Part shown: piece by piece, positions 1 through 64,000 of the stretch
How the letters are laid out: each line of letters opens with the position of its first letter
Numbering within the stretch: position 1 is the first letter of the stretch
Source of the DNA: Aristophania vespae
GTDB lineage: Bacteria > Pseudomonadota > Alphaproteobacteria > Acetobacterales > Acetobacteraceae
Reading direction: 5' to 3'
NCBI RefSeq assembly: GCF_009906835.1
Contig: NZ_CP047652.1
Span: 629,001 to 693,000 of the forward strand
Length of the DNA stretch: 64,000 bases
Notes under the pieces: generated by a model
What the model saw: the letters and a program-made list of their open reading frames with translations, nothing else
The model's database searches: none
Told to the model about the DNA's origin: nothing
Translations under genes and position numbers: made by a program

Positions 1-462
1 CGTAAAGCGCTTGCCAGAGCCTCATCCGAACCAGGACGGACGAAACAGCTTAATTTCTTTAATTTAGCTGATAGACTGACGTTGGTTGATATGCCTGGTT
101 ATGGTTTCGCCAAAGCTTCCAAATCTGTGAAGGAAGACTGGCAAGGTATGATGTTTGATTATCTGCGTGGACGTCCTAATCTAGTAAGGGTGGTTCTTCT
201 TATTGATAGTCGGGTAGGGCTCAAAGCTTCCGATCGCGAAATATGTGATCTGCTTGATAAGGCAGCAGTTGTTTATCAGGTAGTTTTAACAAAGTGCGAT
301 GCGATTAAGGAAAATGAGCTTAAAAAGAGACTCGAGGAAATACAGAGTTTTTTAAAAACGCATCCTGCTGCGTTCCCGTTTATTTTGCCTACCAGTAGTG
401 AAAAATCGCTAGGTATTGCAGAATTAAGGGGCATTTTGTCGCAATTTTCTGAACCTGTATAA
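1..462 (+). CDS. engB: Ribosome biogenesis GTP-binding protein EngB/YsxC (5' end missing)
   Basis: This is the C-terminal part of an EngB (YihA/YsxC) GTPase, which helps assemble the large ribosomal subunit. The frame is open from base 1, so the start and the G1 P-loop lie outside the window. Visible are the G2-region threonine of the GRTKQ segment, the G3 motif in DMPGYG, the G4 motif in LTKCD and the SSEKSLGI segment that serves as G5. The gene ends at TAA 460-462, and argB starts about 20 bp downstream on the same strand, so the two are probably cotranscribed. The family assignment is secure; only the 5' truncation by the window edge is unusual. Confidence 0.93.
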   Translation, partial: RKALARASSEPGRTKQLNFFNLADRLTLVDMPGYGFAKASKSVKEDWQGMMFDYLRGRPNLVRVVLLIDSRVGLKASDREICDLLDKAAVVYQVVLTKCDAIKENELKKRLEEIQSFLKTHPAAFPFILPTSSEKSLGIAELRGILSQFSEPV

Positions 463-482
463 CGGCTTTAAGGGGAGCTTTT

Positions 483-1405
483 GTGCTCATGTCTGAAAAA
501 TCTCTGCCAGAGGAACTGTTAGCGGCTGAATGTTTAACAGAGCAGCAAAAAGCTGCTGTGTTGGCTGGAGCTCTCCCTTATTTACGTCGTTATGCGGGAG
601 ATACGATCGTCGTTAAATATGGCGGTCATGCGATGGTCAGGGATAATCTTGCTGCAACATTTGGGCGTGATATCTCCTTGCTTAAGCTTGTTGGTGTAAA
701 TCCCATTGTTGTGCATGGTGGGGGCCCCCAGATAAGCGCCGTTTTGCAAAAGCTAAATATCCAATCGCAATTTATTGACGGCTTACGTGTCACTGATCAA
801 TCAATGATCGAAGTGATTGAAATGGTCTTATCAGGAACGGTTAATAAGCAAGTTGCTGACCTAATTAATCGAGCTGGGGCTTTGGCTGTTGGAATATCTG
901 GCCGTGACGGTAAACTTATCCAGGCCCGAAAATTAGAACATGTCAGTCAATCAGAAGATGAAAGTAAAACCGTTGACTTAGGTTTTGTGGGCACCCCGAA
1001 ACCGTTGATCCTCGAGTTTTATATGCTTTGCTAGGTGCCGGGCTTATCCCTGTTGTTGCGCCAGTCGGAGCAGGGGATAATGGCGAAATTTATAATATAA
1101 ATGCAGACACAGCAGCTGGCGCCATAGCGGGAGCTGTTAGAGCGTCTCGTTTATTAATGCTGACTGATGTTCCAGGTGTTTTGGACGAAAATGGTAAGAG
1201 AATCGAGGAACTTACGGCTGATGAGGTGAGGTGGCGTATTAAAAAAGGCCTGATTACCGGAGGCATGATTCCCAAAGTTGAAACATGTTTAAAGGCTGTT
1301 CAGGCTGGCGCCAAAGCTGCAGTTATTCTTGATGGCCGAGTCCCGCATACATGTTTGCTAGAGCTTTTTACTCACGCAGGACCAGGAACTCTTATTAAGG
1401 GATAA
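483..1405 (+). pseudogene. argB: Acetylglutamate kinase ArgB, interrupted by a 1-base frameshift
   Basis: ArgB phosphorylates N-acetylglutamate, the second step of arginine synthesis. The first frame (GTG 483, or ATG 489) carries the kinase N-terminus with KYGGHAM and VHGGGPQ. The second frame carries the C-terminal half with [12 protein letters not shown] and [13 protein letters not shown]. Family homology passes from one frame to the other at about 994-1001: after GFVGTP the expected text ([16 protein letters not shown]) continues in the -1 frame at GAA 998. One extra base there, for example CCCCGGAAA instead of CCCCGAAA, restores a protein of about 305 aa, the normal family length. There is no classical slippery heptamer. 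An assembly or sequencing error, or a recent inactivating deletion, are the likely explanations. Confidence 0.9.
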
Positions 1406-1429
1406 ATTCTTCTACCTAGAATTATCCCT
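1398..1429. terminator. Bidirectional hairpin between argB and the GGDEF-like gene
   Basis: AGGGATAAATTCT and AGAATTATCCCT form a long stem with one bulged base and a loop of about seven bases. The hairpin overlaps the argB stop codon and sits between two convergent genes. It lacks a long T tract, so termination is inferred from position and structure. Confidence 0.5.
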
Positions 1430-1438
1430 GTTAGAAAA

Positions 1439-2446
1439 TCAGGCATTTTGGTGAGCAAAATACCAGGGTCTACCTTTTTTGTCAGAAGTGGTCTTTCTAA
1501 GCGCTAAGGTTGCCTGCTCAAGCAGATCCTCAATAGTGTCTGGGCTGTCTGCCTCACGGCAGGCTAGTCCCATCTGGAGCGATAGGGTCGTGTGTTTAAG
1601 GAATGGCAGCATAATGCCATGACGCGTCATTACTTCTGCACGTTCTGCCGAGGCAAAGCGATCTGCTCCGTCTAACCATAAAGCAAAGAGTGAGCCACCA
1701 ATTCTTCCGATAGAATCGGTGGGTCTTACAGCATGTTTTATGACAGAAATACTATGGCCTAAGGCACGGTCTTCAATGTCAGGACCATGTGCTTTGGAAA
1801 GAGAAGATAAACCATTAATTTGTATGAGAATAAGTGTGCCTGCCAGGCCGTCACGATCAAGGCGAGGAAAAGAGCGGGAAATCCTTTCTTTTAAACCTTC
1901 CCATGTGAGGGCACCTGTAGCAGGGTCATGCAAAGTGCGTTTAATGGCTGTGAGATAGATATTTTCCATTTCCAGTATCAACGCGACGGTTTTCCAGAAA
2001 TAGGAAACGATCTTTTTTTCGCTATTGTGCCATGCTTTTTCGCGCCAAAGTAACAAAATAACCCACTCATTTTGGCGTAGAGCCTGGTAAGTGACCAGAG
2101 CCTCTAATTCTTCAACATTAAAGGTAAAAATATCTTCTTTGGGTACGCCTGGGGCAGTCAGATGTTTCATAATCGTTTGATCTATGAAACCTGATAAGGA
2201 AGAGGCCATTCCAAAAGGATCATGGAAAGGCGTTACATTTTCTTCAAATGTAAGCTCAGCTTCCTCTGAAATATTATAGCTTCTTAAAATAGCACCCTGA
2301 CTATTAAATGATCTGAAAAGCAAATCAGAGGCGGTGCGAATGCCTTGTTGAGGTGTTACGCTCGTGCGCAAGGCTTCTAATAAGGCAGAAAATATGTCTT
2401 TCTTTCCTGAAGGAGAATAAGAGGTGGTGAGAGGCTGTTGAATCAT
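1439..2446 (-). CDS. Degenerate GGDEF-domain protein (probably inactive diguanylate cyclase)
   Basis: This 335 aa soluble protein has an N-terminal region of about 160 aa that resembles a GAF-like sensor, followed by a GGDEF-type domain (about 170-330). The domain opens with the typical HDPATGALTWEGL segment, and IGRIGGSLFALWLDGA stands where active enzymes have RxGGDEF. The signature is thus GGSLF (residues 250-254): the metal-binding acidic residues are missing. From family knowledge such a protein should not make cyclic di-GMP; a regulatory or nucleotide-binding role is possible but inferred. No transmembrane segment is evident. It converges on argB and diverges from dapD. Confidence 0.75.
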   Translation of the reverse strand: MIQQPLTTSYSPSGKKDIFSALLEALRTSVTPQQGIRTASDLLFRSFNSQGAILRSYNISEEAELTFEENVTPFHDPFGMASSLSGFIDQTIMKHLTAPGVPKEDIFTFNVEELEALVTYQALRQNEWVILLLWREKAWHNSEKKIVSYFWKTVALILEMENIYLTAIKRTLHDPATGALTWEGLKERISRSFPRLDRDGLAGTLILIQINGLSSLSKAHGPDIEDRALGHSISVIKHAVRPTDSIGRIGGSLFALWLDGADRFASAERAEVMTRHGIMLPFLKHTTLSLQMGLACREADSPDTIEDLLEQATLALRKTTSDKKGRPWYFAHQNA

Positions 2447-2571
2447 AGACTCTATATTCTTCCTTTAACCTTAAAAAGAATGTTAACGCCTGACAGACGT
2501 TGACTTCCTGAGCTAGGGCCCTCATGGTCCAGACGTTTGTTCTATTATTAGATAATTTGGGTTAATACGTC

Positions 2572-3402
2572 ATGCAATATGATGAACTTCGACAATTGAT
2601 TGAAAAATTATGGGAAGAGCGCGAAACGCTTACTCCTTCAACATCTGGCAAATCTCGTGAAGCTATCGAAGCGGCTTTACAGGGGCTTGATTGTGGAGAG
2701 CTACGTGTAGCAGAAAGTAACGAGAATGGCACGATAGTTAATGAATGGCTTAAAAAAGCTGTTTTAATGTCATTCCGGCTTTATGATTCAGAGCCTATGG
2801 CGCAAGCCTGTGGTGGTGCCCCCGGTTTTGATAAAGTGCCCTTAAAATTTCAGGGTTGGACAAAAGAACAATTCGCTCAGGCAGGCTTTAGAGCTGTGCC
2901 AGGTGCTATTGTTCGCCGCTCTGCTTATATTGCCCCAGGTGTTGTTTTAATGCCTAGCTTTGTAAATTTAGGGGCTAGAGTTGATAGTGGCACGATGATC
3001 GACACATGGGCTACTGTTGGATCTTGTGCTCAGATTGGTAAAAACTGTCACATTAGCGGCGGTGCCGGTATTGGTGGCGTTTTGGAGCCACTTCAGGCGT
3101 CACCTGTAATTATTGAAGATAATTGTTTTATCGGTGCCCGCTCTGAAGTAGCAGAAGGCGTGATTGTTGAGCGTGGTTCGGTGCTTTCAATGGGGGTCTT
3201 TTTAGGGGCCTCAACAAAAATTATTGATCGCGCTACTGGTGACGTTCATATGGGTAGAGTGCCAGCTTACTCAGTTGTAGTGCCTGGTAGTTTACCACCT
3301 AAAACACCAGGTGGACCTTCTTTGGCATGCGCTGTCATTGTTAAAAAGGTTGATGAACGTACACGTTCAAAAACATCAATTAACGACCTCTTACGTGATT
3401 AA
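2572..3402 (+). CDS. dapD: 2,3,4,5-tetrahydropyridine-2,6-dicarboxylate N-succinyltransferase
   Basis: DapD uses succinyl-CoA to succinylate tetrahydrodipicolinate in the succinylase branch of diaminopimelate and lysine synthesis, which also feeds peptidoglycan. The 276 aa length is typical. The C-terminal half shows the left-handed beta-helix hexapeptide pattern, including [26 protein letters not shown] and [22 protein letters not shown]. It starts at ATG 2572 with only a weak upstream ribosome-binding site. dapE follows after 2 bp, giving a clear dapDE operon that carries two consecutive parts of the succinylase pathway. Confidence 0.97.
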
Positions 3403-3404
3403 AA

Positions 3405-4553
3405 GTGATTATGCCCATATCTTCCTCAACTGATCCTATTTTACTGCTCCAGTCACTATTGAAGTGCCGCTCTGTCACACCGGCTGACGATGGTGCTCTA
3501 GGCATTGTGGCATCTATTTTGGAAGAAATGGGTTTTATAGTCACTTTACTTCACTTTGGCCCTGCCGAATCGCCGACACCTAATCTTTATGCACGTTTGG
3601 GTGCCGGCAAGCCGCATTTATGCTTTGCAGGGCACACTGACGTAGTGCCTCCTGGAGGTAACTGGTCTCACGATCCATTCTCAGGGGAAATTGACGGCAG
3701 CTATATTTACGGTCGCGGTGCTGCCGATATGAAAGGGGGTATTGCCTGTTTCTTGGCAGCAATAGCGCGTTACCTCAAAGAAAACCCTCTTAAAGGAAGT
3801 CTCTCGCTTCTCATAACAGGTGATGAAGAAGGCCCAGCTCATTTCGGGACAAAAAAGGTGCTTCAATGGATGGAGACGCAGGGAGAAATACCTGATTTTT
3901 GCCTTTTAGGTGAACCAACAAACCCTCAGGAAATGGGTGAGGTTATTAAAATAGGCCGGCGCGGAAGTTTAAATGCCACTATAACCATAAAAGGCATGCA
4001 AGGTCATGTTGCATACCCTCATCTCGCTGATAATCCTGTTCATAAGTTGATTCCTTTGCTTCAGGCCTTAACACAGGATCCACTAGACCAAGGCAGTGAA
4101 TGGTTTGCACCGTCCTCATTACAAATAACGTCTATTGACGTAGGAAATAAGGCAACTAACGTCATACCTGCTCAGGCGGAAATAAAGCTTAATATACGTT
4201 TTAATGACCTACATTCAGGCTCAAGCCTCTCAGCATGGTTAAAAGAGCTTGTTGAACGTCATGCAGCGGGTTCTGAAATTGATATTTCAGTCAGTGGAGA
4301 GGCTTTTCTCACTAAGCCGGGTATGTTTGTTGAACATATAAGCAAGGCCGTTGAAGACGTAACTGGTCGTAAGCCACGTCTTGATACAGGGGGGGGCACA
4401 TCAGATGCCCGCTTTATCACGCATTATTGCCCTGTAGCAGAATTTGGACTGGTGGGCGCAACCATGCATAAGAGTGATGAATGCGTATCACTATCTTCTT
4501 TGGAGAGCTTAACGCGGATCTATCAAAATATTCTACAGCGCTTAGGGCTGTAG
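3405..4553 (+). CDS. dapE: Succinyl-diaminopimelate desuccinylase
   Basis: DapE is a zinc M20-family hydrolase that removes succinate from N-succinyl-LL-diaminopimelate. The metal-binding motif AGHTDVVP (His77 counted from the GTG start) and ITGDEEGPA are present, as are the M20 dimerisation domain around IKGMQGHVAYP and the terminal GGGTSDARF motif. The protein is about 380 aa, as expected. It can start at GTG 3405, directly after the dapD stop, or at ATG 3411. Close coupling to dapD indicates cotranscription. It runs convergently into truA with only a few bases between. Confidence 0.96.
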   Translation: MIMPISSSTDPILLLQSLLKCRSVTPADDGALGIVASILEEMGFIVTLLHFGPAESPTPNLYARLGAGKPHLCFAGHTDVVPPGGNWSHDPFSGEIDGSYIYGRGAADMKGGIACFLAAIARYLKENPLKGSLSLLITGDEEGPAHFGTKKVLQWMETQGEIPDFCLLGEPTNPQEMGEVIKIGRRGSLNATITIKGMQGHVAYPHLADNPVHKLIPLLQALTQDPLDQGSEWFAPSSLQITSIDVGNKATNVIPAQAEIKLNIRFNDLHSGSSLSAWLKELVERHAAGSEIDISVSGEAFLTKPGMFVEHISKAVEDVTGRKPRLDTGGGTSDARFITHYCPVAEFGLVGATMHKSDECVSLSSLESLTRIYQNILQRLGL

Positions 4554-4560
4554 AGCTCTG

Positions 4561-5358
4561 TCAGGGGCTTTTAAAAGGATTTTCGGGGTAGCCTACCCCT
4601 ATAAAGCATAACCCACTTGCAGGAGCTGTAGGTCCTGCAACGCAGCGGTCACGGGCCAGAAGAACATCTTTCATTTTTTCTGGTTGCCATTGGCCGCGCC
4701 CAACCAAAGATAGACTTCCGACCATATTTCTTACCTGATGGTGCAAAAAAGAGCGTGCTTGTGTTTCAATAAATATAAGCTCACCCTGTTTTATGATCGT
4801 TAACTCATCGAGAGTCCGTAAAGCATTTTTTGCCTGGCAGGCTGCGGCCCGAAAAGAAGAAAAATCATGCTTACCCAATAAATAATTGGCGGCTTTCTGC
4901 ATAGCCTCACAATCAAGAGGGGGTTTAACGTGCCAGACAGTTCCTTCATTGAAAGTAGGGCGAGAAGGGCGGTTTAAAATAGTATAACGATAACGCCGCC
5001 ATAAAGCAGAAAAACGTGCATTCCAGTCTAATGACACAGGGGCTGCGTCTAATATGACAATTGGATGCGGTTTGAGATGAAAATTTATGCCGTCTCTCAT
5101 AGACCGTGCATTGATATTTGCATCCGCCGGAATATCCATATGGGCGACCAGACCCGCACTATGTACTCCAGCATCTGTTCTTCCTGCTGTAATGGTAGAA
5201 ACAGAACGCCCCCCAAATAGTTTTGACGCAGCCTCTTCTAGCAGCTGCTGCACAGAAAGGTGATGGTCTTGTTTTTGCCAGCCAACATAATTTTGACCAT
5301 CAAACTCAATGCGAAGGGCCCATCGTTTTATATTTAGGGAAGCTGCATCATTATTCAA
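4561..5358 (-). CDS. truA: tRNA pseudouridine(38-40) synthase
   Basis: TruA makes pseudouridine at positions 38-40 of the tRNA anticodon arm. The catalytic aspartate lies in TAGRTDAGVHSAG, and the family motifs RIEFDGQNYVGWQ and SFLHHQVRNMVG are present. I place the start at TTG 5358-5356 because a strong Shine-Dalgarno AAGGAG lies at 5370-5365 with a 6-base spacer, and the resulting N-terminus matches family length. An in-frame ATG at 5406 would add 16 residues deep inside fmt. With the TTG start the gene overlaps the fmt end by 8 bp, so translation may be coupled in the def-fmt-truA operon. Confidence 0.92.
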   Translation of the reverse strand: MNNDAASLNIKRWALRIEFDGQNYVGWQKQDHHLSVQQLLEEAASKLFGGRSVSTITAGRTDAGVHSAGLVAHMDIPADANINARSMRDGINFHLKPHPIVILDAAPVSLDWNARFSALWRRYRYTILNRPSRPTFNEGTVWHVKPPLDCEAMQKAANYLLGKHDFSSFRAAACQAKNALRTLDELTIIKQGELIFIETQARSFLHHQVRNMVGSLSLVGRGQWQPEKMKDVLLARDRCVAGPTAPASGLCFIGVGYPENPFKSP

Positions 5359-6265
5359 AACAGGCTCCTTTAGCGACCATGAAGCCGCGTAAAAACGCAT
5401 CAGCATCCATCATGGCGCGACCAGGCTTTTGAAGAGTTGTTAAGCGCAACAGACCCTGGCCGCAGGCAATTGTAAGAGCGTCATCCAAGATAGTGCCTGG
5501 AGGCGCTATTTTTTGGTTTGGTTCAATTATTTCAACAGAGCCAATGCGTATAGTTTGTCCATTGAGAGTGGTGAAATTACCAGGCCAGGGTGTAAAAGCA
5601 CGTATCTGGCAATCAATTTCCTGCGCTGTGCAGCTCCAATCGATGCGGCCATCCTCACGATATAACCGGGGAGCATAAGTGGCGCCATTTTCAGCTTGTG
5701 CAATAGGGTGAGGCTGCTCAATAAGGCTTTTTACAATAAGTTCAGCACCGAGAGCTGATAGGCGATCATGGAGTGTGGAGGCGGTATCAGCAGTTGTTAT
5801 ATCTGTTTCAGCCTTTAAGAGAATATCTCCTGTATCGAGCCCTTCATCCATTTGCATAATGCAAATACCGGTTTTTTTATCACCAGCACGGATGGAGGAT
5901 TGTATTGGAGAGGCGCCACGCCACCTGGGCAATAAGCTGGCATGAATATTGAGACATCCTTTTTGAGGAAGGGAAAGGATGTCCTTAGGTAAAATAAGCC
6001 CATATGCAGCAACGATAATCGCATCAAGCTTACTGTCTTTTAGAAATTCAATTTCCTCTTTATTACCCTTGAGTTTCAGAGGGGTTCTTACGTCGATATT
6101 GTAACTTTCAGCCGCGAGATGCACCGGTTGGTAATGTAATGCTTTCCCTCGTCCTGCCGGGCGCGGGGGTTGGCTATAAACCGCAATAATTTCATGCCCT
6201 GCATCTATCAGTGCTTTAAGAGCAGGAACGGCAAAATCGGGTGAACCCATGAAAACAAGGCGCAT
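5351..6265 (-). CDS. fmt: Methionyl-tRNA formyltransferase
   Basis: Fmt formylates the methionine on initiator tRNA using 10-formyl-tetrahydrofolate. The protein is 304 aa. It begins with the Rossmann-like MRLVFMGSPDFAVPAL and carries the catalytic region NIHASLLPRWRGASPIQ together with the substrate-loop segment AGRGKALHYQPVH. The C-terminal OB-fold segment includes RAFTPWPGNFT. It lies 5 bp downstream of def and overlaps the start of truA. Formylation and deformylation enzymes are thus made from one transcript, the usual bacterial arrangement. Confidence 0.97.
   Translation of the reverse strand: MRLVFMGSPDFAVPALKALIDAGHEIIAVYSQPPRPAGRGKALHYQPVHLAAESYNIDVRTPLKLKGNKEEIEFLKDSKLDAIIVAAYGLILPKDILSLPQKGCLNIHASLLPRWRGASPIQSSIRAGDKKTGICIMQMDEGLDTGDILLKAETDITTADTASTLHDRLSALGAELIVKSLIEQPHPIAQAENGATYAPRLYREDGRIDWSCTAQEIDCQIRAFTPWPGNFTTLNGQTIRIGSVEIIEPNQKIAPPGTILDDALTIACGQGLLRLTTLQKPGRAMMDADAFLRGFMVAKGACFE
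5365..5370 (-). promoter_or_regulatory. Ribosome-binding site deciding the truA TTG start
   Basis: AAGGAG on the minus strand lies 6 bases before TTG 5358, inside the last codons of fmt. There is no comparable signal before the upstream in-frame ATG at 5406, which favours the rarer TTG start. Confidence 0.6.
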
Positions 6266-6270
6266 AAATT

Positions 6271-6822
6271 TTAGCGCTTTCTTTTTTGTTCTTTGGCAAG
6301 CTTACGCAAAACCATATTTCGTTTTAGGCTCGATAGATGATCAACAAATAAAATGCCATCAAGGTGGTCAAGCTCATGCTGAATACAGGTTGCTAATAAA
6401 CCAGATGCTTTGAGATTAACTGGCTTACCATCCTGATCAATGTAATTGACTACTATTGATTCTGGGCGTTCTACTTCTGCAAATTGATTGGGGAGAGAGA
6501 GGCAACCTTCCTCATGAACAGAAAATTCTTCGCTCTCTTTCACAATCTCAGGATTAATAAGTACCATGGGTTCTGGTGGAGCATCTTTTTCAGAAATATC
6601 CATTATAAAAAAACGCTGACTTATGCCCACCTGGGGAGCTGCCAGACCAATGCCTGGTGCTTTATACATGGCAGAAAACATACCTGGTAAAAGCGAACGT
6701 ATCTTTTCTAAATCCTCTTTAGGGACTTCGCTAGCAACTTGCTTTAACACAGGATGGGGCGCCACCAGAATGGGCATAGGGGCGATTTGATCGATGTCTT
6801 CGAGAAATTTAAATGTGCTCAT
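6271..6822 (-). CDS. def: Peptide deformylase
   Basis: Def removes the N-formyl group from nascent proteins, the step complementary to Fmt. All three deformylase motifs are present: GIGLAAPQ, EGCLS with the metal-binding cysteine, and HELDH with two metal-binding histidines and the catalytic glutamate. The protein is 183 aa with a basic C-terminal tail. It is the first gene of the leftward def-fmt-truA operon; the 195 bp upstream separates it from the divergent hsp20 gene and should hold both promoters. Confidence 0.97.
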   Translation of the reverse strand: MSTFKFLEDIDQIAPMPILVAPHPVLKQVASEVPKEDLEKIRSLLPGMFSAMYKAPGIGLAAPQVGISQRFFIMDISEKDAPPEPMVLINPEIVKESEEFSVHEEGCLSLPNQFAEVERPESIVVNYIDQDGKPVNLKASGLLATCIQHELDHLDGILFVDHLSSLKRNMVLRKLAKEQKRKR

Positions 6823-6984
6823 ATAGCGCTATTTACCGGGAGATTAAGGTTAGTTCCAGCCTTATAAGTAAGTAATCTTTTAAAAAATGAAAGAGAAAAG
6901 AGATAACCCCGCTCTTGCATGTTGGTGGTAAAGCTCACTATTTAAGTAAGGTCTGAAATGCCTTTGGTGAAAGGATTTCATACT

Positions 6985-7012
6985 TGTGTCTCGCTCCTGG
7001 AGGAGGCTTTTT
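6985..7012 (+). promoter_or_regulatory. Candidate ROSE-like RNA thermometer in the hsp20 leader
   Basis: The strong Shine-Dalgarno AGGAGG (7001-7006) is preceded by UCGCUCC (6991-6997), which can fold back on it. CUCC pairs with GGAG across a UGGA loop, and a bulged G is followed by a further C-G pair. U(U/C)GCU facing the Shine-Dalgarno is the signature of ROSE thermometers, which are common ahead of alphaproteobacterial small heat-shock genes. The rest of the leader (from about 6900) was not folded, so this rests on the 3' hairpin only. Confidence 0.4.
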
Positions 7013-7017
7013 GCTAA

Positions 7018-7542
7018 GTGTCTAATCGTCTTTTTACGTCGCCTATGTTTTTAGGCTTTGATCATCTTGAGCAAATGCTCGAGAGGGTATCGAAATCAAC
7101 TTCGGATGGGTATCCCCCCTATAATATTGAGCAACTCAGCCATACAGCCCTGCGCATAACACTTGCTGTGGCGGGGTTTGTTATGGATGATCTTCAGATC
7201 ACGCAAGAAGATAATCAGCTTGTCATTCGTGGCCGCCAGGCTGATGATAGTCAGGGGCGTGTATTTTTGCACAGAGGGATCGCTGCACGCCAGTTTCATA
7301 AGGCATTTGTTTTAGCCGAGGGTATAGAAATTAGCGGTGCGTGGCTTGATAATGGCTTATTACACATTGATTTAATGCGCCCTAAGCCCGAAGTGCGCGT
7401 TAAGCATATTGCAATCTCACAAGGTCAGCAAAAGTCGCATATTGCGGCTAAACCTCCAGTCTCAAAACCGGTTGAACGGAATCAGACTGTGCGTAAGCTG
7501 GATATTTACGATAGAAAAAATGAAAGTGACGAACGTGGATAA
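7018..7542 (+). CDS. Small heat shock protein, Hsp20 family
   Basis: This is a 174 aa alpha-crystallin-domain chaperone that holds unfolding proteins during stress. The domain occupies about residues 40-125, from YNIEQLSHTALRITLAVAG through the C-terminal strand LDNGLLHIDLMRPKPE. A variable hydrophilic tail follows. It starts at GTG 7018, 11 bases after a strong AGGAGG. The leader can sequester that site, suggesting heat control at translation. The overlap with the following DUF1150 gene, an association also seen in other alphaproteobacteria, points to a shared transcript. Confidence 0.88.
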   Translation: MSNRLFTSPMFLGFDHLEQMLERVSKSTSDGYPPYNIEQLSHTALRITLAVAGFVMDDLQITQEDNQLVIRGRQADDSQGRVFLHRGIAARQFHKAFVLAEGIEISGAWLDNGLLHIDLMRPKPEVRVKHIAISQGQQKSHIAAKPPVSKPVERNQTVRKLDIYDRKNESDERG

Positions 7543-7783
7543 AATTTCTCGGAAAGTTCCTGGTTCTGTCGATCGTAAATCTCAAAATAAAATTATGACA
7601 GGACAGGAATTTAAAGGGTTAGGCATGGCTCAAACGGCTTATCTCAGGCCAGCATGCCATGATGGGGTTAATGTTGTGGCTATTCATGCGGCTGATGGCA
7701 CACCTATTGCGGTTGCTGAAGATGAGGCTAGTGCCGTAGAGGTTATTTTGCAGTCAAAGCTTATACCCAGCTTTTTGCAATAA
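7520..7783 (+). CDS. DUF1150 family protein
   Basis: This is an 87 aa protein beginning at ATG 7520 inside the end of the hsp20 gene (23 bp overlap, different frame). Its core (AYLRPACHDGVNVVAIHAADGTPIAVAEDEASAVEVILQ, given here as positions 45-80) matches the small DUF1150 family, found next to Hsp20 genes in alphaproteobacteria. No function is established. The tight overlap and shared terminator suggest it works with, or is regulated like, the small heat-shock protein. A GTG slightly downstream is an alternative start. Confidence 0.8.
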   Translation: MKVTNVDKISRKVPGSVDRKSQNKIMTGQEFKGLGMAQTAYLRPACHDGVNVVAIHAADGTPIAVAEDEASAVEVILQSKLIPSFLQ

Positions 7784-7788
7784 AAATA

Positions 7789-7812
7789 TTATGCCCTTGA
7801 AAAAGGGCATAA
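7789..7812. terminator. Bidirectional terminator between DUF1150 and lptB
   Basis: A perfect 10-bp inverted repeat, TTATGCCCTT / AAGGGCATAA with a GAAA loop, lies exactly between two convergent genes. The loop and flanks are A/T rich on both strands. Confidence 0.75.
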
Positions 7813-7815
7813 TAA

Positions 7816-8562
7816 TTACATCGTGAAATGTTCGCCTAAATAAACCCGCCTTACATCTTCATTAGCGACAATCTCTTCAGGTGTTCCTTCCATTAAAACC
7901 TGGCCGCTATGAAGAATATAGGCCCTATCTATAACCTCTAATGTTTCTCTCACATTATGGTCTGTGATGAGTACGCCAATGCCCCGATCCTTAAGATGAG
8001 AAACAAGACTACGAATTTCGCTCACAGCAATAGGATCAATACCTGCCAAAGGCTCATCAAGTAAAATATAATTAGGTTGGCTTGCCAAAGCGCGTGCAAT
8101 TTCCAGGCGCCGGCGCTCGCCACCAGACAGGGCCAGGGCAGGGGCGTGGCGTAAATGAGTTATGCCAAATTCTGCCAATAGCCCATTTAACATATCATGG
8201 CGCTTTTCAGTTTCAGGCTCTACGACCTCAAGGGCTACCATAATATTTTGCTCTACATTTAAACCACGAAAAATACTGGCTTCTTGTGGCAGGTAACCAA
8301 CACCCAAACGTGCACGGCGATACATGGGGAGTTGCGTTATATCTGTTCCATCTAACATAATCGCGCCGGTATCAACCTGTACAAGCCCTACAATCATATA
8401 AAAGCTTGTCGTTTTTCCAGCTCCATTTGGCCCAAGCAAACCGACAGCCTCACCACGCTGAACGTGTAGAGACACGTTTTTAACGACGGGCCTTTTTTTA
8501 TAAGTTTTACCAATGCCGTGAGCTACAAGGCCTGGCCCGTTATACAAGCTTTGTGAGTCCAT
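7816..8562 (-). CDS. lptB: LPS export ABC transporter ATP-binding protein LptB
   Basis: LptB is the cytoplasmic ATPase that powers lipopolysaccharide extraction from the inner membrane with LptF and LptG. The 248 aa protein has Walker A GPNGAGKT (residues 44-51), ABC signature LSGGERRR (from 145), Walker B ILLDEP and an H-loop in ITDHNVRETL. The long conserved segment around the Q-loop (LPQEASIFRGLNVEQN) is characteristic of LptB. Its start overlaps the lptA stop by one base (TAATG), so it is translationally coupled in the kdsD-lptC-lptA-lptB cluster. Confidence 0.97.
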   Translation of the reverse strand: MDSQSLYNGPGLVAHGIGKTYKKRPVVKNVSLHVQRGEAVGLLGPNGAGKTTSFYMIVGLVQVDTGAIMLDGTDITQLPMYRRARLGVGYLPQEASIFRGLNVEQNIMVALEVVEPETEKRHDMLNGLLAEFGITHLRHAPALALSGGERRRLEIARALASQPNYILLDEPLAGIDPIAVSEIRSLVSHLKDRGIGVLITDHNVRETLEVIDRAYILHSGQVLMEGTPEEIVANEDVRRVYLGEHFTM

Positions 8563-9479
8563 TATTGGCTGGCCTCGTTGGGAACAATCAGCCCTTGAAT
8601 GGGAGAATCATGGCCCGGTAGCATAGTCGCGATTCCTGTTTTCATATTAACAACCGCCTGAGACCCGTTATTTTGGTTCTGACCTTGTGTGATATGGACA
8701 TGACCAATCAAACGTGCAAGCTCTGGACCAAAGAGATAGACACCACGATCTCCAGTTGCAACCTGTTTGTCAGTTTTAATAATGACATGACCCCAGCCAT
8801 AAGCCCGGTCTAATTTTGAAGCATTGCTGTTTGTATTATTCTGTTTTTGCGCTTTTTGATTGTTAGATAAACCAACCGATTTTAAAATATCTGCTGTAAC
8901 GCGTCTGCCATCATCATTTGTGACTGTTGCATCGCCTCGGCCAATAGTGACATGGTCTTTTGGGTAATATTCAACGAGGTCGCGTGCTGTTAAAACTTGA
9001 TGAGGGGTCGTGAATTTCATGTTTTTGCCCGTCATGAGCATGACATTTTTATCAATGTCATAGATCCCGTGATCCCCCCAGCCCTGATTGGCTTTATTAT
9101 AGACATGCACATGTCCTATAGCCTCAACACGGTATAGTTCCATATTACCGCCCATGACATCATTAGTCTTTTTTGAAGACTGACTTTGATCAGCTGACGA
9201 AGCTTTGTGTCTTAAATATCCAATAAGGACATCAGCATCCAAAGTAATATCGCCTCTTACAGCGCGTGCCCCTCCCGTTAAGGTAACCGTTTGTTTATTG
9301 CGGTCATAAATTTCTTCTTTTTTCCAATAAAGATGAATCGGTTCCCCATGTGATTGATCTGGCGGAGAGTCAGCTTTCGTTTGATAATCTGACTGAGGGG
9401 CAGTTGTCTGCTGTGCATAGCCCGAAACAGGCAGCAAAAGTGAAGCAGTGACGAGCAGTGCGCTTAAATGCTGAGACAT
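8562..9479 (-). CDS. lptA: LPS transport periplasmic protein LptA (OstA-like)
   Basis: LptA forms the periplasmic bridge carrying LPS to the outer membrane. The 305 aa protein has a signal peptide (cleavage predicted after residue 22, GYA-QQ) and an OstA/LptA beta-jellyroll region made of repeating strands such as TLTGGARAVRGDITLDADVL and HVYNKANQGWGDHGIYDI. It is longer than the E. coli protein, as is common in alphaproteobacteria. An in-frame stop lies just before ATG 9479, which fixes the start. It lies 7 bp after the restored lptC end and overlaps lptB. Confidence 0.88.
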   Translation of the reverse strand: MSQHLSALLVTASLLLPVSGYAQQTTAPQSDYQTKADSPPDQSHGEPIHLYWKKEEIYDRNKQTVTLTGGARAVRGDITLDADVLIGYLRHKASSADQSQSSKKTNDVMGGNMELYRVEAIGHVHVYNKANQGWGDHGIYDIDKNVMLMTGKNMKFTTPHQVLTARDLVEYYPKDHVTIGRGDATVTNDDGRRVTADILKSVGLSNNQKAQKQNNTNSNASKLDRAYGWGHVIIKTDKQVATGDRGVYLFGPELARLIGHVHITQGQNQNNGSQAVVNMKTGIATMLPGHDSPIQGLIVPNEASQ

Positions 9480-9486
9480 TTACTTA

Positions 9487-10238
9487 TTATGTCCCTTTCT
9501 TTGAAGAAGCAGAAGTTGCTTTAGGGGCTATATCGTTAAAATGCGTCGTTAATCCTGGACCAATAAATTGGATTGTACCAGCATTTTGGTCAAGAAAAGC
9601 CCCTGTGCATCCTGAACACCAAAAGGTCCCTCAGCATGTACCCAGTCAGAAGTAGCAATGACATTCTGTTTAAGGTCAAGATCAGCTGACGGACCATTAA
9701 TGATGATCCCATCATTACGATAAAGCACAACATGGCCAGTAAGATTCAGCGTTTGCTCCTGTCTCATATAGACTCCTTTATCAGCCCGTATGAACAGCCA
9801 AACATTATTATTCATTAATATATCGGCTTTGGGTTTGGTGAGATTAATGCGATCTTCACCAATTTGCTGCGCATTTTCTGAAGTTAGCATATAAGGGCGG
9901 CTTTTAGCATCAATATCGCGATAAATAGCCTGCTCAATCGTGCCTTTTTGCTGCCTGAAACGTTTCATATTTTTCATGACCTCACTATTTTGATGAATTA
10001 AGTGAGTAATTTCAGGCCATGCAGCTAAAGAGATTAGAATAAAGGCAGCAATAGAAGGAAGCGCCCATCGTGCCAATTTTAAATTTGCCTGTCGGCGAGC
10101 CATTTCCTCTGCATTGGGGTGGCGACGAACTCTCTGAAAGGCTTCATCACGCAATTTGTTTAATTTAGAGAGTTCCTCAGAGCTTTTCTTGGCAAAATCG
10201 TCCCTTTGCGGTGGAGGGGGGGGCTTTATTTCGCTCAT
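9487..10238 (-). pseudogene. lptC: LPS export protein LptC, C-terminus frameshifted
   Basis: LptC is the single-pass inner-membrane protein that passes LPS to LptA. The frame from ATG 10238 encodes a proline-rich N-terminus, one membrane segment (about residues 76-95) and LptC-domain strands such as INLTKPKADILM and IIINGPSADLDLKQN. That frame stops early at 9549. At the T4 run 9584-9587 (A4 on the coding strand) one added base carries the protein into a frame reading NAGTIQFIGPGLTTHFNDIA and onward to TAA 9489-9487, about 250 aa in total and only 7 bp from lptA. I therefore infer a 1-base deletion. ATG 10238 overlaps the kdsD stop by 4 bp. Confidence 0.78.
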
Positions 10239-11212
10239 AAAACACCAGTACGCAAAAGATCATGTAAATGCACAATACCTAAAGGACGGTGGTTTTCATC
10301 AACAATAAATAAACTGCTGATAGGTGTGTCTCGGTGCGTCATAAAATGCAAAACATCCTGAACACGCATATCAGTTCTGGCTGTTGCCGGATGTCTATTC
10401 ATGACATCTTTTGCAAGCGTCTTTTCCAGATCTTTTGATAAAGCAGGCCTTAAATCGCCATCTGCGATGAGTCCGATTAAAATACCATCTTCATCTATCA
10501 CGCCCATGCAGCCAAAAGCCTTTCGTGTCATTTCCATGACAACTTGTTTCAAAGGCATAATAGCACTTCCTAAAGGCATTTCTTTAGATTTGTGCATAAT
10601 ATCGCTAATAGGTCTTAAGCGGGCGCCAAGCTGGCCTGCGGGATGAAACTTGCTAAAATCTTCATAAGAAAACCCTCTTTGGGCCAGTAAACTCGACATA
10701 AGGGCATCGCCTAAAGCAAGTTGCATAAGGCTTGATGTCGTGGGAGCAAGTCCTATTGGGCACGCTTCAGAGGATTGAGGAAGACATAGGCAAAATTGTG
10801 AGGCACGAGCGAGAGTCGATTCTGAATTGCTCGTGACAGCAATAAGAGGAATGTTCTGAACTTTTGCATATTGGAGCAAAAGAGCAAGTTCAGCTGTTTC
10901 ACCAGAGGTTGAAAAGGCAAGGAGATTATCGTCTTTTTGTATCATCCCTAAATCCCCGTGGGCGGCTTCGGTGGGATAGATAAAAAAAGACGGTGTTCCA
11001 GTTGATGCTAAACTAGTTTGGATTTTTCTGGCTATATGCCCAGATTTGCCAACACCCGTCACTGCCACGCGCCCTTTAGACGCTATAAGGTGGTCAACAA
11101 CTTGGCAAAAAACCTTGCCAAGCGGCCCTTTAAAGGCAGTTTCAAGTCGCTCTAGCCCTACACGCTCTTTGGCAAGAGTAGTTTGAGCCGTAGTAAGAGA
11201 CGAGTGTGACAT
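10235..11212 (-). CDS. kdsD: D-arabinose 5-phosphate isomerase (KdsD/KpsF family)
   Basis: KdsD converts ribulose 5-phosphate to arabinose 5-phosphate, the precursor of the Kdo sugar in LPS. The 325 aa protein has the family architecture: an N-terminal SIS domain (about 40-180) with VAVTGVGKSGHIARKI and FSTSGETAELALLL, then two CBS domains (about 205-265 and 270-325). Its stop overlaps the lptC start by 4 bp (ATGA), linking precursor synthesis for LPS with LPS export. The nearby RNase D gene upstream is also conserved beside this cluster in related bacteria. Confidence 0.95.
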   Translation of the reverse strand: MSHSSLTTAQTTLAKERVGLERLETAFKGPLGKVFCQVVDHLIASKGRVAVTGVGKSGHIARKIQTSLASTGTPSFFIYPTEAAHGDLGMIQKDDNLLAFSTSGETAELALLLQYAKVQNIPLIAVTSNSESTLARASQFCLCLPQSSEACPIGLAPTTSSLMQLALGDALMSSLLAQRGFSYEDFSKFHPAGQLGARLRPISDIMHKSKEMPLGSAIMPLKQVVMEMTRKAFGCMGVIDEDGILIGLIADGDLRPALSKDLEKTLAKDVMNRHPATARTDMRVQDVLHFMTHRDTPISSLFIVDENHRPLGIVHLHDLLRTGVL

Positions 11213-11223
11213 AGATATTCTAA

Positions 11224-11871
11224 TCAGCCTTTATGCGAAAAAATATCCGGGTCAGTATAACCTAAAAGATCCAAGTTGGCACGAGCTGGTAAAAAATCAT
11301 AGCAAGCTTGCGCTAAATCGCGGCGTTTTTCGCGAATAAGCAAAGCTTCAAGTTTTTCCCATAAGGCATGAAGATGAAGTACGTCTGAAGCTGCATATGT
11401 CTTTTGAGCTTCTGTGAGGGTTTGCGCACCCCAATCTGAACTTTGCTGTTGTTTTGACAGATCAACGCCTAATAAGTCACGACATAAATAAGCAAGACCA
11501 TGACGGTCTGTGAATGTGTAGACTAAACGCGCAGCTATTTTTGTGCAGATGACAGACGACACTGTAATTTTAAAAGCATGCTGTAAAACGGCGACATCAA
11601 AACGTGCAAAATGCATTAATTTTGTGATTTTATCATTCTGCAATAAGGCTTTAAGGTTGGGACTATCGTAGCCTTTACCGCCTAAATCAACTGGTCTGAT
11701 CTGAACAAGATGTGCCTCTCCATTGCCACTGGAAAGCTGTATAAGGCACAAACGGTCGCGATGGGGGTTAAGTCCCATTGTCTCAGTATCAATAGCAACT
11801 AATGGGCCCAAATCTAGCCCATCCGGTAAGTCTCCGTCATAGAGATGGACGAGATTTTGCGGATTATTCAT
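11224..11871 (-). CDS. Ribonuclease D-type 3'-5' exonuclease (short form)
   Basis: This is a 215 aa DEDD-superfamily exonuclease. The first acidic motif is IDTET, the second lies around MHFARFDVAVL, and the third in YAASDVLHLHALWE with the conserved Y-x3-D. It lacks the C-terminal HRDC domains of E. coli RNase D, like many alphaproteobacterial members of 200-220 aa. A role in tRNA or other RNA 3'-end trimming is inferred from the family. It lies 11 bp upstream of kdsD in the same direction and just downstream of tRNA-Leu. Confidence 0.88.
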   Translation of the reverse strand: MNNPQNLVHLYDGDLPDGLDLGPLVAIDTETMGLNPHRDRLCLIQLSSGNGEAHLVQIRPVDLGGKGYDSPNLKALLQNDKITKLMHFARFDVAVLQHAFKITVSSVICTKIAARLVYTFTDRHGLAYLCRDLLGVDLSKQQQSSDWGAQTLTEAQKTYAASDVLHLHALWEKLEALLIREKRRDLAQACYDFLPARANLDLLGYTDPDIFSHKG

Positions 11872-11930
11872 AATGCACCGGAAATAAATATTACAGACAT
11901 ACCGATACCAGACTAAGCCGGTGTATGCTT

Positions 11931-12017
11931 TGGTGCCCAGAAGAAGACTCGAACTTCCACGTCCTTGCGGACACAGGTACCTGAAACCTGCGCGTCTACC
12001 AATTCCGCCATCTGGGC
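11931..12017 (-). tRNA. tRNA-Leu (anticodon CAG)
   Basis: The minus strand folds into an 87-nt class II tRNA. The acceptor stem starts GCCCAGA and ends TCTGGGC, followed by discriminator A and an encoded CCA. It has a leucine-type D arm, anticodon stem CAGGT/ACCTG around loop TTCAGGT (anticodon CAG), a long variable arm TGTCCGCAAGGACG and a T loop TTCGAGT. It reads CUG codons. Confidence 0.95.
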
Positions 12018-12071
12018 AAAGAGACTCCGGTTAACTTCTTTAAAAAAAGAGGAACCGGTATTGGTGGGTTT

Positions 12072-12100
12072 TCTCTAGCGGTCAGATAAGAAAACGTCAA
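12072..12100 (-). promoter_or_regulatory. Promoter for tRNA-Leu
   Basis: On the minus strand, -35 TTGACG (12100-12095) and -10 TAGAGA (12077-12072) are separated by 17 bp and lie about 55 bp before the mature tRNA 5' end, leaving a short leader to be removed by RNase P. A small inverted repeat CCGGTT/AACCGG (12027-12058) lies inside that leader. Confidence 0.55.
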
Positions 12101-12368
12101 CTCATAAAAAGAGCCATATAAAGCCCAAAATATATTTAAGTCCGAAACGGACATAATTTTTATAAGTGATTAGCATTACAATTTTTAAAAAGAGTTTTAT
12201 TTTTTAAAATATGTAAGCAATGCTGACTATTATTTAATATGAAATTATAGTCATCTGCTTTAAGCAATCTTTAGTGATTTTATCATTCAAACCATAATTA
12301 TGGCTCGTTAGTTGTCTGCTCATATAGAGTTTTCAGCTCAAGGGCGCATTAAAGGAGGACTTAATTTT
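12101..12368. other. AT-rich intergenic region before gltD
   Basis: No gene is supported here. The stretch is strongly AT-rich and contains a small perfect hairpin, GTCCGAAACGGAC (12140-12152), followed by ATAATTTTTAT. It looks like a terminator, but no rightward gene precedes it. The gltD promoter should lie here, but I could not pick a convincing one. The gltD ribosome-binding site AAAGGAGG is at 12351-12358. Confidence 0.4.
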
Positions 12369-13784
12369 ATGACTGAGCCTATGCTTAGATTTGTAAGTCA
12401 ACCTCAAAAACGTCCTACAAAACGGCCAGCAATTAAGAGGCGTGCCGATTTCAAGGAAATATATAAAGGTTTTTCTATTGCTCAGGCGGAGGAGCAGTCT
12501 TCACGTTGTTCGCAATGTGGAATCCCTTTTTGTTCTGCCCACTGTCCTTTAGGTAATAATATACCAGACTGGTTACGTCTTGCTGCAACGCATCGATTAA
12601 AAGAAGCTTATCTTTTATCGTCCGCAACCAATAGTTTTCCTGAAATTTGTGGCAGAATCTGCCCACAGGATCGGCTCTGTGAGGGTAATTGTGTCATTCA
12701 TAAAGGTTTTGAGAGCGTTACAATTGGGGGTGTAGAGCGTTTTATAACAGAAACGGCTTTTCAAAATGGTTGGGTTGAACCGAATTACCCTGAAAATGAA
12801 CTGGGAAAAAAGGTAGGTATTATAGGTTCTGGTCCTGCCGGTTTGGCATGTGCAGAAAATTTGCGTGCTAAAGGTTATGAAGTCCATATTTATGAGCGTC
12901 AGGCTCAGGCGGGAGGGTTGTTACGTTACGGCATACCCGGCTTTAAGCTCGAAAAAAATATCGTAGACCGCAGAATTGAGCTTTTAAAAAAACAGGGCGT
13001 TATTTTTCATCTTGGGCAGGAAATAGGTGAAGGACCAAAAGCATTATCTTTTGATTCAATTCGAAATCGTTACGATACGCTATTCATAGCAACAGGGGTT
13101 TATCAGGCACGTAGGGCTCACGTGCAGGGTGAAGATCTGAAGGGCGTTGTTAAAGCTCTAGAGTTTTTAATACAGGCTGAAAATCCAGAGCCAGATTACA
13201 ATGCCAAAGGGAAAAAAGTTGTCGTTATTGGCGGGGGCGACACGGCCATGGATTGTGTGCGAAGTGCCATTCGGCAAGGGGCACAAAAAGTAACCTGCGT
13301 CTATCGCCGGGATCGCGAAAATATGCCTGGTTCACGTCAAGAAGTTATGAATGCGGAAGAAGAAGGTGGCATATTCCATTTTCTTGCTGCTCCAGAGGCT
13401 TTTATAGGTCATGAATCTGTTGAAGCTGTGCGCTTAAAAGAAATGCGTCTGGGTGTCATGGACGCCAATGGACGGCGAGCTGTTGACCCGACGGGAACTC
13501 ATACTCAGCTTGACGCCGATATGGTCATTTGTGCCTTAGGCTTTGACCCCGAAGATTTACCTTCCAAATGGAATGAACCTAAACTTGCTGTTACATCCTG
13601 GAAAACGCTCTCAGTGAAAGACCAGCATTATGAGACCAGTCTTCCCGGCGTATTTGCCGGTGGAGATATTGTCAGAGGTGCAAGCCTTGTAGTCTGGGCC
13701 ATTGCTGATGGCCGTGGGGCAGCTGAGGCGATGCATAAATATCTTGTTAAACAAGCAGCTCAAGAAATAGAGGAGGCCCTCTAA
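12369..13784 (+). CDS. gltD: Glutamate synthase (NADPH) small subunit
   Basis: GltD takes electrons from NADPH through FAD and iron-sulfur clusters and delivers them to GltB, which makes glutamate from glutamine and 2-oxoglutarate. The 471 aa protein carries the cysteine-rich N-terminus (SRCSQCGIPFCSAHCPLG and CGRICPQDRLCEGNC), an FAD-binding GSGPAGLACAENL and an NADPH-binding VIGGGDTAMDCVR. I chose ATG 12369 because AAAGGAGG lies 10 bases upstream; an in-frame TTG at 12312 lacks such a site. Its TAA overlaps the gltB ATG by one base. Gene order gltD-gltB is the reverse of that in E. coli. Confidence 0.95.
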   Translation: MTEPMLRFVSQPQKRPTKRPAIKRRADFKEIYKGFSIAQAEEQSSRCSQCGIPFCSAHCPLGNNIPDWLRLAATHRLKEAYLLSSATNSFPEICGRICPQDRLCEGNCVIHKGFESVTIGGVERFITETAFQNGWVEPNYPENELGKKVGIIGSGPAGLACAENLRAKGYEVHIYERQAQAGGLLRYGIPGFKLEKNIVDRRIELLKKQGVIFHLGQEIGEGPKALSFDSIRNRYDTLFIATGVYQARRAHVQGEDLKGVVKALEFLIQAENPEPDYNAKGKKVVVIGGGDTAMDCVRSAIRQGAQKVTCVYRRDRENMPGSRQEVMNAEEEGGIFHFLAAPEAFIGHESVEAVRLKEMRLGVMDANGRRAVDPTGTHTQLDADMVICALGFDPEDLPSKWNEPKLAVTSWKTLSVKDQHYETSLPGVFAGGDIVRGASLVVWAIADGRGAAEAMHKYLVKQAAQEIEEAL

Positions 13785-16700
13785 TGTCAGCACGTCTTTT
13801 TGTAAAAGAATATCAAGAAAATCTTGAGCGCTTAAAAGATGTATATTCGCCTGAGCAAGAGCATGACGCCTGTGGTGTAGGTGTTATTGCATCACTTAAT
13901 GGCGAGGCAAACCGTAATGTTGTTGAAGCTGCCATTGAGGCCCTTAGTAACATATGGCACCGTGGAGCTGTCGATGCTGATGGCAAGACAGGGGATGGTG
14001 CTGGCATACATGTAGAAATTCCACAGGATTTCTTTGCCGAAGCAATCCATAGCACTGGTGTCAGTAAAATTGATGGCATCATTTCTGTAGGAATGGTGTT
14101 TCTGCCACGTAATGATTTAGCGGCTCAGGAGCGTGGTCGCCAAATTATTGAAAGTGAAATTCTGGATTTCGGTTATGAGATCTATGGTTGGCGACAAGTT
14201 CCCATTAATACGGCCTGTATTGGTGAAAAAGCGAATGAAACACGGCCAGAGATAGAGCAAATCATGATCCGCAATGCGTTGGGTCATGAGGCAGATATTT
14301 TAGAGCGCAACCTTTATATTATACGGCGCCGTATAGAAAAGGCTGTGACAAATGCCCATCTGGATTTGTACCTTTGCTCCTTATCTTGCCGTTCAGTTAT
14401 TTATAAAGGCATGTTTTTAGCAGAGAATTTGACAGATTTTTATCCTGATCTTCTTGATAAAAGATTTGTCTCACGTTTTGCTATTTATCATCAGCGTTAT
14501 TCAACAAATACGTTTCCAACCTGGAAGCTGGCGCAGCCTTTTCGCCGTATTGCCCATAATGGTGAAATCAATACCCTTTCCGGTAATATCAACTGGATGC
14601 GCGCTCATGAAACGCGCTTATCTAATCCAGATCTCGATCCTTATATGGACTCTCTCAAGCCTGTTATACAGGCAGCAGGGTCAGACACGGCTGCGCTTGA
14701 TAATGTGTTCGAGCTTTTAACTTTTGCGGGTCGGGATGCGCCTATGAGTAAGGCGCTGCTTATCCCTGCTTCAATAGGGGCAAGTTCGTCCATTTCTCCC
14801 AAAATAAAGGCATTTTACCGTTATTGTTATTCTGTCATGGAACCTTGGGATGGGCCTGCGGCAATTTGTGCAACAGATGGTAACTGGGTTATTGCCGGAC
14901 TTGACCGTGCTGGTTTGCGCCCCTTGCGTTATAGCATTACCAGAGATGGTCTTTTGGTGGTCGGATCTGAAACAGGCATTGTCCGCCTTCCTGATGAAAT
15001 TATCATTGAGCGTGGCCGCTTAGGTCCAGGGCAGACACTGGCACTTAATCTTCAGGAAAAGCGTCTTTATAAACCACATGAGCTGGAAGAGGCCCTGGCT
15101 TCACGTGATAATTTTGAGAAATGGGTTAAATCAACACGCAACGTTCAGCCTCTTATTGCCAATGCAGAAGAAGAAAGTGATTTATCAGAGACAGAGCTTT
15201 TTCAGCGCCAAAAAGCGATTAGCCGTACTTATGAAGATTTAGAAACAATTCTGCATCCTATGGTAGCCAATGGTTCCGAGGCTATTGGCTCCATGGGTGA
15301 CGATACGCCTCTGCAAATTCTTTCTTCTTATTATAGGGGCTTGGGTAATTATTTTCGCCAGGGTTTTAGCCAGGTCACAAATCCACCTATCGATAGCTTG
15401 CGTGAAACAAGGGTTATGAGTCTTGTTACGCGTCTGGGAAATTTGGGTAATATTTTGGCGCAATCACCAAATCAGTGTGATTTATTACAGCTTCCAAGCC
15501 CTATTTTAACTAATGGCGAATTTGATCGCTTGAGAGCCCTTTGTGGAGATCAAGGGGCTATCATAGATTGTACTTTTCCCATTGAAGCAGGTCAGTCAGG
15601 TTTAAAATCCGCTCTCAATTCCATTTGCAATCAGGCCGAAGACGCAGTGCGTGGTGGCTGTGCGCATATTTTCCTAACTGATGAACATAGCTCCGCTGAT
15701 CGTGTAGCGTTACCGATGGTTTTGGCAACTGCTGCCGTACATATTCACCTGGTACGTTATTCTTTACGCACTTTTACGTCGCTCAATGTCCGTAGCTCAA
15801 CAGTGCTTGATGTGCATAGCATCGCTGTCAGCATTGGCGTTGGGGCTACCACAGTTAATCCTTGGCTGACCCAACATTGTATTGCCGACAGACTTAAGCG
15901 CGGCTTGTTTGGAAATATGACCCTTAATGAAGCCATGAAGCGTTACCGCACGGCTTTAGATAAAGGCTTGCTTAAGATCATGTCCAAAGCGGGCATTTCG
16001 ATTGTCTCTTCTTATCGGGGCGGTTATAATTTTGAAGCTATTGGCCTATCCAGAGCGTTAGTTGCAGAATATTTTCCCGGTATGTCATCGCGTATTTCTG
16101 GTATTGGTTTACCCGGCATTGCGCGTAATGTTTTGAAAGCGCATCAAAAAGCCTGGTCTGATTCTAAAATTGAGATGCTTCCCATTGGAGGGCGGTATAA
16201 ATTACGGGTAAAAGGAGAAGTTCACGCTTTTAGTGCCTCTGTTGTGCATATGTTGCAGATGGCCGTAAATGCCAATAGCTATAAGCTTTATCGCCGCTAT
16301 GTCGAGGCGCTAGAGGCCCAACCTCCCATATCGTTACGTGATTTATTGGAGTTCAAGCCCGTTGCTCAGCCAATATCTGTTGATGAAGTTGAGGGCATTA
16401 CCCAAATTAGGCGCCATCTTGTTGCACCAGGAATATCTTTAGGTGCTTTAAGCCCCGAAGCTCATGAAACCCTGGCTATCGCCATGAACAGGATTGGTGC
16501 GAAATCAGATTCAGGTGAGGGGGGTGAAGATCCTGCTCGGGCCTATCCTCGCCCTAATGGTGACAATGCCTCTTCAGCAATTAAGCAGGTTGCTTCTGGT
16601 CGCTTTGGTGTTACAGCTGAATATCTTAATAATTGCCGCGAAATAGAAATTAAAGTTGCTCAGGGAGCTAAACCTGGTGAAGGCGGTCAGCTTCCTGGTT

Positions 16701-18297
16701 TTAAGGTAACAGAGCTTATTGCCCGGTTACGTCATGCAACACCGGGTGTAACCCTGATTTCGCCCCCTCCGCATCATGACATTTACTCAATTGAGGATTT
16801 GGCTCAGTTAATTTACGATCTTAAACAAATTAATCCCGATGCAACTGTAACTGTAAAGCTTGTTGCGCGGACAGGTATTGGCACCATTGCCGCAGGTGTG
16901 GCCAAAGCCAAAGCAGATGCTATTTTAATTTCTGGTCATTCTGGTGGAACAGGAGCAAGCCCTCAATCTTCTATCCATTATGCTGGCCTGCCATGGGAGA
17001 TGGGTTTAAGTGAGGCACATCAAGTGCTTATGCTTAATCGTTTGCGACATCGTCTCACCCTTCGTGTCGATGGGGGATTAAAACGGGGCGTGATGTAGTG
17101 ATAGCCGCTATGTTAGGGGCTGAAGAATTTGGTATTGGTACAGCTGCTCTTGTTGCTATGGGGTGCATCATGGTGCGCCAGTGTCATTCTAATACGTGCC
17201 CTGTTGGTGTTTGTGTTCAGGATGAAGCTTTAAGGGCAAAGTTTGAAGGCTCGCCTGAAAAAGTAATTAATTTATTTACGCTTATTGCTGAGGATGTGCG
17301 TAATATTCTGGCCCAGCTTGGTGTGCGTTCACTTAAAGAAATTATTGGTCGCACTGATATGCTGCACCAAGTCTCACGTGGGGCAGAGTACCTAGATGAT
17401 CTAGATTTAAATTCGCTTTTGGTTCAGGCCGATACAGGTGGATTTGCGCGTTATTGCACACGTAAAGGGCGCAATGAGGTGCCTGATACACTTGATGCTG
17501 AGATTATCGCTGATGCACGGCCTCTTTTTGACCGTCGTGAAAAGCTGCATCTTCATTATATTGTACGTAATACGCACCGTGCGATTGGAACACGTATTTC
17601 CTCGCTTATTACACGTAAATTTGGAATGAGCAGCCTACCTGAAGGCCATTTAACCCTCACATTGAAAGGATCTGCGGGACAGTCTTTAGGGGCCTTTGCT
17701 GTAAAAGGTATGCGCCTAGAAGTCGAGGGTGATGCGAATGATTATGTTGGTAAAGGATTATGTGGAGCAACAATCATCATTCGCCCCAATCGTAATTCGA
17801 CACTCCTGACATATGAAAATGCTATTATAGGCAACACCGTACTTTACGGGGCAACTTCTGGAGCACTCTTTGCGTCTGGTCAGGCAGGAGAACGATTTGC
17901 AGTTCGTAATTCTGGAGCCGTGGCTGTGATTGAAGGCTGTGGGTCTAATGGATGCGAATATATGACCGGTGGTACTGTTGTTGTGCTCGGTGCTGTAGGT
18001 AATAATTTTGGTGCCGGCTTTACGGGCGGAACCGCCTATGTGTTTGATGTTGATGGTGAGTTTGAAGCGCGCCTTAATACAGAAAGTGTCACATGTAATC
18101 GTGTGTCGTCTCCTCGATGGGAAAATGAACTTCGTGGTTTGGTAGAGCGGCATGTAGAAGAGACTCAGAGCCAATATGCGGCTAGTTTGCTCAATAATTG
18201 GGAAGAGGTTCTCCCTAAATTCTGGCATATTGTCCCCAAAGATTATGCCAAAATTATTGGTTATGCAGAGGAAGATTTAACGCGTCTTTCAGCGTAA
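13784..18297 (+). pseudogene. gltB: Glutamate synthase large subunit, interrupted by a 1-base frameshift
   Basis: GltB (about 1,504 aa when repaired) releases ammonia from glutamine and channels it to 2-oxoglutarate. The nucleophile cysteine of the class II amidotransferase domain is Cys30 in HDACGVG, after a propeptide. The FMN-binding synthase domain includes PGEGGQLPGFKV and GHSGGTGASP, then the 3Fe-4S ligands in CIMVRQCHSNTCPVG, then a GXGXG beta-helix. Reading changes frame at the A4 run 17080-17083: a fifth A gives GLKTGRDVVIAAMLGAEEFG, the expected family text. Without it the protein stops at 17098. The enzyme is central to nitrogen assimilation, so an assembly error is more likely than true loss. 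Confidence 0.92.
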
Positions 18298-18372
18298 ATT
18301 TTTAGTTAAAAAGGTAATGTTTTTGTAAGAAAAAGTGTTTTCACGCGCTTCCTGGCAAGGTAAGCTGAATAT

Positions 18373-20208
18373 ATGACACATATTCAGCTTGCTTTTTCAT
18401 ATCCGCTTATGTCTTCAAAAACTTCATCTGCTGGGGGGGCCGTAAATTCAGCACCACGGTGGGACTTGTCCGATCTTTATCAGTCCCCACAAGATTCTAA
18501 AATTGAGGACGACTTTGCTCGGCTTGAAAAAGAGGCGCAATCTTTTGAAAAACGCTGGAAGGGACAGTTAAAAGTTTCTTCAGCGTCAGACCTAGTTCAG
18601 TCTCTAAAAGATTATGAAGCTATAGAAGAAGGCTTAGGCAAAATTGCATCTTATGCGCAGCTCCTTTTTGCTGCCCACACGACTGATGCAGAAATTGGAC
18701 GTTTTGCTCAGGGTGTTCAGGAAAAAGTAACATCCTTATCAGCTCATCTTCTCTTTTTTGCTCTAGAGCTTAACCGCTTAGATGATGAGTTTATTAATTC
18801 CCTTTATAAAGATGCAGAACTTGCAAAATGGGAACCATTTATCCGTGATCTTCGTGTATTTAAGCCCTATCAGTTAAATGATGACGTAGAACGCGTTTTA
18901 TTAGAAACGTCAGTAACGGGTCGTCAGGCCTGGGTCAGGTTATTTGACGAAACAATGGCTGCCATGACTGCCAAAATTGGTGATGATGATCTCCCTTTAG
19001 GTGAGGTCTTTAACCGCCTGACAGAGTCTGATCGGCATAAACGGCATGAAGCTGCTCAGGCTATTAGTGCATCTTTGGCAGATCAGCAGAAATTACTTGT
19101 GATGATCACAAATAATTTAGCCAAAGATAAAGCCACAATGGACAAGCTGAGAGGCTATCCACGCTCTGTCAGCAGTCGCAACCGTGCGAATATGGTTGAA
19201 GATGAAGTTGTTGATGCGCTCGTTGAAGCTGTCGATTCCTCATTTTCTAAATTGTCGCACCGTTATTACAGCCTCAAGGCAAAGTGGCTGGGGCTTGATA
19301 AGTTAGAGCATTGGGACCGTAATGCTCCGCTTCCTAAAAGTGATGATAAAATCATGAGCTGGGAAGAGGGAAAGAAAATTGTCCGTAAGGCTTATAGTGA
19401 TTTTGATCCAGAGATGGGATCATATGCAGGAAAATTTTTAGACAATCCCTGGATTGATGCTGCTGCAGTGCCAGGCAAATCTTCGGGGGCTTTTGCTCAT
19501 CCCGTTGTGCCCTCGGTCCATCCTTATCTTTTAATGAATTATCATGGGCGTGCACGTGATGTTATGACTTTGGCCCATGAAATGGGGCACGGCATTCATC
19601 AGATTTTGGCAGCACAATCACAAGGTTATTTGCGCTCATCTACCCCCCTGACTTTAGCAGAAACAGCGTCCGTCTTTGGAGAAATGCTGACATTCCAGTC
19701 ACTCTTGGAACAAGAAAAATCACCTGAACGGAAACGCCATTTAATTGCGTCAAAAGTTGAAGACATGCTCAATACGGTAGTAAGGCAAGTTGCTTTCTAT
19801 CAATTTGAAGTTAAGCTCCATCAGGAGCGACAAAAAGGCGAGGTGTCTGCAGAGCATATTGGCCAGTTATGGCGCGAAGTGCAGGAACGTAGCTTAGGGC
19901 CAGCTTTTAATTTTACATCTGATTATGATTTATACTGGTCATATATTCCGCACTTTATTCACTCTCCTTTTTATGTATATGCCTATGCATTTGGAGATTG
20001 TTTAGTAAATGCGCTGTATGGTGTTTACCGTGAGCGTCCCGAAGGTTTTGCTGAAAAATATAAAAATATGCTCGCAGCGGGCGGTACACTCCGCCATAAA
20101 GAACTTTTAGCCCCATTTGGTCTTGATGCAGGTGATCCAGCTTTTTGGCATAAAGGGTTGGATGTGATTAGCAGCCTCATAGATCAGCTTGAAGCTGACC
20201 CTGCTTAA
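18373..20208 (+). CDS. pepF: Oligoendopeptidase F (M3 metallopeptidase)
   Basis: This 611 aa cytoplasmic M3-family zinc peptidase cleaves short peptides. The catalytic HEMGH (His402-His406) is followed by the third zinc-ligand region LAETASVFGEML. The N-terminal helical domain typical of PepF covers about residues 30-200. I used ATG 18373, which has an AAGGTAAG segment upstream; ATG 18409 has no visible ribosome-binding site. It is followed after 13 bp by the ABC1/UbiB kinase gene, so the two may be cotranscribed. Confidence 0.93.
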   Translation: MTHIQLAFSYPLMSSKTSSAGGAVNSAPRWDLSDLYQSPQDSKIEDDFARLEKEAQSFEKRWKGQLKVSSASDLVQSLKDYEAIEEGLGKIASYAQLLFAAHTTDAEIGRFAQGVQEKVTSLSAHLLFFALELNRLDDEFINSLYKDAELAKWEPFIRDLRVFKPYQLNDDVERVLLETSVTGRQAWVRLFDETMAAMTAKIGDDDLPLGEVFNRLTESDRHKRHEAAQAISASLADQQKLLVMITNNLAKDKATMDKLRGYPRSVSSRNRANMVEDEVVDALVEAVDSSFSKLSHRYYSLKAKWLGLDKLEHWDRNAPLPKSDDKIMSWEEGKKIVRKAYSDFDPEMGSYAGKFLDNPWIDAAAVPGKSSGAFAHPVVPSVHPYLLMNYHGRARDVMTLAHEMGHGIHQILAAQSQGYLRSSTPLTLAETASVFGEMLTFQSLLEQEKSPERKRHLIASKVEDMLNTVVRQVAFYQFEVKLHQERQKGEVSAEHIGQLWREVQERSLGPAFNFTSDYDLYWSYIPHFIHSPFYVYAYAFGDCLVNALYGVYRERPEGFAEKYKNMLAAGGTLRHKELLAPFGLDAGDPAFWHKGLDVISSLIDQLEADPA

Positions 20209-20221
20209 AAGGAGCATTATA

Positions 20222-21589
20222 ATGGCACGTGAACGTGATCTCGATAAAACCGGTTTTATCGACAATGTCGGACGTGTCGTTCGCGCGTCTGGAGCAATGG
20301 GCGGAGTGGCTGCTCGTTTGGCAGGCCATAAATTTGGATTTAAATCTGATAAAGAAAGCCATGCTGAAGGGCTGCGCCTTGCTTTAGGCAATCTTAAAGG
20401 CCCTTTGATGAAAGGGGCACAGCTTCTTTCTACAATCCCTGGCGCTTTGCCTGAAGAATATGCCGACGAACTTGCCCATCTTCAGTCAAATGCGCCTCCA
20501 ATGGGATGGAGTTTTGTCCAGCGTCGTATGAGGGCAGAGCTGGGTGGAAACTGGGAAAGCCATTTTCGCTCTTTTAGTCATGAAGCTGTTGCAGCCGCCT
20601 CTTTAGGGCAGGTTCATCGGGCTGTGTTGAATAGTGGGCAGGAAGTAGCGTGCAAACTGCAATATCCTGGTATGCAGGGCGCTATGGAAAGCGACTTGAG
20701 ACAGTTAAGAACTGTTTTGGGTGTTTATGGTTTTTTTGGAAATACGATTCGCCAGGACGAAGTTTATGTCGAGCTGGCTGAGCGCATGCGCGAAGAGCTT
20801 GATTACCACCGAGAAGCCAGTCATCTGAGGCTTTACCGCCTTATGCTCAAAGGTATTTCGGATGTCACTGTCCCAGAACCCATTTCAGAGCTGACCACGA
20901 CGCGGCTTTTGACTATGGAGTGGGTGCAGGGACGGTCTATGAGGACTGTTCTGGAGAGTAATTTATCTCAGGAGCAGCGTAATAATATAGCGCGTGGCTT
21001 ATTTTACGCCTGGTACCGCCCTGTTTATCATTTTGGAATTATTCATGGTGATCCTCACATGGGTAATTTTACAATCAGGGAAGATGACGGGATTAATCTG
21101 CTAGATTTTGGCTCTGTTCGTGTGTTTTCGCCACGTTTTGTGGGCGGTGTCGTCAGTCTTTTTAAAGCGTTACAGGAAGATGATGAAGAGGGCGCTTATG
21201 AGGCTTATCAGGATTGGGGCTTTCGCAATCTTTCGCGTGAAACGGTGAAAGTTCTCAATGAGTGGGCACGTTTTTTCTATCGCCCCCTCATGACAGACCA
21301 GGAATGCTCTATGCAGGAAAGTAACGACCCTGCCGAAGCTCGTGCAACCCTAGAAAAAGTATATGACGGTTTAAAACGTACAGGGGGTGTTACCCTGCCA
21401 AGAGAATTTGTCATGATGGACCGTTCTGCCATAGGTTTGGGAAGTGCCTTTTTACGCCTTGGCGCGCGACTGAACTGGCATAAAATGTTTATGGAGCTTA
21501 TTGAAGGTTTTAGCGTAGATGCTTTAGCTTCGCGTCAAAGAGAAGTTTTGGAACGAGCCGGCGTAAAACCAACACGCTCTAATATTTAA
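20222..21589 (+). CDS. ABC1/AarF/UbiB-family atypical kinase
   Basis: This is a 455 aa member of the UbiB/ABC1 atypical kinase-like family, whose members support ubiquinone synthesis or lipid handling. Diagnostic features are the KxGQ-equivalent segment LMKGAQLLSTIPGALPEEY, the alanine-rich loop AAASLGQVHRA, the lysine in VACKLQYPGM, the catalytic loop IIHGDPHMGNF and the metal-binding LLDFGSVR. The start at ATG 20222 is supported by AAAGGAG eight bases upstream. It is shorter than E. coli UbiB and lacks obvious C-terminal membrane helices, so a dedicated UbiB role is not certain. A decayed copy of its 3' end lies downstream. Confidence 0.85.
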   Translation: MARERDLDKTGFIDNVGRVVRASGAMGGVAARLAGHKFGFKSDKESHAEGLRLALGNLKGPLMKGAQLLSTIPGALPEEYADELAHLQSNAPPMGWSFVQRRMRAELGGNWESHFRSFSHEAVAAASLGQVHRAVLNSGQEVACKLQYPGMQGAMESDLRQLRTVLGVYGFFGNTIRQDEVYVELAERMREELDYHREASHLRLYRLMLKGISDVTVPEPISELTTTRLLTMEWVQGRSMRTVLESNLSQEQRNNIARGLFYAWYRPVYHFGIIHGDPHMGNFTIREDDGINLLDFGSVRVFSPRFVGGVVSLFKALQEDDEEGAYEAYQDWGFRNLSRETVKVLNEWARFFYRPLMTDQECSMQESNDPAEARATLEKVYDGLKRTGGVTLPREFVMMDRSAIGLGSAFLRLGARLNWHKMFMELIEGFSVDALASRQREVLERAGVKPTRSNI

Positions 21590-21817
21590 TAAATAGTTAT
21601 TACGAGGGAAATTCCATTTTTTAAAAGTCAGTTCACGAGATTTTCTGCCAAATTCTTGCGATTTGAAGCGTGACTGAACTGGCTTTGAATGTTTATAAAT
21701 GTCAGATAATATTTAAAATCTGGATGCTTTAGCTCTACGTTACAAAGACGTTTTAGAGCGTGCTGATGTAAAACCAGCACGCTCTAATATTTAGTAAGTG
21801 GCTATTATAGAGAGATT
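21590..21817. pseudogene. Decayed tandem duplication of the ABC1-kinase 3' end and its downstream flank
   Basis: Bases 21720-21815 repeat, with scattered substitutions, the last 23 or so codons of the ABC1-kinase gene and its flank. The most obvious identity is the segment GTAAAACCA-CACGCTCTAATATTTA, present at both sites. The piece before it (about 21610-21660) in turn resembles the 3' end of the following leftward gene (TTTTTT-AAAA-TTCA-GA-AT-T). The order A-b'-a'-B is what a tandem duplication followed by decay of the inner copies would leave. No intact gene is present. Confidence 0.6.
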
Positions 21818-22189
21818 TTATTTTTTCAAAAACTTGTTCAGAAGATCTCCTACAAGGTTTTCGTTATTACCGCCTTTTTTGTCAGACCCACTTGAAAGAA
21901 ATGTGTCTAAAAGGCTTGAAAGGCCAGAATGGCGGTCCTGTCCTTCTTCCTGATTTTCATTTCCGCCCAAAAATCCTTGGATCTGCTCTAAAAAATTGCC
22001 AATTTCACTATGGCCGCCTTTGAAACTTTCGGCGATGCTGTGCAGATCCTGAGACCATTCCTGGGCCTTTTGATTACCCTGACTAGAAGCATCTTGAAGC
22101 TTGTTTAGAAGGTTTTCTAATTTTTGAAATCCATCTTGAATTTGATCATTAAATTGAGAGTAGCTTTGTGAAATGTTTTTAAGGTCCAT
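21818..22189 (-). CDS. Hypothetical small helical protein
   Basis: This 123 aa protein is not recognised. It begins at ATG 22189, preceded ten bases upstream by GAGGAT; an in-frame ATG at 22237 would add a short hydrophobic stretch but has no better signal. The sequence is rich in Q, N, G, S and E, has heptad-like leucines (FQKLENLLNKLQDAS) and a glycine-rich tail ending in LVGDLLNKFLKK. There is no signal peptide or membrane segment with this start. Standing alone between the kinase remnant and uvrB, its context gives no function. Amphipathic helices suggest a surface- or membrane-associated role, but that is inference. Confidence 0.5.
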   Translation of the reverse strand: MDLKNISQSYSQFNDQIQDGFQKLENLLNKLQDASSQGNQKAQEWSQDLHSIAESFKGGHSEIGNFLEQIQGFLGGNENQEEGQDRHSGLSSLLDTFLSSGSDKKGGNNENLVGDLLNKFLKK

Positions 22190-22311
22190 AAGAATGTGAT
22201 CCTCACTCAAAAACTGCGATGAAAAGAAATATAACATTCATTTTGTTAAGAAGAGGAATATAAGCCAAATAGAACTTGCATAGAGTTTTTTTTATCCCCA
22301 TCTTTGACTAG

Positions 22312-24450
22312 ATGACTGCAAAAAAATCCCGCACCCGTAAAAAAATAATTGCGCCCCGCCAGACGGATTTTTTTCCTGAAAGGCAACCAATCAAGCCTAA
22401 AACAAGGCGCCTTGTTGTGCGCTCTGATTATGAGCCATCAGGCGATCAGCCACAAGCTATAAAAGAACTTGTAAAAGGGCTGGAGGCACAGGAGCGTGAT
22501 CAGGTGCTTTTAGGTGTTACAGGTTCGGGTAAAACTTTTACGATGGCAAAGGTTATCGAAGCCGTTCAGCGTCCTACCCTTATAATGGCGCCTAACAAAA
22601 CTCTGGCTGCTCAGCTTTATGGGGAAATGAAACAGTTTTTCCCTGATAATGCGGTTGAATATTTTGTCTCTTACTATGACTATTATCAGCCAGAAGCTTA
22701 TGTGCCGCGCTCAGATACATTTATTGAAAAAGACAGCCAACGTAACGAGCATATAGACCGTATGCGCCACGCGGCAACGCAGGCTCTGCTAGAGCGCAAT
22801 GACGTTGTTATAGTGGCATCTGTTTCTTGTATTTATGGTATTGGCTCTCCAGAGCTTTATGCTGCTATGACGGTGCATTTGGAAGTTGGCGGAACTATAG
22901 AGCGAGACTCTCTTATTCGCTCGCTGGTAGAGCTTCAATATGTCCGTAATGACCTCGCTTTTGAGCGTGGCTGTTTTCGTGTTCGGGGTGAGCAGATTGA
23001 TATTTTCCCCGTTCAAAATGAAGATAGAGCCTGGCGCATCAGTCTATTTGGAGATGATATTGAATCTATTTCTGAATTTGATCCACTTACTGGGCAAAAG
23101 ACAGCAGAATTAGAAGAAGTCACTTTATACGCAAATTCTCACTATGTAACGCCACGTCCTACACTTAACCAGGCTATGGAGGGCATTCAAAAAGAACTCG
23201 ATGAGCGGCTTAAACTCTATAATGAAGAAGGGAAACTTCTCGAAGCCGAGCGTTTGCAACAGCGCACGAATTTTGACCTTGAAATGCTGGAAACAACTGG
23301 CGTTTGTAAAGGTATTGAAAATTATTCTCGCTATTTGACGGGGCGCCGGCCAGGCGATCCACCTCCAACGCTTTTTGAGTATTTGCCCGAAGATGCTCTG
23401 CTTATGATTGATGAAAGCCACGTTGCTGTGCCCCAAATTGGGGGTATGGAGCGAGGAGATCACGCCCGGAAGGAAACTTTATCAAATTACGGTTTCCGGC
23501 TGCCATCTTGTTTAGATAATAGACCGCTCTCTTTTTCTGAGTGGGATGCGTTCAGACCTCAAACCATTTTTGTTTCAGCCACACCAGGACCGTGGGAAAT
23601 GGAACAAACCGGAGGTGCTTTTGCAGAACAGATTATTAGGCCAACAGGCTTAATTGACCCTGTGACAATCGTGCGTCCGGTTGAAGGACAGGTTGATGAT
23701 TTGCTGCATGAGGTGAAGCAAACGATAAAAGAAAAGGGGAGGGTTCTTGTAACAACGCTGACAAAAAAAATGTCAGAGGAGTTAACAGAATATCTTTCAG
23801 AAAATGGGGTGAGAGTACGTTATCTTCATTCTGATATTGATACATTGGAGCGTATCGAAATTATACGTGACCTCCGTTTAGGCACGTTTGATGTGCTTGT
23901 GGGCATTAACTTGTTGCGTGAGGGGCTTGATATTCCCGAATGCGCACTTGTTGCTATTTTAGATGCTGATAAAGAAGGATTTTTGCGTTCCAGAACGTCT
24001 CTCATCCAGACAATTGGCCGCGCTGCGCGGAATATTGAGGGGCGTGTTATTCTTTATGCTGATAAAATGACTGATAGTTTGCGTTACGCAATTGAAGAGA
24101 CAGCACGCCGGCGTGAAAAACAAATTGCCTGGAATGAGGCTCACGGCATTACGCCCCAGACGGTAAAAAGTCGAATTGCAGACTCAATCCACACTGAAGA
24201 AATAGCTCTTGCACATGAAAAAGATGTTGAAAAAGATAGTAAAATATCACTTGATACATTACGCAAAGAGATGCGTCAGGCGGCTTCAGAGCTCGACTTT
24301 GAAAAAGCGGCCAAACTCCGTGATGAGATTTATCGGCGTGAATCCGAAGAACTGGGTATTCCAGTTTCACAGTTAGATAAAACAAATTTCTCCCATGCTT
24401 TAAAGCTGGCACCTCAAAAAAAGCAGCGTGGCCGTAAGAAAAGAGATTAA
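22312..24450 (+). CDS. uvrB: Excinuclease ABC subunit UvrB
   Basis: UvrB is the damage-verifying helicase-like subunit of nucleotide excision repair. It is 712 aa with Walker [13 protein letters not shown], the beta-hairpin region [20 protein letters not shown], helicase motifs including LLMIDESHV and the QTIGRAARN motif VI, and a C-terminal UVR domain (about 655-690) that binds UvrC. It starts with a basic tail after ATG 22312. A repeat of its last codons appears again 187 bp downstream as part of the galM-region duplication. Confidence 0.97.
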
Positions 24451-24603
24451 ATCGTGACAGAGACCGGAGTTGCTCACATAATTAAGCTTAAAAAGGGTAA
24501 CGCACCTCTCACGTTTTTTCTTGAAAAAAGTGGAGCTATTGTTGGCTGACAGAGTGACTGGAGAGAAATTTTCGACCCTTGTGAGAATAAAAATTTAGGA
24601 CCT
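24451..24603 (+). pseudogene. Truncated duplicate of the galM 5' end
   Basis: This is a degraded copy of the uvrB-galM junction: the end of uvrB plus about 50 codons of the epimerase gene are present twice, offset by 187 bp. Translation from GTG 24454 reads VTETGVAHIIKLKKGN, close to VTETEVTHIIELKKGN of the intact gene, but hits TGA at codon 32 where the intact gene has tryptophan. After the stop the similarity continues (CENKNL versus CENENL). The second copy, starting at GTG 24641, drives the intact gene. Confidence 0.8.
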
Positions 24604-24640
24604 GAAAAAATAGCGTGGTCGTAAGAAAAGGGATTAAATC

Positions 24641-25585
24641 GTGACAGAGACCGAAGTTACTCACATAATTGAGCTTAAAAAGGGTAACGCGCGTCTTACG
24701 CTTTTGCCTGAAAGAGGCGGAGCTATTGGTAGCTGGCAAAGTGACCAGAGAGAGATTTTTTATCCCTGTGAGAATGAAAATTTAGCAGCTCAAAAAGGGG
24801 CTCTCATTGCGGGATATCCCCTTTTCCCTTATTCCAATCGTATTGATCAGGGGCGTTTTTCTTTTGGGCATCGTGATTACCAATTATCGCCTAATATGGT
24901 AGGTTGTCCTCATGCTATACACGGTAATAGTTGGGAAAATCCCTGGAAATTGTCACATAAAACTGACTCTCACGCCATTTTAACATTTGATTTTAAACCT
25001 GATAATAACGAAAAATCTGACCCTCACTGGCCTTTTGCTTACCGAGCCACCCTGGTTTATCAATTGTTTGAGAAAAAACTAGAGATCAGCCTCGTCATTG
25101 AAAATCGTGACCAGATTGATCAGCCTGTTGGATTTGGCTTTCATCCTTTTATAAAATGTGATCCAGCTTCCACTTTGTCTTTTAAGGCAGATAATCTCTG
25201 GCTTATGACAGAAGACGGCCTTCCTCTTGAGTTGATAGAGAATAAAGACGAGTGGTCTTTCTCAAAACCAAATCACTTTTATGAACGTGACTTTGATCAT
25301 GTTTATAGTGGATGGGAGGGGGATATTATTCTTAACAGAGGCGATAATAATCCTTCAGTCATGGTCAAAGCGGATCCTGTATTTAGTCACCTTGTTATTT
25401 TTTCTCCTAAAGAGAGTGATTTTGTAGCTATTGAACCTGTTACAATGATGACGGATGCTATTAACCACCCTGAAATTGTTGAAAGAGGTCTGCATGTTTT
25501 GTCCCCCGGTAAACGTATGGGAGGGACAATTTCTTTTGAAATTCTTGAAAATGTGCAAACGTCCAGAAGAAAAAAAACGACATAA
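24641..25585 (+). CDS. Aldose 1-epimerase family protein
   Basis: This 314 aa galactose mutarotase-like protein interconverts alpha and beta anomers of a sugar. Family features are the early AGYPLFPYSNRI (substrate arginine), the GCPHAIHGNSWENPW histidine motif and the GFGFHPFIKC segment. It starts at GTG 24641, immediately after a duplicated copy of the uvrB tail. Its stop overlaps the greB start by one base (TAATG), so the two are translationally coupled. The natural sugar is unknown; glucose or galactose is a guess from the family. Confidence 0.85.
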   Translation: MTETEVTHIIELKKGNARLTLLPERGGAIGSWQSDQREIFYPCENENLAAQKGALIAGYPLFPYSNRIDQGRFSFGHRDYQLSPNMVGCPHAIHGNSWENPWKLSHKTDSHAILTFDFKPDNNEKSDPHWPFAYRATLVYQLFEKKLEISLVIENRDQIDQPVGFGFHPFIKCDPASTLSFKADNLWLMTEDGLPLELIENKDEWSFSKPNHFYERDFDHVYSGWEGDIILNRGDNNPSVMVKADPVFSHLVIFSPKESDFVAIEPVTMMTDAINHPEIVERGLHVLSPGKRMGGTISFEILENVQTSRRKKTT

Positions 25586-26073
25586 TGGAAAAACCATCTT
25601 TAAAGCGTTATCTCTCTCCCAAAGGGGCGGAGGCAATGCGGGCCGAGCTGAAGCATCTTTCACAAATTGAGCGCCCTCAAATTGTAGAAATTGTTTCATG
25701 GGCTGCTAGTAATGGAGATCGTTCTGAAAATGCCGATTATCAATATGGAAAAAGGCGTTTAAGGGAGATCGACCGTCGCCTGCGATTTTTAACAAAACGC
25801 CTTGACGAGGCAATTATTGTTGACCCCTCGCAGCAAACAAATCGTGAGCGGGTTTTTTTTGGCGCCACAGTTTGTTACGTCGATGAAAATGACCATGATC
25901 ATAAGGTTACTTTATTAGGTGTTGATGAATCCTCTCTCGAAAGGGGAGAGGTTAGCCTAGTTTCACCTATTGCAAGAGCATTAATGCGGGCACGTGTTGG
26001 TGATGAAGTGACTTTGCAAACACCTTCAGGCCCTGTACTAATAGAAATAACTTCGATAACGTACCCAGACTGA
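25585..26073 (+). CDS. greB: Transcription elongation factor GreB
   Basis: GreB rescues backtracked RNA polymerase by stimulating transcript cleavage. The 162 aa protein has the N-terminal coiled coil (residues 10-75) with acidic tip residues in [22 protein letters not shown], the spacing that separates GreB from GreA, and a C-terminal FKBP-like domain ending in LIEITSITY. It starts at ATG 25585 overlapping the epimerase stop. Confidence 0.92.
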
Positions 26074-26098
26074 TTGTTATTTTAGAGGAAATAAGGCC

Positions 26099-27085
26099 AT
26101 GGCATCCCATTCACCATCTCTTCGCGTTGCAGTCCAGATGGACCCATTAGAGGGGGTGAACATTAAAGGGGATTCCACCTTTGCGTTAATGTTAGAGGCA
26201 CAGCGTCGTCATTACGAGTTATATGAATATCATCCGACGTCTTTGGCTTTAACTGAAGGGAAAAATATTGCAGGTCAGGGCAGGCTTCAAGCAAAAGCCC
26301 GTCAGGTAAAAGTGCAAGCAGTTTTGGGTGACCATGCTCACTTTGGTGCCACTGAGCTGATAGATCTTGGCCAGACTGATATCGTACTCATGCGCCAGGA
26401 CCCTCCGTTTGACATGGGTTATATCACGGCAACTCATTTATTAGAGCATGTTCACGGTGTAGGTGAGGGCAAGACACTGGTAGTTAATGACCCCGCTGCC
26501 GTGCGTAATGCTCCTGAAAAATTACTGGTTACACACTTTCCGCATTTAATGCCGCCTACTCTCATAACGTGGGATAAAGACGCGATAGCCTCTTTTAGAA
26601 AGGCTCATAAGGATATTATCTTAAAGCCGCTTTTTGGTAATGGTGGTGCTGGTATATTTCGCGTTAAAGCTGATGATGAAAATTTCAGTTCTCTTTTAGA
26701 GGCTCATTTCTTCCACTCCAGAGAGCCTTTGATGGTGCAACGTTACGAAGCAGCAGTCCGCAAAGGTGATAAACGCATTATTTTAGTCGATGGTGAGCCT
26801 ATTGGCGCCATCAACCGCGTGCCTGCAATGGGAGAAGCTCGCTCAAACATGCATGTTGGTGGTCGGGCAGAGCGTGTTGATCTGACAAAGAGAGATCAAG
26901 AAATCTGTGAGGAAATTGGGCCATATTTGAAAAATAATGGGCTGATATTTACTGGCATTGATGTGATTGGTGACTGGTTGACGGAAATCAATGTTACCTC
27001 GCCAACAGGTTTACAGGAGCTTGATCGCTTTGATGGAATTAACAGCGCCGCCCTGATCTGGAATGCGATAGAGAAAAAGCTTTAA
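26099..27085 (+). CDS. gshB: Glutathione synthetase
   Basis: GshB joins gamma-glutamylcysteine and glycine to form glutathione. The 328 aa ATP-grasp protein begins with [22 protein letters not shown] and carries [27 protein letters not shown] (ATP-binding loop) and [13 protein letters not shown], all characteristic of bacterial GshB. The start at ATG 26099 follows a purine-rich AGAGGAAATAAGG. It follows greB by 25 bp. A glutathione peroxidase gene occurs later in the window (52 kb), consistent with a working glutathione system. Confidence 0.96.
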
Positions 27086-27127
27086 GCAGAAATAAAGAAA
27101 TATAATTTTTGCCCAAAATAGAGTCTA

Positions 27128-27331
27128 TCAGGAGTCGTCCTCGGATGCCTTCTCTTCCTTAGGGGGGCGAAGGTCATCATATTTTAGAGGGAGAGAAATG
27201 GTGATATCCTTGCCATCCTGTTGTAGCTCGGTCGGAGTTTTATCACGTGTAAAACGGTTGATAAACCAAGGAATTATACGACTTTTATAGTGGACAAAAG
27301 CCAGACCACCCCATGCTAAAAAGGTAACCAT
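27128..27331 (-). CDS. Small membrane-anchored hypothetical protein
   Basis: This is a protein of at least 67 aa: a hydrophobic N-terminus (VTFLAWGGLAFVHY), a basic amphipathic stretch (KSRIIPWFINRFTRDK) and an acidic, proline-containing tail ending EEKASEDDS. One membrane segment with a cytoplasmic tail is likely. No family was recognised. The frame stays open 16 codons upstream of ATG 27331 (NIFHFSFLNFAIG) without a normal start codon, so the membrane segment may begin earlier from a rare ATT start after AGGGAAG. It is convergent with gshB. Confidence 0.45.
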   Translation of the reverse strand: MVTFLAWGGLAFVHYKSRIIPWFINRFTRDKTPTELQQDGKDITISLPLKYDDLRPPKEEKASEDDS

Positions 27332-27544
27332 ACCAATAGCAAAATTTAAAAAAGAAAAGTGAAAAATGTTTTCTTCCCTTTACTTCTATAGGTTTACTTT
27401 GCAATCACACTATTTCATTAAATTATATCACGTCAATCTTGCCAGGCGGATCATCTGAGGGGCAAGAACGAAATATGGATGAGCGTAATAGCGCTGATAC
27501 AAGCCCTCTTGTTATAGGGCAGAGATAATAAGGTCGGGTGGTCT
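27332..27544 (+). promoter_or_regulatory. Intergenic region with a candidate promoter for the methyltransferase gene
   Basis: A plausible sigma70 promoter is TTGCAA (27399-27404), 17 bp spacing, ATTATA (27422-27427), reading toward the methyltransferase gene. The transcript leader then holds a small hairpin GCCCT/AGGGC (27503-27520). A 17-codon ORF (27475-27528) is also open, with no evidence for translation. No other gene is seen. Confidence 0.4.
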
Positions 27545-28189
27545 ATGAAGTCTTCCAATCAACCTCGGAATGCTCTTGATGCTGAAAGCGTAAAAGAGGC
27601 TTATCGGCGCTGGGCAGGGGTGTATGATACAGTTTTTGGTGGAGTTTCAGCTTTTGGGCGGCGTAGAGCTGTTGCTGCTGTAAATTCCCTGCCAGGGAAA
27701 AAAGTGCTGGAAGTTGGTGTGGGCACCGGATTGGCTTTGCCCTTATATAATCGCGACAAACAAATCACAGGCATAGATCTTTCCAAAGATATGCTTAAAA
27801 AAGCCCGCCAGCGTGTTATTAATGCTGAGCTGCATAATGTAGATGACCTCCTTGAAATGGATGCAGAAGCGATTAGCTTTCAAAATGATAGTTTTGATAT
27901 TGCTGTTGCCATGTTCGTTGCTTCGGTCGCACCGCATCCTAAAGTTTTGCTTGAAGAATTAAAAAGAGTCGTCAAACCTGGCGGTCATATCCTTTTTGTA
28001 AATCACTTTCTTGCTCAGGGAGGTTTTAGGCTAAAAATAGAGCAGCTTATGGCAACAGCTTCCAAGGCATTAGGGTGGCACCCAGATTTCGCTTTGGAAA
28101 ACTTACTTTCAGAGCAGGATTTGCAAAAAGCGACAATTATGCCTGTGCCACCTGCTGGACTTTTTACCCTCGTGACATTACCTCAATAA
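27545..28189 (+). CDS. Class I SAM methyltransferase, PmtA-like (phosphatidylethanolamine N-methyltransferase)
   Basis: This is a 214 aa SAM-dependent methyltransferase. Motif I is VLEVGVGTGLALPLY, the acidic end of strand 2 is ITGIDLSKDML and motif III is VKPGGHILFVNHF. The opening YRRWAGVYDTVFGG and the overall pattern resemble bacterial PmtA enzymes that convert phosphatidylethanolamine to phosphatidylcholine, a lipid common in acetic acid bacteria. UbiE-type methyltransferases are the alternative. Substrate assignment is inference; the methyltransferase fold is clear. It stands alone before the cox-derived cluster. Confidence 0.7.
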   Translation: MKSSNQPRNALDAESVKEAYRRWAGVYDTVFGGVSAFGRRRAVAAVNSLPGKKVLEVGVGTGLALPLYNRDKQITGIDLSKDMLKKARQRVINAELHNVDDLLEMDAEAISFQNDSFDIAVAMFVASVAPHPKVLLEELKRVVKPGGHILFVNHFLAQGGFRLKIEQLMATASKALGWHPDFALENLLSEQDLQKATIMPVPPAGLFTLVTLPQ

Positions 28190-28264
28190 AGAGTTAAAAG
28201 ACTGGCGTAGTTTTTTTAGAAAAAACTGTCAGTTTATGTGTCACTAGCCTTTTTAAAGGGCGTA

Positions 28265-28293
28265 GAAACGTTTTTCTTTGTGAGAAACGTTTC
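28265..28293 (+). promoter_or_regulatory. Two tandem CG-centred palindromes ahead of the COX1-like gene
   Basis: GAAACGTTTT (28265-28274) and the perfect palindrome GAAACGTTTC (28284-28293) lie with centres 19 bp apart, about two helical turns, ending 24 bp before the ATG. Together they also form a larger inverted repeat (GAAACGTTT / AAACGTTTC). The AAACGTTT core resembles operators of LacI-family repressors. Whether they bind a regulator or act as an RNA hairpin cannot be decided by eye. Confidence 0.4.
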
Positions 28294-28317
28294 TGGTGAG
28301 TAATTTAGAGATCGAGT

Positions 28318-29547
28318 ATGATCGACTATTCAAAGAAATACCCTAAGTTTTTTTTCACCCGCGATAGCCTTATAGGCGCAGCTTTTTTGATATTGGCTTT
28401 ATTTGCGGGATTATTAGGCGGCGCTATGATGCTTCCTTTTATAGAAATTAGGCCTAGTTCTGGGATAGTCGTTAGCCATATGCTGCTTATGGCCTTTTTT
28501 GTTATTACACCCGGTATTTTAGGAGGCATGGCTTACTGGCTTTTGCCGCAGTCATTAGGAGCGCAGAAAATGGCGCTCCCTGTAGCCTCCTTAATAGCAT
28601 GGCTGTTATTGGCTATAAGCGTTATTATTCTTCCTTTAGTGCCAGTTTTGGGCCTGATTTTGTGGTCTATATCCATGGTTGCATTGTCGATTGATCTTAT
28701 TGCGACAATTTTAGAAGAGCGTGTGAAAAAATTTAGGCAGCTTTCACCAATAGTGTGGTCTTTTCTTTTCAGTGCTATTAGCCTGCTTCTTATGGCGCCT
28801 ATAATATTGGCTCTTATTGTTAAAGGGAAAATTGACTTTAACTCAGCATATTCTCTGATGTTATTTTTCAAAATTCCCGAAATGAGCTTTTTACTTTTGC
28901 CTGCTCTTGGAGTAGTGGCGGAAGCTCTTTCGCCTTTTAAAGAAAATTTAACAATAAAATTAGCCCCTTATATAATGGGTATTATCGGTCTGGTTGCACC
29001 GACTTTATGGATTCAGACGCTATTTTGTGCTTTGCCGCATGGTTTCCTGAATTATATTATGCCTTTATCTCAGATTGTGCCTGCAATGGTTTTTCTGGCC
29101 TGTCTGTGCAGCTCTCTATGGAATGCTTCATTCAAGCGTGGCGCTGCTCCATTCTGGGCTCTTAATGCTATGATTTTGCTATTTTTGGGGGGAATGTGCT
29201 CACTTTTTATTCCACCTTCATATACAGCATTATCTGTGCTGGGAGATATAAGCCACGGCCATCAGGCCATCATATTTGGTAGTGTTATGGCGCTCTGTGC
29301 TGGGTTCTATGCCTGGCTCTCTCAGCTATTTTCTGAGATGTCCAAAAGCTTTACACAAGCTGGCATTGCTCATGCTTTTCTCACATTATCTGCAATGCTC
29401 TGTTTTATGGTGCCTCAAATTCAGTGGCTTGCTATTACTTTGGCCGGCATTAGCTTACTGGGCTTTAGTATATTGGGTTTTCAGGCCTGCTTTATAATTA
29501 AGAAAAAGCAAATTATTTCTTTACAAAGGTCCTTTCCGAAAGGCTGA
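28318..29547 (+). CDS. Cytochrome c oxidase subunit I-like membrane protein lacking the CuB site
   Basis: This is a 409 aa protein with about 11-12 membrane segments. The first part matches the heme-copper oxidase subunit I pattern in helix 2: His54 in SHMLLMAFFVITPGILGG, then LP-x4-GAQKMALP, where oxidases have the low-spin heme histidine and GAPDMAFP. Helix 6 keeps P187-E188 (KIPEMSFLLLP), but the preceding CuB histidine is Ile186 and the cross-linked tyrosine is Ser190. The HH pair of helix 7 is gone. In helix 10 both heme histidines remain as His313 and His315 (HGH for HFH). So heme ligands are kept and all CuB ligands are lost. It is followed by ctaB after 6 bp. It may be a heme-binding relic with a new role; O2 reduction is unlikely. 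Confidence 0.7.
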   Translation: MIDYSKKYPKFFFTRDSLIGAAFLILALFAGLLGGAMMLPFIEIRPSSGIVVSHMLLMAFFVITPGILGGMAYWLLPQSLGAQKMALPVASLIAWLLLAISVIILPLVPVLGLILWSISMVALSIDLIATILEERVKKFRQLSPIVWSFLFSAISLLLMAPIILALIVKGKIDFNSAYSLMLFFKIPEMSFLLLPALGVVAEALSPFKENLTIKLAPYIMGIIGLVAPTLWIQTLFCALPHGFLNYIMPLSQIVPAMVFLACLCSSLWNASFKRGAAPFWALNAMILLFLGGMCSLFIPPSYTALSVLGDISHGHQAIIFGSVMALCAGFYAWLSQLFSEMSKSFTQAGIAHAFLTLSAMLCFMVPQIQWLAITLAGISLLGFSILGFQACFIIKKKQIISLQRSFPKG

Positions 29548-29553
29548 AAAACT

Positions 29554-30516
29554 GTGGCACACTCTGTAAGCTCACTATCTTATATAGCTCGTTTGAAAGA
29601 GCTTTTTAAAATTGAGGGGCAGGATGGAGATGCCTCACTTAAAGAATGGGTGAGCTTATTGAAGCCACGCGTTATTTCTTTAGTTGTGTTTACAGGATGG
29701 GCGGGTATGGCCGTTGCCCCCCATCAACCGTCTTTTATGATTGGTCTTATTACCATTACATGTATTTGCCTTGGTGCCGGAGCGGCAGGGGCTATTAATA
29801 TGTGGTATGACCGCGATATAGATGCAGTGATGAAGCGCACGTCAGTAAGACCGGTGCCATCTGGGCGTGTATCTCCTGAAAGCACATTAATTTTTGCAAT
29901 TGTTCTTTCTGTTATTTCTGTGCTGATGCTGTGGTTTGCTACTAATCTTTTGGCAGCCTTTATTCTTGCTTTTTCGATCTTTTTTTACGGTGTGGTTTAT
30001 ACAATGTGGCTTAAACGCCGCACACCTCAAAATATTGTAATTGGTGGTGCAGCTGGTGCGTTCCCGCCCATGATTGGGTGGGCAGCAACAATGAATTCGC
30101 TTGATGTGCTGCCGATAGCCATGTTTGCAATTGTTTTTTTATGGACTCCACCTCATTTCTGGTCCCTTTCGCTTTATGCTTGTAAAGATTATGACCGGGC
30201 AGGTATTCCTATGCTACCTGTCATAAAAGGGGCTCGTTATACACGGTGGAATATTTTTATATATACATTAATACTCACTGTTGTATCATTAGTACCAAGC
30301 GCTGTTGGGCAATGTGGGTGGTTTTATACTGTCTCTGCTTTACTGCTTGATGGTGGTTTTATTTTGTTTGCGTTAAAAGTTCTTCTTGACCAACAGGACG
30401 AAAAAGGGGTTAGCTTAACTGCGGATAAACCGGCGCGTTTTGCATTTAGATATTCTTTGGCTTATCTATTCTTCCTCTTTAGCGCCCTGCTTATTGATAG
30501 GATGTTGTTATCATGA
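29554..30516 (+). CDS. ctaB: Protoheme IX farnesyltransferase (heme O synthase)
   Basis: CtaB (CyoE) attaches a farnesyl group to heme b to form heme O, needed by bo3-type ubiquinol oxidases and as precursor of heme A. The 320 aa polytopic protein has the prenyltransferase aspartate motif NMWYDRDIDAVMKRT, the second region YDRAGIPMLPV and about nine membrane segments. It starts at GTG 29554 soon after the COX1-like gene and overlaps a 39-codon CoxF-like gene. Its position is the usual one in an alphaproteobacterial cox operon, although coxB, ctaG and coxC are absent here. Confidence 0.96.
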   Translation: MAHSVSSLSYIARLKELFKIEGQDGDASLKEWVSLLKPRVISLVVFTGWAGMAVAPHQPSFMIGLITITCICLGAGAAGAINMWYDRDIDAVMKRTSVRPVPSGRVSPESTLIFAIVLSVISVLMLWFATNLLAAFILAFSIFFYGVVYTMWLKRRTPQNIVIGGAAGAFPPMIGWAATMNSLDVLPIAMFAIVFLWTPPHFWSLSLYACKDYDRAGIPMLPVIKGARYTRWNIFIYTLILTVVSLVPSAVGQCGWFYTVSALLLDGGFILFALKVLLDQQDEKGVSLTADKPARFAFRYSLAYLFFLFSALLIDRMLLS

Positions 30517-30632
30517 TGAGCGAGCATGATCTGTCAACACGTCGCAGAATAAGTCGGCTTTTGGGAATAGTAATAGGGCTTTTGATTATTGCCCTGGCTC
30601 TTTTTAATATTGCTCTGTCCCGGCTCTGCTAA
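30513..30632 (+). CDS. CoxF-like small single-pass membrane protein
   Basis: This 39-codon gene starts at ATG 30513, overlapping the ctaB stop by 4 bp (ATGA). It encodes a short basic N-terminus (residues 3-17, ending RRRISR) and one strongly hydrophobic helix (LLGIVIGLLIIALALF). In many alphaproteobacteria a short protein of this shape, CoxF, sits directly after ctaB and before ctaG. The match is by size, topology and position rather than by residues. A perfect intrinsic terminator follows 47 bp later, so the operon ends here. Confidence 0.6.
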   Translation: MMSEHDLSTRRRISRLLGIVIGLLIIALALFNIALSRLC

Positions 30633-30678
30633 GTGTTTTTTGTGTTTTTCATTTAGGGTAAACTTGTTCTGTTTTTGC

Positions 30679-30708
30679 AAAAAGGCCCCGCATGATGGGG
30701 CCTTTTTT
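30679..30708 (+). terminator. Intrinsic terminator after the ctaB operon (bidirectional)
   Basis: AAAAAGGCCCC and GGGGCCTTTTTT form a GC-rich stem around GCATGAT, with T and A runs on both sides. It serves both the rightward ctaB operon and the leftward Tim44-like gene. The same terminator recurs at 32108-32137 as part of the tandem duplication. Confidence 0.88.
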
Positions 30709-30712
30709 AGTC

Positions 30713-31792
30713 TTATCCAGCCTGTTGAATAGCAGAGAGAACCCAATTTCCTCTTCTATAAGTACGGACAAAAGTCCATAATTCGGTAATGGTTTGCGGC
30801 TCAGTGTGGCTACCATCAATGACATTACCCAAGCTATCTATAGTGACATCAAAAAGAGAATAACGCATCGCGACTGTGGCATATGTAAAGCGACCTTCAC
30901 GCCACGTTTCTGATAAATCACCATGTAAGAATTGCACGTTAGAAACTATATTACGTGCACCGCGATTTGCTAAATCGGCAAGCTGCTCGTTGAAATATTG
31001 TGCCATTTCGGGGGTTGTCATGGCTCTAATGGCGTTTAGATTTTGAGCACTCCAGGCGGCTTGTATATTTAAAAGCAAAGCCTGAAACGTGATGTAATCT
31101 TGGAACTTTATTGAAAGGAGCATATCAAGTTTTTGTTCAAGATTTTCCTTAAATGCATTCAGACTTTGCGTTGCAGCGTTAGATTGGTCTGACCCTTTGC
31201 GCATTTCTATAACAAAGGTAACGAAGAAAATGATAACCAAAAATTGAGTTAAAATTCCAAAAACTGACCACCCGTTAGAAAAGCCTCCAAAGAGACCATC
31301 TCCACTTAAAAGGCCAAATAAACCGGCACCAAAAAATCCTCCAGTAAATCCTGCCCTAACTGGATGACGATCAGCATAAGAGGGGCGATGAGCCTTAGTT
31401 ATGGAAAAGCGTTCCAGCATTTCTGGTGCGCTAGAATTAGTTCCATTGCTGGTTTCAGTATCAGATTGACGAGGTGAATCTAAAGGCTCCGTGCGATGAG
31501 AATGAGAACGCGGAAGAATTGGCGTTGTTTTAGGGATGATTCGTGTGTGCGAGCGTTCCACCGTGCTAGTGTCATGTGGCGTGTCTATAGTGGGCTGGCG
31601 CGGTGTTACCGAACGCTCTATGGGAGCTGACCAATGTGGGGTGCTATATGTCCTACTAGGAGAACTCCATGTATGAGAGCCCCGGCTTCCAAAAGAAGAT
31701 CCCCTGCCTGCACGGGCTAAACTATAGGGTGACTGAATGAGCAGAAGTACTGTTAGCAAGCCTAATATAAAAAAACATGAAAATTTACCCAT
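30713..31792 (-). CDS. Tim44-like domain protein, copy A
   Basis: This is a 359 aa protein. An N-terminal signal-type hydrophobic segment (residues 4-26) is followed by a Ser/Arg/Thr/Pro-rich region (about 30-140), a glycine-rich membrane stretch (GFFGAGLFGLLSGDGLFGG, then VFGILTQFLVIIFFVTFVI) and a C-terminal Tim44-like domain (about 220-355) with IQAAWSAQNLNAIRAMTTPEMAQYF. The domain family includes membrane-associated proteins linked to protein import, but this bacterial group has no fixed function. It is a paralogue of the gene at 32142-33074, longer by an insertion in the low-complexity region. Both copies are intact. Confidence 0.82.
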   Translation of the reverse strand: MGKFSCFFILGLLTVLLLIQSPYSLARAGRGSSFGSRGSHTWSSPSRTYSTPHWSAPIERSVTPRQPTIDTPHDTSTVERSHTRIIPKTTPILPRSHSHRTEPLDSPRQSDTETSNGTNSSAPEMLERFSITKAHRPSYADRHPVRAGFTGGFFGAGLFGLLSGDGLFGGFSNGWSVFGILTQFLVIIFFVTFVIEMRKGSDQSNAATQSLNAFKENLEQKLDMLLSIKFQDYITFQALLLNIQAAWSAQNLNAIRAMTTPEMAQYFNEQLADLANRGARNIVSNVQFLHGDLSETWREGRFTYATVAMRYSLFDVTIDSLGNVIDGSHTEPQTITELWTFVRTYRRGNWVLSAIQQAG

Positions 31793-31795
31793 GGA

Positions 31796-32031
31796 TTAAA
31801 GTTCCGCAATAGTCATTTCTGTCAATTTGGACAGAAGGGGCGTTGATGATGTATTTAATAAAAAGATCACTGCCTGGTTATAATTAAGTGAGTAAATTTT
31901 TTAAATCACCAGCAATGATAAAACCAGAAAAAGACTCAGAAACTTTTCCGTTTCTCATCATGAACCCAAAAGCACCACAGTTATAATCTTTAGTTAGAAG
32001 ATTAACTACATGGTTCATCATTTTCATATTT
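31796..32031 (-). pseudogene. Decayed copy of the tldE/pmbA 3' end
   Basis: This stretch aligns base by base with the last ~235 bp of the intact tldE (33078-33310): the same stop-codon neighbourhood TTAAAG, GGACAGAAGGGGCGTTGATG, ACCAGCAATG, TTTTCCGTTTCT and AGATTAACTRCAT are seen in both, with many substitutions and small deletions between. The rest of tldE is missing. It marks the inner boundary of a tandem duplication that produced two Tim44-like genes. Confidence 0.85.
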
Positions 32032-32107
32032 TAATATTGTTATTTTTCGACTTCGCTAAAGCGTTTTTTTTATTTTTGCGTCTAGGGTAAACTTGTTCTG
32101 TCATTGT

Positions 32108-32137
32108 AAAAAGGCCCCGAGTAACGGGGCCTTTTTT
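32108..32137 (-). terminator. Duplicated intrinsic terminator
   Basis: AAAAAGGCCCCG / CGGGGCCTTTTTT around an AGTAA loop, nearly identical to the terminator at 30679-30708, follows the stop of Tim44-like copy B. Confidence 0.85.
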
Positions 32138-32141
32138 AGTC

Positions 32142-33074
32142 TTATCCAGCTTGTTGAATGGCAGAGAGAACCCAATTTCCCCTTCCATCAGCACGGACAA
32201 AAGTCCAAAGCTCGGTAACGGTTTGCGGTTCAGTCTGGCTGCCATCAATGACATTACCCAAGCTGTCTGTAGTGACATCAAGAAGAGAATAACGCATTGC
32301 AACTGTGGCATAGGTAAAGCTACCCTCACGCCATGCTTCTGATAAATCACCCTGTAAGAATTGCACGTTAGAAACTATATTACGTGCACCACGACTTGCT
32401 AAATCAGAAAGTTGCTCGCTGAAATATTGTGCCATTTCAGGGGTTGTCATGGCCTTGATGGCGTTTAGGTTTTGGGCACTCCAGGCTGCCTGTATGTTTA
32501 AAAGCAGCGTTTGAAAAACATTGTAATCTTCAGCCCCTAATGAAACTGGCATAGTCTGCTGTGGCTCAAAGCCTGTATTTGGCATGTTTGTCATAGTGCT
32601 AGGTTGAGATGGCCTTCTCCATAACCGTCTGATTAGTGAAATAAAGAAGACGATAATCAGAACCTGAATTATGATTCCAAAAAAAGACCAGCCATTGGAA
32701 AAGCCTCCCAAAAAACCATGTCCGCTTAAAAGACCAAATAAACCAGCTCCAAGAAAGCCGCCAGCAAGTCCTGTCATAATAGGGTGACGGGCTGCAAAAG
32801 AGGGGCGGTAGGCGCCGGCCATAGGAGAGCGTCCCATCATGCCAGGGCCAGCGCCATATGGAGCTCTTGTAGCAGGTTGGCGCGGTGTTACGGAACGCTC
32901 CATGGGCCGTGACCAGTTAGGGGTAATGGAGGTTCTTTTGGGAGCACTCCATGTATGTAAGCCGCGGCTACCGAAAGAAGAACCCCTGCCTGCACGGGCC
33001 AAACTATCGGGTGTCTGAATGAGCAGAGGTACTGTCAGCAAGCCTAATAGAAGAGAGCGTGAAAATTTACCCAT
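32142..33074 (-). CDS. Tim44-like domain protein, copy B
   Basis: This is a 310 aa paralogue of the gene at 30713-31792, with the same order: signal-type N-terminus (about 1-27), an Arg/Ser/Pro-rich linker, a glycine-rich hydrophobic region (GGFLGAGLFGLLSGHGFLGG) and a C-terminal Tim44-like domain (about 170-305). The last 100 residues are almost the same in both copies. The linker is about 50 residues shorter here. It lies only 3 bp after tldE and is probably the ancestral copy, because it is attached to the intact tldE gene. Confidence 0.83.
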   Translation of the reverse strand: MGKFSRSLLLGLLTVPLLIQTPDSLARAGRGSSFGSRGLHTWSAPKRTSITPNWSRPMERSVTPRQPATRAPYGAGPGMMGRSPMAGAYRPSFAARHPIMTGLAGGFLGAGLFGLLSGHGFLGGFSNGWSFFGIIIQVLIIVFFISLIRRLWRRPSQPSTMTNMPNTGFEPQQTMPVSLGAEDYNVFQTLLLNIQAAWSAQNLNAIKAMTTPEMAQYFSEQLSDLASRGARNIVSNVQFLQGDLSEAWREGSFTYATVAMRYSLLDVTTDSLGNVIDGSQTEPQTVTELWTFVRADGRGNWVLSAIQQAG

Positions 33075-33077
33075 GAA

Positions 33078-34424
33078 TTAAAGTCCTGCAATAGTCATTC
33101 CGTCAATTCGGACAGAAGGGGCGTTGATGATGTGTTCAATGAAAAGGTCATTGCCTGGTTCTAGCCGAGCAAACATATCATTTAAATTACCAGCAATGGT
33201 AAACCCGGAGAGAGGCTCGGCGATTTTTCCGTTTCTGATCATAAAACCAGAAGCACCGCGGCTATAATCTCCGGTTAAAAGATTAACTGCATTGCCCATC
33301 ATTTCCGTGATTAATATGCCTTCACTAACGTCGTTCATTAATTGTTCTGGTGAAAGTGAACCAGGGCGTAATGTCACATTACTGACCCCAGGATGAGGCA
33401 TTGATTTATATGATCTAACTGCATGACCATTAGATAGTAAGCCCAACTGGCGGGCACAACGTGTATCAAGCAGCCAATTTTTCAGTGCGCCATTTTCAAC
33501 AAGATTTAAATGAGTAGTATGGTTGCCTTCCATATCAAAAGGCCGAGAACCAAGCCCTCTAAGGCGTAATGGATTATCTTCAATCGTGACAGAAGGTGAG
33601 AAAATATCCTGTCCCATTTTTTCTGTTAAAAAAGAAGTTTTTTGAACAATTGCGGCCCCATTAAGCGCACTGACTAAATGCCCTATTAAAGAAGGGGAAA
33701 CACGTCGATCAAATATAAGGGGTAGAGAGGCTGTTTTAGGTTTTTTTGGATTTAGCCGGCGTAAGGCGCGTTCTGCAGCCTCACGACCAAGCTCTTCGAT
33801 TGATCTGAGATCAGAAAAATGAAGGGCGCTATGGCTCGCATAATCACGCTCCATTGCCTCACCATGACCAGCAACGACACTTATGGCCCTACTAAAATGA
33901 GTGCGTTTAAAATAATGCTGGAAACCATTGGTAGAGGCATATCCCGTCAGGCTCGAACCATAGCCAGCGGATGAGCCATTACTATTGGTGATATTCTTGT
34001 GATCAAGAGCAATTTGTTCCATCTCATAGGCTTGCTCTACTAAAGATTTTGTATCTAAGGCTGTTTCTCTATCGACCAAATCAAGCTGATCAACAGCATG
34101 AGCATCAAGTTTTTTTGGTGAAGCTTCTGGAAGACCATCATAAGGAGAGTCAGGGAGAGCATCAGCCATGGCACAGGCACGCTCTGCACAGTGGCGAAGA
34201 GCTTCTTTTGAAAGGTCATTACTGGATATTAAAGCCAGCTTTTTTCCTTTAAAGACACGCAACCCCAGACCGAGCTGTTCTGAATGTTTGATACCTTCAA
34301 TAACGCCTTTGCGGACGAGAGCGCTATTGCTCTCACTTTGTGATATCATAGCATCAGCTTGATCGGCGCCACAAAGTCGAGCCTGTTCAAGAGCCTGGTT
34401 AAGTAGCGTGTCAATATTCTTCAT
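33078..34424 (-). CDS. pmbA: Metalloprotease TldE/PmbA
   Basis: This is a 448 aa member of the TldD/PmbA (TldE) family, which forms a heterodimeric protease that trims modified peptides and unfolded proteins. Typical segments are SAGYGSSLTGYASTNG, the middle-domain LIFDRRVSPSLIGHL and the C-terminal LLTGDYSRGASGFMIRNG. The HExxH motif belongs to the TldD partner and is not expected here. No tldD is in this window. It overlaps the upstream M16 peptidase stop by one base, so the two are coupled. Confidence 0.92.
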   Translation of the reverse strand: MKNIDTLLNQALEQARLCGADQADAMISQSESNSALVRKGVIEGIKHSEQLGLGLRVFKGKKLALISSNDLSKEALRHCAERACAMADALPDSPYDGLPEASPKKLDAHAVDQLDLVDRETALDTKSLVEQAYEMEQIALDHKNITNSNGSSAGYGSSLTGYASTNGFQHYFKRTHFSRAISVVAGHGEAMERDYASHSALHFSDLRSIEELGREAAERALRRLNPKKPKTASLPLIFDRRVSPSLIGHLVSALNGAAIVQKTSFLTEKMGQDIFSPSVTIEDNPLRLRGLGSRPFDMEGNHTTHLNLVENGALKNWLLDTRCARQLGLLSNGHAVRSYKSMPHPGVSNVTLRPGSLSPEQLMNDVSEGILITEMMGNAVNLLTGDYSRGASGFMIRNGKIAEPLSGFTIAGNLNDMFARLEPGNDLFIEHIINAPSVRIDGMTIAGL

Positions 34425-35686
34425 TAAGAAAGTATCTCGTGAATTTCTTGAGGTGTGGGGATATTTTCTGCCAGGCCCATCGTCGTGACTGTTGGCTCTG
34501 CACTAAAAATTTTATGGGCAATACGCACGATGTCAGCATCTGTAACATTATCGATGCGTTCAACAGTTTCTGCTGTGGGGATGACGCGGCCATAAAGCTG
34601 TAATTGCCGCCCAATTTGTGCACAGCGGCTTCCAGCACTTTCTAGAGACATAAGTAGCGAAGCTTTTAGCTGAGTGCGCGCGCGTGCAAGTTCTTCGGTT
34701 GTGACCCCATCAAATAGCCGGCGTAATTCATGTAATATGGCTGGCACAAGCTCACCTGTTTTTTCAGGGCCAGTACCTGCATATAGACCGAAAATGCCAT
34801 TATCATCAAAGGGACTTGCAAAACTATATACGCTATAAACTAAACCGCGCTTTTCACGAATTTCCTGAAAAAGACGTGATGACATGCCTCCACCGAGCAA
34901 AGTGGAAAGAACCATAGAGCCATAATAATCATCATTTCTATAGCCAGGGCAGGGGAACCCTAACAGAAAATGAACCTGGTCTAATTTACGTGGCGTTTGA
35001 TGTATGCCCCCAACATATTGAGACGGTACAGCCTGAGGAGGGATATGTGTTGCCAGATCAGCAAAATGCTTTTCAACTAGTGCAACGACCTGTTTATGTT
35101 CGAGGTTGCCAGCAGCAGCAATAACAGTGTTATGGGTGCTGTAATGCTCATTCATATAAGAAATGAGCGTGTCCCGGCTCATTGATTGAACAATTTCCTC
35201 ACTTCCTAAAATGGGGCGCCCCATTGGTTGGTTGGGAAAAGCCTGTTCCTGGAAATAGTCAAAGATAATATCGTCTGGTGTATCGTTAGCTTGCCCTATT
35301 TCTTGTAAAATAACGCCTCTTTCGCGCTCAATTTCATCGGGACTAAAAACACTATGTGTTAAAATATCTCCGAGAATATCAATGCCTAGAGCAAGATCTT
35401 CTTTTAGCAGTTTAACGTAATAGGCTGTATTTTCACGTGCTGTATAGGCATTAATATGCCCACCGACATTTTCTATCTCTTCAGCAATTTGAGCTGCTGT
35501 CCGGCGTTTTGTGCCCTTAAAAGCCATATGCTCTAAAAAATGAGCAACACCATTATTAGAGGCGTTTTCATGGCGTGAGCCAGAAGCGACATAAACGCCA
35601 AACGAGACTGTTTCTACACGTTCGATGCGCTCTGTTACAATCCTCAGGCCATTGCTAAGGGTCGTTTGTTCAATAAGTGGACTCAT
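34424..35686 (-). CDS. M16-family zinc peptidase (insulinase / processing peptidase type)
   Basis: This 420 aa single-unit pitrilysin-family peptidase, like mitochondrial processing peptidase beta, carries the inverted zinc motif HFLEH (His49-His53), followed about 76 residues later by the glutamate region ERGVILQEIG. The R/Y pair region KRGLVYSVYSFASPF in the second domain is also present. In alphaproteobacteria such a gene commonly lies next to thrC, as here (24 bp after thrC). It has no signal peptide, so it acts in the cytoplasm. Its substrate is unknown. Confidence 0.92.
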   Translation of the reverse strand: MSPLIEQTTLSNGLRIVTERIERVETVSFGVYVASGSRHENASNNGVAHFLEHMAFKGTKRRTAAQIAEEIENVGGHINAYTARENTAYYVKLLKEDLALGIDILGDILTHSVFSPDEIERERGVILQEIGQANDTPDDIIFDYFQEQAFPNQPMGRPILGSEEIVQSMSRDTLISYMNEHYSTHNTVIAAAGNLEHKQVVALVEKHFADLATHIPPQAVPSQYVGGIHQTPRKLDQVHFLLGFPCPGYRNDDYYGSMVLSTLLGGGMSSRLFQEIREKRGLVYSVYSFASPFDDNGIFGLYAGTGPEKTGELVPAILHELRRLFDGVTTEELARARTQLKASLLMSLESAGSRCAQIGRQLQLYGRVIPTAETVERIDNVTDADIVRIAHKIFSAEPTVTTMGLAENIPTPQEIHEILS

Positions 35687-35710
35687 GAATGCCTATTTTT
35701 CAAAAATAAT

Positions 35711-37134
35711 TTATTGGTTTTGCACATGCGCTTTTATTGCATTTTGCACAGCAGCAAGATCATTAGGAAGAGTAATAAAGCGCTCTTGACGTGCAAATAA
35801 ATCTGCTAGATGTGGCGGTAAGGCTGCATCTTGTCCTGTTGCTTTTTTGACTGCGTCAGGAAATTTAGCAGGATGTGCGGTCGCGGCGACGATCATAGCA
35901 ATGTCAGCCTCTTTAAACTGACGTCCTGCTTCCAGGCCTATAGCACTATGAGGGTCGGCAATATAATGAGAGTTTTCGAAGAAGTGACGCATTGCCTGAA
36001 TAGTCTGCTCGTCATCTAGGCATGTTGCATTAAAGTTTTCGCGAATTTTTTCCCAAGCATCATGCGGAACAGCCATGCGGCCCGTTTGTCTGAATTCCTG
36101 CATGATCGCATTACAGCGATGCGGATCTTGCTCAAGCATTTCAAATAAGAGACGTTCAAAATTAGATGAAACCTGAATGTCCATTGAGGGTGACAGGCTA
36201 GGTTCAACGACTTGAACACTCATGTCATTACTCAGTAAAAAGCGGGTCAGAATATCATTTTTATTAGAACCAACCTGCAATTTTCTAATGGGTAACCCCA
36301 TCTGGCCAGCTGCCCATGCGGCTAATATATTGCCAAAATTACCTGTAGGCACTGCAAAAGAGACTGCGCGTTCTGGGGCACCTAATGTCAATGCCGAGCG
36401 AATATAATAGGGAATTTGGCAGGCGATGCGTGCCCAGTTAATAGAATTTACAGCAGAAAGAGAAACGCTTTGCCGGAAGTTTGAATCAGCAAACATGGCT
36501 TTGACCATGTCCTGACAATTATCAAAATCGCCTTCAATGGCGATATTGAGAACGTTATCATCCAGCACAGTTGTCATTTGTCTGCGCTGTACTTCTGACG
36601 TACGTCCTAGGGGTGCAAAATAACGATATTTACGCGTTTTTTGCCCTTAAATGCCTCAATGGCTGCCGAACCCGTATCACCAGATGTAGCACCTACGATC
36701 GTGACATATCGGTCTTCTCTTTCCAGCACATATTCAAATAGCTGGCCAAGCATCTGCATGGCCATGTCTTTGAAAGCCAGAGTTGGACCATGAAATAATT
36801 CAAGCGAGAAAAGACCCGTTTCGACTTCGTTTAGCGGAACAATTGCTGCGTGGGAAAAATTCTTATATGCCTCTCGGCTCATAGCTTTAAGAGCGTCAAG
36901 CTCAATGTCGCCAGCTGTGAATAGAGACAAAATTTCAGCGACCAGGTCGGGGTAGGAAAGACCGCGCCAATGGTTAAATGTCTCGCGTGAAATTTGAGGC
37001 CATGAAGTTGGCAGATATAAACCACCATCAGGTGCAAGGCCGCTAAGGAGGATATGAGAAAAAAGCAGGGCACTATGATTATCAGTGCCGCGCGTAGATC
37101 GATAATGCATAAGATCTCTATCGGTAGCAATCAT
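35711..37134 (-). pseudogene. thrC: Threonine synthase, interrupted by a 1-base frameshift
   Basis: ThrC converts O-phosphohomoserine to threonine with pyridoxal phosphate. The first frame gives the N-terminal domain MHYRSTRG and the PLP lysine Lys122 in TLAFKDMAMQ, then GATSGDTGSAAIEAFKGKKRVNIVILHP. The family text continues (GRTSEVQRRQMTTV) only in another frame. The switch is at the G4 run 36610-36613 (C4 on the coding strand), where one more C restores a 474 aa protein of normal length. The start at 37134 overlaps the stop of the upstream gene (ATGA). Assembly error is likely; otherwise the strain would be a threonine auxotroph. Confidence 0.92.
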
Positions 37135-38189
37135 GAAGGGAGGTCAATTTCAAGTAACTGAGGTGCTGCTAAAGAAGAATTGGCAGGGCTAGCTGAGTTT
37201 TTGTCACGCGCTTTAGTTAACACAATAAGCCCGCTTTTTGAATGAGGGTGCGTTGTACAAAGTGTCATGTCCTCTGCCTGAGTCAGTCTGGAATCATGTG
37301 CCAGGCGTGTAGGATGTTGATTTTTGATAATTTCAATTAAATCGCCATGCTCAACATCGATCATATATAAGGTGTCATCTTTTGTGATTGTCAGGCCACC
37401 TATACTATATTTATTGCGCCATTTATCCATGGCCTCAAGCAGCTCAGCAGGGCTTAATGAAGGGTCAGTCAGCAAGGCTGTGTCGATAGAGTAAAAGGGC
37501 CCTGCAGGTGTTTGATAAAAAAGCCTTTTACCATCATGGGTGAGTGCAAGATAACGGACATTTCCACCAGTTTTGACCTGCCCTTTGGCTGTTTTTTCAA
37601 GCTGGCCATCACGTTTATAGGGTCTTTGAGCACTCAGACTTTGGGACCATTCCAATACACGGCGTGCCTTGCCTGATTTTAGGTCAATAATAACAAGGGC
37701 AGGTGATCCTTCATCAGCCAAAAATGCAAATTCATCATTGACCTGAAGCGCAGAAAAACGGCTTTTTTCCACAATAACATTATGAAGGGAAATATGCCTT
37801 AAAACCGTACCATTGCCGGAAATGTTGTAAAGTTCGATCTCCGGGCCTTGAGAAACTGCCCACAGGCTTTTGTCATTCCCAGTGATAGCTGAAAAGCCCG
37901 GCAAGGTTGAAAAATTGCGAACTTGCCCATTTTTGAGGTCAATATTTGTAATTTTACCTTCTTTGTCTAGGCTATAAATTGTGCCATCGGCAAGAGATGT
38001 AATGACCGGCGATATTATATCAGAAACTTGAGGAAGCTCATAAATATGTAAGGTTTGTGACGTCCGGTCTGGCGCTTTTGCCGCGGTCAATGCCGATGTT
38101 TGTGTAGCAAAAGCCGGCGTTCCATAAAGGACAAATAAACACGCTAAAGGTGCAAATGATGAGCGAAATAGCAATGAAGGCATAATCAT
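37131..38189 (-). CDS. Periplasmic major royal jelly protein/yellow-like beta-propeller protein
   Basis: This is a 352 aa exported protein with a signal peptide (cleavage after about residue 28, AFA-TQ). Repeating short segments suggest a beta-propeller. The patterns FLADEGSPALVIIDLKSGKARRVLEW and LALTHDGKRLFYQTPAGPFYSIDTALL resemble bacterial members of the MRJP/yellow family (related to dopachrome conversion factors and royal jelly proteins). No catalytic residues can be assigned. Its stop overlaps the thrC start by 4 bp, so it is the first gene of the thrC-M16-tldE-Tim44 run. The assignment is by pattern and moderately sure. Confidence 0.6.
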   Translation of the reverse strand: MIMPSLLFRSSFAPLACLFVLYGTPAFATQTSALTAAKAPDRTSQTLHIYELPQVSDIISPVITSLADGTIYSLDKEGKITNIDLKNGQVRNFSTLPGFSAITGNDKSLWAVSQGPEIELYNISGNGTVLRHISLHNVIVEKSRFSALQVNDEFAFLADEGSPALVIIDLKSGKARRVLEWSQSLSAQRPYKRDGQLEKTAKGQVKTGGNVRYLALTHDGKRLFYQTPAGPFYSIDTALLTDPSLSPAELLEAMDKWRNKYSIGGLTITKDDTLYMIDVEHGDLIEIIKNQHPTRLAHDSRLTQAEDMTLCTTHPHSKSGLIVLTKARDKNSASPANSSLAAPQLLEIDLPS

Positions 38190-38290
38190 ACTACTATGTT
38201 TGTGTTTTTTGTATCATTTGGCAAGGTCAATAAGTCATTCTAAATGATTATTAAGATCCTTTTTGTTCATTTTTAAGGGTACATTCCATA

Positions 38291-39997
38291 ATGACAAATT
38301 TCTTGGAAAAAGCCCGCCAGGCTTTTAACGATGGAACCCTTGATCAAGCTGCTCAATATACGCGTTATTTTTTGGCCCAAAATCCCGATGACCCTCAAGG
38401 GGTGCATCTTTTGGCAACAATAGCCCTTATTCAGAAAAAACCAGCAACTACCATAGCTCTTATCGGACGTATTTTACCCTCTCTGTCAGATCGTGATCCA
38501 ATTTTGGCAGGCAGATTATATCAAACTCTGGGCCGCGCTTTATTGATGGAAACTCATTATGAGGCAGCTCGTTCAGCTTTTGTACTTTCGGTTACCTATT
38601 TTCCAGAAGAGGCAGCGGCACATGCGGGGCTGGGAGAAGTTTTTCTTCAAATGGGCAAATATGAAGAAGCAGCCAATGCTTTATCTAGGGCAGTCAGATT
38701 AGCTTCAAAAGAGCCTGTTATTTGGGGCTTGCTTGGTGAGGCTTATGCTCAAGCGCAACAATATGAGCAAGCTGCTTCAGCCTATAAACAGGCCATTAAA
38801 TTTTGCCCTTCTGAAACAAGCTTTTATGCCAATCTTGGTGCAGTTCTTTTTCATCTCTCACAATGGGAAGATGCTAAAATCAATTTGGAAAAAGCGGTTT
38901 TATTAGGCAATGAAAAATATGAAACTTTCTTATCATTAGCCCTTACTTTGCTATCGCTAGGTAAAATTTTAGAAGCGCAAAATATTTTTGAAAATTTATT
39001 AAAAAAACATCCTGAAAATCTGCACATACGTCTTAATATCGGTAGTTTTTATTACGAAATTGGAGAGCGTCATAAAGCGGAGGAAATATTTTTATCAATT
39101 GAACAAAAGGCACCAGATTCAGAACTTGCATTACAGGCAAGTTTCAATCGTAGCGCTATTCTCTTAGAAAAAGGCTTATGGCAGGAAGGATGGGATTGTT
39201 ATGAAAAAAGACATTTTTTCACGCAGTCGAAAGTGAAGTCCAGCCTGCCTCTTTGGGATGGTGCAGAAGGAGAAGGGGCCGTTGCTTTATCACTAGAAGG
39301 GGGGCTGGGAGATAGTCTGACCTTTTTGAGGTTTCTTCCTTTGGCGGCTAAAAAGCGGCGTCTAAAACTTGAATGCCCGGCAGAATTTCAAACATTATTG
39401 TCATTTATGCCAAATTTGGACTTAAAAAATCTAGCTTCTCCCAAAGATAAAATTGTCGCACGGCAAAGCCTTAATAGCCTGCCTTATGTACTGCACATTA
39501 ATGAAGCTCCATCGTCAGAGCCTTATTTTAATATCCCGGGAGAAAAAGAGACAGATTTAATTGGTCTAAGCTGGTCTGGTAATCCTCAATATGCTTTCGA
39601 TAAAAGGCGTTCATTATCTCTTGAACTATTAGAACCTTTAAAAGACATTCCTCATATTCGGTTCTTAAATTTACAGCGTGAAGGTGAGTGCCCAACATGG
39701 ATGGAAAAACCGCCTCTTCATAATATTACTGACCTGGCTCGTGCTGTTAAACGATGCGCCTTAATTATTTCTATTGATAGTTTGGTTGCTAATATGGCGG
39801 GTGCAATAGGTACGCCTTTATGGTTATTGCACCGACGAGGAGGAGACTGGCGGTGGAAGCATCATTTTTGGTATCAAAATGTAACACTATATGAGTCATC
39901 TTCTGATGAAACATCTGACCAGACGAGATGGTTCGTTGCCATAGAAAAAATCAAAGAGGCTCTTTGGGCTTGGTCCAGACAAGGAGATAGGCATTGA
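38291..39997 (+). CDS. TPR-repeat protein with a GT-B-like C-terminal domain
   Basis: This 568 aa cytoplasmic protein has about nine tetratricopeptide repeats over residues 1-330, for example AAAHAGLGEVFLQMGKYEEA and PVIWGLLGEAYAQAQQYEQA. A 230-residue domain follows, containing LSLEGGLGDSLTFLRFLP, IGLSWSGNPQYAFDKRRSL and ISIDSLVANMAGAIGTPLWLL. That arrangement resembles TPR proteins with a glycosyltransferase family 9/41-like domain, widespread in acetic acid bacteria. A catalytic role is unproven. The start ATG 38291 follows TAAGGG. Its end overlaps the convergent small membrane gene by 47 bp. Confidence 0.75.
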   Translation: MTNFLEKARQAFNDGTLDQAAQYTRYFLAQNPDDPQGVHLLATIALIQKKPATTIALIGRILPSLSDRDPILAGRLYQTLGRALLMETHYEAARSAFVLSVTYFPEEAAAHAGLGEVFLQMGKYEEAANALSRAVRLASKEPVIWGLLGEAYAQAQQYEQAASAYKQAIKFCPSETSFYANLGAVLFHLSQWEDAKINLEKAVLLGNEKYETFLSLALTLLSLGKILEAQNIFENLLKKHPENLHIRLNIGSFYYEIGERHKAEEIFLSIEQKAPDSELALQASFNRSAILLEKGLWQEGWDCYEKRHFFTQSKVKSSLPLWDGAEGEGAVALSLEGGLGDSLTFLRFLPLAAKKRRLKLECPAEFQTLLSFMPNLDLKNLASPKDKIVARQSLNSLPYVLHINEAPSSEPYFNIPGEKETDLIGLSWSGNPQYAFDKRRSLSLELLEPLKDIPHIRFLNLQREGECPTWMEKPPLHNITDLARAVKRCALIISIDSLVANMAGAIGTPLWLLHRRGGDWRWKHHFWYQNVTLYESSSDETSDQTRWFVAIEKIKEALWAWSRQGDRH

Positions 39998-40232
39998 TCA
40001 GAGTTAAAATAATGGTTACGACCGGCCAGGCAAAAAACCATAAGAAAAGGGCATTCAGATCTTTATTTACGACAATGATGGATAAGCTTGTAATGGGGCA
40101 AATATAAAGACCTAAATTGGCTATTTTAGGCGGTATTCTAGCAAGAAAATATAAAATTGGCCTGTGAGCAGGGGCAAGGCGTAAGCGTGATATTCCCCAT
40201 AAAACCCAGCATATAAAAATTGTTAAGCTCAC
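39951..40232 (-). CDS. Small membrane protein of the PepSY locus (DUF3325-like)
   Basis: This 93 aa protein with about three membrane helices (VSLTIFICWVLWGI; LGLYICPITSLSIIVV; ALFLWFFAWPVVTIILTLI) begins at GTG 40232, which overlaps the PepSY stop by 4 bp (GTGA). An ATG at 40274 inside the PepSY gene is a less likely start. Size, topology and position next to a PepSY protein resemble DUF3325 proteins of siderophore-uptake loci, but the sequence match is weak. Its 3' end overlaps the convergent TPR gene. Confidence 0.55.
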   Translation of the reverse strand: MSLTIFICWVLWGISRLRLAPAHRPILYFLARIPPKIANLGLYICPITSLSIIVVNKDLNALFLWFFAWPVVTIILTLINAYLLVWTKPKEPL

Positions 40233-41666
40233 AGTTTCTGGCTCTTTTTTACTAGATTTTTCCTGAAAAAACATAGTTTCAGCAGGGGATAAAGCCCAAT
40301 TAGACCTATAATGAAAGCAGCCATATCGATCATAATAAAAACGGCCAAATGAGGTGAGATAAAACCGCGCGTTATTATATCTATAAAAAAGAGTCCAAGT
40401 CCCGATAACGCTAGGAAACTATTTAATATGTAAAACCCGTTTTTAAAAATAAGAGCAATAAGATAACTACTAATCCAAATGCTTGAAAAAACAAGAATTT
40501 CCCACTGATCATGGTTAGAAAAACTTGGAGCATCAAGCCGTGCGCTCCATAAAAGCGCTAAACTTGCTAAAGGAAGTCCAATAAGAGTGCCATTATTAAG
40601 GGCACGATATATTAAAGGCGAAATAAATAAAAAGGGTTTTCGGTTTTTATTATATTTTTGATTATAATTTTTATTGTAAAAAAGAATTAGGCCACTTCCA
40701 ATAAGAGCAGACCCTATAAAACCCAATATTCCATAGATTATTCTTAGGCTGCTATCAGCCCAGTGCAAATCATGCATGCCCAGAAAGAAATGGCGCAGAG
40801 TAGGGCATTTGAGCCGAACGGGGCTTGAAAGACCATTGGCACTAATGTGAGGTCTATTCGCACAAAAATTTGTATCATCCCCCCGAATAAAATTTATGCC
40901 TTGAGGTGTAAGCAGAAAAAAACTTCCTTCACTATTGCCCCATTCTTTTTCACCTTTTTTAAGAAGCTCATTTAAAGAGCTATCATGAATAGCTTGTATG
41001 GGAGTTGTCGTAATGGGCGGGCTGGCTTCGAAATAGGCACTAATTTTATAATATTGTAAAAAAATCCCGGAAAAACTTATGATTATAAGTGCAGGGAGAG
41101 AAATACACCCCATAATTAAATGGAAATCCAGCCACCGCCTTATTTTCTGAGCCGACGGGCGGAAAAGACATAAATCGGAAATGAATTTTTTAATATGAAG
41201 CCAGGTGCCTGTAATTAACGTAATAAATAATCCGATTGATACGATAAATATAATCAGAGATCCCCATAATGCCGGCAAATGTAAATTATCATGTAAGATA
41301 ACAAAAAATACCCCCCGATATTGTCACTTTGAGGAATGATCTTTCCTGTATTTGGGTTTAGGGCAGGCCCATGAAATATATGACCATCAAAATGCCATAT
41401 GCGTATGACCGGATCTCGACGAGAAGGAAGACGTAAAAAGCTGAATTTATTTTTTTCTAACTCTGAATAAAAAATTTTTTCGGCTTGCTGTAAGCCTTGT
41501 TTGGTTAAGTGGGCTTTAAGAGCCGTTTGAGGTTGCATCCACTGCTGAAGTTCGAGGTTAAATGTAGCCAGGCTGCCTGTAAAAAATAAGACAAAAAGAA
41601 TCAGACCTGCGTAATAGCCAACCCATTTGTGACAAAACACCAACCATGATCTGACTTTGGGGGCAT
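40229..41666 (-). pseudogene. PepSY-associated membrane protein, frameshifted
   Basis: PepSY-TM proteins are inner-membrane proteins found with TonB-dependent siderophore receptors and are thought to help reduce or release iron. The family pattern reads CHKWVGYYAGLILFVLFFTGSLATFN, then GGYFLLSY, then after a frame change HDNLHLPALWGSL and RRWLDFHLIMGCISLPALIIISFSG. The change is at about 41293 (GG reduced to G on the plus strand). A second loss near 41659-41663 may hide the true start: ATG 41666 would give MPPKVRSWLVFCHKWVG if one base were added to the C5 or A3 run. Without it translation could begin at TTG 41643. Repaired length is about 479 aa. Confidence 0.8.
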
Positions 41667-41865
41667 AAGTAACCTTGAAGAAAAATTTCCGTAATCATTA
41701 TAGAGGATGATTAGTTTGTTCAAGATAAAAATATAAATGAAGAGTTGTAATATATGCTTAGTATAACTAAAGTAATTTACAAATAAAGTAATAATATTTG
41801 TAACTATAGAAAAATAATTTTTTTATAGTTGTTTTTTCAATAAGATTTTTTTATTATATTTTAAG

Positions 41866-42255
41866 CTAACCAGCTAACCAGCTAACCAGCTAACCAGCTA
41901 ACCAGCTAACCAGCTAACCAGCTAACCAGCTAACCAGCTAACCAGCTAACCAGCTAACCAGCTAACCAGCTAACAAACAGCTAACCAGCTAACCAGCTAA
42001 CCAGCTAACCAGCTAACCAGCTAACCAGCTAACCAGCTAACCAGCTAACCAGCTAACCAGCTAACCAGCTAACCAGCTAACCAGCTAACCAGCTAACCAG
42101 CTAACCAGCTAACCAGCTAACCAGCTAACCAGCTAACCAGCTAACAGCTAACCAGCTAACCAGCTAACCAGCTAACCAGCTAACCAGCTAACCAGCTAAC
42201 CAGCTAACCAGCTAACCAGCTAACCAGCTAACCAGCTAACCAGCTAACCAGCTAA
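41866..42255. repeat. Octanucleotide tandem array (CTAACCAG)n, 46 perfect units
   Basis: Perfect 8-bp units run as 13 copies (41866-41969), an 11-bp variant CTAACAAACAG (41970-41980), 20 copies (41981-42140), a 7-bp variant CTAACAG (42141-42147), 13 copies (42148-42251) and a final CTAA. Because 8 is not a multiple of 3, every frame on both strands meets a stop every eight codons, so it is non-coding. It lies between the divergent PepSY operon and the TonB receptor gene. The near-perfect units imply recent expansion or active homogenisation; length variation between cells is expected. Confidence 0.98.
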
Positions 42256-42530
42256 AGATATTTTTAGTGAAGCTCTGCCGCCGAAATTTATATCCATTCA
42301 TTTCCAACATGGCCTTTTATTTAGTTATTAAGCCAAAAAACACTGAAAACCTTTAACTTATCGGTTTTAGTAATATCTATCTTATTTCTTATAAATAAAA
42401 TTTGATAATTTTTTTTAATGGGTGAAACGAAATTTTAAATAAATCATTAATTTCCCATTTTAAAGTTGCAATTAATTCTCAATATCAATAGGAAAGCCTG
42501 ACGGTTTATCTAGCTGAGTTTAAGTAAAAT
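42256..42530 (+). promoter_or_regulatory. AT-rich promoter region of the TonB receptor gene, weak Fur-like site
   Basis: No gene is seen. The sequence is very AT-rich. TGCAATTAATTCTCA (42467-42481) resembles half of a Fur box (ATTCTCA half-site with an imperfect partner), 50 bp before the receptor ATG. No strong ribosome-binding site precedes ATG 42531. The 222 bp on the other side of the octamer array (41644-41865) is equally AT-rich and holds nothing else recognisable. Confidence 0.3.
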
Positions 42531-44749
42531 ATGTCCATGCTTTTGTTAGTCCCTGTGAAAAAACATAGTGCTTTTTTCTTTTTGTCACTTTTAGTTGGAA
42601 GCAGTATGTGTGCTTTCACGGCTATATCTTATGCCAAGCCCACTCTGGCTGATGAAACAAAAATTGATGCCAGGAAAACCAAAGAAGAGCCTGCAATTAA
42701 GCCAGAAGATAGAATTATTGTTCATGCTCGTAAGCAAGAGCAAATGGAAGTTCGCTCCTCTGGTCAATTAGGGGTGTTAGGCAACAAAAAAGCTTTGGAT
42801 GTCCCTTTTAATATTAAAAGTTATACATCGAGCTTGGTTGTTAATCAGCAATCACAAACATTAGGTCAGGTACTGCAAAATGATCCGGCAGTGCGAACGA
42901 CTTATGGTTATGGCAATTTTTCAGAACTTTTTATCATTCGCGGCTTTCCCGTTTACGGTGATGATGTTGCTATTAATGGCCTTTATGGTATAGCGCCGCG
43001 CCAGCTTGTTTCTCCTCAACCTTATGGTCAAATCCAGCTTTTGAATGGAGCTAGTGCGTTTTTAAATGGTGCTGCTCCTGGTGGTACTTCCATAGGGGGC
43101 ACAATCAATTTGCAATATAAACATGCCGAAGCAACGCCAATTGCGCGTATTACGGGTGACTATACTGGTACTGGTATTGGAGGAGGGAGTATCGATATAG
43201 GGCAGCGTTTTGGAGAGCATAAAGCTTTCGGGATGCGCCTTAATGTTGCAGGTCTTTCAGGTCAGACTTCAATAGATCATGAGCGCCGTCACTCAACAAT
43301 TGTGAGTTTCGATACAGATTGGCATGATGATAAAACACGCATTAACCTTGATATGAATTATCAAAATCAAGGTGTGAAATGGGGGCGTCCTTCAGTCATG
43401 ATGGCCGCAGGCAGTACGCATGTGCCACGCCCCGTAAAGCCTTCTCACAATTTTGGTCAACCTTGGACTTATAATGAGCTAAATTATATTTCAGGTATGC
43501 TTAATATTGAGCATGATTTGACTGATAATATCATGCTCTATGGAGCGTTCGGTGGATTAGGGGGTGATGAGGCAGGGGATTACTCAACCTTTACGCTTAC
43601 TAATCCCGAAACCGGGGCCGGCACAACAGGTGTAATGTATGTGCCCTATGTTCAAACAAATGAAAGTACGCGTGGTGGTATGCGCGCTCATTTTAATACT
43701 GGCCCTGTAAAGCATGAAGTTAATCTAGGTGGTTCTGCTTTATGGAGGAAGTTGCCACAGCATGGTCTATGGGGAGTTCCAGTCCTAGTAATATTTATGA
43801 CCCTCATTATGTTCCTCGGCCAGATCATAATTTTGTTGGGGGAAATATTAATAACCCTAAAAAGAAGTCAACCGAACGTCTTTATAGTCTTTATTTCTCA
43901 GACACTATGACGTTTTTAAACGGCTATGTTGCGCTCACAGGTGGTTTCAGGTTTCAAAATATCATGACTAATAGTTATGATTATAATAGTGGATTGCGTG
44001 ACCAACATTATGACCGTAATGCAATTACGCCTGTTGTAGGATTAGTGGTTCATACAACACGCCATTCATCACTTTATTTTAATCGTATAGAAGGTATTGC
44101 TCCAGGTCCGCAAGCTTCGGGAAATGTGGTTAATGTCGGGCAAATGTTTGCACCTTACCGCACGGTGCAATATGAAATTGGTGGTAAATATGATCTCGGC
44201 ACTTTAACGGCGTCATTAGCCTTTTTTAGAATGTCACAACCAAATGCCTATGCTCAACCTTATGGCGATACAGGGCAGAATATCTTCACAACAAATGGCC
44301 GTCAGCGTAACCAAGGGCTAGAATTTAATTTTAATGGCCAAATTATAAAAGGACTGAGATTTAACGGGGGTACTGCTATTACAGATGCCGTGCAAAGACG
44401 TACAGCCAATGGCAAATATGATGGTAATAAGGCAATAGGCGTTGCCGGCTATACAATTAATGGCAATATTGAATATGACATACCCCATGTTCAGGGTTTA
44501 ACTTTAACAGGGCGCGTTACGCATACAGGCCATCAATATGCTGATAATGCAAATAAAGCGCGCGTTTCTAACTGGACCAGTTTTGATGTTGGCAGCCGCT
44601 ATACATTTTTGCTGGAAAAACATCCTATGACTTTGCGCCTTGGTGTCGAAAATCTTGCCAATACGCGTTATTGGGCCTCAGCCTATGGAGGTTACCTTAC
44701 AGAAGGGCTGCCACGAACCTTTAAGTTTTCTGTAACGGCTGATCTTTAA
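42531..44749 (+). pseudogene. TonB-dependent siderophore receptor, frameshifted
   Basis: This outer-membrane receptor (about 739 aa when repaired) has a signal peptide (cleavage near residue 35, SYA-KP) and a plug domain (DVPFNIKSYTSSLVVNQQ, LQNDPAVR, ELFIIRGFPV, GAAPGGTSIGGTINL). The beta-barrel ends with the typical TRYWASAYGGYLTEGLPRTF and a terminal LTADL-like segment (SVTADL). The frame breaks at 43749-43750: AGGAAGTT should be AGGAAAGTT to continue as LWRKVATAWSMGSSSPSNIYDP. The second frame is open to the end. A neighbouring PepSY protein supports iron-siderophore uptake. The 3' end overlaps glnD by 29 bp on the other strand. The ligand is unknown. Confidence 0.85.
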
Positions 44750-47477
44750 GAACCGTTAATAAGGCCGATCGTAAACGCTTTTGATCGGCCTCTTGAGTAA
44801 ATTTACGTCCTTCTTTATCGCAAATATAAAAAACATCCACAGCTCTTAATCCATAGGTTGCGATATGAGCTGACGAAATCAAAGCGTTTTCTTTATGCAA
44901 CACAGATGTGATGTCATGCAAAAGAGCAGGCCGGTCTCTGCCATTGACTTCCATAATCGTAAAACGTTCTGACGCATTATTATCAAATATGACACGAGAA
45001 GGAATGTAAAAAGCCCCCATACGCCGTGTTTCAGGCAGGGTAGCATGTGATAATGCCTCTTCTAGCTTGATATTTTGAGTGAGTACATCGTGAATTGTCT
45101 GGTGCAGACGCTCAATTTGCGAGTTTTCCTCAAAAGCTTCGTCATGACTGTCCTGAACCCAAAATGTATCCAAAACCATATTATTAGAAAATGTATGGAT
45201 GCGGGCATCAGAGATTGTTGCACCACACAAAGCTAGGGCCCCAGCAATTTTGGAAAAAAGACCGTCCTGATCCGGGCAATAAATCGTAAGTTCAGTGATG
45301 TCACGACTGGGTAATGGTAAAATATCGATCGTAATATCGTTATCACCATTAGAGCTACTTATTAAATGGGCATGCCTTATGAGGGTGTCTTGATCAAAGC
45401 TTAGCCAGTAGCTTGGGCGCCCCAGAGACATGAATTTATGAATTTCAGCCTCATCTAAAGTTGCGCTCATTAAAGGAATGAGAGGTTTTTTTATTTCATT
45501 AACACGATTATCGTCTTCTCTTGCCTTTAAGCCACCATCAAGAACATCTGATATTCTAGAGTAAAGTCTGTGTAAAAGTGTTGCTTTCCAGGCATTCCAG
45601 GCTCTGGGGCTTACGGCGCGTATATCTGCAATTGTAAGAAGCAGTAAAAGACGTAATCTTTCAGGCGACTGGATAATATCAGCTAAATCTAAAATGATAT
45701 TGGGGTCATCAATATCACGTGTAAAAGCTGTGTGTGAGAGCAAAAGATGGTGTAGTAAAAGCCACGAAACAGTATCACTATCTTCTTGGCTGAGGCCAAG
45801 CTGGGTGCAAATCTGCATGGCTATGTCAGCCCCCGCACTGGCGTGATCTCCACCAAATCCTTTGCCTATATCATGAAATAAAACAGCAAGGTACAGCTCT
45901 TGTCTGGCTTGGAGATTTTGTACCAGGCTGTAGGCGAGAGGGATTTCGTCCGCCATTTTTCCTGCTTCGATTTGGCGGAGGATACGTACAGACTCAATAC
46001 TATGTTCGTCCACAGTGTAAATATGATAGCTGTCAAATTGTGTCCGTCCCACAATGCGAGACCAGTAAGGCAAAAAACGCCCTAGCAGGCCGGTTTCGTT
46101 AAATAAGGGGAGGATAAAGGGCCGTTCAACAGCATTAGGTAACCTTTGTGCCAAATTTTCATAAGCAGGGTCGCATAAAAGATTAAGAAAAATTTCAGTA
46201 ATTTCTGGGTCACCGCGTAAAATTGCGGCATAGCGTTCATTATTAATTAAATGCTGAATAGCTGAAGGATGTAATTCGATTTGTGTGCGTCTTGCACAAT
46301 CAAGAATTTGAAAAAGTTCTTTATGTTTGGGAGACGGAAATTTGTTATTAAAAGCCAGTCGCCCATTAATGAGGAAAAATCCTTCTGGCCCTTCTTCAAT
46401 AAGAGGGGGTGTTCCATTTTGCTGGTTCAGAACATGAAGCATGATGGCAGGTTGCAGCACGCGCCCCAAGCGTAAGACTATGCGAGCCATTAAAAAATAG
46501 TGGCGCATAAATCGCTCTACGCCTTTTTGGTTCCCGTGAGCTGCATAGCCCATCCGTGCGCCTATAATAGGCTGAACATCAAAGGTAAGACGTTCTTCTC
46601 CTCGACCAGTGACATAATGAAGATGGAATCGTACTGTCCATAAAAAGTTCCACACTTTTTGTGCACGGTAGCTTTTACGAGGTGATAAAAGTCCTAAAAG
46701 AATGCAGCTTGGTGCTAACTCAAATTCGCGATCAATAGGGTCATGTTCAGGGATCAAAACACCCAAACTGGCACGACTAATCCAGTTGAGTACTTGCAGG
46801 TCACGTAACCCACCGCGCCCTTCCTTTAGGTTGGGCTCAACCAGATATGGTGTCTCACCATAACGTTGGTGGCGGATTTCTCTTTCCCTGATTTTTGCTT
46901 CTATAAATTCCGTTAAATACCGACCAGTAAGATAATTTTGTATTTCAGAGCGCAATTTTGACGCTAATGAAAAATCACCATAAAGCGGACGAAGATAGAG
47001 CAATGTAGTGCATATCGTCTGGTCATGCTGAGCGCTTAAAATGCACCCCTTAATGGAATGTGTGGCATGTCCAACCTTTAAGCCCAAGTCCCATAAGCTA
47101 TAAAGAATATATTCTATCTGTTTTAAAAGCGTAGATGATGGGTCATTATTAGTAATAAAGAGGAGATCGACATCGCTAAAAGGCGCTAGGAGACCGGCTC
47201 CATAATTCCCAGTAGCGCAAAGACAAAAACTTTCCTTAAAGGCTTCATCTTCGATACCAGCATATTTTGCCAGGCGAATCAGTGTTTCATCCATAGCGGT
47301 TGCTAAAGAGCGACCAGCAGTTACACCTGAAAATGCTCTATCTTCAAATTGCTGACGTATCTGCTCACGCCTTTGCCCTAAGTCCCGCCTTATAAGAGTG
47401 ACAGCCTCGTTACGGTGGCACTTATATGGTTCTGTTGCTGAAAAAACATCAGAAGTTTTAGGCGGGGACAGGGGCAT
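44721..47477 (-). CDS. glnD: Bifunctional uridylyltransferase / uridylyl-removing enzyme GlnD
   Basis: GlnD senses glutamine and modifies the PII proteins, thereby controlling nitrogen assimilation. The 918 aa protein has an N-terminal nucleotidyltransferase with the aspartate motif APFSDVDLLF, a central HD domain (AVLFHDIGKGFGGDHASAGADIA) and two C-terminal ACT domains (about 735-815 and 845-915), the glutamine-sensing part. Full length and order are normal. It lies downstream of mutS in the same direction. The glutamate synthase genes at 12-18 kb belong to the same nitrogen circuit. Confidence 0.96.
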   Translation of the reverse strand: MPLSPPKTSDVFSATEPYKCHRNEAVTLIRRDLGQRREQIRQQFEDRAFSGVTAGRSLATAMDETLIRLAKYAGIEDEAFKESFCLCATGNYGAGLLAPFSDVDLLFITNNDPSSTLLKQIEYILYSLWDLGLKVGHATHSIKGCILSAQHDQTICTTLLYLRPLYGDFSLASKLRSEIQNYLTGRYLTEFIEAKIREREIRHQRYGETPYLVEPNLKEGRGGLRDLQVLNWISRASLGVLIPEHDPIDREFELAPSCILLGLLSPRKSYRAQKVWNFLWTVRFHLHYVTGRGEERLTFDVQPIIGARMGYAAHGNQKGVERFMRHYFLMARIVLRLGRVLQPAIMLHVLNQQNGTPPLIEEGPEGFFLINGRLAFNNKFPSPKHKELFQILDCARRTQIELHPSAIQHLINNERYAAILRGDPEITEIFLNLLCDPAYENLAQRLPNAVERPFILPLFNETGLLGRFLPYWSRIVGRTQFDSYHIYTVDEHSIESVRILRQIEAGKMADEIPLAYSLVQNLQARQELYLAVLFHDIGKGFGGDHASAGADIAMQICTQLGLSQEDSDTVSWLLLHHLLLSHTAFTRDIDDPNIILDLADIIQSPERLRLLLLLTIADIRAVSPRAWNAWKATLLHRLYSRISDVLDGGLKAREDDNRVNEIKKPLIPLMSATLDEAEIHKFMSLGRPSYWLSFDQDTLIRHAHLISSSNGDNDITIDILPLPSRDITELTIYCPDQDGLFSKIAGALALCGATISDARIHTFSNNMVLDTFWVQDSHDEAFEENSQIERLHQTIHDVLTQNIKLEEALSHATLPETRRMGAFYIPSRVIFDNNASERFTIMEVNGRDRPALLHDITSVLHKENALISSAHIATYGLRAVDVFYICDKEGRKFTQEADQKRLRSALLTVLKDQPLQKT

Positions 47478-47573
47478 ATGGAGCAGTGCCTAATAATAGA
47501 GTTATAAAAAATAAAACACTAACTTAGCTATTAAGAACTTCGCGCTAATATCTATCAAGTTCAAGATAGGAGA

Positions 47574-50240
47574 TCAGGAAAAAGTTTTTTTAGCCAAATC
47601 TTTTAACCGGTAGAGTATTTCATGAGCCTGGCGCGGGGTCAGAGAGTCGGGTTCAAGTAGGGTCAGGCTTTGTTCCAGCTCTTTAAACTGAGGAGATGTT
47701 TCTGCTGCCCTATTATTGGCTAGATCGCCAAAAAGAGGCAGAGCTTCGGGTGTATCCTGTCCCAGTTTTGTTTGGTCTTTTTCCAGCTGAGCAAGAATTT
47801 TTTGCGCTCTACCCAGAACAGTTTTAGGTATACCTGCAAGTTTTGCCACATGTAAACCCCAACTTTTGCCGGCTAATCCTGTTTTAACCTCATGCTGAAA
47901 AATTACTTTCCCTTCCCATTCACGCACAGCCATGGTGTAGGCAGCCAGTTTTGGCAATCGACCCACTAAATGGCCTAATTCGTGAAAATGTGTTGCAAAA
48001 ATTGTGCGAGATTGCAGTTGTGAGTGTAAAGTTTCTAACGTAGCCCATGCAATGGCCAGGCCATCTAAAGTAGATGTACCACGACCGATTTCATCTACAA
48101 CGACCAAAGAATAGGGGCCAGCCTGGTTCAAAATAGCAGCTGTTTCAGTCATTTCAACCATAAAGGTTGAACGTCCTCTTGCTAAATCATCGGCAGCACC
48201 GACGCGTGAGAAAAGCCGATCTACTAATCCAATTTCAGCAGATTCTGCGGGAACAGGTAGTCCCGCCTGAGCTAAAATTACTGCCAAAGCGGTTTGGCGT
48301 AAAAAAGTAGATTTTCCTGCCATATTAGGCCCTGTAAGCAAAGCGATATGCTTTTCAGGGGGAAGATTGCAGTCATTTGGTATAAATCTAACTTTTGGGG
48401 ATGATTTCTGCTTCAAAGCGTCTTCTACGACAGGATGACGGCACGCTTTAAGAGAAAACTCTTTGCCATTTGACAGTTTGGGGCAACACCATGTGCCAGA
48501 ATTATATAATTTTGTGCAGCATAACAATACATCCAGTTTTGCTAAAGCTACGGCTACTTCATCAAGGGCTGGTGTTGAAATAATATGGTCGCATAAATCG
48601 TCAAAAAGATGACGCTCTAGAAGAGCAGCTTTTTCTCCTGCCTCCGAAATTTCCTGATCAAGCTTTGACAGTTCTTCTGAAGAAAAGCGCGCTAAATTAG
48701 CTGTACCCTGGCGGAACGTAAATTCACTTTGATTTTTCAATTTACCAGAGGCTGCGACTGTCACTTCAATAACGTAGCCAAGCTGATTGTGATATTTAAC
48801 TTTTAAATTAGGAACTCCATATTTTTCGGCCAGCTGTACTTGAAGCTGAGCTAATTTACGGCGCCCTCCATCACGTAACTCTCTTAATTTATCTAATTCC
48901 AAGTCAAAGCCTGGAGCTATAACGCCACCATCTTCAATTTTGGAAGGAAGTTCAGTCGATAATGCACCAATCAATCTGTTTAGTAATGTATCAGCACGTC
49001 CATAAAGCGTTGAAGCAATAGAAGCGATATAAGGCGGTAACCCCTTAGCTTTATAAGATGTTAAAAGTTCCGTAATGCTTTCGGCTGCTCTGAGCGTATC
49101 ACGTACAGTAGCTAGGTCACGCGGCAGGGTTCGTTTGCTTGAAATACGGCCCAAAGCTCGTGCGCAATCGGGCGTGTGCTTAAGGATATTACAAAAAGCT
49201 TCAGTCAACTCAGGGTGTTTTTGCAACCAAAACCAGCCATTTTGTCGTTTCTGTATAACTTCCAGATTACTACTTGGCGCAGAAAGCTGACGCGCTAAAA
49301 GCCGCATACCTGCGGCAGTGAGGGTTTGGTTGACGCTATTAAAAAGTGTATGCTCAGAGCCGCCATCACGCGATTGTAAAATTTCCAAACTTTGCCGCGT
49401 TGCAGGGTCAATACCCATAATATTTTTTAAGCCTTCTTGTAGAGGTCGGCTTAATCGAGGTAAGCGCCCAGCCTGGCTACGTTTTACGTAATGAATAAGA
49501 GTTGCGCAGGCGGTAATTTGTTCATCAGGAAAATCTCCCAACGCGCTTATATGTGATATTTTATAAGCTTCTGAAAGAATTTGCTCCGTGTCTCCAGCTG
49601 TAAGCCGACGAGGGGGTGGAGTAAGGCGTTTATGATAATCCTCTGGAATCAAGTTAGGTTGTGCCAAAATTTCTGAAGGATCCAGGCGGGCAAGAAGTTC
49701 GCTCAGGCTGGAAAGAGTGGCAGAGACTGTCTCTATTGTGCCTGTTGAAATATCGATCCAGGCTGCACCAATAACAGGATTATTTTTTTTACCAATATCG
49801 ATAGCGCATAAAAGAATATTAGCTCTTCCCGCTTCAAGAAGTTCATCTTCAATCAGTGTGCCGGGCGAAACTATACGGACAATTTCTCGTCTTAAGGGGC
49901 CTTTTTGCCCTTTTGTTGGTTTCTCTGTTTGCTCAGCAACAGCAACGCGGAAACCTCTTTTGATAAGACGGGCTATATAAACCTGCACCGTATTGGCAGG
50001 TACTCCACACATAGGAATAGGTTTGTCATTATGGGTGCCGCGACTTGTCAGGACAATATCAAGAGCCATTGACGCCGTTTGGGCATCGCCAAAAAAAAGT
50101 TCGTAAAAATCACCGACGCGCAAAAAAAGCAAGGCGTCGGGTTCCTGTTCTTTTAGTGCAAACCACTGCGCCATACTGGGTGTTGCATTTTCTGGAGATG
50201 GAATGGGCATTGGAGTAAAATCTGCACTATTGAGAGACAT
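47574..50240 (-). CDS. mutS: DNA mismatch repair protein MutS
   Basis: MutS (888 aa) recognises mismatches. Its N-terminal domain has the mismatch-contact region in FLRVGDFYELFFGDA, with the Phe-x-Glu of the family shifted as L-R-V-G-D-F-Y-E. The ATPase has Walker A LTGPNMAGKSTFLRQ, the VVVDEIGRGTSTLDGLAIAW signature and the FATHFHELGHL segment. Alphaproteobacterial gene order with glnD and murJ close by is retained. A minus-strand TATAAT (50323-50318) lies about 78 bp upstream and may be its -10 element. The gene is intact, which matters because many single-base indels occur elsewhere in the window. Confidence 0.97.
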   Translation of the reverse strand: MSLNSADFTPMPIPSPENATPSMAQWFALKEQEPDALLFLRVGDFYELFFGDAQTASMALDIVLTSRGTHNDKPIPMCGVPANTVQVYIARLIKRGFRVAVAEQTEKPTKGQKGPLRREIVRIVSPGTLIEDELLEAGRANILLCAIDIGKKNNPVIGAAWIDISTGTIETVSATLSSLSELLARLDPSEILAQPNLIPEDYHKRLTPPPRRLTAGDTEQILSEAYKISHISALGDFPDEQITACATLIHYVKRSQAGRLPRLSRPLQEGLKNIMGIDPATRQSLEILQSRDGGSEHTLFNSVNQTLTAAGMRLLARQLSAPSSNLEVIQKRQNGWFWLQKHPELTEAFCNILKHTPDCARALGRISSKRTLPRDLATVRDTLRAAESITELLTSYKAKGLPPYIASIASTLYGRADTLLNRLIGALSTELPSKIEDGGVIAPGFDLELDKLRELRDGGRRKLAQLQVQLAEKYGVPNLKVKYHNQLGYVIEVTVAASGKLKNQSEFTFRQGTANLARFSSEELSKLDQEISEAGEKAALLERHLFDDLCDHIISTPALDEVAVALAKLDVLLCCTKLYNSGTWCCPKLSNGKEFSLKACRHPVVEDALKQKSSPKVRFIPNDCNLPPEKHIALLTGPNMAGKSTFLRQTALAVILAQAGLPVPAESAEIGLVDRLFSRVGAADDLARGRSTFMVEMTETAAILNQAGPYSLVVVDEIGRGTSTLDGLAIAWATLETLHSQLQSRTIFATHFHELGHLVGRLPKLAAYTMAVREWEGKVIFQHEVKTGLAGKSWGLHVAKLAGIPKTVLGRAQKILAQLEKDQTKLGQDTPEALPLFGDLANNRAAETSPQFKELEQSLTLLEPDSLTPRQAHEILYRLKDLAKKTFS

Positions 50241-50416
50241 GCTAGTAAAGACCTACGTAATAAATTTAACTATGAAACAGACGGATTTCTAACGTTTTAT
50301 CAATTTAGAAAAGCGTCATTATAATATGTGAAAAAGCTAGGATGGGCATGGTTTTCCATTTTGGTTTTATAAAATCATATTCCCATTTTTTAGTTTAAGG
50401 GTCATATAAACATCAA

Positions 50417-51973
50417 TTAGTTTTTAGAAAGACGCCTTTTGAGAATAGCTTTAATGTCTTTTAAATTAAGTAACTTAAAGCCAATGAGTAAAACTCCGTA
50501 AAAGATGGCACCGCCTATAATTAATATAAAAAGTGAAAAAATTCTGGGAACAGGTGACCAAGTCAAAGCCCCTGAGAGTGTGAATTTATAAGTCAAATGA
50601 ATAGTGACCGCCATTATAATACAGGCTGCACTTATTTTTCCTACACGCTTAATATTATATATTGTAAGTAGCAATATGTCTTTACGCCATAAAATAATTC
50701 CCATGATAACAAGATTGGTAAATCCTGCCAGGGCACTAGCAAGTGGGGGGCCGATATGAGCAAGTGGGCGGTAAAGAAGTAAATTTAGGATCAAATTCAA
50801 GGCTAATGTCACAAAGCCAATTTTAACAGGTGTGGCTGTATCGCCCTGTGCAAAAAAGGCTGGGGCCAATAATTTAATAAGCACAAAAGCAGGCAAACCT
50901 ATTGCAAAAGCTTGCAAAGACTGGGCTGAATAAATGATGTCTTTTTGTGTGAAGTGCCCATAGCCAAATAAGCCTCCCATAATAAGGGGGGCTAGTGCAA
51001 TTAACCCAAATGAAGCTGGTAATATTAATATAAGGGCGTAATCAAAGGCTTTATTTATGCTAGCCTGCATGCCTGTCTTATCATTAGCGACAACATGCTT
51101 GGTAAGCAAAGGGAGTAGGGTCGTGCCTAAGGCGCTACCCAAAACACCTAGTGGTAATTGATTAACCCGGTCAGCAAAATAAAGCCATGAGATTGAACCT
51201 GTAGGAAGCAATGTTCCAATGATTGTATCAATGGCAAGATTAAGTTGTGTCACACCCGAACCAACAAGCCCGGGGATCATTCTTTTAAAAAGAATCTTAA
51301 TGTCAGGGGTAAAATGCGGAAAAGCAAAATGTGGTAATAAATTAAATTTTTTTGCTGCCCAACATAGCGCCCCTAACTGGACAACACCCGAAATAGTAAT
51401 TCCCCATGCGCTGCTTAAGGCAACGTTGTGAGTAACATAGGCACCAAAAATTATGGCGCTAATACCCACTATATTAAATGTGACATAAGCAGCAGCTGCT
51501 GCGCCAAAGTGGCGCCGTGCATTTAATATTCCGGCAATAAGGGCCGCTGCGCAAATAAACACCATATAAGGCATTGTCACGCGAGTAAGAGAGACGGCCA
51601 ACATAAACCGTTCTGAAGAGCCATGCTTAAAACCTGGGGCGATAAAGCTAATGACCCAGGGCATAAAAATCTCGCAAATTGTTGCGAAAATCACGAGTAA
51701 AGTAAGTAAACAGGTTAAAGCTTGGCCAGCAAACTTTAAGGCATTAGAGGCCCCTTTTTGCTCATAACGTGCTGCAAAAAGGGGTAGAAAAGCGGCATTA
51801 AAAGCACCTTCTCCCAAAAGGCGGCGAAACATATTAGGAAGCCGAAATGCAATTTGATATGCATCTTGCAGAGGGCCTGCACCAAGAAAAATCGCTAAAA
51901 GCTGGTCTCGTACAAGCCCTAGCAAACGCGAGAGCATTGTCCAGCCACCTACAGTGAGAAGGTTACGCAGCAA
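50417..51973 (-). CDS. murJ: Lipid II flippase MurJ (MviN)
   Basis: MurJ flips lipid II across the inner membrane for peptidoglycan synthesis. The 518 aa protein has about 14 membrane helices and begins with the highly conserved LLTVGGWTMLSRLLGLVRDQLLAIFLGAGPLQDAYQIAFRLPN segment (residues 4-46; conserved charged residues are Arg18 and Asp/Arg near 39-44) and RRLLGEGAFNAAFLPLF. It lies about 175 bp upstream of mutS in the same direction. That gap is AT-rich and holds no gene. Confidence 0.95.
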   Translation of the reverse strand: MLRNLLTVGGWTMLSRLLGLVRDQLLAIFLGAGPLQDAYQIAFRLPNMFRRLLGEGAFNAAFLPLFAARYEQKGASNALKFAGQALTCLLTLLVIFATICEIFMPWVISFIAPGFKHGSSERFMLAVSLTRVTMPYMVFICAAALIAGILNARRHFGAAAAAYVTFNIVGISAIIFGAYVTHNVALSSAWGITISGVVQLGALCWAAKKFNLLPHFAFPHFTPDIKILFKRMIPGLVGSGVTQLNLAIDTIIGTLLPTGSISWLYFADRVNQLPLGVLGSALGTTLLPLLTKHVVANDKTGMQASINKAFDYALILILPASFGLIALAPLIMGGLFGYGHFTQKDIIYSAQSLQAFAIGLPAFVLIKLLAPAFFAQGDTATPVKIGFVTLALNLILNLLLYRPLAHIGPPLASALAGFTNLVIMGIILWRKDILLLTIYNIKRVGKISAACIIMAVTIHLTYKFTLSGALTWSPVPRIFSLFILIIGGAIFYGVLLIGFKLLNLKDIKAILKRRLSKN

Positions 51974-52006
51974 ATGGGCATCTCTTTTAAAGAAGGGTTA
52001 AAAAGT

Positions 52007-52498
52007 TTAATCTGTTACACGCTGAATAGCTTTAAGAAACCGTGTGGATTTGGGGCTCGTAAGTGGAGTGAACCATTTTACTAACTGACCTTCACGGTTA
52101 AAGAGATATTTGTAAAAATTCCAGCGTGGTAATGAGAAATATCCACCTTCTTGAGCTAACCACTGGAAAAGGGGGATTGCCTTTGTTCCTTTTACGTTTG
52201 ATTTTGCGGCAAGAGGGAACGTAACGCCATAATTTTTTTCACAAAAACCAAATATTTCTTCTGAACTTGCTAATTCCTGTTTGCCAAAATCACTGCTCGG
52301 AATCCCAATAATGACAAGACCTTTTGGAGTCTTTTTACTTACGTCTTCCCATAATATTTGCAGGTCATCATACTGGGCGGTATAGCGGCATTTCGACGCC
52401 GTATTGACAAGAAGAATTGGCCTGTTTTTCCAGTGAGATAATTTTATCTCACCACCATTAAGAGCGGGCAGCGTAAAATCATAGACCGTTCTGGTCAT
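52007..52498 (-). CDS. Glutathione peroxidase family protein (cysteine type)
   Basis: This is a 163 aa thiol peroxidase of the glutathione peroxidase family. The peroxidatic cysteine is in NTASKCRYTAQYDDLQ (selenocysteine is replaced by cysteine), followed by the resolving-loop region and the glutamine in the GIPSSDFGKQE block, and tryptophan-asparagine in RWNFYKYLFN. In bacteria such enzymes usually reduce hydroperoxides with thioredoxin or glutathione. A glutathione synthetase occurs in the same window. It stands alone between gpsA and murJ. Confidence 0.92.
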   Translation of the reverse strand: MTRTVYDFTLPALNGGEIKLSHWKNRPILLVNTASKCRYTAQYDDLQILWEDVSKKTPKGLVIIGIPSSDFGKQELASSEEIFGFCEKNYGVTFPLAAKSNVKGTKAIPLFQWLAQEGGYFSLPRWNFYKYLFNREGQLVKWFTPLTSPKSTRFLKAIQRVTD

Positions 52499-52584
52499 AA
52501 GTCACTCCCTAAGCAAAAATAGATTTTAAAAAAGAAAAAGAACTTTTCATGAAAATTCTGATTATTAAAAATAAATTAAATTGC

Positions 52585-53562
52585 TTATTCTAATCGGGAA
52601 GGGCGATCAAGCAGCTCGTCACGTGCCTGTTCTGGCGTTAATTCGCCTTTTAAAAGGCGATAAACAGCATCCATGATAGGGGTTTCGACTCCGTAGCGAG
52701 GACCGAGATCGCAGATAGTCGCTGCAGAAAGAGCGCCTTCTGCTACGGTGCTACGTTGTGCCAATATCTCTGAAAGAGAATTCCCTTTGCCCAAAGCTAC
52801 GCCAAGACTGTAATTGCGTGATCCTGCTCCAGTGCATGTCAGGATGAGATCTCCAACACCTGCTAGGCCATAAATTGTCCTGCTCTGGCCTCCCATAGCC
52901 TCCACTAAACGCCCCAACTCAGCTAGTGCCCTGGTAATAAGGGCTGCACGTGCATTTTCGCCTAAGTTTGCACCTATCGTTATGCCAGCCCCTATGGCAA
53001 TAACATTTTTGGCGGCTCCGGCAAGCTGCACGCCGATAGGGTCAGTGCTTGCATAAAGCCGCAAGTTTGGTGTGGTGAGTTTTCGTGCTGCTTCTTGCAC
53101 AAAAAGCCGGCTTGATGCAGCCAGGGTGGCTGCTGTTGGTAGTCCTTCTGCAACTTCAATCGCAAAATTGGGACCAGACAAAACCGCCTTAGGATGGTGC
53201 GGCATTGTTTGTTCCATAATTTCAAGCGGAAAAAGAGCAGTGTCTTTTTCCAAGCCTTTACAGCAGGCGATAACCGGCACAGAGGCAGGTAAGATGTCAT
53301 TTAAAGTTGTGCTGATTGTTCTAAGAGCTTGAGTAGGGACAACCAAAAACGCCACATCAGCTTCACGGGGTAGTGTTGTTGTTACGTTAATCGATGCAGG
53401 TAATTTAATTTCGGGTAAGCGGGGTAAGCGTCCGGTTTCTGCTAGTTTACCAGGCTCTGAGCGCGACCATAACGTTACATTTCCAATACGGCTATAGGTG
53501 CAGGCAAGACCAATTCCCCAGGCACCAGCACCAATAACGGCAATATTTAAAGATTTGCTCAT
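52585..53562 (-). CDS. gpsA: Glycerol-3-phosphate dehydrogenase [NAD(P)+]
   Basis: GpsA reduces dihydroxyacetone phosphate to glycerol 3-phosphate for phospholipid synthesis. The 325 aa protein begins with the dinucleotide-binding GAGAWGIGLA. It has the substrate region SGPNFAIEVAEGLPTAATLA, the catalytic lysine in LAGAAKNVIAIGAGI and the GLAGVGDLILTCTGAGSRNY motif. Its start overlaps the tsaD stop by 4 bp, the common alphaproteobacterial pair tsaD-gpsA. Confidence 0.97.
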   Translation of the reverse strand: MSKSLNIAVIGAGAWGIGLACTYSRIGNVTLWSRSEPGKLAETGRLPRLPEIKLPASINVTTTLPREADVAFLVVPTQALRTISTTLNDILPASVPVIACCKGLEKDTALFPLEIMEQTMPHHPKAVLSGPNFAIEVAEGLPTAATLAASSRLFVQEAARKLTTPNLRLYASTDPIGVQLAGAAKNVIAIGAGITIGANLGENARAALITRALAELGRLVEAMGGQSRTIYGLAGVGDLILTCTGAGSRNYSLGVALGKGNSLSEILAQRSTVAEGALSAATICDLGPRYGVETPIMDAVYRLLKGELTPEQARDELLDRPSRLE

Positions 53563-54683
53563 AACATTGCCTCAGTAGCAGCTATGGTTTTTTGCCCTAA
53601 ACTGGCAGAAAACACTTTTCTTTCAGAAAGGGGCCAGCGCGGTCTGGGGGGGAGGGCAATATCCCGCGGACGTTCACCTTGTCGCAAACGCTCTAATGCA
53701 GCCCAGCCAATCATAACGGCATTATCAGTGCATAAAGCGAGAGGTGGAGCAGAAAATGCTATATTGTGACGGGATGCAACAGCATTTAATGTAGCTCTTA
53801 GTTTTTTATTAGCAGCAACACCACCAGCAACGACGAGAGTTGTAACGGGTGGAGCCATTTGCAAAGCGTGCTCTATACGGTCTTCCATAATGTCGGATAC
53901 GGCTTGTTGAAAACTGGCAGCGATATTGGCAGCTATAAGGCGTGGCAGGGCTTGCTGGCCATAAGGTTGTATGATTCGGGCAACAGCCGTTTTTAAACCT
54001 GAAAAAGAAAAATCGCATCCTTCACGGCCTTTTAAGGGACGGGGTAAAGGAAATGATTTTGGGTCACCTTCTTGAGCTAGAGCTTCCAAAGCAGGGCCTC
54101 CTGGCCACCCAAGCCCTAGCATTTTGGCGACTTTATCAAATGCTTCGCCGGCGGCATCATCGATAGTGCGCCCTAAAGGGCGATAGGCTCCAATGTCTTC
54201 AATCAGCAAACACTGACAATGTCCTCCAGACATGAGCAGGGCAAGGTAAGGAAATGTTAACGACTCGATCTCCTGCTTTTTTAAAGCATAAGGAAGGCGC
54301 GGGGTTAGGATATGGCCTTCAATATGATTTATGCCAATAAAAGGTTTTTTTTGAGCGATTGCTAGTCCTTTTGCATAAGAGCTACCAACGATAAGACCCC
54401 CAATTAAACCGGGGCCAATCGTTGCTGCAAAATAGCGAATATCTTGCAAAGAGAGTTGCGCGCGCTGAAGTGTAAGATCGACAAGTTGAGGCAAAACCTC
54501 TAAATGCGCTCTTGCGGCAATTTCAGGAACAACGCCACCGAGAGCGGCGTGGCTTTCTTGCGATAAAACAGCCTGGCTCAAAATAGTGCCTTCACTATCT
54601 AAAATAGCACAAGCTGTATCGTCACAAGAAGTTTCGATGGCTAACAGAGGAGTAACGCTGGAAAGGTCGTTCATAACGGGCAT
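53559..54683 (-). CDS. tsaD: tRNA N6-adenosine threonylcarbamoyltransferase TsaD
   Basis: TsaD transfers the threonylcarbamoyl group to A37 of ANN-decoding tRNAs. The 374 aa protein has AIETSCDDTACAI, the metal-binding HIEGH, the SGGHC loop and the C-terminal GGVAANKKLR. ATG 54683 and ATG 54674 are both possible starts; the second fits the family N-terminus as well. It diverges from hemC, and the ~60 bp between must hold both promoters. Confidence 0.96.
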   Translation of the reverse strand: MPVMNDLSSVTPLLAIETSCDDTACAILDSEGTILSQAVLSQESHAALGGVVPEIAARAHLEVLPQLVDLTLQRAQLSLQDIRYFAATIGPGLIGGLIVGSSYAKGLAIAQKKPFIGINHIEGHILTPRLPYALKKQEIESLTFPYLALLMSGGHCQCLLIEDIGAYRPLGRTIDDAAGEAFDKVAKMLGLGWPGGPALEALAQEGDPKSFPLPRPLKGREGCDFSFSGLKTAVARIIQPYGQQALPRLIAANIAASFQQAVSDIMEDRIEHALQMAPPVTTLVVAGGVAANKKLRATLNAVASRHNIAFSAPPLALCTDNAVMIGWAALERLRQGERPRDIALPPRPRWPLSERKVFSASLGQKTIAATEAML

Positions 54684-54743
54684 ATTATGACGAATTTTAC
54701 GCGCTCATGACAGCCCCTAAGTAAACGGGTAGATGTATTAATT

Positions 54744-55790
54744 ATGAATTCTTTATTGTCATCCTCAAAATCTCTCCAGGCTGTGGCGGCTGAGGCTGTC
54801 AAGCGTTCTCACGCGCGCACGCCTCCTACATCTAGCCATTTACCTTTACGTGTTGGCACGCGAGCGTCTCCTTTAGCTCTTGTGCAAACGCGTAATTTCT
54901 TAACGCGCCTTACCCGTTTTTGTCCTGTTTTGAGGGATATGGGGGCCTTTCAGGAATTTCAAATTAATACTTCTGGTGATCGAAGCGCTCTTAGATTGGC
55001 TGATATTGGTGGTAAGGGACTTTTTTCTAAAGAAATACATGAGCGTCTTTTAGAAGGTGGAATTGATTTTGCTGTCCATAGTCTGAAAGATTTAGAAACT
55101 AACCTTCCTGAAGGTCTCGTTTTGGGCTGCACGCTAAAACGTGAAGATGCCCGTGATGTTCTGCTTCTAAAAGACCGTAAAATTACCTTTAATCCTGACG
55201 ATCCTTTATCGTGTCTTCCTAAGGGGGCCAAGATTGGTTGTGCCTCAGTGAGAAGACAGGCTCAGCTTCTTCACCTGCGTCCTGACCTCAAATTTTGTCT
55301 GATTAGAGGAAATGTACAAACAAGACTCGATAAAATGAATGCAGGGCAATGTGATGCAACATTACTCGCTCTAGCAGGGTTACGGCGTTTGGGCATGGAA
55401 GACCGTGCAGATGTCATATTAGAGCCTTCAGTTATGGTTCCAGCCTCAGGGCAAGGTATTGTTGGGGTAACAATCAGGGAAAGTAACGTAGAATTAAGAG
55501 AGCTGCTTTCTGCTATTGAAGACCCTGAAGCACGGGCTGTAGCCACGGCAGAGCGAGCTTTACTTGCTGAGTTAGACGGTTCATGTCGCACGCCCATCGG
55601 GGGTTATGCCCAGCTTAAAAATAATGAACTCCATATGATCGGTTTAATTGCGAGTGAAGATGGTTCATTTTTACTACGACGTGAGACAAAAGGTGCTTTA
55701 CATGAGGCGGCAGAATTAGGACGAGAACTAGCCATAGAGCTTAGGCGTGATACACCGTCTCATGTGTTTGACGCTATGACACGGGATTAA
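54744..55790 (+). CDS. hemC: Hydroxymethylbilane synthase (porphobilinogen deaminase)
   Basis: HemC polymerises four porphobilinogens into hydroxymethylbilane in tetrapyrrole synthesis. The 348 aa protein includes LRVGTRASPLALVQT, the catalytic HSLKDLETNLPEGLVLG, RGNVQTRLDKM and the dipyrromethane cofactor cysteine Cys281 in LDGSCRTPIGGYA. The first 35 residues precede the usual family start, and no ribosome-binding site is obvious before ATG 54744, so the true start is uncertain. hemD follows after 1 bp. Confidence 0.95.
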   Translation: MNSLLSSSKSLQAVAAEAVKRSHARTPPTSSHLPLRVGTRASPLALVQTRNFLTRLTRFCPVLRDMGAFQEFQINTSGDRSALRLADIGGKGLFSKEIHERLLEGGIDFAVHSLKDLETNLPEGLVLGCTLKREDARDVLLLKDRKITFNPDDPLSCLPKGAKIGCASVRRQAQLLHLRPDLKFCLIRGNVQTRLDKMNAGQCDATLLALAGLRRLGMEDRADVILEPSVMVPASGQGIVGVTIRESNVELRELLSAIEDPEARAVATAERALLAELDGSCRTPIGGYAQLKNNELHMIGLIASEDGSFLLRRETKGALHEAAELGRELAIELRRDTPSHVFDAMTRD

Positions 55791-55791
55791 A

Positions 55792-56472
55792 ATGGTTCTA
55801 AAGCGCACTATTTTAGTGACACGTCCTGAGCCTGGCTTAGCAGAGTCAGTTTCTGAGCTTGAAAATAGGGGATGGGACGCTATTGCATGCCCATCTCTGA
55901 TTATTCATCATAATCAGCCTTTTTCTAATATTGATTGTGATGCTTTACTCATCACCAGTGCCCAGTCTTTGCCAGCTTTGGCGATGCAATCGCGAGACCA
56001 ATTTTTACTGACTGTGGGAGAAAAAACAGCTTTTAAAGCGCGACAACAGGGCTTTAGAAATGTCTGCTCTGCTAAAGGGAATGCTCTTTCTCTTATACAG
56101 TTATGCAAGGAAAAAGGGCTTATTGGAAAAAAGCTTATTTTAGCTTGTGGGCAAGGATGGCGAGGCCAAAATTATGGAGACTCTCTAACAGAGTCTCTAC
56201 AGGCTCAAGCTATGATAGCCTATAAAGTTGAACGAGCTACTCTTATGCCTTTAAAAGCTCAATTGGCTTTAAAAGAGCAAAAAGTAGCAGCCATATTATT
56301 TTACTCGGCGGAGACTCTGTCGGCTTTTATGAATTTATGTCCAAAAGAGCTGCATGAGACTTTAAAAAATGTAAGGGCAATTTGTTATTCAAAGGCGATA
56401 GCCGATAAAGCCGCTTTTTATGCGTCTTGGGCTGCTATTGAAGTTGCCACTTATCCCTCTATTCAGAGCTGA
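55792..56472 (+). CDS. hemD: Uroporphyrinogen-III synthase
   Basis: HemD closes and inverts ring D of hydroxymethylbilane to give uroporphyrinogen III. The 226 aa protein shows the loose family pattern: ILVTRPEPGLAESVSELENRGWDAIACPSL at the start, LLITSAQSLPAL, then AIAYKVER-like IAYKVERATLMP and VAAILFYSAETLSAFMNL. HemD proteins are poorly conserved, so position directly after hemC is an important part of the evidence. It converges on secB. Confidence 0.88.
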   Translation: MVLKRTILVTRPEPGLAESVSELENRGWDAIACPSLIIHHNQPFSNIDCDALLITSAQSLPALAMQSRDQFLLTVGEKTAFKARQQGFRNVCSAKGNALSLIQLCKEKGLIGKKLILACGQGWRGQNYGDSLTESLQAQAMIAYKVERATLMPLKAQLALKEQKVAAILFYSAETLSAFMNLCPKELHETLKNVRAICYSKAIADKAAFYASWAAIEVATYPSIQS

Positions 56473-56484
56473 AAAGAGGGATAA
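56451..56484. terminator. Hairpin between hemD and secB
   Basis: TTATCCCTCT and AGAGGGATAA form a perfect 10-bp stem with a 14-base loop, overlapping the hemD stop. A short T run follows on the plus strand (GAAATTTT). Its position between convergent genes suggests transcription termination. Confidence 0.55.
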
Positions 56485-56497
56485 GAAATTTTAAAGC

Positions 56498-57040
56498 TTA
56501 AGCTTCGCCAGCTGGCTCTGGGAAGTTTTGAGCGCGTTTTGCCTGCCAAAGAGACACGAAATCAATTGGCTGTAATACGATGGGAGGGAAACCGCCATCA
56601 CGCGTTACATCGCTGATAATCGCACGGGCAAAGGGGAAAAGTAGGCGAGGAACTTCAACGAGCAGAATAGGCTCAATCAGTTCTTGGGGCGGATTATCAA
56701 GTGTGACAATGGCTGCATAGGTTAATTCAGCAATAAAGACTACACGCTTGCTGTTACCATCTTCAGCTGCCTGCGGGTCAGTTGCTTCTGCACGAATAGA
56801 AAGTGCAACTTCAAAAACAGCCTGTTCCTGTTCAAGACGATTAGCCTGAACGTCAATATTAACGTTAACTTCCGGTGCGCTTCTTAATGTGGCAAAGGTA
56901 GCGGCGCCTTGCGGAACTTCAAACGAAAGATCTTTGGTATATTGTAAATTAATTGATAGAGGCATAGCTGGCGGAGCAGCAGTCTCTTGTGTTGATTCAG
57001 TAGTATTTTCTGATAAGGGTGAGTTATCTTGCGTAGACAT
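56498..57040 (-). CDS. secB: Protein-export chaperone SecB
   Basis: SecB holds precursor proteins unfolded and delivers them to SecA. The 180 aa protein has an acidic, serine/threonine-rich N-terminus followed by the SecB core: INLQYTKDLSFEVPQGA, VFEVALSIRAEA, ELTYAAIVTLDN and the C-terminal FPFARAIISDVTRDGGFPPIVLQPIDF. It diverges from a Tim44-like gene, and the 155 bp between (57041-57195) is AT-rich without a gene. This neighbourhood is conserved in alphaproteobacteria. Confidence 0.96.
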   Translation of the reverse strand: MSTQDNSPLSENTTESTQETAAPPAMPLSINLQYTKDLSFEVPQGAATFATLRSAPEVNVNIDVQANRLEQEQAVFEVALSIRAEATDPQAAEDGNSKRVVFIAELTYAAIVTLDNPPQELIEPILLVEVPRLLFPFARAIISDVTRDGGFPPIVLQPIDFVSLWQAKRAQNFPEPAGEA

Positions 57041-57252
57041 AAGTTTTAACGCTTTCTCAATGATTGTCTTAGTCTCAGATTATGGCCTAGCATGTATAAA
57101 AGAATTGGCCAAGTTGTGTATTCTTTATTACATTTCGTTTAGATTTTTTCTGAAATGGTTGAGATTAAATCGTAGTCAGCTTAATTTATAAGGCGATGCA
57201 TTACAGTATGGCTCTTAAGAATGTGCTTAAGGGCCAGATATTAGGACCGAAG

Positions 57253-57966
57253 ATGACAAACTTCCCTTGGGATATTGTTTTACTGGCTATTATAGCCCTG
57301 CTAATGGGGGCTATTCTTTTTTATGTGTTGGGTCGCCGCATAGGAGCTCAAAGTATGAAACAAGAATCTGCACCAGTTGTGCGTCATCCATCGCCTCAGC
57401 AGGAAAATCAGAAAGAGTCACGCCTTCGGCCGCCGCCTTTGCCCCAAAACAATGCTACGGAAGAAGAAAAAACGGACTACGCTTTACCTGCCGAGAATAC
57501 ACCTTTGGCACATGAGCTGAAGACGCTGCAAATGGGTGTTTCAGATTTTTCAGCCGAAGGTTTTTTACGTCAGAGTGAAATTTTCTTTCGTGAAGTTCTT
57601 TCTGCTCTTGCTAAGGGAGATCAGTCTTTCCTTCAGTCTCGTTTAACGCCCGAGGCCTATGACGCTTTTAAGGCTGTTTTGGAAAATAGACAGAAGCACG
57701 GCTATCAGGCGCATTGTGAAATCAAAAGGATTGAGCGGCTGGAATATAATAGTCTTGCTATTATTCCTTCTAACCATGAAGGGACTGAGTCAGAAGATTA
57801 TCTGTTTCAGATCCGCATTACATCCTGGCAAATAAATTATGTTGCAGATGATAAAAAAACCATCATTGAAGGCACGGAAGCTTTGACCGAATTCCATGAT
57901 CAGTGGGGGCTTATTTGCTCAAAGCATAATGGTACATTGAAACTTGCGTCAGCAACAATTTTCTAA
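57253..57966 (+). CDS. Tim44-like domain membrane protein
   Basis: This is a 237 aa protein starting at ATG 57253 (preceded by AGGA); an in-frame ATG at 57196 adds 19 residues. One N-terminal membrane helix (IVLLAIIALLMGAILFYVLG) is followed by a proline-rich linker (about 35-75) and a C-terminal Tim44-like domain (about 90-235). This is the orthologue commonly found beside secB and mltA in alphaproteobacteria, distinct from the two tandem Tim44-like proteins at 30-33 kb. A role in membrane-protein handling is inferred from the family and neighbours. Its end closely precedes mltA. Confidence 0.82.
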   Translation: MTNFPWDIVLLAIIALLMGAILFYVLGRRIGAQSMKQESAPVVRHPSPQQENQKESRLRPPPLPQNNATEEEKTDYALPAENTPLAHELKTLQMGVSDFSAEGFLRQSEIFFREVLSALAKGDQSFLQSRLTPEAYDAFKAVLENRQKHGYQAHCEIKRIERLEYNSLAIIPSNHEGTESEDYLFQIRITSWQINYVADDKKTIIEGTEALTEFHDQWGLICSKHNGTLKLASATIF

Positions 57967-58000
57967 TTTTAAAAAACGGGGCAGAACTCTGGTAATATTT

Positions 58001-59188
58001 ATGAAGCGTTTTCTTTTTCTTTCTTTTTTATTACCTCTCATAGCTGCTTGTACAACCCAAAGAACAGGTGATAATGGGTTATTAAAGGCAGTTAGCTATA
58101 ATGAGCTCTCCGGCTGGGAAAATGAGGATTATAAAGCCTTACTTCCCATTATTTTAAAAAATTGTCGCAGATTAGCTTCACTTCCTAAAGAAACATCCTT
58201 AGGAGGCATGGCTTCTTTGCCTTATGGTTTAAAAAGTGGGGATTGGGTCGGAGCATGTTCTGCCGCGCCCAAAAACCAGACTGTAACTGAAGAAGAAGCT
58301 AAAGCATATTTCGAAAGCTGGTTTCAGCCATATCTTGTAAACCAGGAGGCACTTTATACAGGCTATTACGAGCCGCAAATTAGTGCTTCACGGCGTAAGA
58401 CATCTAAATTTAATGTGCCTCTTTATCGGCGCCCCCTTGATTTAATTCGTGCCACTGCAACAAATGGTGACACGGTCTATGGGCGATGGGTTGGTAAAGA
58501 ATTTAAACCTTATGACGACCGTGCCAAAATTGATAATGGCTCCCTGAAAAATAAGGGACTAGAAATAGCCTGGCTTAAAGACCCCGTTGATTTGTTCTTT
58601 CTGCAAATTCAGGGTTCAGGCCGCCTTTTATTGCCTAATGGTGACGTTATAAGAGTAGGCTATGATGCGCGTAACGGACAACCTTATGTCCCTATTGGGC
58701 GCGTGCTCGTTAAGCGGGGTGCAATGGCCAAAGAAGATGTGACAATGGAGTCTATTCGCGACTGGCTTTCTGCTCACCCAGGTGAAATTAAGAGTGTTTT
58801 AGAAGAAAACCCTAATTATATCTTCTTCAAAACCCTTCCTACCCCTGCACAAGAAGGGCCGATAGGTGCGTTTGGTGTAGGATTGACTCCAGGAAGGTCA
58901 GTGGCGATTGACCGTCAGATTGTTCCTTTTGCTGCACCTATCTGGGTTGAGACAGGCTTTCCAAGCAGTGATGGCTCATCAGAAATTTGGCAGCATTTAA
59001 CCTTTGCACAGGATGTCGGTAAAAATATCCAGGGTGTTGGTCGGGCGGATCTTTTCACTGGTTGGGGAGAGCAGGCAAGATTTGTAGCAGGGGCCCTGCG
59101 TCATCATGGGCGCATGGTAATCTTATTGCCTCATCCCTCTACCGAAATATTAGATTGGTCTGTTTTCACGGATTCTACAGCTCAATGA
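58001..59188 (+). CDS. mltA: Membrane-bound lytic murein transglycosylase A
   Basis: MltA cleaves peptidoglycan glycan strands, forming 1,6-anhydro ends. From ATG 58001 the product is a 395 aa lipoprotein: signal sequence with lipobox LIAAC (Cys17), MltA domain with TGYYEP and GSGRLLLPNGDVIRVGYDARNGQPY, and a 3D domain with AQDVGKNIQGVGRADLFTGWG, where the catalytic aspartate lies. An upstream in-frame start at 57944 would spoil the signal peptide. Its stop overlaps the DNA methyltransferase start (ATGA). Confidence 0.94.
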   Translation: MKRFLFLSFLLPLIAACTTQRTGDNGLLKAVSYNELSGWENEDYKALLPIILKNCRRLASLPKETSLGGMASLPYGLKSGDWVGACSAAPKNQTVTEEEAKAYFESWFQPYLVNQEALYTGYYEPQISASRRKTSKFNVPLYRRPLDLIRATATNGDTVYGRWVGKEFKPYDDRAKIDNGSLKNKGLEIAWLKDPVDLFFLQIQGSGRLLLPNGDVIRVGYDARNGQPYVPIGRVLVKRGAMAKEDVTMESIRDWLSAHPGEIKSVLEENPNYIFFKTLPTPAQEGPIGAFGVGLTPGRSVAIDRQIVPFAAPIWVETGFPSSDGSSEIWQHLTFAQDVGKNIQGVGRADLFTGWGEQARFVAGALRHHGRMVILLPHPSTEILDWSVFTDSTAQ

Positions 59189-60006
59189 TCCGTACACGTC
59201 GTGAGACGGTAGGAAAGCACCAGCTCATACGCGGTGATTCAGGGCGCGTGTTAAAGCGGCTTGCCAAAGGGAGTGTAGATGTAATTATTACATCTCCTCC
59301 CTATAATATTGGTCTTGGTTATCGTAGCTATAAAGATCGCTTAAGCGAAGAAGAGTATTTATCGTGGATGGAGGAGATTTGCTCTCTCCTACATCGTATT
59401 TTGAACGATAAAGGCTCTTTCTTTTTAAATATTGCTGGCTCAAGCACTCAACCATGGTTGCCATTTGAGCTTGTTGTCAGATTGCGAAAATTTTTTATTC
59501 TGCAAAATCATATTTCATGGGTTAAATCTATTGCTGTTAAAGACGTAACTCATGGCCATTTTAAGCCCATAAATTCAAAGCGTTATCTAAATCGGAATCA
59601 TGAGCATATTTTTCATTTAACAAAAATGGGAGATGTTCCGTTACGGCGCGTTGAAGCTGGTGTTCCTTTTACAGACAAAAGTAATATTAATCGTCGCCAG
59701 CATGAGCAGGATAAACGCTGCCGCGGGGATACATGGTTTCTGCCTTATGAGACAGTGCGAAGTAAGGAAGGAAAATTCAGTCATCCTGGCACTTTTCCAG
59801 TATCTCTTCCTCTGACATGTTTGCAACTTCATGGTGTGCGTCCTGATTTAACTGTGTTAGATCCTTTTATGGGTACAGGCACAACGCTCGTTGCTGCGGA
59901 AAAATTGGGTTTACAAGCTATCGGTATTGAAGCTGATACAGCTTACGTCAAAATAGCGCGGGAAAGATTGCGTGAGCTCGTGACGCTTGATCAAAAGGCT
60001 TCATGA
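59185..60006 (+). CDS. Orphan site-specific DNA methyltransferase (TSPPY type)
   Basis: This is a 273 aa beta-class amino-methyltransferase. The catalytic motif IV is TSPPY (residues 36-40), near the N-terminus, and the SAM-binding motif I DPFMGTGTT (from residue 226) is near the C-terminus, the beta order shared by N4-cytosine and N6-adenine enzymes such as CcrM. TSPPY occurs in both, so the base cannot be fixed by eye. It starts at ATG 59185 within the mltA stop and ends immediately before smr. No endonuclease or specificity subunit is nearby, so a solitary regulatory or protective role is inferred. Confidence 0.88.
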   Translation: MIRTRRETVGKHQLIRGDSGRVLKRLAKGSVDVIITSPPYNIGLGYRSYKDRLSEEEYLSWMEEICSLLHRILNDKGSFFLNIAGSSTQPWLPFELVVRLRKFFILQNHISWVKSIAVKDVTHGHFKPINSKRYLNRNHEHIFHLTKMGDVPLRRVEAGVPFTDKSNINRRQHEQDKRCRGDTWFLPYETVRSKEGKFSHPGTFPVSLPLTCLQLHGVRPDLTVLDPFMGTGTTLVAAEKLGLQAIGIEADTAYVKIARERLRELVTLDQKAS

Positions 60007-60579
60007 GTGGCCAAGAGATTTCTAAAAGAAGATGAACTAAAATTGTGGCGTACTGTCATGCAAGACGTGATGCCCTTACATTGTGCATCTCAAAAGAATC
60101 TTCCTGAAAAGCGTCTTCCAGAAAAACCTTCTCAGCCCAAAATTGAAAACTTTCAGACAGTTTTGCAAGAAGTAAAACCGTTAAATCTTCATTCCGCTTC
60201 ATCGTCCATATCGACGCTTCGCTCAAAACATCATGAATTATTTGTTGGAGTCCGAGCTCCTGGCTTGGATAATACTCAGTGGCGCAAATTGTCTCGGGGC
60301 AAAATAGCGGTCGATGCGAAGTTAGATTTGCATGGATATACTGTTCAGGAAGCTTTTGACCATCTCAATTCTTTTATTCATAGGGCTAAAATACTGCATT
60401 GGCGCTGTGTCGAAATCGTGACGGGCATGGGAAGTGGTGAGCGAGGGGGAATGATCAGGCGAGAATTACCATTATGGCTACAAAGAAAAGATATTCGTCC
60501 TCATATTTTAGCTGTGGTTCATCCACATAAAGGTAATCAAGGTGCTGTTCGTGTACTTTTGCGAAGAAAACGCAGCTAA
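60007..60579 (+). CDS. Smr-domain protein (Smr/MutS2 family)
   Basis: This 190 aa protein has an N-terminal region starting FLKEDELKLWRTVMQDVMPL, typical of alphaproteobacterial Smr proteins, and a C-terminal Smr domain (about 105-190) with LDLHGYTVQEAFDHL, VEIVTGMGSGERGG and the terminal VRVLLRR. Smr domains bind or nick branched nucleic acids and RNA; the specific role is unknown. It starts at GTG 60007, abutting the methyltransferase stop. The usual partner order mltA-smr is interrupted here by that methyltransferase. Confidence 0.88.
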   Translation: MAKRFLKEDELKLWRTVMQDVMPLHCASQKNLPEKRLPEKPSQPKIENFQTVLQEVKPLNLHSASSSISTLRSKHHELFVGVRAPGLDNTQWRKLSRGKIAVDAKLDLHGYTVQEAFDHLNSFIHRAKILHWRCVEIVTGMGSGERGGMIRRELPLWLQRKDIRPHILAVVHPHKGNQGAVRVLLRRKRS

Positions 60580-60630
60580 ATAATCTTTAGTTCAGATGAT
60601 GAGGGGCCTAATAATAAAGGAAGTTTTATC

Positions 60631-60685
60631 TTGGCTTGGAATTTCCGTATCATTATAAAGAGATAACGCGAATGATTATCATTCT
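60631..60685 (+). promoter_or_regulatory. Promoter and Fur box of the iron ABC transporter operon
   Basis: -35 TTGGCT (60631-60636), 17 bp spacing and -10 TATAAA (60654-60659) precede GAATGATTATCATTC (60670-60684), a perfect 7-1-7 inverted repeat matching the Fur box core. The site would cover the transcription start, so iron-loaded Fur should repress. The ribosome-binding site AGGAG lies six bases before GTG 60719. Confidence 0.75.
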
Positions 60686-60718
60686 GAGATTCTTTTGCAA
60701 AAATGTTAGGAGCACATT

Positions 60719-61849
60719 GTGTCTTTAAAATCTGTTTTGCATGCGGTTACGATTGCTTCATGTTTTTTGGGAGCTAGTGCCTTAAATGTAGCGCAAGCAC
60801 GTAACGTAACAGATATTACAGGGCATGTTGTGTCCTTGCCTGACCATCCCAAGCGTATCGTCTTAGGGGAGGGGCGGCTAATTTATGCTTTAGAACCTCT
60901 TGAGGGGGAAAACTTATTTAAGCGCATAGTGGGATGGCAGGGCGAATTTCGCTCTGCTGATACTCAATATTACGATCAAATGCTTAAAAAATTTCCTGAA
61001 GCTGGGAAGGTTGCTGTTATTGGTCGCAGCTCTGCTGATACGGTTAGCCCCGAAAAAGTCCTTGATCTACACCCTGACCTTGTCATTTTCACAACAACAG
61101 GTCATGGTCCCGGGCAATCTAGCGATGTTGTAAGGCGTCTTAAATCAGCTCACATACCGATTATTTTTGTAGATTTCAGAAAAGATCCCATAAAAAACAC
61201 AGTTAAAAGCATGACAATTCTTGGTCAGGCTTTAGATCGGGAGAACGAGGCCAAAGCGTTCACTGATTTTTACGAAAATCGTCTTAATCAAATTGAAAAT
61301 ATCGTCAAAGATATTCCGGCTTCTGAAAGACCACGTGTTTTTATTAACATGCTAGCAGGTGCCCGCCAAACATGCTGTCATACAGCAGGAAAAGGCAATA
61401 TGGGGTCCTTTATCGAAGCTGCTGGTGGTCAAAATGTTGCAGCTAATATGCTACCCGGTTATTTGGGTGATATTTCAGCCGAAGCCTTGATTTCACTTAA
61501 TCCTGATGTGTTAATTCTGGATGGGACACGTGGTCCCGGGGCTACGGCACCTGGTTTGAAAATGGGCGCACAGGTTACGCCTGAAATCGCACGTCAGTCA
61601 TTCTTATCGTTGCTAAAAGCGCCAGAATTAGCCAATTTACAGGCAGTAAAAAATAAAAAAGCTTATGGAATTTGGCATTCTTACTATGACAATCCCTTTA
61701 ACATTTTAGCTGTTGAAGTCATGGCAAAATGGTTCTACCCCGAGCGCTTTAAATCTCTTAATCCTGATGCAGATCTGAGTGAAATGCAAAAGCGTTTCAC
61801 AGCCCTTCCAGTTGGTGGTACCTACTGGATCGATACAAATGCTCTCTAA
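60719..61849 (+). CDS. Iron/siderophore ABC transporter substrate-binding protein
   Basis: This is a 376 aa periplasmic binding protein of the FhuD/FepB/BtuF type. The signal peptide is cleaved near residue 27 (AQA-RN), followed by VTDITGHVVSLPDHPKRIV, the helix-backbone region SPEKVLDLHPDLVIFTTTG and LISLNPDVLILDGT. A CCHTAGKGN segment in the middle is unusual. It starts at GTG 60719 with AGGAG. A Fur box lies in the promoter, and permease and ATPase genes follow with overlaps, so import of an iron complex is likely; the ligand is not known. Confidence 0.88.
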   Translation: MSLKSVLHAVTIASCFLGASALNVAQARNVTDITGHVVSLPDHPKRIVLGEGRLIYALEPLEGENLFKRIVGWQGEFRSADTQYYDQMLKKFPEAGKVAVIGRSSADTVSPEKVLDLHPDLVIFTTTGHGPGQSSDVVRRLKSAHIPIIFVDFRKDPIKNTVKSMTILGQALDRENEAKAFTDFYENRLNQIENIVKDIPASERPRVFINMLAGARQTCCHTAGKGNMGSFIEAAGGQNVAANMLPGYLGDISAEALISLNPDVLILDGTRGPGATAPGLKMGAQVTPEIARQSFLSLLKAPELANLQAVKNKKAYGIWHSYYDNPFNILAVEVMAKWFYPERFKSLNPDADLSEMQKRFTALPVGGTYWIDTNAL

Positions 61850-62935
61850 AAACCAGCATCCAGAACAAGCTGATTTATCGCCTGAACATACGCAAAAATT
61901 GCTGTCTCATCTTGTAGGGATGAGACAGTCATATGCTGGCTTGGTCAAACACCGTATTTTGGTTTTGAGCATATTACTGGTGCTTATTTTAGGCTCGCTG
62001 TTGCTAGACTTTTCGTTAGGGCCAGCAGGTCTAACACCTTCTCAGCTTATTCATGCATTATGCCATCCTTCTGATGGTACAGCGTCCATCATTGTATGGC
62101 AGTTGAGACTTCCTTACGCTTTGATGGCGATCTTAGTAGGGCTTTCATTAGGCATTTCTGGTGCGGAAATGCAGACCATTTTAGATAACCCCCTTGCCAG
62201 CCCTTTACCTTAGGTGTTTCAGCAGCGGCGGCTTTTGGGGCTTCACTGGCCATAGTGTTAAATTGGCGCATTCCTTATGTACCAGAAAACTGGATGATAC
62301 CCATTGAGGCATTTATATTTGCTGTGGGATCAGCCTTATTATTAGAGCTGGTGTCTCGTACGCGCTCCTGCTCAACATCTGTAGTGGTTTTGTTTGGTAT
62401 TGCGCTTGTATTTACGTTCCACGCTTTTGTAGCGCTTATGCAATTTGTTGCAGATGAGGACTCACTCCAGGAACTCGTTTTTTGGACAATGGGTAGTTTA
62501 ACGCGTGCTGACTGGGGAAAAATTCTCGTCCTGACTGTAGGGTGCGCTATTGTTCTTCCTTTTTCGTGGAAATCAGCTTCAGCCATGACAGCCTTGCGAT
62601 TAGGTGAAGATCGTGCAGCGAGCTATGGTGTGAACGTCCAACGTTTGCGGATGATGTCGCTTTTACGCATTAGCATCCTGTCTGCTTTGGCAGTCTCTTT
62701 TGTGGGAACAATTGGTTTCGTTGGTCTTGTAGCCCCGCATATTGCAAGGCGGCTTTTAGGTGAGGATCATCGTTATTATCTTCCCGGTGCTGCTTTATGT
62801 GGCTGCCTCATTATGTCACTATCTTCCATTGCGGCTAAAAATTTAATTCAGGGTGTCGTTATTCCTGTTGGTATTGTTACAGCTCTGGTTGGCATTCCAT
62901 TTTTCTTAGGCGTTGTATTGCGGAGGCGCATTTAA
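61839..62935 (+). pseudogene. FecCD-family iron ABC transporter permease, frameshifted
   Basis: This inner-membrane permease (365 aa when repaired, about ten helices) starts at ATG 61839, overlapping the binding-protein gene by 11 bp. The first frame reaches GAEMQTILDNPLASP and then stops at 62213. The T3 run at 62204-62206 needs a fourth T to continue as SPFTLGVSAAAAFGASLAIVL, the well-conserved FecCD segment. The second frame carries the coupling region and GTIGFVGLVAPHIARRLLGEDHR, both typical. The stop overlaps the ATPase start by one base. Confidence 0.9.
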
Positions 62936-63732
62936 TGTCTGGCTCTGCTCATTCTACACGCGAGAGTTCATTATCTGTCGAAGAGTTAAGTGTTAAGTAC
63001 GGAACACGACAAGTTATTGATAATCTAACATTGGCACCTATTAGAGCAGGTCGCATTACCGCTATTTTGGGACCTAATGGTTCAGGAAAATCGACATTAT
63101 TACGCGCTATTGCCGGTTTAACGCCGTCACATGGAAAAATTTCATTAGGTGAGCATAAGCTTTCATCTTTAGCTCAGGCTAAGAGGGCACAGCTCAGTGC
63201 ATATCTTCCGCAAACATTACCGCCTACAGTTCATTTACAGGTCTTAGAAGCTGTTATGGTGGCTCGTAGGGCAGGGGATGCTGTTTCAGCAGAATTGGCA
63301 TTAGATGAAAGTGTTGCAATTTTAGAGCGACTTGGAATAGCGGCTTTGGCTCTGCGTTACATGGATGAGCTTTCAGGTGGACAACGCCAACTTGTTGGGC
63401 TTGCTCAGGCGCTGGTAAGAAGACCTTCTCTTTTGTTACTTGATGAGCCTTTAAGTGCTCTGGATTTGCATTACCAGATCGCTGTTATGGAGGCGGTTCG
63501 TCATGAAACAGAAATGCGTAACTTAGTGACACTTATTGTCGTGCATGACCTCAATATCGCACTGCAAAGGGCATCTGATGTGGTTTATGTCAAAGAAGGG
63601 AAACTCATTGCGCAAGGTGGTGTAAAGACAGTAACAACCCCCAAGATTTTGGCAGATATTTACGGCGTTAAGGCACGGATCGAAATGTGCTCACGCAATA
63701 ATTTGCATATTTTGGTAGATGAGGTTGTTTAA
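62935..63732 (+). CDS. Iron ABC transporter ATP-binding protein (FecE/FhuC type)
   Basis: This 265 aa ATPase energises the iron importer. It has Walker A LGPNGSGKSTLLRAI, Q-loop YLPQTLPP, signature LSGGQRQLVGLAQALVR, Walker B LLLLDEPLSALDL and H-loop VVHDLNIALQ. Its start overlaps the permease stop by one base (TAATG). It is the last gene of the Fur-controlled operon and is followed by a terminator shared with hemF. Confidence 0.94.
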   Translation: MSGSAHSTRESSLSVEELSVKYGTRQVIDNLTLAPIRAGRITAILGPNGSGKSTLLRAIAGLTPSHGKISLGEHKLSSLAQAKRAQLSAYLPQTLPPTVHLQVLEAVMVARRAGDAVSAELALDESVAILERLGIAALALRYMDELSGGQRQLVGLAQALVRRPSLLLLDEPLSALDLHYQIAVMEAVRHETEMRNLVTLIVVHDLNIALQRASDVVYVKEGKLIAQGGVKTVTTPKILADIYGVKARIEMCSRNNLHILVDEVV

Positions 63733-63755
63733 AATATTTTTGCTGAAAATAGTAG

Positions 63756-63788
63756 AAAGGCCCATTTTCGTATGAAAAAAGGGCCTTT
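63756..63788. terminator. Bidirectional terminator between the iron ABC operon and hemF
   Basis: AAAGGCCC (63756-63763) and GGGCCTTT (63781-63788) form a perfect stem. The loop contains a second small pairing, TTTT with AAAA, around CGTATG, and an 8-base T run follows. It lies between convergent genes. Confidence 0.8.
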
Positions 63789-63802
63789 TTTTAATTAAGA
63801 GC

Positions 63803-64000
<198 letters not shown>

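Follow-up and report, generated by a model that had tools for sequence, protein, structure and literature searches.

The locus in Aristophania vespae

The window analysed here, a stretch of 64,000 nucleotides from the 2.02-Mb genome of Aristophania vespae, carries a ctaD-like gene (28318..29547, +) whose product is a predicted low-spin-heme-only pseudo-oxidase related to subunit I of the aa3 oxidases. Its open reading frame runs from ATG to TGA and encodes 409 residues. Seven bases past the stop codon begins ctaB (29554..30516, +), the gene for heme O synthase (TIGR01473, 330 bits; NF003349, 336 bits), which the original prediction had rightly listed as retained; the two genes adjoin in every carrier examined. 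The ctaB stop codon is overlapped by an ORF of 39 aa (30513..30632, +) that encodes a single helix and had been called CoxF-like. Similar ORFs follow ctaB in many relatives (14–54 bits), and by eye one also stands in a true COX operon (L079); a search of the 39-aa product against Pfam gave no family match.

The flanks of this COX remnant are conserved as well. A class I methyltransferase gene (27545..28189, +) forms the left flank, and an M16 peptidase gene with a frameshifted thrC (34424..36577, −) lies within the right flank. About 50 genomes share the order uvrB, greA, gshB, methyltransferase, ctaD-like, ctaB and, in many, the CoxF-like ORF, followed on the opposite strand by genes for a Tim44-like protein, pmbA, M16 and thrC. 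In A. vespae, thrC is read in two frames (window 35720–37143, −), which match residues 1–178 and 167–475 of a 477-aa protein of Acetobacteraceae bacterium ESL0709; either the gene is frameshifted in A. vespae or the assembly contains an indel. The Tim44-like gene (PF04280) is single at this locus in nearly all relatives, whereas A. vespae has two in tandem (window 30713–31792 and 32142–33074, −) with near-identical starts and ends. A 751-aa frame in one genome (G042) was considered as a possible fusion and rejected: it is a stop-to-stop artefact that overlaps the methyltransferase gene in another frame, and ctaB is separate there.

The history of the locus can be read from a 2.7-Mb genome of the same bacterial family (G100), which has an intact ctaC–ctaD–ctaB cluster at the same place, complete with COX2 domains, and a working-type COX set in which CtaG, CtaA and Surf1 are all present. 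The locus of the acetic acid bacteria is thus the old COX operon from which ctaC has gone and in which ctaD has been reduced.

Descent from an A-type subunit I

The product of the ctaD-like gene is a homologue of subunit I of the heme-copper oxidase superfamily. Its match to the Pfam COX1 family (PF00115) scores 61.2 bits (E 1.1e-16) where the curated threshold lies at 34.8, which bears out the homology first proposed by eye; against the CtaD equivalog model TIGR02891 it reaches 59 bits, below the threshold of 671. A search with the single sequence matched aa3 and mitochondrial COX1 chains in the PDB. A profile built from ten members matched the Rhodobacter aa3 structure 3om3 with an E-value of 2.7e-43 and the Paracoccus aa3 structure at about 1e-42, and the bo3 structures only at 3e-15. 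By hhalign, the family aligns with true CtaD of the Acetobacteraceae with a probability of 99.7. The strong preference for aa3 over bo3 identifies the ctaD-like gene as a descendant of A-type subunit I (CtaD) and not of the bo3 oxidase. CyoB belongs to the same superfamily and is probably where the heme O synthesised by the adjacent ctaB product ends up; it is encoded by a separate, intact gene elsewhere in the A. vespae genome (C1:707722, 483 bits).

A search of contigs yielded ESL0709, the named congener and nearest relative, as the sole relative (58% identity in the ctaD-like protein), and a search of whole genomes gave a wider set of homologues. In a phylogenetic tree, 58 ctaD-like genes cluster together, apart from true CtaD and CyoB (support 100/99), with long branches that make the branching inside the group unsure. 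An AlphaFold2 model, run with a two-sequence input and good for a helix count only, has 12 helices; with a pLDDT of 46 and a pTM of 0.37 it is too poor to define a heme pocket. The ctaD-like protein shares with A1-type subunit I (CtaD/CoxA) the twelve helices, the low-spin ligands in helices II and X and the COX locus. It differs in shortened loops and in the absence of the CuB ligands, the cross-linked tyrosine, a conserved high-spin ligand and the propionate arginine pair.

A second COX1-family protein, a 781-aa open frame, is encoded outside the window (G000:C1:1511979–1513334), and its size and score suggest a quinol-dependent nitric oxide reductase. A protein of this kind is the sole COX1-family match in three other genomes (G029, G066 and G116), and a 1.9-Mb genome of the same bacterial family (G070) has no COX1-family protein at the Pfam threshold.

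Heme and CuB ligands

The ligand positions were compared in an alignment of the 58 ctaD-like homologues from acetic acid bacteria with seven true CtaD from the same bacterial family, and the residues originally assigned in the A. vespae protein are correct. The two low-spin heme ligands, His54 in helix II (28477..28479, +) and His315 in helix X (29260..29262, +), are invariant (58/58). At the CuB histidine position of helix VI stands Ile186 (28873..28875, +), and at that of the cross-linked tyrosine Ser190 (28885..28887, +); neither the histidine nor the tyrosine is found in any of the 58. The helix VII His-His pair is replaced in A. vespae by Gln233-Thr234 (29014..29019, +), and its two positions hold histidine in 24/58 and 7/58 homologues. 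His313, at the high-spin heme position of helix X (29254..29256, +), is shared with one other homologue (L072) and is an arginine in ESL0709. With histidine in only 2/58, the three heme histidines noticed at first are all present in A. vespae but are not a family feature, which is the low-spin pair alone. The idea of a retained high-spin heme is further undercut by the loss of the tyrosine and of the propionate-loop arginine pair (Arg-Arg), which in true CtaD binds the propionates of the heme and occurs in none of the homologues. As far as the alignment tells, the oxygen-reducing binuclear centre is wholly lost from the family and the low-spin heme site alone survives; lacking both the CuB and the high-spin heme sites, the protein would be unable to reduce O2.

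The survival of the low-spin pair stands out from the general divergence of the family. Over 310 columns that are invariant in the seven true CtaD, retention in the ctaD-like homologues averages 27%, and just four of these columns persist in all 58: W147, W231, H54 and H315. The chance that two of four fully kept columns would be the low-spin histidines is about 1.3e-4. A further histidine, His352 in helix XI (window 29371–29373), is present in 51/58 relatives and shared by all the true CtaD; this position is not known to have a metal role.

The existence of the gene is already known. In Acetobacter, a degenerate ctaD beside ctaB has been reported as a 'deranged COX1-like protein' and as part of a partial COX cluster, ctaBD (PMC10715153, citing Matsutani 2014, BBA 1837:1810), and in A. 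pasteurianus ctaB and ctaD bear successive locus tags (PMC5158111). The gene described in that report is of the same kind, lies in the same place beside ctaB and encodes a non-working oxidase, for which a role connected with CtaB was guessed. The protein is described there as devoid of all metal-cofactor-binding residues (PMC10715153), a description that is contradicted by a low-spin pair present in 58/58 homologues; the family as aligned here differs from the published protein without any ligand in that this pair is invariant and most strongly selected. Within the searchable literature, which is incomplete, no earlier description was found of the conservation of the low-spin pair, of the helix-specific selection or of the co-loss described below, and nothing relevant came up when further subunit I proteins devoid of CuB were sought there.

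Purifying selection on the ctaD-like gene

The ctaD-like gene is under purifying selection. Stops inside the family matches were looked for in the 58 homologues, and no broken frame was found. Pooled over 16 close pairs, dN/dS is 0.125 (0.06–0.39 in single pairs), values that are indicative since the pairs are hand-picked close relatives. With helix limits taken from the low-confidence AlphaFold2 secondary structure, the ratio is lowest in the two helices that carry the heme histidines, at 0.027 in helix II (His54) and 0.042 in helix X (His315). In most pairs the ratio is about two to four times that of ctaB, yet far below 1. Both marks of a pseudogene, a broken frame and a neutral dN/dS, are thus absent, and comparison across the relatives, as originally proposed, revealed one selected family instead of neutral decay.

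These figures largely refute neutral decay, and a relic under weak selection, which had been offered as one reading of the gene, does not fit the pooled ratio and the unbroken frames. A decaying relic could still be maintained only because ctaB shares its message. Its faster evolution relative to ctaB would agree with this, as would the short distance to the ctaB start and a purine-rich possible ribosome site at the end of the ctaD-like gene. However, translational coupling would need the 3′ end only, and selection acts along the whole length of the gene, most strongly at the heme helices, in frames that are nowhere broken; we regard a relic of this sort as very improbable.

The same pattern bears on a scaffold, in which the ctaD-like protein would only stabilise CtaB in the membrane and play no cofactor role. 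A role in stabilising CtaB is a guess already in print (PMC10715153), and it would accord with the constant adjacency of ctaB and with the loss of the two genes together. A scaffold would not, however, predict that exactly the low-spin ligands are retained in every homologue or that dN/dS is lowest on the two helices that bear them, and the published picture of a protein without ligands is at odds with the alignment. We consider a pure scaffold unlikely, and favour instead a protein that holds heme.

Association with ctaB and the bo3 oxidase

Carriers of the ctaD-like gene mostly lack the usual assembly factors. CtaG, noted in the original prediction as lacking from the operon, is absent from the whole A. 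vespae genome, and it was found in 0/66 carriers when the ctaG list was compared with the carriers from the whole-genome search plus five more divergent ones. Surf1 was found in 0/13 carriers tested, and CtaA is missing in 10/11, A. vespae among the ten.

Four genomes (G029, G066, G070 and G116, of which G029 and G116 belong to the same genus) lack the bo3 oxidase (CyoB), ctaB and the ctaD-like gene alike. The locus is closed up in these genomes, with the methyltransferase gene leading directly to the Tim44-like or M16 gene. Together with the position of the gene beside ctaB wherever it is kept, this shared loss where bo3 has been lost speaks for a partnership with CtaB. The counterexample is G001 (L107), which keeps ctaB and two bo3-type oxidases, lacks the ctaD-like gene and has ctaB directly after the methyltransferase gene. 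CtaB is therefore not strictly dependent on the ctaD-like protein, and G001 is a natural knock-out for the gene.

The low-spin site might instead serve an independent b-type cytochrome that relays electrons within the membrane, with quinol as a possible donor to some other acceptor, its adjacency to ctaB being inherited from the old operon. The retention of the bis-His low-spin site alone would suit such a protein, and the gene order is ancestral, since G100 has ctaC–ctaD–ctaB at this place. Against this, the neighbourhood holds no partner redox gene, the locus no longer encodes subunit II, the CuA donor, and the disappearance of the gene along with ctaB and bo3 indicates a link to heme O. We judge an electron-transferring cytochrome of this kind improbable, more so than the scaffold, and prefer a protein tied to heme O.

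A possible role in heme O supply

The ctaD-like gene seems to be no dead relic and to encode a functional heme protein linked to the supply of heme O, which upholds the earlier idea of a repurposed heme-binding relative of ctaD connected with ctaB and bo3. Of the two roles suggested then, a heme O carrier may still prove right, whereas a sensor for the bo3 oxidase finds no support. In the explanation that we propose, the former COX-operon ctaD of acetic acid bacteria has been pared to a membrane cytochrome with a single heme. This low-spin heme would be bound by His54 and His315 and be of type b or o; heme A is not expected because the A. vespae genome lacks CtaA. Judged from the conserved residues, the protein very probably binds heme. 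In these bacteria, which are without the usual heme-handling factors Surf1, CtaG and mostly CtaA, its likeliest working role would be that of a membrane partner of CtaB, keeping hold of heme while this is made or delivered towards CyoB; this hand-off or partner role, drawn from synteny and co-loss, we put at slightly under an even chance.

A precedent for a partnership between CtaB and a heme protein is given by the complexes of CtaA with CtaB, which presumably pass on heme O (PMC9145763). CtaA/Cox15, the heme-containing membrane protein of these complexes, resembles the ctaD-like protein in role only; it belongs to a different protein family and is absent from the A. vespae genome. In the work of Matsutani from 2014, the CtaB of A. 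pasteurianus is said to have been functional alone in E. coli, which counts against a partner role. For the explanation as a whole, a single-heme cytochrome derived from ctaD that serves the CtaB/bo3 heme supply, we hold our confidence at one half because of the counterexample of G001, the evolutionary rate in excess of that of ctaB and the missing propionate arginines. More tentatively, the family might form, across the acetic acid bacteria, a hitherto unrecognised class of oxidase-derived single-heme proteins, heme-holding partners of CtaB that supply bo3 and replace the lost Surf1/CtaA/CtaG machinery.

For a gene dismissed as deranged, a specific prediction can now be put to the test, namely that its product is a low-spin heme protein with bis-His ligation. 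In E. coli, heme O synthase aside, no specific assembly protein is known for the bo3 oxidase (PMC9145763), and if the ctaD-like protein hands heme O to bo3, it would bear on this open question of assembly. If the proposal is true, it would also be a clear example in which a respiratory enzyme has given up catalysis and put a single remaining cofactor site to a new use, among bacteria known from industry and from insect guts.
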